Of a stretch of 64,000 nt of DNA, positions 1-64,000 are shown piece by piece. A model generated the notes under the pieces. The model was not told where the DNA came from, searched no databases, and saw only the letters and a list, made by a program, of their open reading frames with translations. Origin of the DNA: Dictyophora rubrovolvata (Eukaryota > Basidiomycota > Agaricomycetes > Phallales > Phallaceae); contig CP114120.1 in assembly GCA_029959195.1 (NCBI GenBank), positions 2,356,001 to 2,420,000 on the forward strand, written 5' to 3'. The number at the start of each line of letters is the position of its first letter. The first letter of the stretch is position 1. The translations under genes were made by a program, and so were the position numbers.

Positions 1-562
1 TTTTAGACTTATGTATAACGTCAACGGCTTCCGCCTGGATATACCCGAACATATATACATACTATCTCATACGGTCTGGAGCCAACAGCAAGAACTTGAG
101 CGATCAATTAGATCAAAAGAAATCATTTGTATCCCTCAGGCGTGCATTAATAACGCTGCATCCGTACCGTGGTCATGGACTGCTCGTCAAGTTGTCCAAG
201 TTCGAGATTCGATCGTGCATGTGCAAATTGTGTTTCGGCTTTGCGTCTGTCCAAGTTTCAGAGTGATACAAGTAAACAGATTCTTCATCTAGTAAGCTGC
301 ATTTGATTTGAGGATTCAATGTTGTACCCTTGGCGACTGCTTGATACAATTTAGCGTGTAAAACGTGTTGAGGATATTGTCATCAAACTTACCAGTAACA
401 ATCCAACTCGTTACAAGTACATACTCCTGTTTGTTTGGATAGATCTAACCAGAGTGAGAAAATGGTCACATACGTCAAAGTGCTATATATATTTATAAAT
501 GTGCTCGCGACTAGCATAAAAACACCGTCGCGGGGTCAATATTATCCATAGCCCAGTAGGGT
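1..562. other. Non-coding or unassigned left flank
   Basis: I see no supported gene here. Short open frames lack splice context and family resemblance. An AT-rich TATATATATTTATA run at about 485-498 lies 65-80 bases before the ATG at 563 and could be its TATA region. Confidence 0.5.
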
Positions 563-1168
563 ATGAGTATGCAACCACGCCGCTACTACATTCGAACCAA
601 GAAATGCCTAGCCATTGATCCCGTAGTTCCTGTCATTTATCCTCCCATTGACGTCCCTGTGAGCCTACTGTTCAACACTGTTTGGACGGTACAGCCAACT
701 TTATTTTCGCGTAGATTATTTTATTCTGAAATCTCCGGACAGAATGGTTGGAGTATCAAGGAAACGGATGACAACCTAGTCAGCATAAGTGATGTCAACA
801 TTACTGAGTATAAATGAATGAAATCGATGTAGGCTTTATCCACTGATCCCGGTTGTCTAGACGTATGTGCGTTTTAATTTAATGATAGGACAATCAACTA
901 TTCGCGTCAGTTTCAAATCCGCTGGGGAGAACACTTTGGAGGTGAGGACTTGGTTAGATTCCGAGTCGAAAACAACCTGCTGACTTGTCAATCACTATCA
1001 CCGCAACATCAAGGCCTCGGACGGAGACTTACTTTTGACAAGGAGTGACCCAACCGACCTCACGCAGGTAATGATCAATACTTCTATTGCCTACCACCCT
1101 TGTCCATAATGTTGAGCTCGTGTCGATCTGACGCTCCGAGTCAGCTCTTCGTGACTGTGAACCCTTGA
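563..1168 (+). pseudogene. Diverged copy of the beta-trefoil (I66-like) inhibitor family
   Basis: This is a fifth member of the family whose intact genes lie at 54.9-60.0 kb. Exon 1 (563-658) starts MSMQPRRYYI and keeps the Y-P-P-I-D-V-P block that reads Y-P-P-P-D-V-P in the intact copies. An exon 2-like segment (from 743) keeps a G-W-S-I and T-E-Y-K pattern. An exon 4-like segment (about 1008-1067) keeps a D-L-L-L-T core, and an exon 5-like segment (1112-1168) keeps S-D-A-x-S-Q-L-F. The exon 2-like frame meets a TGA where the relatives have the Trp after YK, and no AG precedes the exon 5-like segment. I therefore read it as decayed or spliced unusually. The homology is fairly clear; whether it still makes a protein is not. 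Confidence 0.5.
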
Positions 1169-2301
1169 ACTTCAATGCAAGGTCATAATTCAACCCAACG
1201 GCAATCTATTGGTCCGTCTATAAAGTATTTCGTTGTAAAAGCATGGAAAGAAACATGTCAATTGAATTGCAATTGAAAGCGCTTTTTGCGAGCCAAAATG
1301 TTCGGTCGGAGTTGCATGCCTGGATTTTCATACTCCGTCATCATTACATAAGATCTGATGAGCCAATGGGGAAAAGCCCTCACCGCACACTTTTAAAAAC
1401 CCACTGTCAACACGGATGAATTCTCTCGCCCCATGTCTCCGCCTCTCAGACACTTCCCCCGATCTTTCTGTCATGGTTTCTAGTGCCTCGTGGTGCTACA
1501 GTCGTTTCTGCTTAAAGAGTTTTATATTAAATAATCACCAGTGATAACAACTGGCCTATTTTCGACGAATGGTGGCCACCTGCAGAACTGGTTGTATATA
1601 ATATATAACATGCGGTGGTCAGCAAATCCAGTTCGCTCACAGAGCCTCCCATACCTCGCCGACCTCTTGGACAGGATTAGAGAAGCGAACAGGAGTTTGA
1701 TTTCGCCACCATCTTACTGGGAACCCCCGCAGCCATTTTTTATTCAAGCATTACTGAAGCACTGTCAACGGCTTACTCCACGGTTCACAGGATCTAGATG
1801 ATTAATTCCATCGACCTTCAATCACCCTGGTTGCTTTGGGCATCTCGTTAACATTTCACTAGAGCCAACTATTGGTACAAGGGCTAAACGTCAGCGGAAC
1901 GAGGGTTCTTAGCTCATTGGTTGAGAAAAGCATCTACGACGACATCTGACTATCTTAACGACTGGCTACAATACACTTAATTGACAAATATCGGAACATT
2001 TCTTCCCTGTGTACCTGTCATTCAATCGTAGTTGTCGCCAACTTCCAGGTCGATTTTTCCCGTCCAATGGCCATCTAACGTCGCTATTCTGCTTGTCAAA
2101 AACATGCCCTAAATATCTGTCTACCTCGCATAGGCTAGCTCAAAACGAATTACCTTTTGGAATTAGTTTGTTCCTGTGCTATCCTTAAGCTAGCGTGCGC
2201 CCATAGACGCCCATATTTGCACACAGTAATATCGGTTCTTTTGCCCCGTCTGCTTCCCAACTCCGTCCAAATCGATCTCTGCCTGTATTTAAAGTGCAAC
2301 T
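1169..2301. other. Intergenic region before the copper transporter
   Basis: No supported gene. An 86-codon open frame at 1541-1801 has no recognisable motif and no clear splice partners. The last few hundred bases presumably hold the copper-transporter promoter; I could not pick out a specific site. Confidence 0.4.
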
Positions 2302-2981
2302 ATGGATATGACCTCTGACATGTCTTCCAATTCCACGATGATGGGAATGATGAAGCCTTACCTCCATTTCACTCCCGGTGACTTTCTCTTCTTTTCCAAT
2401 ATCCAGCCAACTTCAACTGGGGCAGTGGTTGCGGCTTGCTTAGTCTTGTTTTCTCTGGCCTTCATCGAGAGGCTTCTTGCTGCTTATGGTCGTGTCACGG
2501 AAAAAAAGTGGAATGACGAGTATGTATCGTGCTTTTCCTATGATTTTTGCTCCCTAAAACTGGACATTGGTTCATTCAGACTTACGACCATCATTCATGC
2601 GAGAAAGCGTCCTATCGTTCCTCAATCTTTGCAATCCAGGTCTAGAATTTATCCTCATGAGAAGAAAGGAGGTTTTGACACTGACAACGATGTCGAATCC
2701 ATGCAAAGTGTCAACGTTGTGAAGGCCCCTCGTGTCTTGCCTTTTGTCTCCAAGATTGAGATCAAACGTGGTCTTAACAGAGCCGTTGGAAGTCTTTTCA
2801 CTTATACCCTTATGTTGGCTGTGATGTACGTACTCGACTTCTTTTCTGACGTCGGTATAGGCTCAATCGTCATCTGCTTAGGACCTTTAACGCAGCCTTC
2901 ATCTTGTCCATAGTCATCGGACTGGGAATAGGAGAAATGGCTTTTGGAAGATTCGGATTTTCTCCAGTGTCTTCCATTTAA
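2302..2981 (+). CDS. Ctr-family copper transporter
   Basis: Predicted high-affinity copper(I) channel subunit with three membrane segments; Ctr proteins work as trimers in the plasma or vacuolar membrane. Exons are 2302-2519, 2580-2825 and 2882-2981, giving 187 residues. The first intron has a canonical GTATGT donor. The N-terminus is Met-rich (M-D-M-T, then M-M-G-M-M), as expected for copper capture. The first membrane segment lies at roughly residues 40-62. After the cytosolic loop, the second segment holds M-L-A-V-M, matching the family MxxxM motif, and the third holds G-L-G-I-G, matching GxxxG, before ending in E-M-A-F-G-R-F. The length is usual for compact fungal Ctr proteins. I infer Ctr2-like rather than Ctr1-like from size only. 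Confidence 0.88.
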
Positions 2982-3769
2982 GAAATCCAAGACTTGTAAA
3001 TTTTGTGAAAGCGCTATCTATGAAGCCTTTTTGTTCGATCCTTGTGACTTTTTAGTGTTAGGAAATTCAATTTGTTGTTCGTTTGAATAAAGATCTAGTG
3101 TTGTCTCGTATCGCTTATCGCAGTGAAAGTCGTACTGTATCCTTTTTCTAACTTTGGGTCATGTTTGCCAAATACCCTTTGAAAAGCTTTTGGTCGTGTT
3201 GTTATTTTCTGCTAAGCCAACTCTCAATGTAGTTAAGGCTTTATCTATTTACTATTCTTGTCGTACTCGAAGAACAACACTTCTTTCAATGAAGCAGAAA
3301 AGCCCGTGGCTATGAGACTTGTCACGGAACGAACGGACCGGCGCAATTTCTGCCGCAGTGAGCACGACAAATAACGTAAGCCCTTCGAAGTTGGTATGAA
3401 TTTCAAACTATTTTACTCCAGATTAGAATTCATGTTTACTGAGTGCATTTCGGAAGCTGAAAAAGCATTTGTATTTAACCCCTTGACAAGGAACGCAGAT
3501 ACAACCCCTCCATTAATTGGAGGTCTCTGGAAACGCTAATCGATATTAATTGCCCAGGCATTGATTGGCAAGCCTGCAGTCAGCGACAAAACAGCTTGTT
3601 TATCCATAAACTAAACTGGTATCACAATTTTGCGTCATTTGAACATACAGTGTGTATCTCATGAGCAACAGCTGATGTGGAACTTGGTGGCAAGACGTGG
3701 CAGCAAGTGACGGCACGGGCGCCTCGGCGTTGCCACTTCACTGACTCTCCCTCATACATACCATAGCAA
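2982..3769. other. Intergenic region, copper transporter to Derlin
   Basis: This holds the 3' end of the copper-transporter transcript and the Derlin promoter. An AATAAAG sequence at about 3088 could be a polyadenylation signal. I see no further gene. Confidence 0.4.
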
Positions 3770-4877
3770 ATGCCTGTTGGCATCGAAGCCTGGGTGACTG
3801 AAATTCCTCCAGTTACAAGGGCATGGCTCGTCCTGTCAATAATAACTAGCCTAGGAGTCGTAAGTGCGCTATTAAATTGAAACTGAACCTAAGTTGACGC
3901 TCCCCGATTCCTATCAGCAATGTCAACTCATAACTCCTCTACAATTGTATTTTAGCTTTAAATCTGCTATAGGGAACTGGCAGGTAATTCTTATATCGTT
4001 CGTATCTTACTTTCCGAGCTAACATCAGTTTTCTAGCTATGGCGGATATTCACAACATTCATATACTTCGGTCCTCTATCTTTGGATTTCGTCTTCCATC
4101 TCTTCTTTTTGTGGGTGACTCTAAACCAAACTTCTTGTGCATATCTTCAATGCTGAGGCGTCTTCTTTCAGCATGAGGTACTCACGTATGCTCGAAGAAT
4201 CTTCATTTGCAAATCGCAAAGCAGACTATTTCTGGCTCTTGACACTTTCTGGCATTCTCCTTCTGGTACGTTAATACACGCGACATACATATCTTCTCTT
4301 TTTCCAGCGTCTGTTTAAGGAATAATTTAACCCTTACAAATGAGTTCTAGGCTCTATCACCTTTGTTCAATCTTCCATTCCTATCATCCCCATTGGCTTT
4401 CGTGCCCATCTACTTCTGGTCCCGACGACATCCCTCAACGCAAATCTCGCTATTCGGACTTTTGACCATCACGGCGCCTTATCTTCCAATTGCCCTTATA
4501 GCCTTTAGGTCGGGTTTTTCTTCTTCTTTCCTTCCTTCCTTCTTTATCTCTTCAATCTGCGTTCCATTTTTTTGGGATGGGAACACGTGTTGACTCAATT
4601 TTCCATCTTTTATAGCTGGTTCATTAACGGCACCTGGCGTGCAGCTGCAGGCGATCTTGTAGGCTGCGCAGTAGGCCATGTTGGTTGGTTCATTCGTGAC
4701 GTATGGGTACGGGAAGTTCCCGGCGGAAATTTGGGCTGGGGGAGCAACGCACCAGCTGCTATGTGAGTTTTTTTTTTAGCTCTTCATATACACACACACA
4801 TATATACTCATTTCTTCACCCTACCCAAATGTTCCATTTTATTCTTTGTTAGTCGACACTTGTTTGGAGAAGACTAA
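3770..4877 (+). CDS. DER1: Derlin (Der1-like, ER-associated degradation)
   Basis: Derlins are catalytically dead rhomboid relatives in the ER membrane that help move misfolded proteins to the cytosol for proteasomal destruction. Seven exons (3770-3859, 3918-3983, 4037-4110, 4172-4265, 4351-4508, 4616-4762, 4853-4877) give 217 residues with consistent phases. The N-terminus runs M-P-V-G-I-E-A-W through I-P-P-V-T-R, the family start. Trp54-Arg55 forms the conserved WR motif, followed by F-G-P-L-S-L-D-F. The later R-Y-S-R-M-L-E-E segment is also typical. Several hydrophobic stretches fit the rhomboid fold. The gene runs convergently towards the YTH gene at 5.7 kb. Exon 3/4 joining (donor GTGGGT) was chosen because it restores F-M-R-Y-S-R. 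Confidence 0.9.
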
Positions 4878-5696
4878 GGGGAGACACTAGGGTGTCGAGA
4901 TATCACATGAACAAACGATATATCCATAATAATCATTGTAACTCAAGGGTTCAGCTTTGCATCTCTGTAACTTATGATCAATAAAAAGGCACGCACGTTA
5001 CATGTGTGGAGCAGCCTATCCTCCGTTCGAACTATACAGTACGTCATTCAGGATTCAAAACGACATTTGAACTCTCAAGGAAAAATACCCATCGGAGAGA
5101 AAAGTGCAAAACCCAGCGCACCTGCTGCGTGTATTTTTGCCAAGTACGAGGTGTTACAAAACATGATGATGAAACTAGACTATGGATACATAGCAACATA
5201 GAAGGAATATTTCCGAGGGTTGTTAGATTGGGAATTGAGACGGGAGAGAATAGAAAACAAAGCTTGTAGAAGAAGAACAAAGGAAAAAATGGACAGGTCG
5301 TTAACTTGTTTCGTGATTGACAAGACTACCGTCAAAAGTCGTCGTGATTCAGAAAGGAAAGGAAAGGAAAGGAAAGGAAAGGAAAGGAAAGGAAAGGAAA
5401 GGAAAGGAAAGGAAAGGAAAGGGAAAGCAAGGAAGAGAAATCTTTTCACATAAAACCCACGCGCCCCGTATTCCCAAATATAAAAAAAGGCACCACCTAA
5501 TGAAATACCGGCAAAGGAATGCCAGGATTAATCGGATGCCAGATTATTCCAGCTAATAGATTACTTTCTCGGTCTGTTTAAGAATGAGACAAAGTGGAGA
5601 GAATATAATCCCCGATCACACTGTGTGAAGATAACGACGATAAAAGGAACCGAATCAGAAGCATTGCAAGGCACGCAGGTAACATATCTCTATCGA
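4878..5696. other. Convergent intergenic region with a purine repeat
   Basis: This lies between the 3' ends of the Derlin gene (+) and the YTH gene (-). It contains a CA/TA-rich run at about 4790-4805 just upstream, within the last Derlin intron, and the GGAAA repeat listed separately. Open frames over the repeat are repeat translations, not genes. Confidence 0.5.
5356..5420 (+). repeat. (GGAAA)13 pentanucleotide microsatellite
   Basis: Thirteen uninterrupted GGAAA units make an all-purine strand of 65 bases, continuing as a near-perfect purine run on both sides. It sits between two convergent gene ends. Copy number is likely to vary between strains. Confidence 0.97.
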
Positions 5697-8600
5697 TCAT
5701 TCAGGCCTATGACGTTCCGGCATTGGTCTAGATCGGTTTTGACGACTGGTCTGGATATGAGCGGGGCTAGAGGATGAGTGGATGGCGCCACTAGCATTGG
5801 CACTAGCACTAGCACCACCACCACCACCACCAGCCCTGGCAGCTCTGGATCTAACCGGACTAGTGGGTGGACTACTAGCAGGAGGTTCCGCTGGTGGTGG
5901 CGCAGGTTTATCCCACTCGTCGAGTAATTGCTGACCAACTTTGGGCTCGACCTCAGTGCCGTCACGAGAAACCTTGACTTCTCGCCCATGGTTCCATGGA
6001 TTGCGTAAATGCTTAGTACGGGTGAACGGAAGCCTTTCCGTCCGAATCCATTCGATCTTAAATTCTTGACCTTTGTCAACCGAATCAAATACTTTTTCCT
6101 CGGCCCCTGCCTGCTCCTCAAAATATTCCTTCTCCGCATTTTGTATATCTTCAGTTATACCTTCACCATACGTATCTAGTCGCATAGATTTTACGTTGTC
6201 AAGTTTGTTGATAACCCCACTTGTGGAATGAGCCAACTTTTCGAGCGGTCGAGGCGACGGCTTCTCCAGATTGATTCGTCCATCTGGCATTACACTCTTC
6301 ACAGGTGCGTGCGTCCGTAGGCTTTCAACAGAAGTTTGAGCCAGGGCATAACGAATGTCGCCCTGGTCGGGATATGTCCCTACGGCACGCGTGAGGCTGG
6401 GCCGTGAAAGGCGACGATGTGGCTGGTGAGGCTCTGCTGGAGCGGTCGCTACCCCATGCACAGGTACTTCTTGGCTGCCCCGAACGTCGATAGCTAACTG
6501 AGGATTCTGCCCAGGTGTAGGCATGGGCGACTCGAACAACGGCTGACTCTCGCTCGGGGTAAGGAATCGACCGCGCCATGCACCTTCGTCTCTTTGCTTG
6601 GGAGATGCGACAGACTGGGATGGACTAGAGTCTTCAGCAGAGCTACCTTGTTCTTCCGGCTTTCGAGGGAATATAGGACCGGCCATCCTAAATACACAGC
6701 GATCAAAATCGCTTTAAAAGCTTCCTATAATCGAGGATACTTTACCTTGCGTATCCGAAGAATTCGCCGCTCCTATTCGCTGAGAAGATGAGATATACAT
6801 CCCTGCTGGTCCTATAAGCTTGATCAAGTATACCCTCATTGTGCGGCTGAGTTGACCAAACACCCCTTTGCAGACTAAAGTCCAGATCAAACTAGAAGTT
6901 TAACCAAATGTAAGTAAACACAACATTTAAAGGCAGCGTTATGTTTTACGTACAGGACTCAGAGACTTCAAAATGAAATATCTCTTCGGAAAGTACTCCC
7001 TTAGTAGACTCGAATTGGTCGAACTGAATGACCGACCACCTTGGCTTCCGGTCCGAGGCTTGGACTTGTCGTGTTGAGACAACGTCAAGTCACGAAGCGG
7101 GGTGAGAGGGGTGTGTGGCTCGTCAGTGTGAGACACGCTGCGTATGGGTGGGGAAGGATCGGATGACGAACTTGACGCTGTAAGATAGGTTGAAGGTGAC
7201 GTCGGTGGTGCGTCGACGAAGAACCCAGGTTCGTCTTCTCTTTTCTTTCTTTCCAGCTCCAGTTGCTCCGCAACCCAACGAGTGTGTAGACCGCGGTGAC
7301 GCTGAGCTCCAACGCCGGCCTCTAAATCGTCCTCCTTTCGACGCACACGACAGACTAGTTTGGGGCACTTATGATCGTGAGGTCGTAGAGGTTTTCCGTT
7401 GAAATGAGCGATGGCACTCTCAAGGTGAGCTTGCGATTCAAAGTTTATGAAAGCACAGTTCGACCGTGAGATAAGGAACACTGAAGATACTCCGCCCCAC
7501 TCTTCATTCGTAGGAGAAGATCTAGAAGAATGTTGAACCAGACGAGAAGGTAAAACCTTGGAAGCCCCTTCCGAATGTTGTAGAAGAGACTGGTTGAAGA
7601 ATCGCCATACTTCGTCATGAGTGGCGTCAGATGGAACATTTCCAACCCACATTACCCAATCTGAGCGATTAGCAGGTGGTGCAGGATGATAAGATTTCCG
7701 TGATCCACGTAGTGGAGAAGGAGGCATATCTGCAGCAGGTTTTCTCTGAGGCGAACGATTGGATTGGGATGAAGAAGTAACATTGGACGAGAGTGGAATA
7801 AAATATGTCGGGTTATGACGCAATGCCGAGGGAGATGGAGGCGGAAATGACGAGTCTTGAGATTGGAGCTGGGAACTTGGGACCGACTCTTGCCCAGACT
7901 GCTCGGGAGCAGTACTGGTAGAAGCCGAGGAGTATGGATGCTCAAAATCGTTGCGGTTCATCTGGACTGGAGCCTGATATCCTTGAACGGCATATACGCC
8001 GGGGTATGCAGACGCATCGTATTGGGTGCCTCTCGAAGGAGGAACGTAATACCACGTTCCTCCTTTAGACGCATCCTCCGGGGATGCGGGCGAATGCTGA
8101 GAATAGAAAGATGGAGGATAAGGACTAGGAGCGTAGGAGTAAATAGTGGGAGCGGGATATGCATAATGCGTTGGAGAAGGAACATGGGGGAAATGCAAGG
8201 GTGGAGGCGGAAAAGCATGCTGTTGTCCTATAGACTGAGCCGGCGGAACAATGTTCGGAGGTGGTCGTGTAGATGGAAAGGAGGGATTCCGGGAGTCATG
8301 GTCGGATTCGGAAGGTGCTGCGAAGTTATATCCACGAGTGAGAGGGGGGAAAGGAAGGGGAATTGCGCTTGGATCATGGGCGTGTATGCCAGGAAGAGCA
8401 AACGTTTGGGAGTAGTACCCCATTGAAGGCTGCATGGGCAACGAGTGGGGAGGTTGAGACGACATGTACTGTCCCAAATACCCCGAAGCAGATGGACCAT
8501 GAGGGGGAGGAGCAGGATACGGAGCAGGAGAAGAAAACGTTTCCGGATTAGAATGGGGTGGATAAAAGGAATGTGGAGGAAACGATTGACGAGGAAAGGA

Positions 8601-9562
8601 CGGCTGCACAGCGGCGGAGGTGGCATGTCTCACTGGAGGACGCTGAGAGTGAGGACGGGTAGAATCCGATGTACGCGTGTCGTGGTTGGAAGATGGAGGC
8701 GGTTTAGAAGAACTAGATCCGCCTCTGGCTGGCGACATAGAACTTGAAGGTGAGTTTGCGTCAGGAAATTCTTCCCTGGAAGAATTGGCACCTCTCGTTC
8801 CTCTCGTTGCACCTGGACTAGAGGGGGTTTGGGAAGAGTGTGGACTATTTCTGTTGGTATCATAGAACGCCAAAGAAGAAGAATGGGCAAGGCCCTGTCG
8901 GGGATGGCCTGAAATCGAAGGACGTGTCGGTTCAACGTTATGTGCAGAAACTTTTAATGGTTTGATAAAAATAATTAATGAGTGAATACTGAAAGACCCA
9001 GAAGGACAGAAGGACAGAAGAGAGAGAACAAAAACAAAAACGAAAAGAAGAATAATAAAAAGAAAGCCAACAAGGTCTAACAGAAAACAAAACCGGGACA
9101 GAAAGTCGCAGTCTGACCTGCCAAACTCTCCGCTCCTCTTCTAAGGAAAGAAAAAAATTGAGCGTAACCGCGAGAATCGCCTGGAATCCTGACGCGGTTC
9201 AACAAATCACTGATTAAGCGCCCAAATTTTTTGCACTAGACCTTGCGGGTGTGAAAATGGTGTTACTGTCGCTGTCACACGTATCACATGTCACAATCCG
9301 GCCGAGAAAGAAAGAAAAAAAAGAACACGAAGGAATTGACGGGAAGGCCGATTATCAACTCACCACTGTTGGTTTCACTGCTACTCGGAGAATCTGTAAG
9401 CAAGGCAGATAACGTGTCTTGCGAGACTAGGATGAAGGGTGGTGTCGATGTATTGCTACACGAAGACCTGGGAGACCTCGGTTTTGATTTAATGTTATTA
9501 CCAGACGACGTTGATTTGCTACGCCGCCCATTGTTATTGTTAAGGTATATCATCGGTAGCAT
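5697..9562 (-). CDS. RRM and YTH domain protein, predicted m6A reader
   Basis: Predicted reader of N6-methyladenosine in RNA. Exons, 5' to 3' on the minus strand, are 9562-9364, 8908-6954, 6891-6746 and 6687-5697, giving 1096 residues. After a long Ser/Pro/Tyr-rich N-terminus, an RRM spans about residues 485-590 (W-V-G-N-V, then C-A-F-I-N-F). The YTH domain begins near 705 (R-Y-F-I-L-K-S-L) and continues G-V-W-S-T-Q-P-H-N-E, with Trp730 the likely first aromatic-cage residue. It then reads D-V-Y-L-I-F-S and F-F-G-Y-A-R-M, and ends with H-L-R-N-P-W-N and S-R-D-G-T-E. About 200 low-complexity residues (roughly 774-974) split the domain. Exon 1 and its 455-base intron are inferred: the donor GTGAGT and acceptor TTTCAG are in matching phase, but the start is less certain than the rest. 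Confidence 0.85.
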
Positions 9563-10018
9563 TGCTTTTAACGCATGAGATTTGGTTTTGGAGAAAGGAC
9601 AGCTGAAGCAAAAACAGAACGCACAAGTACCTTATGTGATATTGTCTGCGACTAAAAATGCCTTTGAAGTTGGCAGATCTGAAACACAACAGGTGTTAGC
9701 TTTGACAAGCATTAAACATAAATGTATCAGAGCCACAGATTATTGTGTTTTCTCTCGGGGAAACTCGTTTGAACGTCTATGTTTAGCTTGAATGCGGTCC
9801 TGATGATACTATTGTCAGTCTGAGGAAGACGACTCAAATGAACAAGTCCTAACGCTGTGCTTGGTTTGTGGATATACGATTATGCGTGACCAAATGTTGA
9901 CTTGCGGTTGGTTGCTGTGAAGGTGGGTAGGTGGGCAGAGACATTGCACTTTATATCTAAACAAGATGCAGAAACGCACTGCAGGTTTCTCGTTTCTTCT
10001 TCCGTATAAAGTCGCGCG

Positions 10019-10054
10019 TGACGTCATGTCACTTTACGTCATCTTATTCACGTG
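10019..10054 (+). promoter_or_regulatory. Cluster of bZIP and E-box-type sites upstream of the YTH gene
   Basis: A perfect CRE palindrome TGACGTCA (10019-10026), a half-related TTACGTCA (10034-10041) and an E-box CACGTG (10049-10054) fall within 36 bases, about 460 bases upstream of the proposed YTH start. Such sites are bound by ATF/CREB-type bZIP and by bHLH factors respectively. The link to the YTH gene is inferred from position. Confidence 0.4.
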
Positions 10055-11204
10055 ATTCTTGTCTGCAAGGCACTGCTGCCACTGCATTCGAAAAAGGTTT
10101 TTCAGAACTGAATTTTATCATTAGACATGAACGGATCCTATATGATGTTACATTTTTTGGCTTACACAACTTGCATGTTTCCACTGAGAAATGTGCCCTA
10201 AAACCCAAAGTCCAGTTACCGAAGGAAATAGACGCCCATGGAAATGTGCAGAAAAACCCAGCAATTTCTCATATATTCCAGATCTGGAGAATACTCTCTA
10301 GAGAACTCTCATCAACGAAAAAATATTAAAGAAAATTACGGAGGAACACGCACATCAGGGTTCGATTAGGAATTGCAATTGAACAAGGTTTCGAGTCCGC
10401 TGGTGTATGCTTATGTTGTGGTGCAATGGGATGCTGGGGGAGGATCACATACGACGACACTTTATTACTGGCCCCACTTTTAAGTCTCGCTCGGAAAGTA
10501 CTACGTCACCGCTGATTAAGCCCTTCGTTGGGAATTGTGACGCCATAATAGTCACGAACGCGGACGCACCAGTGCAAACCGCAATCAGTGGGCAGGCACT
10601 TCACGAAGAACGATCGCGAGTTCTGGAAATTTCTCTGCCTATTGGCGTTGACTGTGATTAGGAGTACGTGACAGGCTGAAGCAGCATGTACCTGCATTCG
10701 TTCGACGATTCTAGCAGCTTCGCCCGAACGTTTGCTTCGGACTCGGCGGTTGAGCCTATCATTGAATATGATTCGTTTCATACATAAGGACCTAAGCAAT
10801 GATCCATAACCATAGCTCCATATCCACTTCTGATAAAACACGTACCACAATTGTAAAAGTGGGTTTGATACATTCATAAAACTTGAGGGCTTGAGGGTCC
10901 TTACTCATAAGATTTAGGTCTCCTGGTCGCCTGGCATTACAGCCATCGCAGATGAATTTTGTAGGGAATTCAGCTCCAATAGTGGAGAATTGCTGTTAAC
11001 GGTCATTCGGCCTAACTTATTCTCCAAATGAAAGAGTGAGGACGCGCTGAATTCAAGCTTGTAAGGTTTCCTTATTAACGCTTCGCCCATGGACTTATCG
11101 ACCAACCTCATAGATTCTTATTTTCACTTTGTCAACGTGACATACATACTAAGTTTGACCAAATCTGACGTACATGACGAGTAATGCTAAGTTCTGGGGT
11201 AGAC

Positions 11205-11224
11205 ACCCTACCGTACGGTAGGGT
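11205..11224. repeat. 20-base perfect palindrome followed by a T run
   Basis: ACCCTACCGTACGGTAGGGT equals its own reverse complement and is followed directly by TTTT. On the + strand it would give a strong hairpin with a U tail. No gene is assigned on either side. Confidence 0.7.
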
Positions 11225-14200
11225 TTTTACGAGGGGCCCAGTGTCCAGCTAGATCTGCCCTCAGCACGCTCTGAGCGTCCGAACAAGAAGTCGGTGCCAA
11301 AATTGAAATGGCCTAAGAAATCGCTTGAAACCACGTCCAAGTCTGAGAGTCGATGTCGACCAGTCAACTTTGTTAAGAGATAGAGAAAGATTGTGTGCGC
11401 ACGTGTAATTCCACTAAGTCTCTGAGGGCTACTAGTAGGCCCTATGTTTCGAGACTTTTACTTCGTCTGTGCGTCGTCTTTCGCCTTAGAGAAAGAGTAG
11501 CGTCTTTTCATATCCATTGCTTATATCTTGACGAATAACCCTGTTCTAAGCGTTAATTCTGGCTTGTGAATAAAGAGTGAGGAGCAACTGTTACTTCGTC
11601 AAGGAGATCGATTAAGTCTCGGAGAGCGCACTACTACTACGGGAGGCAAAGTCTTTTGTGAGCGTGTGGCCACACCTGCGTCGAAGTGAATTTACCTGAA
11701 AATACATAAAAATCATCCTCATTCGTTTGACCCTACTAGCAATGTCTAGCATGTGCTTTTTGGTGAGTTTGAATCCTGCTAAAACTTTACGACTCCGGCT
11801 GCTTAGGAACAGATCCGTATGTCAGGCTGTGATCATTTTTTAGCCAAACTTTGACACATGACTTATACTTACAACGTTCTTCGTGAAAGGTCTTCCCTAG
11901 TGACTTCGGATTCAGATGTTCTGGCAGCCGGAAAGCTTAAAACAAGGGGAGAGAGGGTTCAGCGGGTGGCAAGCTTAAAGTTTAAACACTGGAAAATTAG
12001 CATATGCGCATGCCAGTTTTTGTAATCAGATGGCGTATCGATAGCAATAAAATTTTTCATTTACTATTATCCGTTTTAGTATACATCTGATCTTGTGGTT
12101 GTCCATGCGGAACACGGAACACTGGTTGCTATTTATTACTCATACATAGAACAGCACCCGGTCGTCGCCACTGCAAGTATGCATGCAGCAAGAGTTTTCA
12201 GGGTATATCGTCTATATAGATTTAAATCTTACTCACTATATTACAAAACCTTAAATCTGCTCGCACTCGACGGCGGACGGAAAAGATAACGGTACAGTTA
12301 CTAGGGGCAGCCTGCGGGTCTGAGTCAGGTTCTGATCGAGACGAAAGGCCTTCCTTAATTCCGGTCAAAATTTGGTCAGAGGCCTGAGAAACTTGTTCAC
12401 TCACAAATAACAAGATAAGCAGTCCGATTGAATCGAGCCGTTGTAATTTCCTGAAATCAATTCGCTAACTGGACTGAAGGATTATAAGTGGGGATCTTCC
12501 CTCGCTGTCAGGGCTAAGTCCCTAAAAATGCCTTGTGAAGGACGTAATATAAGTCTTATCTCCGAGTCGCTCGAATGGTTTCAGATTATTGTACCATCGT
12601 ATTTTATCGATGGGGAATGGGGGGTTTCCCTCCACTTCACGGCAGTCTCTACAGCTTGTAAGGAAGAGTCGGGAACTTTGCGGTGGACCCGAAGACGGAT
12701 CTGGGTGACAGTTTATTTCATAAGACGGCGACCAAAATGCGCTTGCAATTTTTGTCGGGGTGTTTTCTTATTCGTGCATCGTATAATGGCACCCGCAACA
12801 CAGCTTGATCGATTATAACTATTAATGGTACCGGTCCAGGGATAAATCCAAGGAAATTCGCATCTTCTTTGATAAACTCCCGGCAACTTCCAGTCATCAA
12901 ATTCACAGGAAGATGCCAAAAAAAAAACGGTCATTTTTTTTCTATAGATTGTTTCAACTAAAACCTCCCCCCACCGGATCTCGTCGGATTACCCGTTATT
13001 TCGTCTGTCTTCTCAGGGGAGAGAGAAACGACGCTTCAAAGAAAGAGTTTGATACGCAGACACGCGAGTAGCACCGTAGTGCCACCTATATTCAAAAATA
13101 TAGCTATCCATATCTGATGTTGCTACTATCTGGAATTTCATTCATTATCCCTTGTTGCGAAGCAGGAAAATTTTGTTTCCCGTACCTGCAAATTCCGTCA
13201 AAGCAAGAGAATTTCCAAATCGCTTGTCTCATTAATCTGATCGTCACATTGGTCTTTGAGACTGCCACTGTCCCATAGATGAAAAGCAAGTAAACAACAA
13301 AGAGGAGGTGACACGGCATACTTGGCATTGGATCGGCATCCAAATTTCCGAAATATTCGCCTCTATATTCTATCTAAATAATCCAATTAGCGATGTGTGT
13401 TTCAACCTGGCAAATATTTCATGCTTACCACTCGCCGCCTGTTTGTCCATCATTCCTTAAACCCGTGTCAGCAAATTGACAACCTTAATCTGGAAGTCAG
13501 ATGTAGAACGCCATGTTCGTAAACCAGAAGCTTCCTTTTAGCCCTCGAATCTGGCTTTTGTCGAAGAAGCATGAGATGGCTGATTGGAAATATGTACTAT
13601 GATATGTACAAACAAATGGTCCATATGTTCTTCAGAAAGTGGCTGAAACAGATATTCATTTCCTTTTGTAGTTGATCTGCAAAGTCGTACGACGAACCTT
13701 TAATACATGTCGAACGACCCGCATGGCTTTCCTTGTAAAAAAACAACACAGCCACAGAAGAGATGAAAGGCAGACTTTGTTAGTCGAGGCTTCAACCATT
13801 GCGCCATATGAAAACATCGAGAGCCAGACATCAGCTGGCTTTTGCTCATTCACATTCGCCCCAGAGAAACGCCAAAGGCGGGGAGATTCAAGACATGTCT
13901 AAGGACTTCGACGAAATCAAATGGGAGAAGGATGATCGGCATTTAAAATAACCCCAGGCTAGACGGGATCATCCGAGGTTTTTCCATCATCATCACTAAA
14001 ACTGACGATGTTGTATATGGTTTGTACTACACACAAGGTACTACCCACTGAGATTGAGCGGGCAGACATCGGACGCCGAAGGTCTAAAAATATAGCTCAG
14101 AAAGAATGTCCACACAGCATTTAAACAAACTATGGGAGGATGACCCTGGAGAATCTAGTTATCAACAACATTGTATAAGTGTTGGAGCTTATGCACACAT

Positions 14201-15697
14201 GGCTTCCAAGATTAGTAGACCACCCTTTAAGTCAAGGTGTCGATGCAATGTGGTTATCCGAGATAAGGATCATTCGAGTAGAGATGACAAGTGTGGTTCA
14301 TCTGCACTTGTGACTATTTTGATCTCAAATTCAAATTGATAAAAAGGGACAAAATCACGGACTCACTATGCAGATTCAACTTAATGAACCGGTCAGTTCT
14401 ATGAACATGTCTATAAGGAGCCAACGGTTGAATAGAGAAGACCATTAGCAAACTGAGACAAAGCACCAGTCGAGAAACTTCGCAGCCACCATAAATACAT
14501 ACCTTAGCCTTTTGGGGCGTTCTGACGAAACTCGTTACGTTGAACTCAGCCAAGACAAGTTAAGTCTGAATCAGCAATGAACTTAAACTGAGACCCAGCC
14601 GACCAGCCACTGATACTAATGAAGGCCGGATTTATAGTTAACCAAAGCAAGTACTAAATGAATAGATGTTCCAAGTTCACTGTCGAAGACATAAATTCCC
14701 GGTTAACCATACCTAATATACCCGGCATTGGTGAGCAGCCTATCAAGAGAATTGTAGTCAAAGCGAGGAATTCCGTGTGTTGAAGGATTAGTTCGCGAGA
14801 TTTTCATGTTGAGAAAGAGAAGACCGACTGATTGTTCGTTCCCGCGAAAAAATGGAATCGCCTAAACGAAAATACTAGCTTCTCCTGTTTATCACGCAGA
14901 AACGCGTACACTGAATGCCAAGGTGTGAGTATGCGTTGAGAGTCTTGAGAAAATGCAAATGGTTACCGAGTGATCGATGGTGTTCATGAAGCTCGCCAGC
15001 CCTGAAAAACAGAGAGAGAAAGAAGTCGGGTGAATAGAGTAATAATGTTTCACCCGCGATCGCGTGAAAAAAAAATCAAGGTGGGAAGGTGCTATAATTT
15101 CAAGCGGAAGGCATGGGCTAAGCGTAATGGACGAAGAAGACCGGCTCTGATGTTTTATTCCTATGAGAAGGTTACTCGTATGAATAGGCCATAGATATTT
15201 AATTTTTAAGCGTCAGCGATCCGGGAGTAGCCCTCGACTCTTCGTGTCAACAGCGGTTTAAGCATGGCCAATCATAAGAGAGGTTGTCAACCGTGGATTA
15301 AAATATCATGCGCGATAATAAGTACTCATATAATGAGTTCGCTGGTGGCCGGAGAACGTTTTTCCTTTGTTGGACACGGTTGTCCGACTGCTTAGAACAG
15401 TCGGGCACTACGTGTATACGTGGTATCTCGGACTTGGAAACAAGGTTTGTGCCGTATGGAGGAAAGAACGAGAAAGGGTCAAGCGGAATTCCAAAACACT
15501 AATCCGTTGCTTTTCTCATTCGGGTGGGACTTTACGTTTTTGGACGTACATGTAGCAAGGAGAATAAAAGAGCGGCGTTCGTTGATGGCCTGCCTCCGAG
15601 AGTCCGAGCCAACCGCAGTGTCACGCCGCGGGTCACATCTTCGCTGCGCCCCCGGTCCCGATACATACTCGTAGGCCATAATCCACAGGCAATCCTT

Positions 15698-17482
15698 ATG
15701 GCTCACCTTACCAAGCTGCAACGGTACAATATTGAAGACTCGAATATCGCTTTGCTCGGATCAGATGTAAGGAACATTCCGAAGGGGCTGTTAGAACCCT
15801 TCTATTCAACTGATATATGTAATAGATTGAGAAACGGGTTCGGGAACATGCTGGCGACAAGGAGCCCGCTTGGGAGGATGCCGGGAAAGAGGTATCAACG
15901 CAAATATGGAGAATAGAGAACTTCAAGGTTGTGCCCTGGCCGAAGGAACGCTATGGCACCTTTTACAGCGGGGATTCGTATATCGTCCTTCATGTAAGCT
16001 CGTAACCACGCACTGTTGATTTCTCAGAATTGCTTCTTTTTGTGGAAAAAAAAAAGAAATTAATAAATGACCTTTTATGGTTATTTACAGACGTACAAGG
16101 AAGATCCTGGTTCGAATGAATTGTTTTACAATCTGCATTTTTGGCTTGGGGAAGAAACAACCCAGGATGAAGCAGGAACTGCGGCGTATAAGACCGTAGA
16201 ACTAGACGATCGTGAGTGAAAAAAAAAACAATGCACTTCATTTCATGTCTTTTTCAAAGAGCTGATCTGCACGAACTTGAATTTTTAATTTGCTGATGAG
16301 TGCCCTCATAGACCTCCACGGTCTGGCTGTACAGTATCGAGAAGTCCAAGGACATGAATCCCCGCAGTTTGCTTTGTATTTCAGCCATTTTACGACCTTA
16401 CACGGCGGGGTCTCCACTGGTTTCCATCACATTACCGCCTTGCCCCCTCCAAAACTTCGCAATTTATATCACATCAAGGTTGTCGCTTCAGACGGTGATA
16501 ATATCCATCATGGCGGTCGATTGATAATACGCCAGGTGAGTCATCACCGTTAAAGATTATGAAAAGCGGTGCACGCACGCACAGAAAAAAAAGAGGTGAT
16601 AATTTTTCTGATTGGGAAATATTTTTTTTTTTGCACGCATGTGCGTTTGTTTCATTTCCAGGTTCGACTTGACGCGGAGAGCGTGAGGCAAACCAATAAT
16701 GCATCGGGGGTCCTTGTCCTTGATAAGGGCTCTCAGATTTGGCAGTTCAATAGAAGAAACAGTGCTGGAAGAGAACGGTTTAAGGCTGCTGAGTATGTCA
16801 GAAGTATAGTGGAAGAAAGGCAGACGCATAATCAATTTGAGCCTATAGGTAGGTGTCATGTCATTATTAAACGTAATAATGCCGAGATTAACACCACCAC
16901 TATCGTGCACGTGTAACAATAGACGTTCGTGTGTGTGGTATGTATATGATATTATTATTATCGTTGTTATTATGGATTGGAAGCACAACCACTTACCGTT
17001 TCTAAAAAAAAATATCGTCTGTTATAGATGAAGGGGAAAGTGGAACAAGTCTTTTCCTGGAGGAACTCGGGCTTGGAATAGATGACGTGTCCACGTCCAC
17101 GGCCTCTTTAACATCACAGGAAGACATAAAGGAACCTTCTGCATATTCTAGATCTAGGACAAGACCTACTGTTTATCGAGTCTCAGACGCGTCTGGAGCG
17201 TTGACGGTAACGCCAGTACCATCAAGCCCGCCGGCGCGTCTTTCAGATCTGGATTCCTCGGATATTTACTTGGTCGATGATATGGAGAACTGGCAAGAAC
17301 CTGTTGTTTACGTGTGGATCGGGAAGAAGGCTGATGGGAGGGAACGACGGATCGGGATGGAGATTGCACAAAGGTATTTACATAGGAAAGAGAATACCCA
17401 AGCAATGAGGACGAGTGTAGTGAAGGTCAACGAGGGAAGGGAAAGCAATGCACTTTTGAGAGCGTTGAAGGGGCGAGGGTGA
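15698..17482 (+). CDS. Gelsolin-repeat actin-binding protein (severin/fragmin size)
   Basis: Predicted cytosolic actin-severing and capping protein. Exons 15698-15766, 15826-15993, 16091-16211, 16312-16535, 16662-16848 and 17028-17482 give 407 residues with all phases consistent. The start was chosen because M-A-H-L-T-K-L-Q leads straight into [12 protein letters not shown], a conserved opening. Repeat 1 (about residues 50-140) has [14 protein letters not shown] and N-L-H-F-W-L-G. Repeat 2 (about 165-235) has V-L-V-L-D-K-G and I-W-Q-F-N. Repeat 3 (about 290-405) has V-Y-R-V-S-D-A-S-G and V-V-Y-V-W-I-G-K. Three repeats and no villin headpiece match the severin/fragmin/CapG class rather than six-repeat gelsolin. 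Intron 1 has an unexceptional acceptor, so the exon 1-2 joint is the least certain. Confidence 0.9.
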
Positions 17483-18617
17483 GGCGGGGTTTTTAAATTA
17501 TTAATGCACGAGGCATACGGAAAGAAGGAGTTGTATTTGTTGTGTGTTCAATTGCCATGTAAAAAAGAGTGCATGAATCAGCCATAATAATATTCCTGAG
17601 AATGAATGGTGCTATTGACGATGAAGGACAGAGAAGTTGCTTGGCCTTCATCTCCGATGTCCGAAGGGAAGAAAGCAAGAGATGAGAAGGAGAGTAGCCC
17701 TAGCCATAATGAGGAGACAGAACGCCTTGAAAGCTCTTGAGCGGGGCTTTGTTTTGGCCTGGCCATGGACTATTTGAGAAGAAAATAATTATTGAACCAT
17801 TTGCTGCCTCTTTGTTCTTTGTTCTTCGTAGTGGGGTGGGGAGTTATGTGTATACCGCAGATCGGTTTCTTGCATCCCTGCAAGGATAAATATGGAAGTC
17901 TTTTCTGGGGCATATCTGTAGAAGGTTTCTAGACCCAATCTCTTATCTTTTTGACTGGTTTAAAATAGAAAAACAGTGGCCCCTGTTGCCCGGATCAGCA
18001 CGATATCGCGTCTTGTCCCTCCGCTGGCTTGCTAAGAGCAAACGTCCGATTTCTAGAGGTGTATTTGTATGAATGAGATATACACAACGCACATGCTATT
18101 CCCTGGAAAGCTAAAGCTAGTTAAGAAAGCACATAAGCGGATATTAAAGAATGCGGCTTTGTGGCAAAAATCTCATAACGCGGGGAGGTGTGATTAACAC
18201 GCGGGGTTTGAATTGTGAGAATTAGCCGAGGCAAAATGCGGGGAGAACGTCCGACCTGCCAAACCTCGAGCCCAAATCCTTTCAGCCCCCCTCCGCAAAC
18301 GACCTGCTTCGTTCCTTTTCCTCTCTCTTTTCCTTTCATTTTGTTTATTTGTTTCTGTCAATTCTCTTACTTACTTTATCATTAACGTTTTGTTCGTGTT
18401 TTCTTATAAAGTCGAATTAGAAACAGCGCTTTCAGAATCATCAGGTTTGAAATTGTACCAACTCGCCCATCTTCATCTCAGCTGACATTTCCTCGCCTAC
18501 AGTGTTTTCTCTGCCTTTCTCTAGCTGCACAGGACCTTTTAGACTCCCACAGCTCTTGTCTCTCCATAGATTTTTTCTTTAGATTTCTCCATCTCTCTCT
18601 CTCTATTACGTCGTGCT
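17483..18617. other. Intergenic region before the CreA-like gene
   Basis: This holds the gelsolin 3' end and the long pyrimidine-rich leader of the next gene (CT-rich from about 18450 to 18610). A CTCTCTCTCTCT run ends just before ATG 18618. I see no gene on either strand. Confidence 0.45.
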
Positions 18618-21519
18618 ATGAGCAACATCACCGACAACACTCAACAAGGCTCTGCCTCAGAGAAACCTTCCATTCGCCCTTACAAATGTCCTTATCCATT
18701 TTGCGGTCGCGCCTTTGCTAGACTAGAACACCAGGTACGCCTCCTGTCATCTACTGGCATCATCCTATTCAACCTCACCACCCTCCGGCTGGCCTTACTC
18801 AGACCCGCCACATTCGAACACACACAGGGGAACGTCCGGTAAGTCTGCATCACATCGCACCAATGACTCCTCTTAAATATGCAAATCCCTTATCTTTTGC
18901 CATCTTAGTTTGCGTGCAGCTATCCTGGCTGCGAAAAGAAGTTCTCTCGAAGTGATGAACTAACACGGCATAGCCGAATTCACGGCGCCGATAAGAATGC
19001 AAGACGGGAAAGAAAAGAACGAGAATGCCACGGTGATGATTGGGACCTGTTCCATCAAGCGGACGATCGTTTCAGGAAAAGACCCAAAAATCCCTCTGGG
19101 GTAGACGACGTACGTCGAATTCGAAACAACCTTCACAATTTCAAATCTTTTCCTTCTCATCACTGTTATTTTCTATCTTTATTTGCAAAATTTTCAGGTC
19201 GACTACATGTATAACCATTCTTTTTACTATCCCTCTACCGGCGTTGGTTCCCCTTCCTTGGATCCTATAGCCGACTTGCAAGAACTCGAGCTTGCAGAAG
19301 CCCGAAGACGCGCGGAATATGAACAACGCCATGCTACTCTTCTTCGCAATGCTAGCAGGTCTCTCAGTTTAGGCAAGGCGCGTTTGAGCAAGAGCGCAGG
19401 CACAAGCCCTGTCCTGGCGCCTATTGGTTATTCGGTGCTTCTCCCCCCAGAAGATCTGTCCCCACCTCCGTCTGCTTCTTCTTCAACTAAAACTCCTACA
19501 TTTCTGTCCGTAGCCGTGAGTAGTGGCAGCGGTCCGTGCTATTTGGAAAATACTGTTACTGCTGCTACTACTGCTACTTCTGGTGCCCCATTCTCGCCAC
19601 CCATTTGCCATCATGAAGAATGCCACAAATCATTTCGTAAAGCCCTGAAAGCGTCCCGTCGATATTCCGGTCCTGCTCTAGCCCCAGTCCCACCGCTTAC
19701 ATTGGACCATGCGTCTAATTCACCCCCCACGGGAACTAGTACTAGTCCTCCTTCTAGATACGCAGCCTCCAGTCACGCTGGTCGTCAAGTTGTCATTTCT
19801 CAACCCTCCCCTGGTACATTTTCACATCAGCATGGCTATTTCCCTTATCTCAAACCTTCTCCAGTGGCGGCGACCGACAAAGAGCGGGATGCTTACATTG
19901 GAGCAACAGAGTATCATCCCATCTCACAGGTGCCCTCTCCATCCCTGCCCCAAGGAGACAACTTTTACGTTCCTTCTCAGACATCTTTTGAGCGTGGTCT
20001 ATCCTCATCTAGTACTTATGCCCAACATCAGCACATTACCCCATCAGCTTCCCCGTTCCTACGGCCTCTGCAAACTCTCGGCTTAGCAAGCCCCTCTGAC
20101 AGCCCCATTTTAGGTGGACAAAATGCCCTGCATATGATGATATCCGAATCCCCCACAATGGAAGACGTAGATGAAGGAGAGGACGTGGATGTCATTATGG
20201 AATCACGTAACAACGGCCTCCGCCGCGTGTCCGACGTCCAGCAACAAGCAGGTGGCAAACGCAGAGATTCCAACTCTACAGTGACTCAACACGATTTTCC
20301 CAGACCCCCCGGGCCTAATCTGAAGGCGATGCACGGACTTCCTCAAGTTAAATCCGAGTCTACTCCCGCTTCTCCTACTTGGGGATATCGCCCTCGGATA
20401 AGTGGAGGGAATAGCCAGGGTTCGGATAGCAACGGAACGTCTCCTCCGCCTTTGGAGGTTGGCATGTCGGCAGCTCTGTCTTCGCCTCCGTCGCCTTCTA
20501 TGCATTCGCATCTTAATGGCTATAGGCGAGGGTTCCAGTCTAATAGCCATAGCCATAATCACTTGGCTCATTCTGTGCGCATGGCATTTACGATGACCCA
20601 GATTAAGCGCGTCGATTCATCATCCAAGGCTGGTGGTCAACTGCAACAACCGCAACCGCAGCAGCAGCAGCACGTTGCCGATGCCAATAGTAGCAGTAGT
20701 AGTAATAATAGTCCTGGTACTAGTCCTGGTCCTAGTGGCTATACGCACGTGCCTGGGCAGCTTCATCATTCTTATTCGCACCATCACTTGGCTACCTCCT
20801 CGCATCATCATCACCATCCACACCATAGACGTAACACGCCTCCTTCCTCATCTAGCAGCAGCAGCGTGCACAGCACAAGCGGAAGCACATTGCACACCCC
20901 TCCGCCACCTCCTGCAGCGTCGGTTGCAGCAGTAGTGGGAGGTGCGGGAGGACAGGGGGGACAGTACTTTTCTTTTCCTTATTCGCATCCGCCCTCGCGA
21001 GCGGGATCGCCTCCTATTATGCTTCCGCCTCTATCAAGTTCTACCCCGCATTCCGCTGCGACGACCATATCATCCAGGGCTCCTTCGCCCTCAGGGTACA
21101 GCATCATTTTGCCACCCTTGAAAGTCCAGAACCACGGCGGCGAATGCAGTGATCCCCACCATCATCTCCTTCAACAGCATCATTATCACCATCATCATCA
21201 TCATCAAAACCCACCCGTTGGTCCGATGCACGGGTCCGTCGGTACTGCACTTAGTGCTGCGTTTTCTTTAGATGACACCACCACAGCATCTAACGGTGGA
21301 ATGGACGAGGTGTCCTCGGCGATATCGATACCGCACGATCATCATCATCATCGTCATAGAGGAGGCGAAATATCAACCGGAGCTGTTAGCGGTGGTGGTG
21401 GTAATAATAATAATGATTGTGCTAGTCTCCTCTCATCGTCTTCAAAGCAAAGCGGAAATGTGGGCGAGCGCATTAAATTACCGGGGTTTTCTGAGATTAT
21501 CCGCGTTACGGAGCCGTAA
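18618..21519 (+). CDS. cre1: CreA/Mig1-type C2H2 zinc-finger transcription factor
   Basis: Predicted DNA-binding regulator of the CreA/Mig1 family, which represses genes for alternative carbon sources when glucose is present. Exons 18618-18734, 18803-18838, 18909-19109 and 19198-21519 give 891 residues. Finger 1 (about residues 22-47) has C-P-Y-P-F-C and R-L-E-H-Q-T-R-H. Finger 2 (52-76) has C-S-Y-P-G-C and R-S-D-E-L-T-R-H. The fingers and their G-E-R-P linker match CreA, so a GC-rich CreA-like site is expected. The remaining 770 residues are low complexity: Ser, Pro, Gln and several His runs. The protein ends with the motif [11 protein letters not shown]. The intron inside finger 1 falls after E-H-Q, exactly as in the neighbour at 24.5 kb. 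It is longer than typical CreA (about 400 residues), so orthology is likely but unproven. Confidence 0.78.
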
Positions 21520-24503
21520 TACATACTACTGGACTTGTGTATGTATGGGGATGAGCAATGCAGAAAAACCCTAGGGCTAATCTCTATACGCAGTCGAAGC
21601 CGCATCGCAACAAATCTACAACGGAGGATTATCAATTTAATATTTTTTTCTTTCTATTCGATTCTTCAACAGTATTATTTTTTTTCTTATCGATGTCCTC
21701 CCGTTCTTCGCAGCCAAGGCGTTCCAGACCCTTGATGCAATTTGCCCTTTTTAGGTCGACCCTTGGCATACTTTCTCTTTCTCTCTCTAGATGATTTTTT
21801 TTTGAATGTGTGTATTTTTGATGCTATTTCCACTATTACCACGTCTTTGTGTCACCTTGTGTCTGTTCCTTTTGTGTCGAGACTATAATATCCGTTGATT
21901 ATAATCACCTTGTTAGTTCCCTATCTCTCTCCCATCTTTGCTTATGTAGTTTCTCTCCTTTATTTCCCCCCTCTCATTATTCGTCTTCTTGGCTTTTTAC
22001 CCCCATTCATTCGCTCAATCATAATGTTGCTGTTACTTGTGTTGTTCTTTCATCGATATCTCCCACAACTCATAGATCTTGACCTCAATTTTTTTTCTTA
22101 GATCGCACATCTACCGGAAATGTATATATTTAAATATAATGAGACACCAGCTGCAAGCGCTCATCGGAGGTTAAGCCCAAATGTCAAAGCAAAGATCCCG
22201 GAGATACATATGAAATTCAATCGCGTTGTTGTAGTTACTTGCGTAGCTACGAATTCGGTCATGATCTGTAGTAGAGAGACCGACGGTAGCGTTATGTGCT
22301 ATTGTGCTGAGGAGACGTCCTTAAGCTTTTGTTGATTCAGGCACCGCTTCAAAAACCAACTTTACTCACTAATCATGCATTTTGACATTCGACTCTACAA
22401 ATTTCCGAGGTCAAATATATGAATTGAGTTTTGTGAGCGGGAGCGGGATTAATGAGATGTCCGACAAGAATTAAAATAATATGTATACATAGTACGTATT
22501 CGTATACACGTCCAAAAAGCCAAAGCCAAATCTAGGCCTCCTTCGTGCTGATCAGTCTGTTTGTGAATTTGGCCAAGTGGCTATATATATATTATATACA
22601 AATATAAGGTGTGATCGTTTAGGCTACGCAACTTGACGATAGCCGGTGTGGGGGAAAAGGGAAAAGAGGAACCAGTGCCAACTGGTCGTTGGACGGGCGT
22701 AAGATCCCGTCGGACACTGGCCTTCCTAAAAGGTCAAATTAGTGAGTGAGGTCCTAGGATCACGAGAATTTATTATTTTTTTCTCTTTTGAGTTCAAATA
22801 TTTTTAGTTTTGAGCTCCATGCTCCAAGGTTGTCTTCATACTTACTCTCGCGTATATACTCCGAAAATTTTCACGTTTCCGTACGTACGCGCCCCATGCA
22901 CGGCGGCGCGACGGCGTCAGCGTGATCTAACCTAATTTATTTTTTTAGACATTGTATGTACTTAGCGTAACTACATACGTATCTCCCGTAAGAGATTGAA
23001 GCACCCTGATTCAACTCTAGACGGCGATCAGTGGAGGGATTTCCACGTGAGAACCTCGTGGTTTTGTCTTATACCCATCTGAGATCCATTGTATTTCGTC
23101 ATCGGGCATGTGCCGATGTTTTTTTTTTCCTTTCACCCCCGAGCGCGCGCCCACTTTTGTATGAGAACCCTAGGTGTTGAAGATTGAGATGACAATGGAA
23201 GACATACCGTACCGTACATATTTACCTTTGCGTGTCGTCATTGCGTTAATTGTCATGGCTGTCTCAATTCACCGACACTTTTTGTGCCGGTGGGTCGCTT
23301 GGTTATAAGAGCGTATTGTATTGTCTAGTTGCCAGTTGCTAGTGCCTACTGTAACATGTAACAGTAGGGTATCGCCAAACTTTAAAGAAAAGTGCTCGCA
23401 AGTACGGACGTTGAACCACGGATCGGGAGCTCGCCAACTCGAGCTGACTTGCGCATAGATTATAAGCACATATTTTATGTACTATTCAGAATTTTAACTA
23501 TATCTGTAATTTATTCACTGCTTATATTACTCAGCACCGCCGGACGAGCGAAAAGCTTTTTTGCGGTCGGGTCGTCATTTTTCGCTTGATGGCAAAATCA
23601 GGGATAAATACGAGAATCCAGCTTGTCCAGAAATTAATAAAAATAATATTCAAGGATTACATAACAACCGAGGAACAACACAGAAAACGGGGAGCGAAGC
23701 TGAGAGGATTGCTTGAACATGGTCTGATTTGACCAAAGGGCTTTTTTTCTCGATTCCTTCCTTTTCTCACCTCGAGTAAAAAAACAGTTTAGACCAGAAT
23801 TGTGGTATCGGAAAGATAAATCGGAGCCTCAAAAATATTTTCCTATCAAGAGCATCATCATCTATGCGGCCAGTCACAAAAAAGCAGGGCTATGCACGGA
23901 TATCGCCGGGAGGGATCCCGCCCTTTCTCTCCTCGTCTTTTGATCGTAGACACACAGCAAAACGCTACCAAAGGGCGAGCAAAATTTTTTTGCCCTTGCT
24001 TCACGGCTTGTTCGGCTTTCGAAAATTGAAATTTCAGTTTTGGGCAGTTTCTTTGAACCCCGAAGGTTAGAATTTTGATATAATAATTTATATATTATAT
24101 TATATTATATATTGATAAATCCAATATTTTTTTTTGTCTTTTCTCTTGAATTTGGGTCTGGCTTATACCCAGGGACACCCGATTCAATGACTTCACGATT
24201 TTGCTTTTAGCTCTTTTGTGTTCACGACGATCGCTTCTAAATCTCTCGATGTAAAAAAAAATTGATGTATTGCTGTTTGACGGCTTTTTAAGCTTTTCTT
24301 TTAGTATTTCGTTTGTCTTTATTTTTTTCCCGAATGGTATATTAAGGCCCTCTCATTCCTCATCTCGCTCCTCATCACTCGAGGGCTCATTCTAGAGGGT
24401 CTCGTTCATCACTGTCCATCTTTGCCTTCATCTCTCATCTCCAAAATAACCTTCATCAGCGCCTCAATACCAAAACCAAAACCCAGACCACCAAAACCAA
24501 AAC
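21520..24503. other. 3-kb intergenic region between the two zinc-finger genes
   Basis: No supported gene. AT-rich runs occur at about 22583-22605 and 24085-24112. The final 150 bases before ATG 24504 are a C/A- and CT-rich leader with repeated CCAAAACC. It probably contains the first gene's 3' UTR and the second gene's promoter. Confidence 0.5.
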
Positions 24504-25452
24504 ATGTCGCGACCAAACCCCAATGTCGACCTTAGCGCGAGACCGTATAAATGTCCCATTCAAGGATGTGAATGGCGGTTTTCACGATTAGAACATCAAG
24601 TGCGTCCCTGCTTCACACGCACCGTGTCTGTTTGTCTTTTTCTGACATCAGTTAGACCAGACACCTTCGAACCCACAGCGGCGAACGTCCATTCCAATGC
24701 CAATACCCTAATTGTCCCTCCAAATTCGCTCGCAACGATGAATTGAAACGTCACGTTCGGCTGGTTCACGAATGGGACAAATGCGAGGTTAGTAAATACT
24801 TACATCCATCCATCATCCCAAACTCCTTTCTTCTTCAGTAATGTTAACCACCGCCCACATTTTAGACTCCTGGTTTAGCCGATTCCGACGAAGTGGTTTA
24901 CAATGGCGCCCATGGACGCAGACCATCCGAGCAACTCCAGCCAGGTAGTCGATCTCCCTCGTAAGTTCTTATTCAACTTGTCTTTCTGGAAATTGGATTT
25001 TCCAAAAGGTTTTAAACCATTTTTATCATAGCTCCAAACTTTCATCAGGAGCTACTCGCCAGCCGGTCCCACAGCGTCCACAGACAGCCTTGAGTACCCA
25101 CCGTCCGAGTCATACCAGTGGTAGTGCTGGACCCGGATCCCCTCACTCGAGATCCACCTCCAGATCCAGCTCTAGCTCCCATGGCATTTTACCTCTCCAC
25201 CCTAACTCGATCTCCATGGCTCAACAGCCACTTGCGCCTTTACATCCTCCCTTATCCTCGAACATACATCCCATGTATCATCGCGTGTCGGGAGGACGTC
25301 CTCAGACGCCGATCACTCTTGCTCCTTTGCAACAATCAGATGGCTACTCCACCGATAGCGGCCGACGCGAAGTTAGACTTCCTGGGTTTTCTGAAATCGC
25401 AAAATCATCGGGGTCAGCCTACGATCCTTATCGTCGATATGTACGTTCCTGA
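24504..25452 (+). CDS. Short CreA-like C2H2 zinc-finger protein, paralog of the upstream gene
   Basis: Exons 24504-24599, 24656-24787, 24866-24960 and 25032-25452 give 247 residues. Finger 1 (about residues 15-40) has C-P-I-Q-G-C and R-L-E-H-Q-T-R-H. Finger 2 (45-70) has C-Q-Y-P-N-C and R-N-D-E-L-K-R-H, with four instead of three residues between its histidines. The base-contacting pattern R-x-D-E-L-x-R is kept, so I infer a similar DNA target to the 891-residue neighbour. The tail is Ser/Pro/Gln-rich and ends near [11 protein letters not shown], almost the same motif as the neighbour's end. The first intron interrupts finger 1 at the same codon boundary. It may be a shortened competitor or partner of the larger factor; that role is inference. 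Confidence 0.8.
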
Positions 25453-26734
25453 GGAAAAAAAAACCAAAAAATCAAACTCTCATGGCACTAATGCGCGCCT
25501 TCCTTGATTGACAGTGACAGTAATAACATTTATTTTTCCGTGGCACCGTTTACCCCCATCCCATTACCCGACTTTCTAATATTATACGAATAGCCTTTCT
25601 CAAATCAATCAAAACTATTGCTGTCTCGCTATCATCATCAACTATCATCATCGTCACCATCAAAAGCTTATAGACTAGAAAAGGGGATTTCAGGATTCGA
25701 AAAGGTCGATACTAATTATTTTTTAAAATAAATAGCTTTTGCTGGCTATTGCTCCATTTGTTGTTTCTGTTTGTTGTTCTCGCTATCATGTTGTTTAGAC
25801 TAACTAACTATTATCCTTTCTAATGCTTTTTCTACTCGTCCTGCCTTGCACAGTTTCTATTCATTTCCCCCCTCTCATTGTTTTCCCTTCGACCATCTAT
25901 GATACTCATATTCGTGTTTGCATTTTTAGTATCACATGTGTAGCTAAAGCTTATTTCCGTTTTTACTTCCACACATTTTCTATCTAACTTATGTTGTTTA
26001 TAATGAATGATTTAAATAATCTACTTAATCCATATTATTGGGAACCTTGTTCTTCACTTTATTATACGTACTTTTTCAAATAGGGAGATAGAATAATAAT
26101 AATAATCCTGCTCTTTTGTGCCGTCAGTATATTTGGAACATTCAAATCGGTATTAGACTAGTCCTCGTGAGCACCAGCGACGCCACGGCCAGTGGACATC
26201 AACAAAGAAAGGCATGCGCAAAAATAGAGCATTCTCTAGTGGACGCTTTCAGCCGGGCACTTCACATTCATGAACTTCGGTTTTGGTTCGTCCGGAAGAT
26301 ATTAAACACGCACAATCGGTTCGTACTCCCGAGTTGCCCGTATGGCATGATGCTTGGCAAACAACTCTTCTTCTTCTTCCGTTTTTTCCTTTTTCTTTTG
26401 TTTTGTCAGTTTGACAGGCCTTTGACGGGATATTTTTATATCAAGGAAGGTGAAACGGGAAAATATGCAAGATCCAACTAAGCAAACAATTTTTTTGGCA
26501 TGGTTTGTTTGCACCAGTACTCACGTGGCTGCCACGCGTGACGAAGCGCATCGCGAAGCATATTTTTTTTGTTTTCATATTGAGTCATGCGGGGTTCGGA
26601 GCTGGGCGAGATAATACAGTATATGTTTAGTGTGTGTGTATGTGTTTAGGGTTAATGTTGTTCTCGGCACCCCCGCACTTCTTATTACGTAACGTACTTT
26701 TTTCGGATGTGCTAATCAGCTGACAACGGCCGAA
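25453..26734. other. Intergenic region before the WD40 gene
   Basis: No supported gene. A run of ATCATC-type repeats near 25630-25660 and TTCTTC repeats near 26368-26380 are simple sequence. The rest is AT-rich 3' UTR and promoter-like DNA. Confidence 0.45.
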
Positions 26735-29700
26735 ATGCCGGTGCCTGTTGAGCGCTTGATAGACCCTAGAAAGTAAGCCAAACTAAATTATAGAATTAAT
26801 ACATTTTGAATATACCTCCACTTGAAAATACCCGAAGCTCCTTTCAAACCCGAAGAATGTTACTTTTCTGAAGCTCTTTTGATTGTCGTCGTTTTTCCGA
26901 CATTTCACGTTGCTTTTCAGAGAAAGCGAATGATATTTTTTCGGAGTGCAATCGGAGTCCTAAATCGTCAGTTTGGATATCTCATCTTCCGAATGACGGT
27001 GACCCTTTCTCCGTTGCGCAATATCGAATCGACCGCTTCTCGCTTGGATCAACAATTATGCAGAATAAAAATGGACGTTGCATTGACAATTTCGACCTTT
27101 TGCATCACGGAACACCTTTCTCCTTGCAAGTATCATTTTTGCTCTAAATATACTACGGCCAGGTTTTTGATTGCTTGTCAAACATATATTTGTTCCTCCC
27201 GTCTTCCCCTTTTTTTGTCCCTATTGTTTTTTAAGGCGTTTGACGGCTCACTCTTCTTGCGTCAATGCGCTGGTTTGGTCCGGCAATGGCCGTTGGCTAG
27301 CAACTGCTGGAGATGGTCAGTAATGAGCAACAGAGCTCAAGTTTCCCGACGTCTCTAACTCGTCATTTATATATTGTTCAAATATCCAAACAAAAAAACA
27401 AAATTAATGAATAATTAGATACAAAAGTAGCGCTTTGGGACTTTCATCCAACAGAACCGTCTTTAGCTGTCCCGAACATCTACAGTGGCTCTCTGGTAAC
27501 CAGCCTTTTTTCAAATTAAACTAAACTTTATTAATCAATGTTCCTTGGACTAACTTCATCTTTCTTTTGCGACCAACAAAACAAACGAACAAACAAACAA
27601 ACGTGTTTATCTGCTCGTGGCTATTTTGTTGATCACCAACGCCTTTTTGAATTGAAAAAATTATGAATTACGATTACGACTACAACAATGGCTATGCCTG
27701 TCTAGGCCAATATACTATGCTTGGCGTTTACTCCATCCAACCATCACATTTTATCGTCCGTCCATGTTTTCTGCTCTCCTCTCTTAGAGCATTACAGTTC
27801 TAAGGATCATTCTTTCTAGTGGAAGCGTTGATGGAAAAATCCTCCAATACGACATATCCCGTCCCCCGTCGTCTCATGCCGTCACACCCCGATCTGGTTT
27901 TAATGTAGTCGATGAAGTAAGTCTTAGGTCTCTCTTGCTCGCTCTCCCCGCGTGTGCCTGGATTCAATCAAACCCATTTTTTTGTATTAAGGGATGTCTC
28001 CGCGCTATCGCTCCCAGCCCTTCACAGGATGACATCTTTTTGGCTGCAAGGTACGTTATGTACGCTTCAGAGGTATAAATATATACAAGTCAAAACTTTA
28101 CTTTTTAACCGCACTTCGCTTCGTTCCCAAAACCCCCATTCGACTTTGTTGTCCTGTCACTCACTTCTACCGAATGCACAATCGACTCCATATTCAACTT
28201 TATTCGGAGAACAGTGAAGATGGATTTGTAACAGCCTATGACGCTCGGGTCCCTTCCTTGCCCCGCCCACGTGGCGTGGGTAGACTCTCGCTTGGTTCGG
28301 AAGCAACAGGCGTACAAATCCATCCCGTTATGGAAAACATATTCGTAACAAGCGATGGTAGAGGACAATGTAGGCTTTGGGATACACGCACGGCATTTTC
28401 CAGTGATCAAAAGCATTCGAAGAGAAGCCTTCTCGAAGTGAGTTGCGTCTTTCCGATCAATTGCTTATCTCGGAGTCTGGGTCATCTAAAAACTGATACA
28501 TACTAAACAAATCCCCCTATTTTAGTATGTAACCAAAATAACTAAACCCGGGAGGTTAAAGCTGTCGAGTCCGGAAGCGTCTAGTGTAACATTCGACGCT
28601 ACGGGTGAGTTCGGAATTTGTGTTTACGGTTCAAAGGTTGAGCCTACGGAAATGAATTTAGGTAGAACCCTAGCAATTACAATGCTGGTATGTACGGAGT
28701 AAAGACTCACACTACCCCGCATTGATCACCTTTTTTGACATCCCACCAAAAACAATTTTGTTTCATATCTGTAGCATTTTTTACCCACGATCTACGACTT
28801 AAGGGACGAATGGCCAATTGCAGTATGTTCTTCTGCACCGACCATCGACACGCCGAAACGTACGTCTAATCCTAAAGAATCCTCTAAAGAGCCATCAGAA
28901 AGCGATCCTTTGGAACAATGTTTGTCCGAGCGTTCCTATGTGAACACATGCACTATCAAAGTAATCAAACATCTTCCTCAGTTGAAACATCTAAATCTTG
29001 AACTAAAATGCTTTTCTTTACCCCTTTTTGGACCTTTTTTTTCTCCCTTCTCCTCCTTGCGCCGCCCCCTTTCTTTGTTTGTGGGGCAATTCACTTCTCG
29101 TTTGATGAACATCTGCTCGGGTATACTTGCGTTTTGATTAAATTAGCATGGATCATTTGGGTCACCTGGCCGCCAAAAGGAATTATACTACGGCGCGGGT
29201 TCCGACGACTTTTGTGGCTATGTCTGGAGAATACCTGACGGTGTATCTGATTATAGGCAAAAAATCGATTACTCAGACTGGGCGGCCGAACCGCACGGAA
29301 ATTCTGACGTAGTAGGTCAGTTGCTTCGGTCCCCCTGGACCAACTATATTATCGTCTTTTTCTTCATATTTCTTCCATGTGTTTGTGGGATATTAAATAC
29401 TCCATGCAAGGTTTTGCCAAGTCGGTCACGGGACATAGAATTGCTCCTCGAGTATTGGATAAACCTCAATTTTTGATTTACGGTAAGTAAATATTTTGGA
29501 CTGATTGTTCCTTGAAATTTACGTTGCATCTTATCCCATATAACATGATGTATCCGAATCCCGCACTTTCGTAAAGGTCACAAATCAATTGTAAACACCG
29601 TCCTTTTCCACCCCTTTGAGCCATATATTGCGACAGCAGGGATTGAGCGTCACGTTTTGATCCATTCTTCATTCGCCACAACTCCAATCTGTCAAGACTT

Positions 29701-30069
29701 GACCAGAACTAAAACGTCTGTTCGACAAATTCCGGACAATAGTTGTGCCCCGCGGCGTCAGTCCGAGTCTGGAACTTCATCATCCTCGAGCTCCCGGCAA
29801 ATCGAGCAATCCGATCGCGCAGTCTCCAGGTTTGATGGCGAATTTAGCGACAGTGAGGAAGCAGCTACCGTTAAATATTTCGATGAGTAAGTTCTTCTCC
29901 TTTATCAAGTAGTACGCCAGTCAAACCTGGGTGTTTCAGGATTTTGATTCATGAAGGCCTGAGAGGAGACCTTCGCGGACATGATATTTTTGACGCTATT
30001 CGCAATGCATCGTCTGAGGATAGTTCAACCGACGGTTTAGAAGATGAAAGTTATGAAACAGATTCTTAG
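26735..30069 (+). CDS. WD40-repeat protein, DCAF5/DCAF8-like
   Basis: Predicted beta-propeller protein resembling DDB1-CUL4-associated factors, which bring substrates to a ubiquitin ligase. Fifteen exons (26735-26772, 26923-27129, 27236-27315, 27419-27495, 27706-27755, 27820-27916, 27992-28050, 28215-28437, 28526-28604, 28662-28687, 28775-28960, 29147-29315, 29411-29482, 29577-29886, 29940-30069) keep phase throughout and give 600 residues. Repeats are seen at A-H-S-S-C-V-N-A-L-V-W with A-G-D-D, then C-L-A-F, then D-G-F-V-T-A-Y-D, then C-R-L-W-D, and near the end G-H-K-S-I-V-N-T-V-L-F-H-P. The tail is acidic and Ser-rich. The early exons are weaker: exon 2 is open in two frames, and I chose the one whose phase fits both neighbours (acceptor CAGAG). 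The DCAF assignment is by repeat style only. Confidence 0.7.
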
Positions 30070-30318
30070 CCTCTTTTACTGCGCTTCGCGAGGCAGTGCT
30101 GCTGTTAATAAGAGTAATTGAAGTTTCGCGACTTAAAGCGCCACAAACGATGACATCAAACAGGCATGTTGTTAATTGGTGTATTTCACTTTACAAATAC
30201 ATGATAGATAGATAGCACACAAAGTACAAGGCCCTTTAGTTTACGGTTCTAAGGAATTTGAAAATTAGATTGCCAACTGAAAAGTAAAAATAAAGTTTGG
30301 CTGCTTTTCGTTCCCCTT

Positions 30319-31896
30319 TTAGGCGTCTTCTTCTTCTCTTGTCTTTAATAAGTCGTCCCAGGGATCTCCAAAGCTTTTAATTAACCTGTCTTCCCAGCTT
30401 TCGGCCAACTTCAATCTTCTTGATACGATGGACGAAGGCTTCCACTTATAAACTTCTGAGTCTAGAAATGTGGCCCGGAGATTACGGCGTTGCCTTCGAG
30501 TGCTTTCCTCTTCTTCCTCTTCATCTATCAAAGGTGGTCGTTTCCTGTACAGTGCGGGGAACGACTGTGCACGAGTTCGATGATAAGATTGAGTAGGCTT
30601 CAGCTTCTCAGTTGGCGAGGGAAACGAAGGGGTTGAAGCGTCTGACATTCCGGTTGTCGTCATAGGTGTCTCGACTGTTTTGACTCCCTGTCTGCGAGGC
30701 GTTTCAAGCGGCGATTTACTAGAAATAGCAGGGATTGTTCTCCAAAAAGGGACTGATTCCCGGCTGTCGACATGTGCGATGGTCGGTCGTCTAGGAATGA
30801 CGATGGTTTCATTTGGAATATCCACTTCGCTGTCATTTCCATTTGGAGTTGAAACCTTGTCCACTATCCCTTTGGACACCTGAGCTTCTTTCCAAGTGTT
30901 TGTTACGACTGGAGTCGCCGGGTTGTTATGTGCTGATGAAGGGTACAAGGCCGTTTTAAGGCGCTTTGAAGGGCTCGAGATCTCTTCTATGATATTCATG
31001 ACAGCTGGTTTCCGCTTCATGGTTGATACTCGCCCGGAAGAAGCCGATCCCATTGACGGAGTAATTTGCGGTGTCTTCGAGGGTGTGACAGGCGATGATG
31101 ATGCAATGGGAAAAAGGGACCGGCGTGATTTTGAGGACCTGGCTGTCCGGAAAAGGGCGGTTTCTGCTTGCGCGATAAGGGTGTCTTTCATCGAAGAGCA
31201 GCATTTGGTGATGATTCGACGGGCTAATGACCATTCTCTTAATGAAGCATGAACTTGTTGACGAATGAATTCTTCTCCGGGAACATTCAGCTGCGAAATG
31301 AAAGCTGATTGGATTGAAAAGTTCAAAGAACCAAACGATATTCGTATTTACCTTAAAAACATTAATATATACCCATGAAAATATCGCCCCCTGAAACAAC
31401 GGTGTTGATGTATCTGCATTCGCCTCGCTTTGCGATACTGCTTTTTCAACTTCGACCATGGGGATATGAGCGTCTTCTCGGCCATGGTATTGTTGAACCA
31501 GCGTTAGATACGTTAAGGTATTCTTTTTAGATTTGGTTGGAGAAGAATTTGACAGCAATGCCTTTTCTACGAATGACTGTACTTTCTCGAAGGTCTTCAG
31601 GTCGACACAAGCAGCATGGCGGGCTACTTCTTTCGTTACATCTGTGTTCCCAAGCCTGAGATGATCACGAGTAAATAGGGTGGAAAGAAAGAGGAGAATT
31701 CAGATAGATGTCACCGTGAGGATGCTATGAACAAGCACGCGGCGGGCAAAACCTGTGGTCCATTTGTGAGCGCGTACGCTGAGCCAGGTCTGGTAAGGTG
31801 ACTAGCTGCGCGGAAAATTTCTTGTGTTTGTCGTCGTGTTTCGCCGCTTATTTGAAGCCGGCTGAGTATATCATCCAAAGATTTCATCCCGTGCAT
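30319..31896 (-). CDS. ORC6: Origin recognition complex subunit 6 (ORC6)
   Basis: ORC6 is the smallest subunit of the complex that marks replication origins and helps load MCM helicases. Exons 31896-31715, 31655-31352 and 31290-30319 give 485 residues. Two cyclin-box-like (TFIIB-like) units are visible. The first, about residues 17-95, has A-A-C-L-F-I-A-S-S-R followed by a K-T-F-E-K-V-Q-S-F helix. The second, about 140-185, has T-P-L-F-Q-G-A-I-F-S-W-V-Y, which lines up with the R-P-L-F-T-S-A-A-L-L segment of animal ORC6. A long Ser/Pro/Lys-rich linker follows. The C-terminus has a W-E-D-R-L-I helix like the W-K-x-K-I-L element that contacts ORC3. The start at 31896 is the first ATG in frame; a second lies nine bases on. 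Two ACGCGT boxes stand upstream. Fungal ORC6 diverges fast, so this rests on pattern rather than identity. Confidence 0.72.
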
Positions 31897-31963
31897 TGGA
31901 TCTTGTGTTGAGTGGGTTGAGCGTGGCGAACACGAGCACAAACGGGAACAATAAGGTTTACAG

Positions 31964-32018
31964 ACGCGTCGGCGCCAAAATTTGTAAACTTTTTCGTCAC
32001 AATTCCTGTCACACGCGT
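31964..32018 (-). promoter_or_regulatory. S-phase-type promoter elements of ORC6
   Basis: Two MluI cell-cycle boxes ACGCGT (31964-31969 and 32013-32018) flank an E2F-like TTTTGGCGCC read on the minus strand (31971-31980), 68 to 122 bases upstream of the ORC6 ATG. MBF binds ACGCGT in front of replication genes in yeasts. An 18-base sequence shared with the AVL9 promoter overlaps the second box (31999-32016). Confidence 0.6.
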
Positions 32019-32171
32019 AGTCACGATTATTTTTAGCACGTGATTTGAGATTAATCTTTCATTTGGAATTTGGAAGGATCCGAGATAAGTACCAAGACAG
32101 TTTTATTGTTTTTTTTTAAATAATAAGAAACTACATGAACTATTCTATTTAATAAAATGGAAAAGCTCCAC

Positions 32172-34871
32172 TCATTCGAATGCCACTCCAGGGTCTTTGT
32201 ACCTCGTGATGTTTTGTTCCCAAGCAGATCCGTATCTCTCTACCATTTTCCCCTCCCACAATCGATACTGATCTCGTCTTTCTGAAACATCTTGTCCATA
32301 TGGAACCCACACTTCGAGTTTATTTCTGATATTTGCATAATCCTGTGTTGAATACCTTGTATTCCTAGCGATCCCTCCGTCACCGAGAGGCGTGCCACTA
32401 GTAACAGCACATGAGACATCGCTTCCTGATTTTCGGTTTGATATCGAAGATGGCGTAAGATCTGCTCCGCCTCCTGCGGGGAGATGATGTTTTTCACGTG
32501 CAAGGGTCGAGACATTAGAGATGGTGGCTTTATTGCTCCCAGGTACGTTCATACCGCCCTCCTTTGTTCTTGTGGCAACAGTATCAAGACATCGTCGCGC
32601 TATAATTTCATCAAATGTACCAGAAGCTTGTGTACAGTTTTGATTTGTATTGGGAAAGGCTAAATTTTCTGATTTCGAAATTTTGCTCGGCCTTTCATCC
32701 GGCCCGCTGTCTTGGGAAATTTGGCCTTGAAATTGCGGGGTATGAGAGTTGACGCCTTTTGGGTTGTAAATGTTCCGTGTAGATACGATATATCCCCTCT
32801 GTTGATCGCGCTCCACCCCGTGGCGAACGCCTGAGCAATGGTTGTTTAATAATTGAAGCATTGTGTCAAATTCCCGTTTTGAAGCCTGAGAGTCTCTTCG
32901 CAAAGTATTTATATTGATATCCGGTACCTAGATCGAGAAAGAAAAAAATAAAGATAGACCCAGGACAAGCGTTCCAATCTGGAGCTAGCTTACTTGTAAA
33001 ATTGCACATGTCCAGAACAAGATAGTGCAGGTGACAAGCGGCGATTCCCAATTCATGCTTTCACTCAAGCATTTACTTTCTTTCAAACATTTGCATGCGG
33101 AAAGCATAGCGGCGACGGTGTTTATACACAGCCCATGTTCTAACGCCATATCGTCGAATTTTGTTTGGGCGATTAAGTTTCCAATATTTTCGTAGCCTTT
33201 CATCAGCGAATACAGTGCCGTAAGAGCTGTGCCAAATTGGTTCATTCGGAGTGCCGATATCTGTTCAATTTCTTTATCGGTTAGTTGGTTATTCCGCAGC
33301 CTGGTTGTCATTCGTTATTACTTTTTCAAATTCCATAATTAAACAACGGAGAAAGAACTAACTGCTCATTGGCCATAAACACCACTAGCGAGGGAAGAGC
33401 CTCGAAAGGAATTTGATCTGAATTGGGTAGCGGCCTTGCCATAATAGAACGGTAAAGTAATAATGCCCGTCTGTATGTTCTGTGATCGCACATTTTAGCA
33501 ATCTCGGCTTCGATATCTGAGATTGGAGAAAACGGAGACACTATGGATTTATCTCTACGGGGACGCCCTCGTTTGCCAGATTTCCTTGTAGAATGGAAAC
33601 CGGGGTCTTCATTTAATGACGACTCAGGAACTCTATCAAAGGAGTCCACTTGGGTGGATTTAAATGGGTCCGTTAAGTGTGCGTTTCTAGCATAGAACTC
33701 TTCGAGAGATTTTCGCAAGTCTCCACGGTGACCGTCCAAAGCTAAGATAAGCTTATCGAAATCTTTCTTGTTAACGTTATAGTGTGTTCGAACAGTTATA
33801 TGTTTAATTCCCGTAATCTAACACATCTCAGGGGGGAGAAAGCTCGGGAAAAAATTTTAGACTCACTTTTAGAACGGAGCAAGTCCAGTAAAAAATAGTA
33901 CATTTCCCCAAAGTAGAGTCCCAATCAACCAAATTTTTCAGTAATTCTGTTTGGCGTATGGCTTTTTGTAAATGATGCAAGCCATCGGCTATACTGCCGT
34001 CTAGTTCGAAATCATTTACAAGCTGAGAAAAGTCCGTGGGATCCTGGGGGCTGAATGTGTTATCTCGGTAGCTGGAATGGCCAATATTCGAAGAGCCCGA
34101 GGGAAGAAACCTTGTCGAAGAACGTTCGTTACCAGTCAAGATATTCGTTATATCGGCATTTGATGGCCACCGTTGATTTAGTATATGATGGATTTCTTCA
34201 AGATCCGAGCCGACGATACCGTAACGATTGGGCAGGTTATCTATTGGCTGTTTGGTGTGTAGCTACAGTGAGGAGTAATCATGGATAGCATGAGTTATAC
34301 ATCCAATCCATTTTTGATCATGAGAAATATGCCAAACCTTAAATCGACGGCATATCCATATAAAAATGGAAACTTGAACTGTTTGAGTTTGAATCCGCCA
34401 TCTCTCGGGGATGGCGCTATTGAATGCTTGTCTAACGTGAGTCATGTACTCCAGAAATACGCTGTCCAGTTCGAATTCGCGTGCCAAATTTTGGAGTAAT
34501 CCATCTGATGCAGTATTTGTACTAATATTATTCACCGAGTATAGGATCTTCCTGATCTCCGCTTTCAAAGTCTTGAAATGTTGCGGGGTTGATCGCGACC
34601 ATTGCTGTGCTCGTCTTTCAGAGACAACAGTGTTTCCGAGCCTAGTTTTAATTTAAATTATACGAGAATTATGAGTATTTGAAATACGAATAACGCACTG
34701 CTCTGATGCAATCAATGAGCAAACTGCAGGAAGTGCAGCATCCATTGTCATTTCAGCTCCGGCAGATTTATTTTGTCGAATTTGCTCAAAAAGTGCCAAG
34801 GCTTTCTCCTTTGTTTCTGCAGAGGTGCAGAGCACTAAGATTTCAGAAGGTACACCAATATTTGTGTCCAT
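32172..34871 (-). CDS. Large ORC6-like protein with duplicated cyclin boxes and an AT-hook
   Basis: Exons 34871-34699, 34641-34338, 34262-33867, 33817-33363, 33300-32994 and 32927-32172 give 796 residues. Two copies of the first cyclin-box helix are seen: A-A-L-P-A-V-C-S-L-I-A-S-E-Q (about 45-58) and E-A-L-P-S-L-V-V-F-M-A-N-E-Q (about 430-443). Three copies of the second-box helix end at exon borders: S-I-F-I-W-I-C-R-R-F-K (159), C-T-I-F-Y-W-T-C-S-V-L-K (291) and C-T-I-L-F-W-T-C-A-I-L-Q (545). The junction C-A|Q-L after the first helix and the boundary after each W-x-C helix match the ORC6 exon borders next door. Residues 372-381 form an AT-hook around G-R-P. The C-terminus Y-R-L-W-E-G-K-M-V (about 766-774) resembles the ORC6 ORC3-contact helix. 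It lies head-to-tail 276 bases upstream of ORC6. Function unknown; I infer ORC6 duplication and repeat expansion. Confidence 0.75.
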
Positions 34872-35081
34872 ACGGGGCTTGGAAGGAATTACAAAGAAGT
34901 AAATGAGGCGCTAAACTTCGCCGCAAGTTACTTAGCCTGAGGGAAACACGCAAGGTGGTGTCTTGGCGGCGTGAGGGTGAAAAAAAATTTGTCTTACATT
35001 CCGCCACAAACCAACCTGCTTGCCTTTCAAAAATATCATTAACGTAAATAACACAACATTCGACTATTTTTAACACTATTT

Positions 35082-36243
35082 TTACTGCTGAGCTTTTCCA
35101 GAAGACAGTTCTACAATTTGAGAAAACCCGGGGTATTCCGGGAGATTTAATTGATACTTCCTCTCCATTTCCCTGGGAGCATTTGTCAATGAAAACTCTG
35201 GCATAAAATTGGTATGTTTCAAACTTGCTTAGTAACGAAGCGACCTCCGAGGAAATGTCTCCCTACGAAGTTCCTCACTCCTTCTTTTGGAGCAGTAAGG
35301 CTTATTAGAACATCTGGCTGGAGACCCACGTGGTCCTTGTCACCTTCTTCAACATTCCAGCCTGAAAAAAAAATTATTAGGTCAAATCATCGCTACTATT
35401 ATTCATTCAAATATGTACCAGATGGAATGTCCACAGAGACGATTGGAAGTTGTGATTTGGAGATCAGTTCAAGAGCCGTACCAAAAGGGGGCCGTACAGG
35501 GGGCTTGAAAGAAAAGCCAAATATAGCATCTAATATCACATCCGATTCATTAAGCTTGTTTTGTAGATCCTCTTCAGAATTAATTGTAGGAATGTCCATG
35601 TTTAGACATTGGGTATGAAGTCTCTTTTAAACCGCCCTCGTGGTGTGTGCTCAAGGAGTTAAATAACGTTTAGATTATAAACAATCACCTTGTAAATTTC
35701 TTTTGAGCCAGGCTTCGATAAAATAAGCCGAAGATGTCTAATTCAATCAGGAGACGGGCTTGCCTTGGGTAAATAGACAGCAGGTTTATACCCAAACATG
35801 GCTGATGATTGGGCACGATTAAACCTTCGTCATATTACGAATCATTGAGAAGCCGCTTTGGCGTTTTACCTAAATGTCTAGCAGCAACAAGACCGTCTCC
35901 ACCCTGATTTTATTGGTTGTAAAGCTATGAATAAAAGGTGTGCACGTATGTACCTGGTTGCCAGGTCCACAACCGACCAGCACACGTGAGTACTTTTCAC
36001 GAGGATAGACTGTAGCTAATGTTTGGGCGCAAGCAAGACCTGCGAGTTCCATTAACTGCACAGTGTAAGTGATATTCTTTTTGAGAAAGACTGAAGTTTG
36101 TTACTTGGTCGATGCTGAATGCTCCCGCGGCACCCATTAGCTCTTCGTCGATCTTTGATACTCTAAAAATTTCTGAAATACTCCTTGGAGAAATTTGACC
36201 ATACTTGCTGAGCCAACTTCGAAGTCAGATATCTCAAAGTCAT
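35082..36243 (-). CDS. NAXE: NAD(P)H-hydrate epimerase
   Basis: Repairs damaged cofactor by converting R-NAD(P)HX to the S form, which the partner dehydratase restores; usually mitochondrial and cytosolic. Nine exons (36243-36205, 36152-36105, 36055-35954, 35903-35870, 35801-35764, 35712-35689, 35623-35419, 35361-35225, 35162-35082) give 235 residues. The opening A-Q-Q-I-D-E-E-L-M, then F-S-I-D-Q-L-M-E-L-A-G, the loop [12 protein letters not shown] (about 56-67), D-A-I-F-G-F-S-F and V-D-I-P-S-G-W are all family signatures. The end [10 protein letters not shown] matches the YjeF N-terminal domain end. Intron 5 appears to be a GC-AG intron (donor AAG|GCAAGC). For intron 8 I used the acceptor GGAG because the alternative gives an intron of only 29 bases. 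No clear mitochondrial leader is seen. Confidence 0.88.
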
Positions 36244-36483
36244 GGTTCAGTGCTCAAGAGTAGGACAGCTTCGCAGAGTTTTGGATCGGAGAAAGACTAG
36301 AGTGGAGATTGTGAAGGTGACATCATCAATCCTGCTGACAAATGATTAACCGATACGGTGTAGGGTGTTAACGGATAAATACATGAGATCAAGAAAACTA
36401 TGCAGCATGACATGGGGGGTTGTAGAAAGAATAAGATAAGGTAATTTTGAGAAAGCGTCAAAGTTGACGGATGATAATAAGGT

Positions 36484-39400
36484 TTACGACGCGATGCCAT
36501 GGGATATCTCGACCGGTGACTCCTCTTCAACTGAGTAATCTCTTCGCGAAAAATGATGACCGGTAGTGTCAACCGTCAAGGTATTAACAAAGGTAGGAGT
36601 AGCTTCTTCTTGCTCAACAGGGTTCGAAACGGGTTCGACACGGATAACGGGCAGAGGGGGTAAAGATGTTACACTACTATTCCGAGACAACGAGAAACGT
36701 GCCGCCCTTTGCGAAAAGAACGAACCAATACCCGTACCCCACGATCCAATCGCGACCCTGGCTTCGTTGGCCGCTGCAGTAAGACTGGCAGGTCTTGGAG
36801 CCTTTTCCTGAGGGGTTGGGGTGGACGGTTCCGAAGGGGGAGGAGAAGCTTGGAAAGAAGCTGGCGCGGTTTGGACTTCAACATTCCCGTCCTCAGCGCT
36901 TTGGCTTCGTGGTGTGCTAGTTCTTCGCGCATTCCAACGCCCCTTTAGTCCATCAACTGTCTTTAGTACATTCGCGGATCCGGCTGCGAAGACATTGGAT
37001 ATGGCTTCCCTAGTGGGCGCTAACTGTTGATCAAGTCGTAGATCTCTGAACGACTCTGTTATTTGCAAACCGATATCTGTAACAGTCGAAGGTTTATCGA
37101 TACACGGGTGCCTTCGGGAATATTAGACATAAGAAATAGGTATATTTCAAACTGAACAAACCTGGGTTCGATGATGTCGAACAGAAGAGGATCCGTGGTC
37201 CGGTCCCACACGTCGAAGGCATTCGTAGTCTTAAAGGCTGAAATCCAAGCTTGTCCAAAGTCATCTTGGCATACTGGATCTGAAGCACATCAGACAGTAG
37301 TAAAAGCAAATTTACAGAGAGTACTACCATAGCCTTCCGATATCAGAATACCGCCACTTGCATTCTTAGCTAGGAAACCAGTATACTTGATAGTGGCTAG
37401 AGCGGCGGAAATGTACTCTTCGAACTGCGAAACATAGACATAACATGAATATAGGTAGGAATGTAAGCGAAGGAGACATACCTTTGTTCGAAGATAGTCA
37501 TCGCTGCCTTTGAACCTACACGAGACGGAATGGGAAAGGAAATAGCTTTACGATTCAAAAAAACTCACTGTATTCCAGCCGGTTTGGTCGGATCACTGTC
37601 GTCCCAGCCTTCGTTTACATCCCTCACGATATCATCAATCCATTTTCTATCCGGCGGCGTCAGAGCAAGTAACCTCTCCAGCTTGGGATCCTTGACCTCG
37701 ATGGTGCTACTTTCAATCTAGAAAGCACTTAAGAACAGAATTTCGTCAAAGAAAGAAAATCTTACATTAACTAGTAAATCGTAATCGCTTTGATTATAAA
37801 CCATTGAGTTTGTGCATCCACACAACCACGAGTTAGTTTCTTTGGCGATGTCGACTTGCTGCAAAGGGAGATATGGTTGGAAGAAGGCGTCCTGTCACAG
37901 AATATGTCAGTACTGTAGCGCAAAAGGAATGTGCAACAAGTACCTTTCCGAAGATATCTAACGGGAGACCAGCGAATGCAAGCAGACTCTTGCGGTCAGA
38001 TGTCTTTAACGACGAGGGTCGTGACAAGGTTAACGCTCTAGCGTTAAGAGGCGGAGAACCACAGTCGTCCAGTGTTTGAAGAAGAGCTGGTATCAATGTG
38101 GCGAGAGAATATTGATATGTACATAATCTGTGGACAGGATGTCCGTAAAACATTATCTGGGAACGGATTGATCAGACGGACGTTAGGGGATAACGCCGGT
38201 TCACGAACCTTCTTCTGGAGAATCAAAGCTTTTAAGAGGATCAGGGTACGATGTCTAAACTTGTGAACTAATTCGCGTCTTCGTGTAGTCAGTATGGTGT
38301 ACCGGCATCATTGAACACAAACTTACAGACTTGTACCTTTGAAGGAGTGGGTTAAATCCAACTTGCATTGATTAGCGTGTAAGGAACTCACCCATATATA
38401 ACCCGCTCTCGGTTAATTGACTTCGGACACTCAGTTCTAATGACGCATAGAAATCTGTTAGAATTCTAACTTCTTTAAAATCACTAGAATTGGAAGTCAG
38501 TATGTATCTTAGGAGTATAATGTACCTCTTACCGCTGATTGAAAAAAGCCTCTGTGACGACGCCCAGTTTATCACTGCGAATAGTATCAGCATACACACA
38601 GCCTTAGTGGTGAGTTATACATACCGCACCGCCCCGAAGACCGGCTTGGAGGCAAGAATTACAACAGCCTTTTGGACCGTTGATCGCGTGATGTCGTCTC
38701 CTGGGGAATCAAGTTCGGAAGATGCAATTTGGCGATTACAACTAAGGGATATTAGAAAGCGGACGGCTTAATATGGTGACGAGTTGACGAACGAAATACC
38801 AAATAACGTAGAAGGCTTCGACCTAGATGGTACTAAGTGAAAGTAGCTATAGTCTTCGTTACTCTGTTTTTGACCCATTAACGCGAAAGGTTACCAGAAA
38901 ATATCAGAAAACTTACAAGATGTGCCCCGTCAGGCAAAGCCAAGAAAGGTAGTATTCTGATGATTTCTTCGTCCTCAAACACCGAACCCTCAAAGAACTC
39001 CACCCGAGGCCCAATCTCCAGAATAAGTTAATATGAGATGTTCATAGATTGAAGCGTAAATACTTACAATATGGTTAAAATCAACCAGGGCTATTCCTAA
39101 TATAATGGCTTCATTCGTCTCTAGCAGCTTAGATTCTGGCCGAGCCTTTTTACCACCCGTAGCACTAGAGCTTCCAGTCTTGGCTGAATAGACAGAACTT
39201 GCTTCAGATTCATGACGGTCAAGTGGAGGTGGAGAGGTCTGTTTCAAAGTACTGCTCGAAGATTCGTCCTTGTTCTTCGAAGACTCCTCCTCGTGAAACA
39301 ACGATGGGTTAGACGACATGGAGGAAGGTCTTGTACCGTCCTCTTCGAACTTGAAGGAAGTTACGACGCTTGGAGAGCCACTTCCTGTTTCAGGAATACT

Positions 39401-39694
39401 TGTTGTATCGAAATCATTCATGGGCGAAAAAACTCCTTTAGTTGGAGAGAGCGCGACATTCTCGAACTGGACATCTGATTGCAGGTCTGTGCGTGGTGAA
39501 AAGGCATCCTTGATAGGCGTTGCTAATGATGCATCCAAAGCTGAGAAGCCACGTTTGCTCGGGCTTGAAGGGTTTGAGGACAAGGAAATCGACCTTTGGC
39601 TCGCTGTGTCAGCATCGTCATCCGAATGGGCGAAGAAATGAGAGTGGTCGTCGTTGTCTTCTATAGGTGATTCTGCAAAGACTCCTAGTGACAT
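36484..39694 (-). CDS. AVL9: AVL9, DENN-type late secretory pathway protein
   Basis: AVL9 acts in exocytic traffic from the Golgi and has a DENN-like fold. Fifteen exons run from 39694 to 36484 with consistent phases and give 830 residues: 39694-39068, 39015-38917, 38863-38793, 38741-38625, 38574-38533, 38483-38392, 38336-38327, 38278-38209, 38156-37944, 37891-37766, 37717-37569, 37515-37482, 37424-37328, 37279-37162, 37111-36484. A Ser-rich N-terminus of about 190 residues precedes the core I-L-G-I-A-L-V-D-F-N-H. Next come I-L-P-F-L-A-L-P-D-G-A-H-L, D-Y-S-Y-F-H-L-V-P, G-I-S-C-N-R-Q-I, D-K-L-G-V-V-T-E-A-F-F and F-Y-G-H-P-V, all typical of AVL9. The tail is Ser/Pro-rich. Exon 7 is only ten bases and is needed to keep the G-T-S-L-R-E-L-V reading. 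The ATG was preferred over a TTG 18 bases upstream. Confidence 0.92.
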
Positions 39695-39779
39695 TTTACT
39701 CCGAAAATTCAATGTAAATTGAAAAAAAGAGCGTCGTCAGTTCGTCGTAAGCGTTCGAGCGGTGTGCAGTGAGTGTGTG

Positions 39780-39797
39780 ACAATTTCTGTCACACGC
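39780..39797 (+). promoter_or_regulatory. Promoter element shared with ORC6
   Basis: ACAATTTCTGTCACACGC lies 86 bases upstream of the AVL9 ATG and matches 17 of 18 bases at 31999-32016, about 103 bases upstream of the ORC6 ATG, in the same orientation to both genes. Here it also forms an inverted repeat, GTGTGAC and GTCACAC, seven bases apart (39775-39795). Confidence 0.5.
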
Positions 39798-40774
39798 AAA
39801 CGGCCATAGCTTCACCGTTCACCGCGGTCGCGACCGTGCCAAGGTATCACTAGCACTATTCACTACGATTCACTATGAAGGTTGCATTGGCTGTGCTGCC
39901 ACTCAAATATAGCTGTTCTTGAGGGCAGTGAACAGACCGTTCATGAAGATAAGGACAGCATTACAACTTTGTGAGGTGCTTTAAGAATGTCCGAAAACTT
40001 TACTTCCGAGTTTGCTTTCAAGTTGTTTACCAGATACCTTTTTCGCCGAAATTTTTTCTTTAATGTAAACACGGAAGTGAGTGGCTGAAGATTTATCACA
40101 AGTATTACTACTCAGTACATATATTATTCCCTGGCAGAATACTGGCTCGCATCAACAATAAAAAATTCATGCATTAGCTCGTCAATGACTCCTAACGACC
40201 GGTCCCTATAAGCTAAAGCCGAAGGCTGAGTTGCACCTAGAGTTCCGATCGCAATTGAGGGTACCTTTTATATCCAGGAGAAGGAGTTTGATGCCAATTC
40301 GAACACTCAGAGCCGCTTTCTTTCTGTCATCTCTCCACCGTGACCTACTCGACCGAGATGCGCGTTCAACTCGTACTTTGGCACGTGTCTTGCTTTAAAG
40401 TGAGTCTTCGGCGTCGCTGTTGAGGTTAGATCAGCGACCAATCAGAAACTGAGGAATTGCAGTCTCAACTAAGAAAGATGCTAATAATACAGACAATTTT
40501 TTCTACCTTCCGGAAGCGGCGGCGGGCGCATGAAAGTACCGCTGTAACTCAATTCGTTGGCAATCTCTGCACTTCAGAAGCCATACCACGGATGGGCACT
40601 AGCACAGGAGACTGGCTTTTTACCAACTGATCTGGTACTGGCGGAAATACAAATGGATACAACGGACTTGAAACGTTGCTGGGCAAACTCCACTTGATGA
40701 TTTTTTTCCAACTATAAAAAAAGTTGAACTCGATCCCGGTCTTTCCGCTCCGCCATGAACAGGGCTCGAATGCC

Positions 40775-40782
40775 TATATAAA
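40775..40782 (+). promoter_or_regulatory. TATA box of cysteine-rich gene 1
   Basis: TATATAAA stands 60 bases before the ATG at 40835. Confidence 0.5.
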
Positions 40783-40834
40783 CTGCGAATTTTCTTTCAT
40801 ACGACAAGGTCGCTCTCTAGTTTTCCAATTAGTC

Positions 40835-41232
40835 ATGTTGCTTTCGACTATTGCCGCTGTTCTCTTTGCTGCAACTGGCTTTGCTAGTGCAACACCTCAC
40901 AGTGCTTGCACCAGTGTTTTTGCAGGTCACACTGCTGGACCTTGTGCCGATATTTGCACGGACCCTCCTCCTTCTTGCAGAGACGACCCCGATCTTTGTT
41001 GTTGCAGTGCGTTACCTCTTCGTTTCATATCCGAGTAACAAATGCTAAGATGTCTTTAGTTCCTGAGACTGTTATGGTACCATGCCCAACGTCTACTACT
41101 TCCGCTGAATACACTGCTGTCGTTATTGCTACACCAATTCCTTTGGTGGAACGGTGCGCAGATGCCTGTCCAGATCCAGCACCTCCTTGCTCTCAAGCAC
41201 CTAATCTGTGTTGCTGTATTCGGGGTGAATAA
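40835..41232 (+). CDS. Small secreted cysteine-rich protein, two-module copy 1
   Basis: Exons 40835-41006 and 41060-41232 give 114 residues. A signal peptide is clear (M-L-L-S-T-I-A-A-V-L-F then A-S-A about residue 20). Two modules follow with spacing C-x3-C-x6-C-x6-CCC: C-A-D-I-C-T-D-P-P-P-S-C in the first exon, and C-A-D-A-C-P-D-P-A-P-P-C in the second. The intron is phase 1 and falls directly after the first CCC. The stop follows the second CCC by four codons. Between the modules lies a Thr/Ser/Val-rich linker with one more Cys. I do not recognise the family; secretion and many disulfides suggest an extracellular role such as an effector or surface protein, which is inference. It is the first of four tandem copies. 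Confidence 0.78.
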
Positions 41233-41862
41233 AGTAAGCATGAATAATGTTGTTGTACTTCATTGCCTGACTGATGAATGCAACAAGAGTCTGCGGATAA
41301 ATTACATGTCTAATTTCATAATTCGTTTATACTACCGCACCATAATCTTTGAAATAACACCTAATTTCACAGAAACTGAAGTGGACAGCCGCCAAGCGTC
41401 GTTCACTTTCTAGCGTTCTAATTTCCAATTCAATTTAAGCTAAAAAGCAAAATATGTCGTCATAATCAAACACCAGTCCCGCAACTCCTTAAAGAATCTG
41501 GGAAGAAGTTACATAAGTAATTGATTGCGTTCCTGAGACACTCTTTCCATCATCAAACCGCAGATTCACCTCGTTTCCCTCGCGACCAAGGAACCAGGAG
41601 ATTTGACAGCTGTCCGAACTGCGTCGGCTTTCATGACTAGGAACACAACTGGTATGTACGTAATGAAACTGTGCGGAAGACAAGTAAATCATTTGTAGCT
41701 TTCGCTAACCAAAAATCAGGACTCATGTAGTCCTTGAGCGCTGAGCCTGGCCATCGCAAGCTGCCATGTCAACTCAGATTGAATGCGTATAAAATCAAGG
41801 CCACCTAGTAGCCATCTGGACAGGACTACTTACATCGTAGCAAGAATATCCGACGACCCCAA
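41233..41862. other. Spacer between cysteine-rich genes 1 and 2
   Basis: No gene seen. It holds the gene 1 3' end and gene 2 promoter. Confidence 0.5.
41788..41794 (+). promoter_or_regulatory. TATA box of cysteine-rich gene 2
   Basis: TATAAAA lies 75 bases before the ATG at 41863. Confidence 0.45.
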
Positions 41863-42142
41863 ATGCTCTATTTTTCGTGTTTCGCTCTCCTTATCTTAAA
41901 CACTGCTGCTCATGTTAATGCACAGTCGGCAACATGCACTTCAACTGTAGTACCAAAACCCACTGAACATTTTTGTGCACATTTGTGCACATTCCCTCCT
42001 CCCACTTGTGAAGAGGAGCCATCTTGGTGTTGCTGCGGTTCGTTGGTGCTATATATCTTAATGATATACATACATACGTACTAATTGCAATACTTTCCCT
42101 TTAGTACCTGTAACGACTGAAATACCATGTACAACAGACTAA
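41863..42142 (+). CDS. Small secreted cysteine-rich protein, one-module copy 2
   Basis: Exons 41863-42037 and 42105-42142 give 70 residues. A signal peptide (F-A-L-L-I-L-N-T-A-A, ending near A-N-A at about 19) precedes one complete module, C-A-H-L-C-T-F-P-P-P-T-C then six residues and CCC. The second exon starts V-P-V-T-T-E-I-P-C like the linker of copies 1 and 4 but stops four codons later, so module 2 is missing. The phase-1 intron again follows CCC. It could be a working short form or a recently truncated gene. Confidence 0.7.
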
Positions 42143-42959
42143 ATCATGTATATTTTTCCTGTGGAGTGTATATGAAATGTTTGGGGCAGTCTGTTCCTCG
42201 AAATTTGAGCGAAAATAATAATGATCGGATTTTTCCGGCCCTATCATAACTGTGGTCTTAGTAGCATATACTGTATGTAGAATGTCCAGGTGATCAATAT
42301 TTCAATATTCACAATTTGCAACTGAAGAATCCGGAAGGTCCAGCTTCTAAACCATCAAACTATCCGTCATACCGCCAAGGTCATCTTGTTCCTCTTCTTA
42401 AGTACGTTGATGAATTTGAAGCCGCCAGTGCGACTGTAATGTGCATCTGTCATAATACGAACCTCCTTGAATAGCGAACGTGCATGTCGTGTACTACTAT
42501 TCCCTTATGCGCCCAATGCCTTTCTCAGCAATTTAATACTTATTATGTGCTATCAACAACTTGAAGATCTTCGAAAGAAGTTGATGTTAAAATAAATTTG
42601 GCTCTTTATATTAGCTGCCATCGATGTCGGCCATTTAGAGGCGCGCGCTTTGCAGATGGCTTAAAGATGACTCAAAGACCTTGACTATTGAGTTGTTAAT
42701 TTACAATTGCTGAAGTTACTTTGACACTAGTATTGTCGGTCAATATCGGTAAAAGTAACCAACTTCGTACAACTTGTCAACCATCTCTTCGAAAGGGGTA
42801 CTTCAACAGCCGAGAATATGTGCAAATTTCTCCGAGTCGATCATTATTTAGTCTGGAGGGAGGGCCTTATTATATAAGTCCGAGTAACTCATTGGCATAG
42901 CCATAACAATTTGCCTAACACCGTCGAGCAAGGTTTTCACTTTTACAAAGCTGTGATCC
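42143..42959. other. Spacer between cysteine-rich genes 2 and 3
   Basis: I looked for the missing second module of copy 2 just downstream and did not find it. No gene seen. Confidence 0.5.
42871..42878 (+). promoter_or_regulatory. TATA-like box of cysteine-rich gene 3
   Basis: TATATAAG lies 89 bases before the ATG at 42960. Confidence 0.4.
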
Positions 42960-43202
42960 ATGACCTCTCCGATTTTGCTTTTCTTAACGTTTGTTTTCGC
43001 GATGTTCGCACAAGCGTCGGTCCTATCGAGATCCCCGTCCACCCCCACATGTATAGCAATTCCGTGTTTTTTTCCTCCCCCTACTTGTGAGGAAGAACCC
43101 ACTTGGTGCTGCTGCGGTACGTAGTTTCATATACGTATATAAACGAGCCGCATACATGTGCTAATTGTTTTCATAGTACCTATCTCAGCTGTGGGACCTT
43201 AG
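42960..43202 (+). CDS. Small secreted cysteine-rich protein, shortened copy 3
   Basis: Exons 42960-43116 and 43177-43202 give 60 residues. A hydrophobic leader (I-L-L-F-L-T-F-V-F-A) is followed by a reduced module. The end F-P-P-P-T-C-E-E-E-P-T-W-CCC is almost identical to copy 2, but the upstream C-x3-C pair is compressed and one Cys is lost. The second exon adds only V-P-I-S-A-V-G-P before the stop. The splice sites are intact, so it may still be expressed, but the lost Cys and short tail suggest decay. Confidence 0.55.
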
Positions 43203-43556
43203 ACGATGGAAGTCTCCGGACACTGGGAGAATGTTTTTAGTCAAAAAATGAGCTATTTAGTGACGTATTCTCCTCGTCACTTGTGCCTTTTTCGTTTTGC
43301 CGAATTCTCAATAATATTAGCAGAATTTCAAATTGGAATATATAGCCTAATTCAAGGTTGACACGGCTGTCCGTTGCAAATGATTGAATAGGAACATGAG
43401 GGATTTGAGCCTGACAGTTTTTGAAATGAAACCGCTTCGCGAGGCCGCAACCACAGGTCATCGGTCATCGCGTTTCGAAAATAATCCGCCTATCCCTGAA
43501 TTTAGCAAACTTATAAGAAGCTAACTTTTCTCTTTAACTCAAGAACAGACACAACA
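43203..43556. other. Spacer between cysteine-rich genes 3 and 4
   Basis: No gene. A TATA-like TTATAAG at 43510-43516 lies 47 bases before ATG 43557. Confidence 0.5.
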
Positions 43557-44051
43557 ATGTTATACAACTCACTCATAATCTTCTCGTTCTTCTTCATTCC
43601 TGCGTTAGTGCGTGCACAGACTACCACACTGTGCACCCGAGCTTACCCAGCTCCAACGGGGATCTGTTATGATCTCTGCACAGACCCCCCGTCGACATGT
43701 CAAGAAATGCCGGATTCGTGCTGCTGCGGTAAGCAATTGCAATGGTTTCTTCTTTGACCTTTTCGAGTACTGACGATTACTCGCAGTTCCCGTTACAGTT
43801 GTCGAACCATGCGTAACAAGCACGATCACGATCACGGCAACTCCAACTACCACTGGCGTTTGTAAACTGTTCTGTCCTGTGGACCCGCCTTTGTGTTCTG
43901 ACGATCCTGGCCTTTGTTGCTGCCGTAAGCTTCAGCTAATTTTTTCTGGCTGCTACTGATTCAGTTGTTAATGGGTTGTATAGAAGAGAATGTCATTACC
44001 ACTACTACGGTTGAATACCTCGGCCCGACTGCTGTGCTTCCAAGCCTCTAA
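43557..44051 (+). CDS. Small secreted cysteine-rich protein, two-module copy 4
   Basis: Exons 43557-43728, 43787-43924 and 43984-44051 give 125 residues. A signal peptide (I-I-F-S-F-F-F-I-P-A, ending near V-R-A at about 21) is followed by module 1, C-Y-D-L-C-T-D-P-P-S-T-C ... CCC. Module 2, C-K-L-F-C-P-V-D-P-P-L-C ... CCC, is held entirely in the 138-base second exon. Both introns are phase 1 and each follows a CCC, so the middle exon is symmetric and could be duplicated or lost without a frameshift. A Thr-rich tail ends the protein. This is the best-preserved copy and the model for the family layout. Confidence 0.8.
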
Positions 44052-45128
44052 GTTTAAACAAATGTAAAAATGGGATATAAAAATTGATATATTCTTACAA
44101 TTAAATGGTACAATATATTTCAGCACTTTGATCTTGAAACTCTTTATTCTAAAGATGAGTAGCAAGAATCCCCCCGTCGACGTGCAAATTCTGTGTTGAT
44201 CAGAAAATTTAAGACAGCTGTAAAAAACTGAAAAGCATGTAGGTATCCACTGCAGTAACAATATCGTCTTTACCCGACCAGCAGCTTTCTTCTCGGCATA
44301 ACCTTCAGCAGGAACAAATGAACTTTGATCACCTCCTGATGCCATCCTCCCGCCAAAGACATGAGAGTGTCAAAACCACAGACGAACATTGCCTAGCTGG
44401 GGATAATCTTTGCATAGACCTAAGTTACCATGCGTTTTGACTTGGAAACTTCTTGACAACGGCGTACAATATCTGCTTTCGGGGTGTTAGAAAAACAAAA
44501 AAAAAACAAGCGTGACGTCGTGACATGCATGTTGTTACTTCGGACAAGCTTCGGCCAAATCTACTGCCGGACCCCGGTGACAACAACGACATAACTCAAA
44601 ATTTCGGGGAGGTTCTTGATATCAAATTTATGGTTGTTCATAATGAGATATGCGTTATTTTTTCGTTGGACGTTAGATAAGGCCCGCCAGGAAATTTAGT
44701 TTTGAAAGTGAAGTTTGAGATGAATTGGTGGGGGGACATGCTTTGGAAGATCGGTTTTACATGAAAGACGAAACCAATGATTAAACGATAGGCTGACAGT
44801 GCCATTAGTGACTTACGGGCATATTCCGCGGATTGCCCCCCTGAATCCTGATCCATGATCGTCAATGATATGTAGAGGTGTGATGTGGGCATGACCACGG
44901 AATGTCGTCATTTTTGGAAACGTCCTTTTTCCCCCTAACTTTGAGCTCGAAGAAGCATTGTCGAACTATCTAAACAAGTTCGCCACCTATTTGTTTACAT
45001 TGTTACACTTGATTTGTATAGGTCGTGTATTCATATTTATACATTATTACATTGTTTACATTGTTACATTTGATTTGTATAGGTCGTGTATATATTCGCT
45101 TTCAAAATTGATGTCAAGACGCGTTTGT
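44052..45128. other. Intergenic region after the cysteine-rich cluster
   Basis: No supported gene. About 20 bases near 44171-44190 (CCCCCCGTCGACGTGCAA) resemble the module 1 exon of copy 4 and could be a relic. The 61-base direct repeat at 44991 is listed separately. Confidence 0.4.
44991..45091. repeat. Two-copy 61-base tandem repeat
   Basis: A 40-base block (44991-45030) recurs at 45052-45091 with one mismatch, giving a 61-base period. It lies in the 3' flank of the DUF2945 gene and includes TTGTATAGGTCGTGTAT. Confidence 0.85.
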
Positions 45129-45611
45129 CTAAACCTTCCCGATAATATTCTTAAGCTTAATATAGATATGAATGTGAGTAAGATAAGGCAGGAACCCGCG
45201 GATAACGTACCATATAGTCTGGAGAGGTTGGTTTACCGTTTAGAATGGCGTCTCTTGAAATATCGCGTATAGACGACACTCACGAGTAACCTTTCCGGTA
45301 TTGTCGTTCTTGATAACATATTTGCCATCTTGCTGGGGGTTGAGTTAATAAAAAGAACGAAAGGTGAGGGGCAGATTTCTGGACTTACCTCGTTAATCTC
45401 GACAATCTCACCGGTGGTGGTGGAAGTGTTTGCATTCTCACCCCCCTAACAAGGTCGTCCGCGAGTTGTGAATCCCGGGTACTATAGAGTTGATTCTGAG
45501 GGCACTTACAATGGGGTGGTATGATACTTTATCGCCAATCTAGAATTATACACAGTAAATCGTGTAATGGTGGGGCTTGCAGAGCAGAGTACTTACTTTG
45601 AATTGAGTCAT
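45129..45611 (-). CDS. DUF2945 / hypervirulence-associated Tudor-domain protein
   Basis: Six very small exons (45611-45597, 45539-45510, 45445-45389, 45332-45284, 45218-45211, 45149-45129) give 59 residues. The protein starts M-T-Q-F-K-I-G-D-K-V-S-Y, has T-T-T-G-E-I-V-E-I, then I-K-N-D-N-T-G-K and ends N-I-I-G-K-V. These are the hallmarks of the short DUF2945 (hypervirulence-associated, Tudor-like) proteins of fungi and bacteria. Exon 5 is only eight bases; it is needed to join N-T-G-K-V-T to the conserved end. The molecular function of the family is poorly known. It is divergent from TAM41, 580 bases away. Confidence 0.82.
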
Positions 45612-46190
45612 AGTATTGCGTGTTCAACTCAGGATGTTTGAGACAGCTGAAGTAAGAAAACGAGATTTAAAAACCTGACCGGACGACCAGTAATTCCAGA
45701 GTCAAGTCTTGTGCTCATTTATGACATCGGTCGAGTGAATTGTAGGGGGCCGCGGGAGGGAAAAATAACTTTCCCGATGGGGGCCCTAAGGGCAGAAGAC
45801 CTAGATTCCTTTCGCTTGGAGAAAGTCTCCTTTAAAAGACATAAGGTGTGGATACTTGTGCCCGCCATAATAGACGATGTCGTTTTTCTACTTTAATAAA
45901 GTGCACACGACGACACTTGCAGTGTGCGATCAAGTACGAAAACGACCGCACTGCATTAGACCCCAAGTTACCTCAAAGTTTTGCATAAAACACGTAGAAA
46001 CCCATTCAAAGTAGCAGAGTCTAAGAATAACATGATTTCGCAAATTTGCAAGCAGGCGACTTCGTAGCGCTAAACACGAAGGCAACGCGTGCCGCCACCA
46101 CCACGCAACCCATCCATAGGCGCCAATGTGGCCAGCTGACATAAACTTTCCTTCTTCCCCCTCATCATCTCTCCAACTTTCCCCTCCACT
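45612..46190. other. Divergent promoter region, DUF2945 and TAM41
   Basis: No gene. One ACGCGT box occurs at 46085-46090, about 100 bases before the TAM41 ATG. Confidence 0.45.
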
Positions 46191-47698
46191 ATGTCCATGT
46201 CCACTGCGTCTGTCACTCGCCGTTCGTTAAAGTTATGCACCACCAGACATATCCGATTACTCAGCACGGAACCCGTTCAACCATCTTCTAGTCAGTCTCA
46301 TTTGCCGCCTCCCCCTCCACCGGCAAGCTCAGCAACGGCCACCAGCTCGAATGGCAGCAACAGTGGGACAACAACGGCAGCAAATACTGCTACCGCACGT
46401 GCTACACGATCTCGTCTTGGGCCAGTTCCCCGTCCGACCAACTCCCATTTTTCAAGAGCCCAAGAGAATCCCCGAATAGCCTCAAACCGGCGAACTCTTC
46501 TTCCCCTGTTACCTCATAATTTCGGCGCGAACCAACTTCTCGCCGTGACAACTACGACTCGCGATCTATTAGAATCTATAGTTGCTCAGTTTGAGGCCCC
46601 AATTCGGTACGCATTTGCTTATGGCTCTGGCGTGTTTGAGCAGGATGGATACACGACGGACGATCCGAACCGGCCTATGCTTGATTTTATGTTTGCAGTG
46701 AGCCATCCCAGCCATTGGCATTCTATCAATATGGCAAGGAATCCTAGTCACTACCCAATGCATGCGAGAATGCTGGGAAGTGATTTTGTGGCAAAGACGC
46801 AGGAGGTTGGTCCCGGTGTCTGGTTCAATCCATACGTTACTGTCAAGGATGTCGTAAGTTAATTGATGATCGGCCGGACAACCATAATTATTCTAGTACT
46901 GACGAGTCCTGATAGACCATCAAATACGGTGTAACATCCATTGACAGCTTATGCAGCGATCTTCTCTCCTGGCACACGCTATACCTCGCCGGACGAATGC
47001 ACAAGCCACTCCGGATCATCAAAGATGACGCCCGTGTTCGCCTAACCCAACAAGTAAATCTCACCTCCGCATTAAGGACAGCCCTTTTAACTCTCCCGGA
47101 ACGTTTTTCTGAACGCGAACTCTTTGAACGCATTTCGGGTTTAAGCTACGCCGGTGATCCCCGTATGTGGCTTCCGGCCGAGAACCGGAACAAGGTCGCG
47201 AATATTGTCTCTAAACAAGCGGACCAGTTTAGAGAATTGTATCGGAAACTTGCTTTAGGACTTCCTGGTGTCCGCTGGGATGCTATTGGAGGGTCAGTAG
47301 AGCAGGATTTGGATCCGAAGACGAGGGTATTGCATTTGAGGAAGTTACCATCTGAACTGCTCAGTCGAGTTGATAGGTGGTACATGCTTCGGATGGATAG
47401 TCCCTCCAAGGAAGCTGATGAAAATGCTTATTGGAAAGCGGTCGCTGGAGATCCGAGGTTAGGACAAGTCATAGCAGATGGTAAGCCCAACCCGGATCCC
47501 ATTTCTTGCTCAGAATTGAAGTAAACTCAAAACTCTTATCTAATTCTTGCAGAAACAAAAAACATTGTTCGTTACCCAGCTACGCTTCAGTCCATGAAGG
47601 GTCTTGTATCCGCTGGATTCAGTAAAAGCTTTCGGTATGGGGCGGGAAAGATTGGGAAGTGGTGCAAGGGTGACGGTGCCACTCACAAGTCAACATAA
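46191..47698 (+). CDS. TAM41: Mitochondrial CDP-diacylglycerol synthase TAM41
   Basis: Makes CDP-diacylglycerol from phosphatidate and CTP on the matrix side of the inner membrane, the first step to cardiolipin. Exons 46191-46853, 46916-47480 and 47553-47698 give 457 residues. The basic, Ser/Arg-rich N-terminus (R-R-S-L-K-L, then R-H-I-R-L-L) looks like a mitochondrial leader, followed by a Ser/Pro/Thr-rich low-complexity stretch. The nucleotidyltransferase motif F-A-Y-G-S-G-V-F lies at about 142-149, and M-L-D-F-M-F supplies Asp165. Later W-F-N-P-Y-V, K-Y-G-V and the end S-M-K-G-L-V-S-A-G-F match the family. The length is somewhat above the usual 350-400 because of the low-complexity insert. 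Confidence 0.92.
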
Positions 47699-48282
47699 TA
47701 AGGCATGCGCATGGATTTTATTCGTATTCTAATTGAGGGGGTTCAAGTCATATTACTAGCTAATCCAATTTTTTCTTGTATTGTCTATAATGATATACAA
47801 CAACGCAAACTTTGGGTGAATACCACCAATATGAAATTTTGCGCCGTTGAGATTTATTTTCACTTGCCCTGCATCCTTCTTTGGAAGACAGCTGAAACTA
47901 GTATTCAAGACAGCGGGTGGGAGAAAAAAAAGAGATCACGCGTTCGCGGTCCGCGGCCCGCTGCGACAAATTTTCGAGATAATCGTCTACTCACGCGAAG
48001 ACGATGCATTGGTCATTTGTCCACTTTGTCGAGAACGTCAAGGAAGGAAGGGCATGTCAGGCGTAGATTCGTGTTCAATTCGCTAAACTCGCTTCATATA
48101 AAGCTCAAGCTCGAGGCACGACATGTAGTGCGTCGACGTCAGCCCCATCTGTCCACTGCAAGCACTGCTCGAGTACTCAGGTCTCCTCCGAAAAAAGCGT
48201 ACCACTTTCAATTTAATCAAAACGTTGCGCCTGCGGTCTGGAAAACAATATCAACACTCCGTAGTGATCGAATGTTACTGAT
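47699..48282. other. Intergenic region, TAM41 to pectin methylesterase
   Basis: No supported gene; an open frame of 193 codons across it has no family resemblance. A CATATAAAG at 48096-48104 lies about 180 bases before the next ATG. Confidence 0.4.
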
Positions 48283-49996
48283 ATGATCAAAAAAAGCTTT
48301 TTACCGCTTGTCCTCTTTCCGCTCATCGTTGCGGCTATTTCCCCTACACACATTGCATGTCAGCTGAAGAAACCTGAAGGAGTTTCAGCCCTCGCTGGAT
48401 GTCCTCGTGGGACGATTTACGTATCCCGGACGGATAAAGAAGCGCATTTCAACAGCGTTCAGGGTGCAGTTGAATCTTTGTAAGTTTCTTGTTTCTTGTC
48501 TTCTCATTCCAGTTAGCATGTTTGTTGTTGGGCTGATGATGATGTGATAGACCTGAGGAAGGAGAGGTGACGATTTTAATTGGTGAGGGCGAGTATTTTG
48601 AAATAGTGAACGTCACACGATCAGGTCCTTTGACATTGTTGGTGAGTTTGGGAATGCTTGCGCCTGCCTTAGGCCCCCCTCCTTGTGCAAGTGCCTTTTT
48701 CTTTTAGCTAAAGGGGAACAATATTTCAGGGACAACTTGATTTGGAACATCTTGAACCTACTATTTCGACGACACGGAATTTAGTTCAAATCTGGAATAA
48801 TATTTTCGTTACTGAACGTATGTCACTGAGTTTTATCTTTTTTTGTGATCTTTGAATGCCGTGAACAGCACCTCCAATCGAAGATGATGCACAAACTGCT
48901 GTTTTGCTTGTTGCACCTTCCTTCGAAGCCTCGTTGATCGGCTCTGGTCCAACGGGAGCGCCCCTTCAGCCGTTATTTGGAAACATGGATTTCAAAGCCT
49001 ATAACATTGACTTTTCAAATCGCGCGGTTAGCACATATTTATCTGAGTCGATAATTAATTAATTAAAATATGACCTCACATCGAAAATTATTAGGCCAAC
49101 TTTTCCATTTCACAAGCGCTTGTTACCGATATTTCATATGCCAATGCCTCGTTTTATGGATGCACGTTCGCGAGCTATCAGGATACGTGGTATACCGGCC
49201 AGAATGCCAGCACTTACGTCGTTGATAGCGTTATTTTTGGACAGACTGATTGTAAGCTGCTGCCCCTCGTTTCGAGTGGTCAGAAGTACACGCGAAGTTA
49301 ATCTTTCTTTCATCATTACAGATGTTTTTGGATTTGGAACTGCGTATGTTATCAAGTTTCTGCTTCAACTCGGAGGTAGGCGTGCGAATTGACGATCCTG
49401 GTCTATGAATTACAGATGGTTTGAGAACGTCGTGATGGCAAATCGCGCCTGCGGAGGAGGTTTAGTAGCTTGGAAAGGAACAAACTTGACCACTGCGCCA
49501 GGCAACAGATATGGAGGCTATGTCAGCAATTCCAAGATTATGAGGGTCAGTAAAAGCTAAGCCCATCGACGGGACTGAGACTTACTTGTTTCCACTTGAC
49601 AGTCACCCGATGCTAATGCAACGACTGTTACGGATGGGCAATGTTTCCTTGGAAGACCTTGGAATGATCTCGCAACCTCTGTTTACCTCAATACGTTCAT
49701 GGATGATAGTATTGCGCCGATTGGATTCATCCCTTTTGATAGTGCGAGACCGGTTATTATGAATACGACTTTTTATGCGGAGTTCCACTCAACTGGCGAG
49801 TAAAGAAATAATGTTAATTTGCTAAAAAAAATGTGACCGATTATTGTACTTGCGTTCATTAGGTCCTGGAGGCAATACCACTGGTCGCACGCCCGTTGAA
49901 CATATCCTGACAGCTGAACAAGTTAAGGAGTTTACGTTAGAGAAAGTATTTGGGGGAATACCAAAATGGATTGATTTCGAGTATATAAATGGATGA
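48283..49996 (+). CDS. Secreted pectin methylesterase (CE8)
   Basis: Removes methyl groups from pectin in plant cell walls, opening it to pectinases. Nine exons (48283-48479, 48551-48641, 48730-48817, 48869-49026, 49095-49251, 49322-49343, 49416-49545, 49603-49795, 49863-49996) give 389 residues. Residues 1-25 are a signal peptide (L-P-L-V-L-F-P-L-I-V-A-A). The catalytic set is complete: S-Y-Q-D-T-W-Y with Gln207 and Asp208, G-Q-T-D-Y-V-F-G with Asp230, and G-R-P-W with Arg299 and Trp301. The last intron seems to start with GC (ACTG|GCGAGT). Using the nearby GTAAAG instead loses the conserved A-E-Q-V-K-E-F-T-L end. It suggests a fungus acting on plant material. Confidence 0.92.
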
Positions 49997-50248
49997 ATGG
50001 CTATGTATTTCGAAAGAGTTGTTTTTTTGTTTTGTTTTCGGTTGGTTTTCGGAGTCCGGCAGGGTTCAACACCGGTAGTCGGAGAATAAATTAATAATCA
50101 CCGCCACACCGGCATAAAGGCGTCAGTCAACTCCGAGTCAACACCTGTCATATTTTGAAATTTGTAGTTCTTTGGGATTTCTTTTTAAAGTTCAACTCCG
50201 CGCTTTAATCTCCACTTTTTGCATCTTCACGCAACCATTTAACCAGAT

Positions 50249-52196
50249 ATGTCGGCCGTTTCAGATGCCGTATTGACGCAGATTCTGAAGCAGTTGGAAA
50301 CGTTGACGATGCAGCAGCAGACGTTACAAGCAAAGGTATGAGTGATTTTATGCTTATACGTCCTGGAATACTTAAACATTCTCATAGTTAGATGCACTGA
50401 CTTCGCAATCTACTTCACCATTATTGCCAGCGACGTCTTCCGTGGTTCCGGTGTCAACGAGTGACGGTAGCTTTACGAGTCTACCCCCTCTCCGAAGTAC
50501 ACCCGTCTACACACCTCAGCAAACACCTTCTACGCCTGTTAAAAGCTTGAATGGGTCTGAGTCTAAGCCTGAAGATTTTGTTAAAGACAGAACTCGCGAG
50601 AAAGCATTATATCCAGATCGAGTCATTCTAACAAGTGAGCAAGGTACTGCGTTCCTCTTACGTCCCTACCTAACATACCTCTTTAGCATATCCTGACCAG
50701 ACTGGTATCAAACCGTTCCCGTTAACATGGGGTGCTAAAGATCCTCTCACTCGCGGTCCTGTCATCCCATCCCGTCTTCCTTCGTCAATCAAGCAACGTA
50801 ACGCTATAGGAGCCCACAGCGGGTCATACAGCATCTACCGCGCTTTAGCAGTCGCTCTCGGCACACTTTCACCAACACATAAACCCTCTTTCGAAATGAC
50901 GGAACCAGCCGTTGACATTCCTCCCCAACCATCCTGGTTTGATCCGAAGAAAATTGTTAGCTTTGATCCGTTAGGACATTTGGCACCCCACCTCTTCAGC
51001 CAAGAAACTAAGGCCGGGTTGGACATAAGACCCAGTATTGCAGTGACGAAGGCTCATATAAAGCTGAGCGAGATCGATGTTTCTGCTACAAAGGGTGATC
51101 TTGTTGTTGATGGGAAGATTGTGTTAAAGAGTCGACAGGGTATCAACGAGGATGGAACGCCTAGCACTGAAGATCCCGGTGTCGAACTCAAAGTTAGTAA
51201 AGCCGCTGTGGAACCTGTGTGGTATTTACCAGGTGTTGCTGAAAGATTTGGCATGTTGGTGCTTTCCCCCTTTTTCGAGTGCGGCATTTCACTCACTCTC
51301 CTTTTTTTATAGCTCGGAGTCACTTTTGCGCCGAGCCCTTTTTGAGGATACAGGAGGGATGTACCCGGAATTGATTACTCGCCCAGACATTAAAGTATTC
51401 TTGCCTCCGATCGGAAACCTTACGGTTTATATCTGTGCGTACATTGTGTTTACTCTATTATATCCATCCTGTTTAATATCCGCCTTCAGTCGGGAATCCT
51501 GCGTATATGTATGATGAATCCAAAGAGTTGACTCTCCGAGTTCATGACGAATGTAAGTTTAGTTAGTCTGACGTGATCCCTTTTATATTGATTATTGTTA
51601 CGTGTCCCTATTCCAGGCAATGGTTCCGACGTATTTGGTTCAGATATTTGCACTTGCAAGCCTTACTTGACATTTGCAATTGAAGAATGTGTGCGATGTG
51701 CTCAACGTGGAGGTGTCGGAGTGGTCGTCTACTTCCGCAAGGAAGGACGGGCACTAGGCGAGGTTACAAAGTAAGAAATCTGGCATAGTAAATCATGCAG
51801 AGCTGCATCTCTCATTTCCTCTTCTCCAGGTATTTGGTATACAACCTCCGCAAAAGGGGAGGAGACAGTGCTGACAAGTACTTCCGTTCCACCGAGATTA
51901 TCGCCGGAGTCAAAGACATGCGTTTCCAAGCCCTCATGCCCGATGTATTGCACTGGTTGGGAATCAAAAAGATTGATAACATGGTGAGCATGAGTGATAT
52001 GAAATACAACGCCATCGTGCAATCTGGGATTCCTATCTTGCGCCGATATGATATTCCTGCTCATCTGATTCCTCCTGATTCGCGGGTCGAGATTGATGCC
52101 AAGATTGCTGCTGGTTATTTTACGTCTGGAAAGCAGATTACGGCCGGGGATTTAGTCAAGACTGTCGGGCGAACATGGGAAGAGACCGATCATTAA
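50249..52196 (+). CDS. URC1: URC1, GTP cyclohydrolase II-like uracil-catabolism protein
   Basis: URC1 is needed for the fungal URC route of pyrimidine use and is related to GTP cyclohydrolase II. Exons 50249-50335, 50388-50634, 50687-51254, 51313-51434, 51490-51552, 51617-51770 and 51830-52196 give 535 residues. After a predicted helical N-terminus, the family region starts Y-P-D-Q-T-G-I-K-P-F-P, with I-G-A-H-S-G-S-Y-S-I-Y-R-A-L. The cyclohydrolase core keeps three zinc-type cysteines, Cys363, Cys374 and Cys376, then V-V-Y-F-R-K-E-G-R-A-L-G. The end D-L-V-K-T-V-G-R-T-W-E is typical. The N-terminal extension separates it from the riboflavin enzyme RIB1. No other URC gene is visible nearby. Confidence 0.88.
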
Positions 52197-53580
52197 TAAT
52201 TTTCTGATTATGTTTTCTTGAGAGGCAAGGGTGGAGATCTAATTGTGTCTGTCGCTATGCACTTTTCTTGCTCGCGTTCTTGAAATCGACTTGCTATTGC
52301 TGTTCCTTACCATATCATTTCAGTAATAAATATGTTATGTACAACCAAATGTTGTGGGTTTCTTTTTTTTCACTTAATTTCAGTAAGGAATGTCATTGAC
52401 AAACATATACATACAAAGGTTCAATGTGATTTTTTTTTTTGCTCCTTGTTCCCACTATGTACATATGCAGTGACTCACCTCTCAATGTTCACACGTTCAC
52501 GTCTATGTTAGCTAGCTGTTAGCCTAACTCATCATCATCAACTACCAGAAACATGAGGTGTTACACATGTCGAAGGGTCGTATCTCGCATTTATTTATAC
52601 TTTGGACGGACCGTGGCTGGCTACGTTCAAGGCAACTCATGTTGCACTGCCAGTGCCGTACTGCCTCAAGTCATGGATCAGGAAAGGTAATAGTGATTTC
52701 AGATGAATTGTTATATTGTACACTGCATGCACATACTCGATGTCAGGTGTGATCCCTCGGTCGGTCATCCGTCCGCCTTGCTTCAAGTACGTACCGTATT
52801 TTTAAGCCTTGTGGCTTGATGATAGCCTAAAAACTGCATTCAATTCCCACTCGCGCCAATTCGATGCGCGTGTCTGGACGGAGCGCGTGCTGTACTTTTG
52901 ACGACGGAGTCCGTATTAATTATTCTCGAACTTTCTCTGGCGCATAGTCCAATTAGGAACAATACTCCGCAACGTGTTCTCCGTTAAAAGAGCTAAGCAA
53001 GGATAATAAATGTCCTATAATGTGTTATTTAGTGCGCAATGACAATCATGTTGACCAACTCGCTGAGTTGAGGGAACAGGCTATCCTTCTTTTTTTTTAA
53101 GGTTTTACTGTTTGTTTGTCGACAGTGTGGCTCCAATAAATTTAATCCGAAGTCGAGTCAGCACAATTCATTTATCCGCCCGTCGCCTTTTATGGTATGT
53201 TTGGACACATACTCGTGTTTTAAGCAAACGACGTGTCGTTCGGCCGCGGGGTGCGCAAGGCCGTTTCCTTCCGTCCACCTTGCCGCTGAGGGTAATACTC
53301 TGGATGCTTTCGGTTAGCCATTCCTAGTACTCAAGTCAATATAAGGGGGCCGTGAAGCTATATATGATGCTTTGAAAAAAATTTCCCCATCGTATCACTC
53401 TGGCACTTCGATATTCATATAACACTCCGATCCCCGAGCTCTAGTAGAACTCACTTGTGTAACACTGTTTGGACACCTCTACCCAGCACTCTACCTCAAC
53501 AACTTCAGCCTATCCATCCTCTAAATCACTTAATCCCAACACAATCCATTTACAATATTCATAGTCCAAGTCCTAGTAGT
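52197..53580. other. Intergenic region after URC1
   Basis: No supported gene. Long T runs occur at 52361-52370 and 52430-52440. The last 150 bases are the probable promoter and leader of the next gene. Confidence 0.45.
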
Positions 53581-54534
53581 ATGAGGATCTTCAGTCCGGT
53601 CATCTCGCTGGTTGCTTGCCGGGCGGGCCTTGAGGACAACGAGGCATGGGCAGGATTCTCTATGCCACGACGCGGGAATTCCCTCGACCTCGCCGAGGCT
53701 TACAATCTTCCACGACTGCGATACTCGAGTAGCGTCAAATCGACCGCCCAAAGCAGCGGTGGAAGATCATCATCCGAATCATCTCAGCCCAGTCTATCCC
53801 GCTCAAAAAGTCTAACAACAAATGGCTCGTCAAGGTCAACACGATCACAATCTAAAATAAGCTTGGAAACGGTGAGAAATCTCCCAAGTTTGAGCAGGAG
53901 GGGACGGCGGCGGAAGTTGGAGAAACAGATTGAGGAAGAGTGGGAGCTCAAGACGCCAGAACAAGTACATATGGAGAGAGAATCGGAAAGACAGAGACAG
54001 AAAGAGTTGGCGAAAGAGATTGAACGGGAAGAAAGAAGGGCGTTTTTGGGAATGTGGTCGGATTTCCAGTCTAGCGTGCCGCAGGTCCGAAGAGCACGAC
54101 TAGCGTCGGAAGGTCGGATACGGTTTAGCGACTCGGAAGAGACAGATAGTTTGGAAGCTGAGAATGTACGCATAGCGGAGAGATCGGTATGTCATAGCCT
54201 TTCCGGTGCTGATGCTTTTGCTGAGGCTTTGCTATTAGAATTCACTATCAATAGGACAGACAGGACGTCAGCTATAGCCATAACGGTGTCATCGTGTAGA
54301 ATTTATGAAATGTACAAACATGTATTTTTATGTCAACAATTTATGAAGTCGATTTTAAGAGAGAAACTCACAGTAAATCCATTGGGTTTGGTAAGCGGCA
54401 GCCGGGAAACGTTCACTTGGGCGGCGGCCGCGGGCCACCTACGCTTCTCCGATGGAAGACTAACGACCAACTGTATTCGAAAAGGCGTCACATTCTATAC
54501 CCAAAAAATTTCCGTTCCGTCCGCTTCTCCGTAG
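53581..54534 (+). CDS. Unrecognised Ser/Arg-rich protein with a coiled coil
   Basis: I do not recognise this gene. Read as one exon from ATG 53581 it gives 317 residues. The first 110 are rich in Ser and Arg. Residues about 115-165 are strongly charged and predicted helical (E-K-Q-I-E-E-E-W-E, then R-E-S-E-R-Q-R-Q-K-E-L), a likely coiled coil. An acidic S-D-S-E-E-T-D-S patch follows. The final third has a different composition, and splice signals there suggest introns: donor GTATGT after 54186, donor GTAAGC near 54390, and a GACTAAC branch-like sequence at about 54459. The true C-terminus may therefore differ. No membrane segment or signal peptide is evident. Confidence 0.5.
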   Translation: MRIFSPVISLVACRAGLEDNEAWAGFSMPRRGNSLDLAEAYNLPRLRYSSSVKSTAQSSGGRSSSESSQPSLSRSKSLTTNGSSRSTRSQSKISLETVRNLPSLSRRGRRRKLEKQIEEEWELKTPEQVHMERESERQRQKELAKEIEREERRAFLGMWSDFQSSVPQVRRARLASEGRIRFSDSEETDSLEAENVRIAERSVCHSLSGADAFAEALLLEFTINRTDRTSAIAITVSSCRIYEMYKHVFLCQQFMKSILREKLTVNPLGLVSGSRETFTWAAAAGHLRFSDGRLTTNCIRKGVTFYTQKISVPSASP

Positions 54535-54947
54535 CACTCGTGTCGGCCATCCGAAAACTTCAAGCTGTGTAGGACGAATACCTTTACAAGGGGTGCCGGC
54601 GATGGCGCTTCACAAGCTCCGCTGCGCCTACTCGTTCAACAAACTACTTGAACCGTTTGAACGTTAACACTGGAAGTGCCTTCCAGAGTCGGAGAATCCA
54701 GACAACGTGTAAGTGTTCCAACCAAAATTGATAATCCAAAGCCCAACAGAAAAAGTAGCATCCATACTGTAGGTGGCCTCAATATAAATTTGATTACTTG
54801 TCAGATACTGGCCGTCGGGTCCTAACTTCACTGTACGATTATAACATGATTGGAATCGAACGAAACTTAATTTCCAAATGCAAATCATATTTCAAAGAAC
54901 TTCAATACAAAATTACTGTTAGTTCGCGGTCCTTCCAGCTTGAACCT
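54535..54947. other. Short convergent spacer
   Basis: Between the coiled-coil gene (+) and the first beta-trefoil gene (-). No gene seen, but the upstream gene could extend to about 54665 if the alternative splicing is right. Confidence 0.4.
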
Positions 54948-55600
54948 CTAATCCCTTTCAATAGGCACAACTTGAAAGCGTTGAGCATCGGAGCCGTCAG
55001 CAGGCTTAAAGGTCAACTAAGAAATTTTTTTAGAACTGTTGCACTACGATTCTCAATAAAACAATCTCACTGGAGGATCTGCCTTTTTATCGAGGGTAAG
55101 CAGTAAATCCTTGGCAAAAATTCCAATGCTACAAGGAATCAGTTCAAGGACAAACAATAATTCGTTCGGTTACGGTTGACATACGCGTAGAGTTTGTCAC
55201 CCGCAGACTCAAACCTGAAACCATCGGGAGGGGAAACGCTCGAGACGTAAAGAACATTCTAAAGAAATTAAAGGTGAGATCAGGATAGTTCCAAGGAATG
55301 AACCTCAGACAACTAACATTCTTTACAATCCATTTGTATTCGTTGGGGTGGCCCTTTCCGGCGAAAACAGTGTAGGTGCCGTTGTCGCTGGATTGAAGCA
55401 ACCAACGATCCTTTGAAAGTGTAAGAAATAACCTCAACATTGTATTCAACGCTTACTCTCAAAGAAACTTCAACAAGCTTAACGGGTACATCTGGAGGTG
55501 GATAGATAAGAGGAACGGGACCAATACCCAAAGCGTCTCCATCATTAAGAGAGGAGTCTTTGGGGAGGATGAGATAAGTACGTTTTGGCAGGAGACTCAT
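54948..55600 (-). CDS. Beta-trefoil I66-like peptidase inhibitor, copy A
   Basis: Five exons (55600-55457, 55410-55318, 55258-55185, 55128-55071, 55016-54948) give 145 residues with no signal peptide, as expected for cytosolic fungal defence proteins. Recognisable blocks are I-Y-P-P-P-D-V-P-V (exon 1), R-W-L-L then Y-T-V-F-A-G and N-E-Y-K-W-I-V (exon 2), V-S-S-V-S-P-P-D-G-F-R-F (exon 3), D-L-L-L-T-L-D (exon 4) and L-T-F-K-P-A-D-G-S-D-A-Q-R-F (exon 5). The alternating W/Y/hydrophobic pattern and the closing P-P-x-x-F ... Q-R-F-Q-V resemble I66 serine-protease inhibitors of mushrooms. Family placement is by pattern, so a beta-trefoil lectin is possible. First of three intact minus-strand copies. 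Confidence 0.75.
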
Positions 55601-57523
55601 TGTAGATATTGCTTAGAATGTTGAGCAAGAATTGAATGATGTTTACCTGATCCTCTGAGCTGCCCTTTTTATATAAAAATCTGACTTGTGGAGATGTGTT
55701 TGTTCTAACTCACGTGCCCCCTGCAAAAACGAACATGCGCATAACCTGTGAGCATACAGCCGAGTTCTTTCGCTTCATGTTCCATATGAATATGAATTCA
55801 TCTATTGTCTTCCATCTGTCATGTTTTGTGAATAGGTTGTAAAGTTAAATTCGCTGAGAATATGTCACGGTAAGGTCTACATTGGTTGTCCTTAACTTCA
55901 TGTACGTATATTATGCAGTAACGAGTCAGTGATGCATCATCGATATCTTCTCCGATGTCAGGTAATTGTGCGCATTATTTAGGAAATGCGAATCGCCCCT
56001 TCGAAGACGTAAGAAAGCAGCCACTCTTGGATTATAGCACAATCTCAATTGAATCTGATATTAAAACCAAAGCTTCTGTATATCAATGAATCCACAATAA
56101 TTCGATGAAACTGGACCAGAAATGTAGTACACAACGTGAATTTGAACTCTCCGCCTTCTGATCTTTTTGTGCTAAGATTGAAAAGTCACAATTCGAAATT
56201 ATACTATTAGTGGTTAAAATGCTAGAAAGATATATCACAACTCAATGTTATCACCAAGCGCATCCATCATTGATCATTGGACTTTGATGGCTAGCCCCTG
56301 GGGTTTCCAAAGATCTTGGCATCGCGTGGAGTGAGCACGCAAAAGACAAACTCCCGTATTGCACTTATGCAAACAGGAATAATGTGATGATTAATTAGCA
56401 AACGAAAAGGTGAAAAACGCATATTTATATTGCACCCGTTTGTAGATTAGTTCTTCTCAGTTAAGCCTCCACTGAGTTGTAAGCGAGTGTAGCCGAGGAA
56501 AACTATTCTACAACATGCAGCTTCTTCCGAGATTGTTGACAATTTTATTTGAAAGAAGCTTGAAATGCATTGCAGAGCACATGGAAATCTAATCAATCTA
56601 ATCAATCACTGACAGGTCACGGAATAAAGACAAAAAGGCCCCTGAATTCTCAATTCAAAACTTGTTCTTCTACTTAGGAACATCTGCCTCAATTGCTCTA
56701 AACATACATAATTAAACTTCCCTTCCAACATAAATGTGAACGGAAAATTTACAAGTTCTCGTGACCCAAATGTATTTATAACCCTCATTTTATATGTTTG
56801 AACATCAGTTCAAAGTCCACAAACTCGTATGATTTCAGTCGTAAATGAAATTCTTTGAAGGGTTCAATATCGATAAAGGTCATCGGAACTTCTTGCAAAA
56901 CTTCTTGTAAATAGCAGTCGTACCATTGGTCGTACCGACGCGCTGTTGTGAAGTAATTGTTTCATCGATGAGCATCGATGTTCCTTAAAAGGTTCCTCAA
57001 TATTTAATTTTCAGAGCCATATTATAACTAGATAGACAATAAGAGCGGTAGTTTCCCTGGCCTGAGATATGTACCACTATTGGTCAAGACAAGTTGATAA
57101 TCGTAGGATTGCGCCTTATTCGAAGGACTCGCCGCGTCCCAAACGGGACAGATGTTGCAGACACATTTCCAAGCAGAACACGCTTTATTATTAGTTTCAA
57201 TGGAGTATACATGTCTGACCTAGGTTTTAACCTGACGGACAATAAACCCTGATTTACACACATCGTATTAGTGTTACCCGCAATACTTCAGATATTCCAT
57301 GTTGGGCTAACGCACGTCTTCCAAGGGTAGCGGTCCATTAGTCAAGCATAAACGTTCATTAACGCTCATGAGCTTCCGAAAAAAGTAGGTTGATCTGTTA
57401 ACAGTCTCTGGAAAACATGGACTATCACAATGTCGAAGACGACGTAACTGTAACTCCAAATTTATATTTCAAGAAATTTCAATACATGATTCGCTATTCT
57501 TTCAAATTAGACTCGATCTTTAA
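55601..57523. other. Spacer between beta-trefoil copies A and B
   Basis: Apart from the copy A promoter, I see no gene or family remnant in these 1.9 kb. Confidence 0.5.
55668..55675 (-). promoter_or_regulatory. TATA box of beta-trefoil copy A
   Basis: TATATAAA on the minus strand lies about 70 bases upstream of the ATG; copies B and C have boxes at nearly the same distance. Confidence 0.55.
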
Positions 57524-58177
57524 TCATTCCCTTTCAATGGCCAGAACTTCGAAGCGTTGAGAATCGGTTCCATCAGCTGGTTTAAAGGTCAACTAAAAAG
57601 AGTCCTTAACACAATTCTAAACTTCAGATGAAATACTCTTACTTGGGGAGCTACGTCCTTATTGGCGGTAAGGACTAAATTTTCATTGGGAATTCCAATG
57701 CTGCAAAAATTCAGTCCAAGGACAAACAGTGAACCGATATTCGTCCAGCCAATGACTTACACGAAGAGGCCTTCACCAGCAGGCTCAAACCTGAAGGAAT
57801 CGGGCGGGCGAACGCTCGAAACAAAAAGGACATTCTGAAGGATTAAATGTAAAATTATAATAACGATAAAGAAAGTAAGTTTCCCATAACTAACCCCTTC
57901 CTCAACAACCCACTTGTAATCATTAGGTTGACCTTTTGGACCAGCATATACATAGTAAGTACTGCCACCCTCGACAAGTCGAATCAACCAACGTTCCTTT
58001 AGGAGTGTCAATCACGACCACGACATTTTATTTAACCCTCACCTTAAATGAGGTAATTCTAGCAGGTACATCTGGAGGAGGATAAATGGCTGGGACAGGT
58101 CCAATCCCTATAACGTCTGAGTCGGGGGCAGAGCCTTTCGGAAAGATGAGATAGGTTTGTTCTGGTAGGAGGGCCAT
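57524..58177 (-). CDS. Beta-trefoil I66-like peptidase inhibitor, copy B
   Basis: Exons 58177-58043, 57996-57895, 57834-57761, 57700-57643 and 57592-57524 give 145 residues. Exons 3, 4 and 5 are 74, 58 and 69 bases, the same as in copies A and C; exon 2 is nine bases longer than theirs. It keeps I-Y-P-P-P-D-V-P, R-W-L-I, N-D-Y-K-W-V-V, V-S-S-V-R-P-P-D-S-F-R-F and L-T-F-K-P-A-D-G. The exon 2 loop Y-Y-V-Y-A-G-P-K-G-Q differs from A and C; if this is an inhibitor, such loop changes could alter its target. Both splice sites of every intron are canonical. Confidence 0.77.
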
Positions 58178-59378
58178 GTTGTAGAATGTTCAAAAGTATG
58201 GCAAACGAGGGCAAGAGATGGTGCGTAAATCTTGGAATATATCCCATTTTTATATACAACATAGCAGCTTCGCAAGATGTGTTTGTTGTGCTTTCACGTG
58301 CTCAGAAAATTATATTTTGAGAAGGCAAGTTTCGTGACCGGGTTCTGTTTTTATCACTTTACGTTTCACACCGGGGTGAGTTCATTTATTGTGTTTCGAC
58401 AGATTTTAACTCAGTCATCTCTCGTTTACTGAAGCGATAGAGATATTAGATATCGGTTATCCGTCTCCGAGTCCTACGATGTGAATGGGGTTTCGGTTAT
58501 ATTTTGTCTCTGAACAGTGAATTTCATCAAGTATTTTTCTAAAAAAACTCAGAATCTTCAACCAGTTTTATGTATCGGCTGGGCTCTCAACAATGAGTAC
58601 CATGGATTCAGGTGCACGACATGAAATCTTGTCGACAACATAAATGATCTGGGCCAATTCTCAGATCACCAATGAAGGACTGTTGAATACTACGGCCGAT
58701 GTCTTCGATAAGGCATACAACTGAGAACCAGTGCAATGGTATCAAGATTCGGAGTCAATTGGAAGAGCTTGCGGATCCCATCTAATAAGAGTTCACAATG
58801 GGAATAGAACATATACATATGTAATGGTAAGTGTCATTTGAATGGTTCAAGCCTGAAGGCCTGACTTAAGAACTTCTTGACGTTTCCCAACACAGGAGAA
58901 GAATATAACTGTTTTTAGTCACAAGGAAAGTTCCGGAATGAAATATGAGGACCTCGAACATGGCTCACCGACACCCATTGGCCATCAATCTTTACAAGTA
59001 CATATGTATATGCGGGTTCCATTGATTCTGAAAGCATGGTTATAGCGTCAACTCGGTGATCACTCATCTTGATTGTAATACCTCCAGGGATGTATATCCA
59101 TATTCACAAGGGCCTGGCACATATTAGAGTGATGCAAAAGGGCTGGGATTAAGCATGGCGTGAAGCGATCTCCATTGACATGTCTCACTTTCAGAAAGAC
59201 TTTGCATTCTGACTTCACCAATATTTGTTACTACTACAAGGACCTGGACAGAGTCGAACGATTGTCGACGACAAACTTATTCAAGAACGGACTATATGTT
59301 TCAAGAAATGTTGATACGTGAGTCATGATTGTCAAGATTTAGATTTCACTGCTCTGCTTTCAACTTGGACCCTATAGC
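58178..59378. other. Spacer between beta-trefoil copies B and C
   Basis: No gene or remnant recognised beyond the copy B promoter. Confidence 0.5.
58249..58256 (-). promoter_or_regulatory. TATA box of beta-trefoil copy B
   Basis: TATATAAA on the minus strand, about 75 bases before the ATG at 58177. Confidence 0.55.
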
Positions 59379-60022
59379 CTAATCCCTTAATATAGAAACG
59401 GCCTGGAAGAGTTGGGCATCGGAACCATCAGCTGGTTTAAAGCTCAACTGAAAAAAGAATCTTCAATTCGTTTCTATACTCGAAAAGAATTTATCTTACT
59501 GCAGGGAACGCTTCCTCATTGTAAGTTAGAACGGCGTCTTGGCCGAAAAGTCCAATTCTGCAAGAGGTTAGTTGGGGGTTTGGACCGTCTTATGACCAAG
59601 GCTGGCTTACTTCCAGAGTCCTCCACCAGCGGATTCAAATCTGAAAGAGTCGGGCGGGGAAACGCTCGAGACGAAAAGATCATTCTACAAAATCATTATT
59701 AGAATACTATCAATAAGGGACTTATCAACTACCAACCTTTTTCACGATCCATTTGTAGTCGTTAGGACGGCCCCTTCCGGCGAACACAGTGAAGGTATTG
59801 TTCTTGGCGGAGCTGATGATCCAACGGTCCTTTGCGAAATATAAGAAATAGAAATGATGATGATACTGACATTAAATATGTCCTTACAAATAATTTTTCC
59901 AAAACTCTGACAGGTACGTCTGGAGGGGGATAAATGAGGGGGACAGGTCCAATACCGAAAGCGGGTGCAATATCGGCGCCCTTGGGGAGAATGATGTATA
60001 AGCCAGGTTCAAACTGAGGCAT
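59379..60022 (-). CDS. Beta-trefoil I66-like peptidase inhibitor, copy C
   Basis: Exons 60022-59888, 59829-59737, 59684-59611, 59557-59500 and 59447-59379 give 142 residues. Blocks match copy A closely in exons 1-3 (I-Y-P-P-P-D-V-P-V, V-F-A-G-R-G-R-P-N-D-Y-K-W, V-S-S-V-S-P-P-D-S-F-R-F). Exons 4-5 have drifted more: D-A-V-L-T-Y-N, and L-F-Q-A-V-S in place of R-F-Q-V-V. It starts M-P-Q-F-E-P-G-L-Y-I, nearest to the usual opening of mushroom beta-trefoil inhibitors. All phases agree and no damage is seen. Confidence 0.77.
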
Positions 60023-62805
60023 TGTAGAATGTTGCTTGAGAATATGAGTGCAATTTGATGACAGAGGCGTGGTTCCACCAGTTTTATAGGAAAACTTGAG
60101 CTGCAGTGGGGGAGTATCCGTTGTATTTCACGTGCCCACAGAAATTCGGTTAGGTATTACAATTACACCCTTTCACTTCACACAAAATGAATAGATTGAC
60201 TACTAAACGTTGACGCGTTGACGTTCAATTCATTTTCGTTTTGAAGTGCGAAGATTGCTTTCCCACCAAACGTGCGTTAATTATGGTGCAATAAGAATTG
60301 GACAGCGGAGTCGATTATACGCTGTTCAATGTAGAATTTAGTCGTAAACGAATCAGATAGTAAATTGCATCAATACTTTTCGAACTTTTGTCAGCTCCGC
60401 TGATGTAGAATTGGTAATCGATGTCACGGAACTGAATCTCGCCGAGATGCGTGATGTCTTGCCTTCCCAAAGCTGATATGGAGTACGCATCTTCAATTGA
60501 ATTTGGACGGCAATATCAATTTTCCTGAGCCAAAAATGGAAGGTTCCAAACTGGACTATTTACGGAAAACAGCATATACGCAACGTGTCAATGTGGTCTT
60601 TTGAGCTCTTGTATTAGTAAAAGAATATCCTTTTTGTTAAATTTTAAACAAGGTGAGAACCGAGCCCTAAATGACATCTGACCTACATGCATATATAGAC
60701 GGGTATATATGGGGTAAGACACTGGTGAGGTAACCCGAAAGCACGTCGTGACGCAATAGCTTGGCTGCCTCGACGGAGCCGTTCATCACTGGCGCACCAT
60801 TTTAATAAAACTAACGAGTAAATTTAGCACGCGAAAAAGTATACAAATTGCGTAATGCCTGACAGCCCAACTGACTTTGAAAGAAGTATATTTATGAACA
60901 AGTCAGATGTTCAGCTTCGTAACGTGTGTGAAAAGTTTTGCTCTTTATATATTTTGACAGGCCATGGCTTTCTCGTCGTTTATTGGTTTGGTTCATTAAT
61001 GTAAGCACAACGGTAATGCAATTGCAAGGAAGCTTCGCGATCGTTTTACTGAACCTATCGTGGCGGAATGAAAACTCCGGAACTATGCAAAATTCATTAG
61101 CTGGTACGCGTATATTAATTGAGGTCTGCGGGAAGAAATCACTCCAATCGTTGAATAAATAGATGACCAGGGTCCTGCACTCAGTATTGTCTTTCAAAGT
61201 CAGCTGGGTTCCATGTCAAGAAAGTGGTGAGCAATTTGTACCCCTTGTTTATGTGCTAAATATAATCAGAATGTTAAGAAACTCCCATTTAAATTAAATG
61301 GGCTTCCGTACCAAAGACCACATTCTTAGCTATGATCGCGGCTGCAGTTGCCATTTTAAAGGCATTCTGAGAAAGCTAAGAAAACAAGACGAAAGCTTTC
61401 AGCGTTTGAATCGTTATGTTCAATTTCCGTATGAGAATCATGTCCAGAGAGTTAGTACATCGACTTTATCTTCGTACGAATACTTGACCCCACCGGACAG
61501 GTACTTAGTTTGACAGGACGTGAGAAGCATAAAATGAGGGTAATCCATCCTTTCAAATATGTTGATTGGGCTGTTACGTCTCCGTCCATGTTTTCAAATT
61601 ATTCAATTCAATATTCGACAGGGACAAAGGCATTTGGAAAGGTTCCTAAACGCTATTAATGGCGTCATCCGAACGACAATGTTGCATCTTTCCTTGGAAA
61701 AGGGGAAAACAGGTTCAACTTGTACATTCGTCAGCATATCATATCATCGAGAAGAGAAACGTGTTGTATAATAAGCTGGTTAACAGCGAAATGACCTCCG
61801 CTCATCTGGATACTCGCCTCGCTCGGCTTCCAGCGAAGAAGAAAACCTCATTCATGCACGTACGGAAGAAAGAAAGGATACGTGGGAACGGTGCATTATG
61901 GTTCTTACAGGAATGAAGTAAACGAAAAGACAATAAAAGCATTCAAATCCTTGCTTACAGTGTGAACAAGACACGGTATCGTTGGTTTTTTGACGGACTG
62001 CGACGGGTGTACACCGTAGTCATCCCTTCACCAAGCTCACGTTCTGAATGAACCCGAGGCCTCACATACAAAGTCCGTACATAGAAAGGCACGCCTAGTA
62101 TTCGATTTTGACGTGAGAATGTGAGAAAGTATGAAATGTTGAGCTTCGAGGGCGCTGCGTCTGAGTTTGAATAAATGTACGGCTTCCTGCCGGCCATCCT
62201 GGCATCCCAACATTTTTACCGTCGAGTACGTCTTTTCGTTACTATTTGAAACGACGACAGTCCTTCTGCGGCACAAAATGTTTTCTGGCTTACTTGTTTT
62301 CGCAAAGGGTCAATGTAATACCCCCCGGCATTGGCAGAGCTGCAGCTCCCAAGAAACACCGGACAATTGAACAGTCATTGTTTGCTTCTTTCTTGTTCGT
62401 ACAAGTTTCGCTAGGGGCTTTTTTCCCAACACACGGACACGAACGCGTAGACAACACCAACATTTTCAAGACGCCCTTTATTTGTTGAACGCGCCGTTGC
62501 AACTTGGGGTATAATTAAGTTGAGAATAATCTTTCGGTATCAGACGGTACGTCTACCCTAAGGGCTAATTTGTTTATGGATGCTTGGGATAATCTCGTAA
62601 CATTTTCATTTGCGTTTCCAGTACTGCAAACTTAACAATCGTGTAATTTAGGTTCTTCCGGCTTCCATCATTTCAAAACCTGTCCTTCTCTTAGCAGACT
62701 TCTGAATATTGCTGTAGTACAAACAGTTGGAGGTTCACGACTGTCTCATCTCCTTATTTTAAAAACAAAGCGTCATATTTCAAGAATATCGAGACACCAC
62801 AGTCT
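60023..62805. other. 2.8-kb region without a recognised gene
   Basis: Short open frames on both strands show no family resemblance or splice continuity. No RNA gene recognised. Confidence 0.45.
60082..60089 (-). promoter_or_regulatory. TATA box of beta-trefoil copy C
   Basis: CTATAAAA on the minus strand, about 62 bases before the ATG at 60022. Confidence 0.5.
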
Positions 62806-62988
62806 TTAATTTGTATCTCCACGTTCAAGGTCAAATTTTCTAGTCTTCTGGATTTGCTTGGTGATGAAGCGTTGAGCATCAGAGCCGTCAGCTGGTTTGA
62901 AGGTCAGCTGAAAAAACGGCTCAGTACAGTTTCAGAGCCTCAGCCTGAGGCGAATTAGTCTCTGCATCTTGGCCATAAAGTCCAATGT
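62806..62988 (-). pseudogene. Remnant of a beta-trefoil inhibitor gene (exons 4-5 only)
   Basis: An exon 4-like segment (I-G-L-Y-G-Q-D-A, from about 62986) and an exon 5-like segment (L-T-F-K-P-A-D-G-S-D-A-Q-R-F, from 62907) match copies A-C. The intron between them is shrunken to about 20 bases, no AG precedes exon 4, and the exon 5 frame runs past the usual stop to a TAA at 62808-62806. Exons 1-3 are not found upstream. It is a truncated gene copy. Confidence 0.75.
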
Positions 62989-64000
62989 TATAAACGGTCT
63001 TCAGATATACCTGATGATCTCCATTGTCGAATAAAAGACGTTGAACTGAATTCTTGAGCCGAATGCACGTCTGGTGCTTCAAAAATCCAGAGTTTGTTTA
63101 ACCGGTGACCCAGTTGTTTCGATTCCCACGATATCGTAGGGCTTACGATAAGTCCTTATTAAACGAGTTTCTAAATGAAGCATAATATGGAAGCGGACAC
63201 CATCACCTCTCCGATTTATGGTGCGACGTGCTGAGGGGTTCGGGTGGATAGAGCCTAGACAGCGTCTTTTGATAGGGAGCGAGAATTGAGGACGGTTTTT
63301 TAAGTGAAGTTGAAAGAGACGAGAGACTTCAGGCTTCAGAAGCCTCAAGGCCTCAAGCTTCAAACACCTTAGACTATTCGCCGTAAAAAACTGCAGTCGG
63401 CTGACCAGGAAGACAAAGGTATTACATCCTGTGTCAATAAGAGTAAAACTTCCACATGTTTCTGAACACTGCTAAACAATTCTAGAAGCAGTATATTTTG
63501 GAGAGTGGGGTAGCAAGTCTTGACATTAGAAAGACTTCACAAATCCTATTGTTTTCCTCGCAATATACGCGGTTCATCTCCTTCGGCGTTAAATTCAATT
63601 CAATACCGGACGCAAAGGCAAGCTTGCGTGGGTAGTACACTGGAGACGACCATCAAGCTGGACTTGACGCTATACCTATCAAAACTTGGTCTATAGGCAC
63701 GAATATCAGGATAGAGGAGTAATGTAAGCCTCACGGATTCTTGCCATGATGTTAGCGCGTCGCTTTGAACCAGAAACCTAGAAACCCTAAAATCCTAAGT
63801 TGACGACACGTGAGGACAGCGTGTTGATGGATTGCAGTTGCAAACTTGACAAGGAAAGGTGCTTGTATTGCGCGCCAAGTTAACCTCATTGCTAGTGTCA
63901 CTACAGGCTTGAAAAAAAACACGATGAGCAATAAAGCAAAGTTGTTACTGAATTCACCGTATAAAATCAGCAAATATGTTGCATTGCTACTGTTCGTTCC
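62989..64000. other. Right flank without a recognised gene
   Basis: No supported gene. The segment just upstream of the remnant has no clear exon 1-3 homology. Repeated CAAGGCCTCAAGCTTCAA-type sequence occurs near 63320-63365. Confidence 0.4.

Follow-up and report, generated by a model that had tools for sequence, protein, structure and literature searches.

ORC6 is described as the least conserved ORC subunit in the available text of one report (PMC7641730), and the accessible part of another indicates that its two boxes are used differently by yeast and human during MCM loading (PMC11634765). Known complexes show these boxes in contact with MCM2, MCM4 and MCM6, ORC4, ORC5 or Orc2/Orc3, and human ORC6 binds DNA. 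The interaction of animal ORC6 with ORC3 requires a Tyr/Trp pair, according to the portion of the source at hand (PMC3791464). Among the matches listed in the open-licence PMC literature, neither an ORC6 paralog nor a five-box protein is described, in agreement with the original prediction, which knew of no ORC6 relative with expanded cyclin boxes.

The window analyzed here, a stretch of 64,000 nucleotides from Dictyophora rubrovolvata, carries two neighbouring genes on the minus strand, to which all features below belong unless placed in the intergenic space. The ORC6-like gene (30319..31896) comprises exons 31715-31896, 31352-31655 and 30319-31290, with introns of phase 2 and 0. The second, termed here the giant gene (32172..34871), comprises exons 34699-34871, 34338-34641, 33867-34262, 33363-33817, 32994-33300 and 32172-32927, with introns of phase 2, 0, 0, 2 and 0. 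GT-AG re-splicing at these coordinates reproduces the claimed sizes of 485 and 796 residues, respectively. The minus-strand arrangement was also correctly proposed, but the distance from the start codon of the ORC6-like gene to the stop of the giant gene is 275 bases and not 276.

The ORC6-like protein consists of a first-type (N) box (residues 1-96; 31550..31896), interrupted by intron 1, a second-type (M) box (residues 107-199; 31180..31519), interrupted by intron 2, and a C-terminal Trp motif. The giant protein displays the order N-M-M-N-M followed by a similar ending, and the two N and three M boxes that had been anticipated are borne out by the shuffle z-scores among the boxes. They correspond to N1 (residues 1-95; 34530..34871), M1 (residues 105-193; 34161..34502), which includes the intron site FK/L (the slash marks the intron), M2 (residues 236-324; 33719..34034), N2 (residues 391-479; 33192..33520), also with an intron site, and M3 (residues 481-577; 32832..33188); a conserved stretch of 30 residues follows M2 (residues 325-354; 33629..33718). 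Using 200 shuffles per pair and reporting only pairs above 2.5, the z-scores within the giant protein are 24.0 for M2/M3, 11.8 for N1/N2 and 5.6 for M1/M2. The N box of the ORC6-like protein scores 10.8 with N1 and 7.0 with N2, and its M box 4.1 with M3 and 2.9 with M2; the pairs ORC6-M/M1 and M1/M3 do not exceed 2.5. Identity between the boxes of the two neighbours is 13-27%. MAFFT initially set the last 12 residues of giant exon 3 on M3, and this piece was shortened by 12 codons for the model alignment.

The exon borders lie at the places used in the ORC6-like gene, as had been noted, since all five giant introns match the site and phase of an ORC6-like intron (5/5). The introns of N boxes are in phase 2 directly before a Leu (R/LGN, Q/LGN and Q/LRN), and those of M boxes are in phase 0 following Lys or Gln (FK/L, FK/L, LK/I and LQ/V). 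The exons bridging N to M measure 304 nt in the ORC6-like gene (exon 2) and 304 and 307 nt in the giant gene (exons 2 and 5). The giant gene is a paralog of the adjacent ORC6-like gene, as shown by the sequence itself, by the position and phase of the introns, by the succession of boxes and by the C-terminal ending.

The Trp-containing ending predicted for both proteins is present in residues 736-787 of the giant protein (32202..32357) and residues 431-485 of the ORC6-like protein (30322..30486), two segments related with a z-score of 6.1. The giant segment contains the pattern Y766-x-x-W769-x-x-K-M-V (32241-32267), with a chance of 0.001 in the shuffled last 60 residues; it reads YRLWEGKMV at residues 766-774, and YHLWEEKMV in the counterpart from Clathrus columnatus discussed below. 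Of the two neighbours, only the giant protein has the Tyr/Trp pair: the Trp of the ORC6-like protein lies in WEDRLI (residues 461-466; 30379-30396), which lacks the Tyr of the YxxW pair. The giant protein thus keeps the sequence motif, Tyr-x-x-Trp, of the helix by which animal ORC6 binds ORC3.

The explanation that we favour, with about an even chance of being right, is that the giant protein is an old tandem ORC6 paralog, docked on ORC via ORC3 and presenting extra cyclin boxes. A pair of cyclin boxes would have been multiplied inside one polypeptide to give the arrangement N-M-M-N-M, the C-terminal YxxWxxK helix would dock on ORC3 as that of ORC6 does, and several surfaces for contact would be available simultaneously on the two N-M units and the additional M box. 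We infer ORC3 binding, complex membership and any licensing role for the giant protein, and propose that docking on ORC via ORC3 would make it an alternative or additional ORC6-type subunit. The ORC6-like neighbour would retain the S-phase programme, with its MCB elements and CDK sites, and the giant protein may escape CDK control, perhaps in cells of a specialised type.

The signals underlying this division are distributed unevenly over the pair. Between the two genes, the 275 bases that precede the ORC6-like gene harbour two MCB-type ACGCGT elements at 31964 and 32013 (span 31964..32018), where 0.06 are expected (Poisson P(2 or more) 0.0017), and GCGCCAAA at 31972-31979. None of the five patterns sought, and hence no MCB element, occurs within 210 bases upstream of the giant gene. 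The ORC6-like protein, with two boxes assigned by homology to the giant protein, linkers bearing CDK sites and the C-terminal Trp motif, has four full CDK sites (shuffle P 0.018), as does its relative P0002 (four; P 0.0096), and the giant protein has no full CDK site. Because neither MCB elements nor CDK sites are found there, the giant protein may act outside CDK control. The same two absences, together with a docking motif of the ORC6 type, would also suit a decoy or brake that occupies the ORC3 site without supporting MCM loading and so limits licensing, an explanation we consider unlikely, as we do its possible action in, for example, arrested, dikaryotic or spore-forming cells. A precedent is provided by the N-terminal cyclin box of yeast ORC6, which can keep ORC-Cdc6 in an Mcm7-blocking state, as far as the available text of PMC8881611 describes it. 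However, conservation of the giant boxes stands at 62-84%, with no sign of decay, and the data do not discriminate between a brake and a functional subunit.

The assignment to ORC6 was evaluated with a pooled profile of six N-M units, built from the boxes of both proteins. Among 177,635 PDB sequences, its top three matches are human ORC6 (E 0.023, 0.034 and 0.036), followed by a match at 1.1, and no PDB sequence other than human ORC6 appears at E < 1. Alignment of the profile to human and Drosophila ORC6 with hhalign gives a score of 35.6 across both boxes, reached by none of 200 column shuffles (maximum 20.6; reversed, 11.0). The signal resides in the pooled profile of both proteins; single N-M units are marginal or not significant against ORC6 in hhalign, and the ORC6-like protein alone does not rise above shuffles against animal ORC6 (15/100 reach its score). 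No curated Pfam cut-off is reached by either protein. The ORC6_2nd model (PF21913) matches M3 with 17.5 bits (E 0.0059), under its cut-off of 27 bits, and two of the six N-M units (best E 0.0083), again under the cut-off, and has no match on the Clathrus protein. The first-box model PF05460 has none on the giant protein up to E 10, for which divergence may be the cause, and the 485-residue ORC6-like protein matches no Pfam model. Several hits were judged to be chance: PF08091 'Spider insecticidal peptide' (E 0.7 and 1.6), the N-M unit matches WHD (E 0.12) and Spherulin4 (E 0.19), and three phmmer matches of the ORC6-like protein in the PDB (best E 0.19). Homology of the giant protein to ORC6 is well supported when the evidence is pooled; paralogy to the neighbour, the pooled profile and the sub-cut-off match on M3 point to an ORC6 relative and not to an unrelated family.

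The M boxes have a predicted cyclin-box (TFIIB-like) fold, which is consistent with this assignment. In a weak structural model, the M boxes of the giant protein, M2 included, match TFIIB, BRF, ORC6 and cyclins. TFIIB leads the matches, BRF2, ORC6 and cyclin A tie on M3, and the M1-M2 stretch of the Clathrus model matches TFIIB. N1 and N2 are scarcely covered by fold matches, and their likeness is one of homology to ORC6-N only. The lead of TFIIB and the low box identity to the neighbour would accord with a giant protein that has left ORC and become a cyclin-box scaffold elsewhere, as a TFIIB-like transcription factor or in cytokinesis or DNA repair. This is a doubtful reading: the pooled profile favours ORC6 over human TFIIB (35.6 vs 19.6, with 100 TFIIB shuffles at or below 18.6), no TFIIB or zinc-ribbon model in Pfam matches the giant protein at E up to 10, and the C-terminal ORC3-type motif is retained.

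An extension of the ORC-docked paralog that we rate as improbable is a bivalent ORC6, in which two N-M units and one ORC3 helix would perform CDK-free licensing in one chain. If true, it could bind a pair of MCM hexamers simultaneously, or one ORC together with both hexamers, and a whole lineage of mushrooms would have a one-chain licensing route that differs from the ORC6 pathways of yeast and human.

A genome search, in which counts are lower bounds, finds the giant gene at a minimum of one locus. Profile searches likewise give at least one locus each for ORC2, ORC4, ORC5 and the ORC winged-helix family, which we take to be ORC3; thus, only ORC6 is doubled among the subunits seen. The Pfam ORC6 models, run exon-wise over the whole genome, match nowhere and are silent on the controls too, so absence is not implied, nor is it by the lack of ORC3_N and ORC3_ins matches in the whole genome. 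The ORC6-like protein also gave a weak match, C7, over query positions 306-439 (E 0.35), which was dropped as chance. These searches bear on a very unlikely reading in which both genes encode cyclin-box paralogs of a non-ORC6 basidiomycete protein, with the true ORC6 elsewhere and the names swapped or both wrong. The smaller protein does match no Pfam model, and ORC6 was not found in Cryptococcus, as given in the available part of PMC3990503, which leaves no basidiomycete yardstick for ORC6. Against it, these admittedly weak searches reveal no other ORC6 candidate in the genome, the pooled profile and helix motif indicate ORC6, and the MCB elements and CDK sites suit a licensing gene.

Searches of a set of 5.77 billion proteins with the whole giant protein (scoring the 7999 candidates that had the most words in common with it) and with its region 255-356 (55 candidates) returned a sole relative, Clacol_007712 of Clathrus columnatus (P0001), recorded as 'hypothetical protein'. 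This protein of 818 residues is collinear with the giant protein and 61-63% identical to it, and shares each of the five boxes as well as the C segment, whereas the linkers differ. Identity is 62-84% in the boxes (N1, 74%; M2, 81%), 83% in the stretch after M2, 71% in the C segment, and 33, 33 and 46% in the three linkers. At the level of sequence, the giant protein is conserved in two genomes, and the annotation of a collinear protein in Clathrus supports its whole gene model. That two or three genes or pseudogene pieces were artificially joined is hardly credible, even with Clathrus as the sole relative found, as exons 3, 4 and 5 each span one box into the next and the Clathrus protein is ungapped at the splice joints. 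In the same set, the ORC6-like protein retrieved only P0002, which is 81% identical along the full query (100%), and P0003 (partial); because not even a Clathrus ORC6 was retrieved, absence elsewhere proves little.

A naturally occurring paralog of ORC6 that has two complete box pairs and one additional M box and retains the ORC3 motif, the giant protein would offer a ready test of the role of each box and of the capacity of ORC to accept alternative ORC6 subunits. The pair also supplies a candidate ORC6 for basidiomycetes, the subunit having been missed in Cryptococcus in what is available of the earlier genome study (PMC3990503).

Among known systems, cyclins (A, B1, C, T and T2) and the Rb pocket share the predicted helical box fold with the giant protein, which, by contrast, matches no cyclin or Rb model in Pfam. 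TFIIB and the BRF1/BRF2 core have two cyclin boxes instead of five; the giant protein lacks a zinc-ribbon or TFIIB model match, and its TFIIB profile score is barely over the shuffled maximum. The closest system is ORC6 (PF05460 and PF21913; human, Drosophila and yeast), which has the same succession of an N and an M box, a linker and a C-terminal Trp segment; the giant protein retains its Y-x-x-W-x-x-K-hydrophobic pattern, and the pooled profile matches human ORC6 best. The giant protein differs from ORC6 in that it falls under every curated cut-off, has no full CDK site, and is encoded by a second gene beside a two-box ORC6-like gene, with five boxes rather than two in 796 residues.

Both minus-strand genes of the original prediction were rebuilt with GT-AG introns: the smaller, ORC6-like gene (30319..31896) encodes 485 residues in three exons, and its larger paralog, the giant (32172..34871), encodes 796 residues in six. 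All seven introns of the pair measure 49-75 bases, and 275 bases separate the start of the smaller gene from the stop of the giant. Searches of the 28.24-Mb, 11-contig assembly found no other copy of either protein, the counts being lower bounds. The ORC2, ORC4, ORC5 and ORC winged-helix families, the last of which we take to be ORC3, matched one locus each (ORC5 as two adjoining pieces); therefore, among the subunits seen in this search, only ORC6 is doubled.

Upstream of the giant, on its own strand, lies part of a YjeF_N gene of the NAD(P)H-hydrate epimerase type (35399-35626, minus strand; E 2.4e-14) that might serve as a synteny anchor. Downstream of the pair, the opposite strand has a WD40-repeat match that is weak and does not reach the cut-off. 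Elsewhere in the window, large minus-strand open frames at 5697-9140 carry part of a YTH domain (PF04146) together with a YTH1-type RRM (PF25701); they probably belong to a single gene whose product, combining RRM and YTH, would be m6A-reader-like. On the plus strand, 46140-46862 encodes the beginning of a mitochondrial phosphatidate cytidylyltransferase of the Tam41 type (PF09139, E 9.6e-35). At E 0.01, no Pfam family matches an 804-aa plus-strand open frame rich in runs of Ser, His and Pro (19105-21519); it ends in KLPGFSEI, similar to the RLPGFSEI that can be read around 25350-25420.

The smaller protein comprises a first-type cyclin box (N, residues 1-96), a second-type box (M, residues 107-199) and a C-terminal segment carrying W461. 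Shuffled comparisons support the multiplied boxes proposed for the giant, in the order N1, M1, M2, N2, M3, followed by a C segment. Among its own boxes, z reaches 24.0 for M2/M3, 11.8 for N1/N2 and 5.6 for M1/M2; against the smaller protein, the values are 10.8 for N1/N, 7.0 for N2/N, 6.1 for C/C, 4.1 for M3/M and 2.9 for M2/M, while M1/M and M1/M3 stay at or under 2.5. In two-sequence BLASTP between the proteins, N/N1 aligned at E 5.6e-5, and N-M/N2-M3 and C/C at 0.025-0.03. Taken alone, apart from function, homology is very likely.

The introns follow the same pattern. In the smaller gene, one intron interrupts the N box in phase 2 (R|LGN) and the other interrupts the M box in phase 0 (FK|L). 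All five giant introns align with one or other of these in position and phase: two are phase 2 (Q|LGN, Q|LRN) and three are phase 0 (FK|L, LK|I, LQ|V). The exon that joins an N box to an M box is 304 nt long in the smaller gene; the two such exons of the giant have 304 and 307 nt. We infer that an N-M unit already carrying its introns was duplicated to give rise to the giant. Exons 3, 4 and 5 each span from one box into the next, and separate ordinary transcripts for the boxes are thus impossible. M2/M3 is the best-scoring pair, yet in the giant of the window its members are only 25% identical, so even this duplication looks old from sequence.

A search of 5.77 billion proteins returned a single relative of the giant, the 818-aa Clacol_007712 of Clathrus columnatus, annotated as hypothetical and 61% or 63% identical over the full length. 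This species is described as a stinkhorn (Phallales) whose genome measures 36.5 Mb (PMC8830316). The match suggests that the fungus of the window is related to the stinkhorns. Identity is 62-84% between corresponding boxes of the two species versus 13-27% between paralogous boxes, with 71% in the C segment and 33, 33 and 46% in three linkers. Because corresponding boxes are far closer than paralogous ones, the five-box layout is, by sequence comparison, older than the split of the two species. A stretch of 30 residues after M2 (residues 325-354; 33629-33718, minus strand) is 83% identical in Clathrus, a conservation equal to that of the boxes; it gave only chance-level BLASTP pieces against the ORC6-like protein and is perhaps an additional binding element. 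The smaller protein is 81% (BLAST) or 85% (alignment) identical to its relative P0002, and the giant appears to evolve faster, although the rates are not strictly comparable. A second, partial relative, P0003, covers the ORC6 C-terminal half, contains five full CDK sites and ends in SWEKALIKSFGDPWDEL; a third relative thus also shows good conservation of the smaller protein's tail.

The smaller protein has four full matches to the CDK consensus, one between its boxes (S99) and three beyond them (T231, S268, T359), with a shuffle P of 0.018; P0002 likewise has four (P 0.0096). Neither the giant nor its Clathrus relative has any, which alone says little because composition predicts just 0.6-0.8. 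In fungi, sites of the MCB/E2F type are a mark of G1/S genes. Two ACGCGT elements, against 0.06 expected (P 0.0017), and the sole GCGCCAAA of the window lie in the space ahead of the smaller gene; the 210 bases before the giant contain none of the patterns sought.

In animal ORC6, the contact with ORC3 is described as a C-terminal helix with a Tyr, found changed to Ser in Meier-Gorlin syndrome, and an invariant Trp (PMC3791464). Human ORC6 reads YEEWKRKIL at 232-240. The predicted Trp-containing, ORC3-contact-like ending was borne out in the giant (YRLWEGKMV, 766-774; chance 0.001 in its shuffled last 60 residues) and is YHLWEEKMV in Clathrus; in the smaller protein it held for the Trp, basic and hydrophobic positions (WEDRLI; chance 0.023) and failed for the Tyr.

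By sharing this helix, the giant would compete with or substitute for ORC6 on ORC3, and its two N-M units would supply a second set of ORC6-type contacts. In the human MCM-ORC complex, the N box is flanked by ORC4 and MCM2/MCM6, the second box joins ORC5 to MCM4/MCM6, and the yeast second box touches Orc2/Orc3 (PMC11634765). Our preferred reading, to which we give an even chance, is that the giant is such an alternative ORC-bound subunit. The yeast N box is reported to be able to keep ORC-Cdc6 in an Mcm7-blocking state, linked to CDK phosphorylation (PMC8881611); that the giant is a brake seems unlikely, and its sequence would fit both an aid to loading and a brake. Departure to another process, against which the kept C-terminal motif speaks, is similarly unlikely.

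In open-licence PMC full text, searches for ORC6 duplication, ORC6-like, basidiomycete ORC6 and multiple cyclin boxes returned no five-box ORC6 paralog among the matches listed. For the Cryptococcus genome, probable orthologs are reported for every pre-replicative protein but Orc6, a gap whose authors leave undecided between real absence and poor conservation (PMC3990503). Compared with ORC6, the giant differs in the number of its boxes and falls below the Pfam cut-offs, and for these reasons it is set beside the family rather than filed as a curated ORC6 member.
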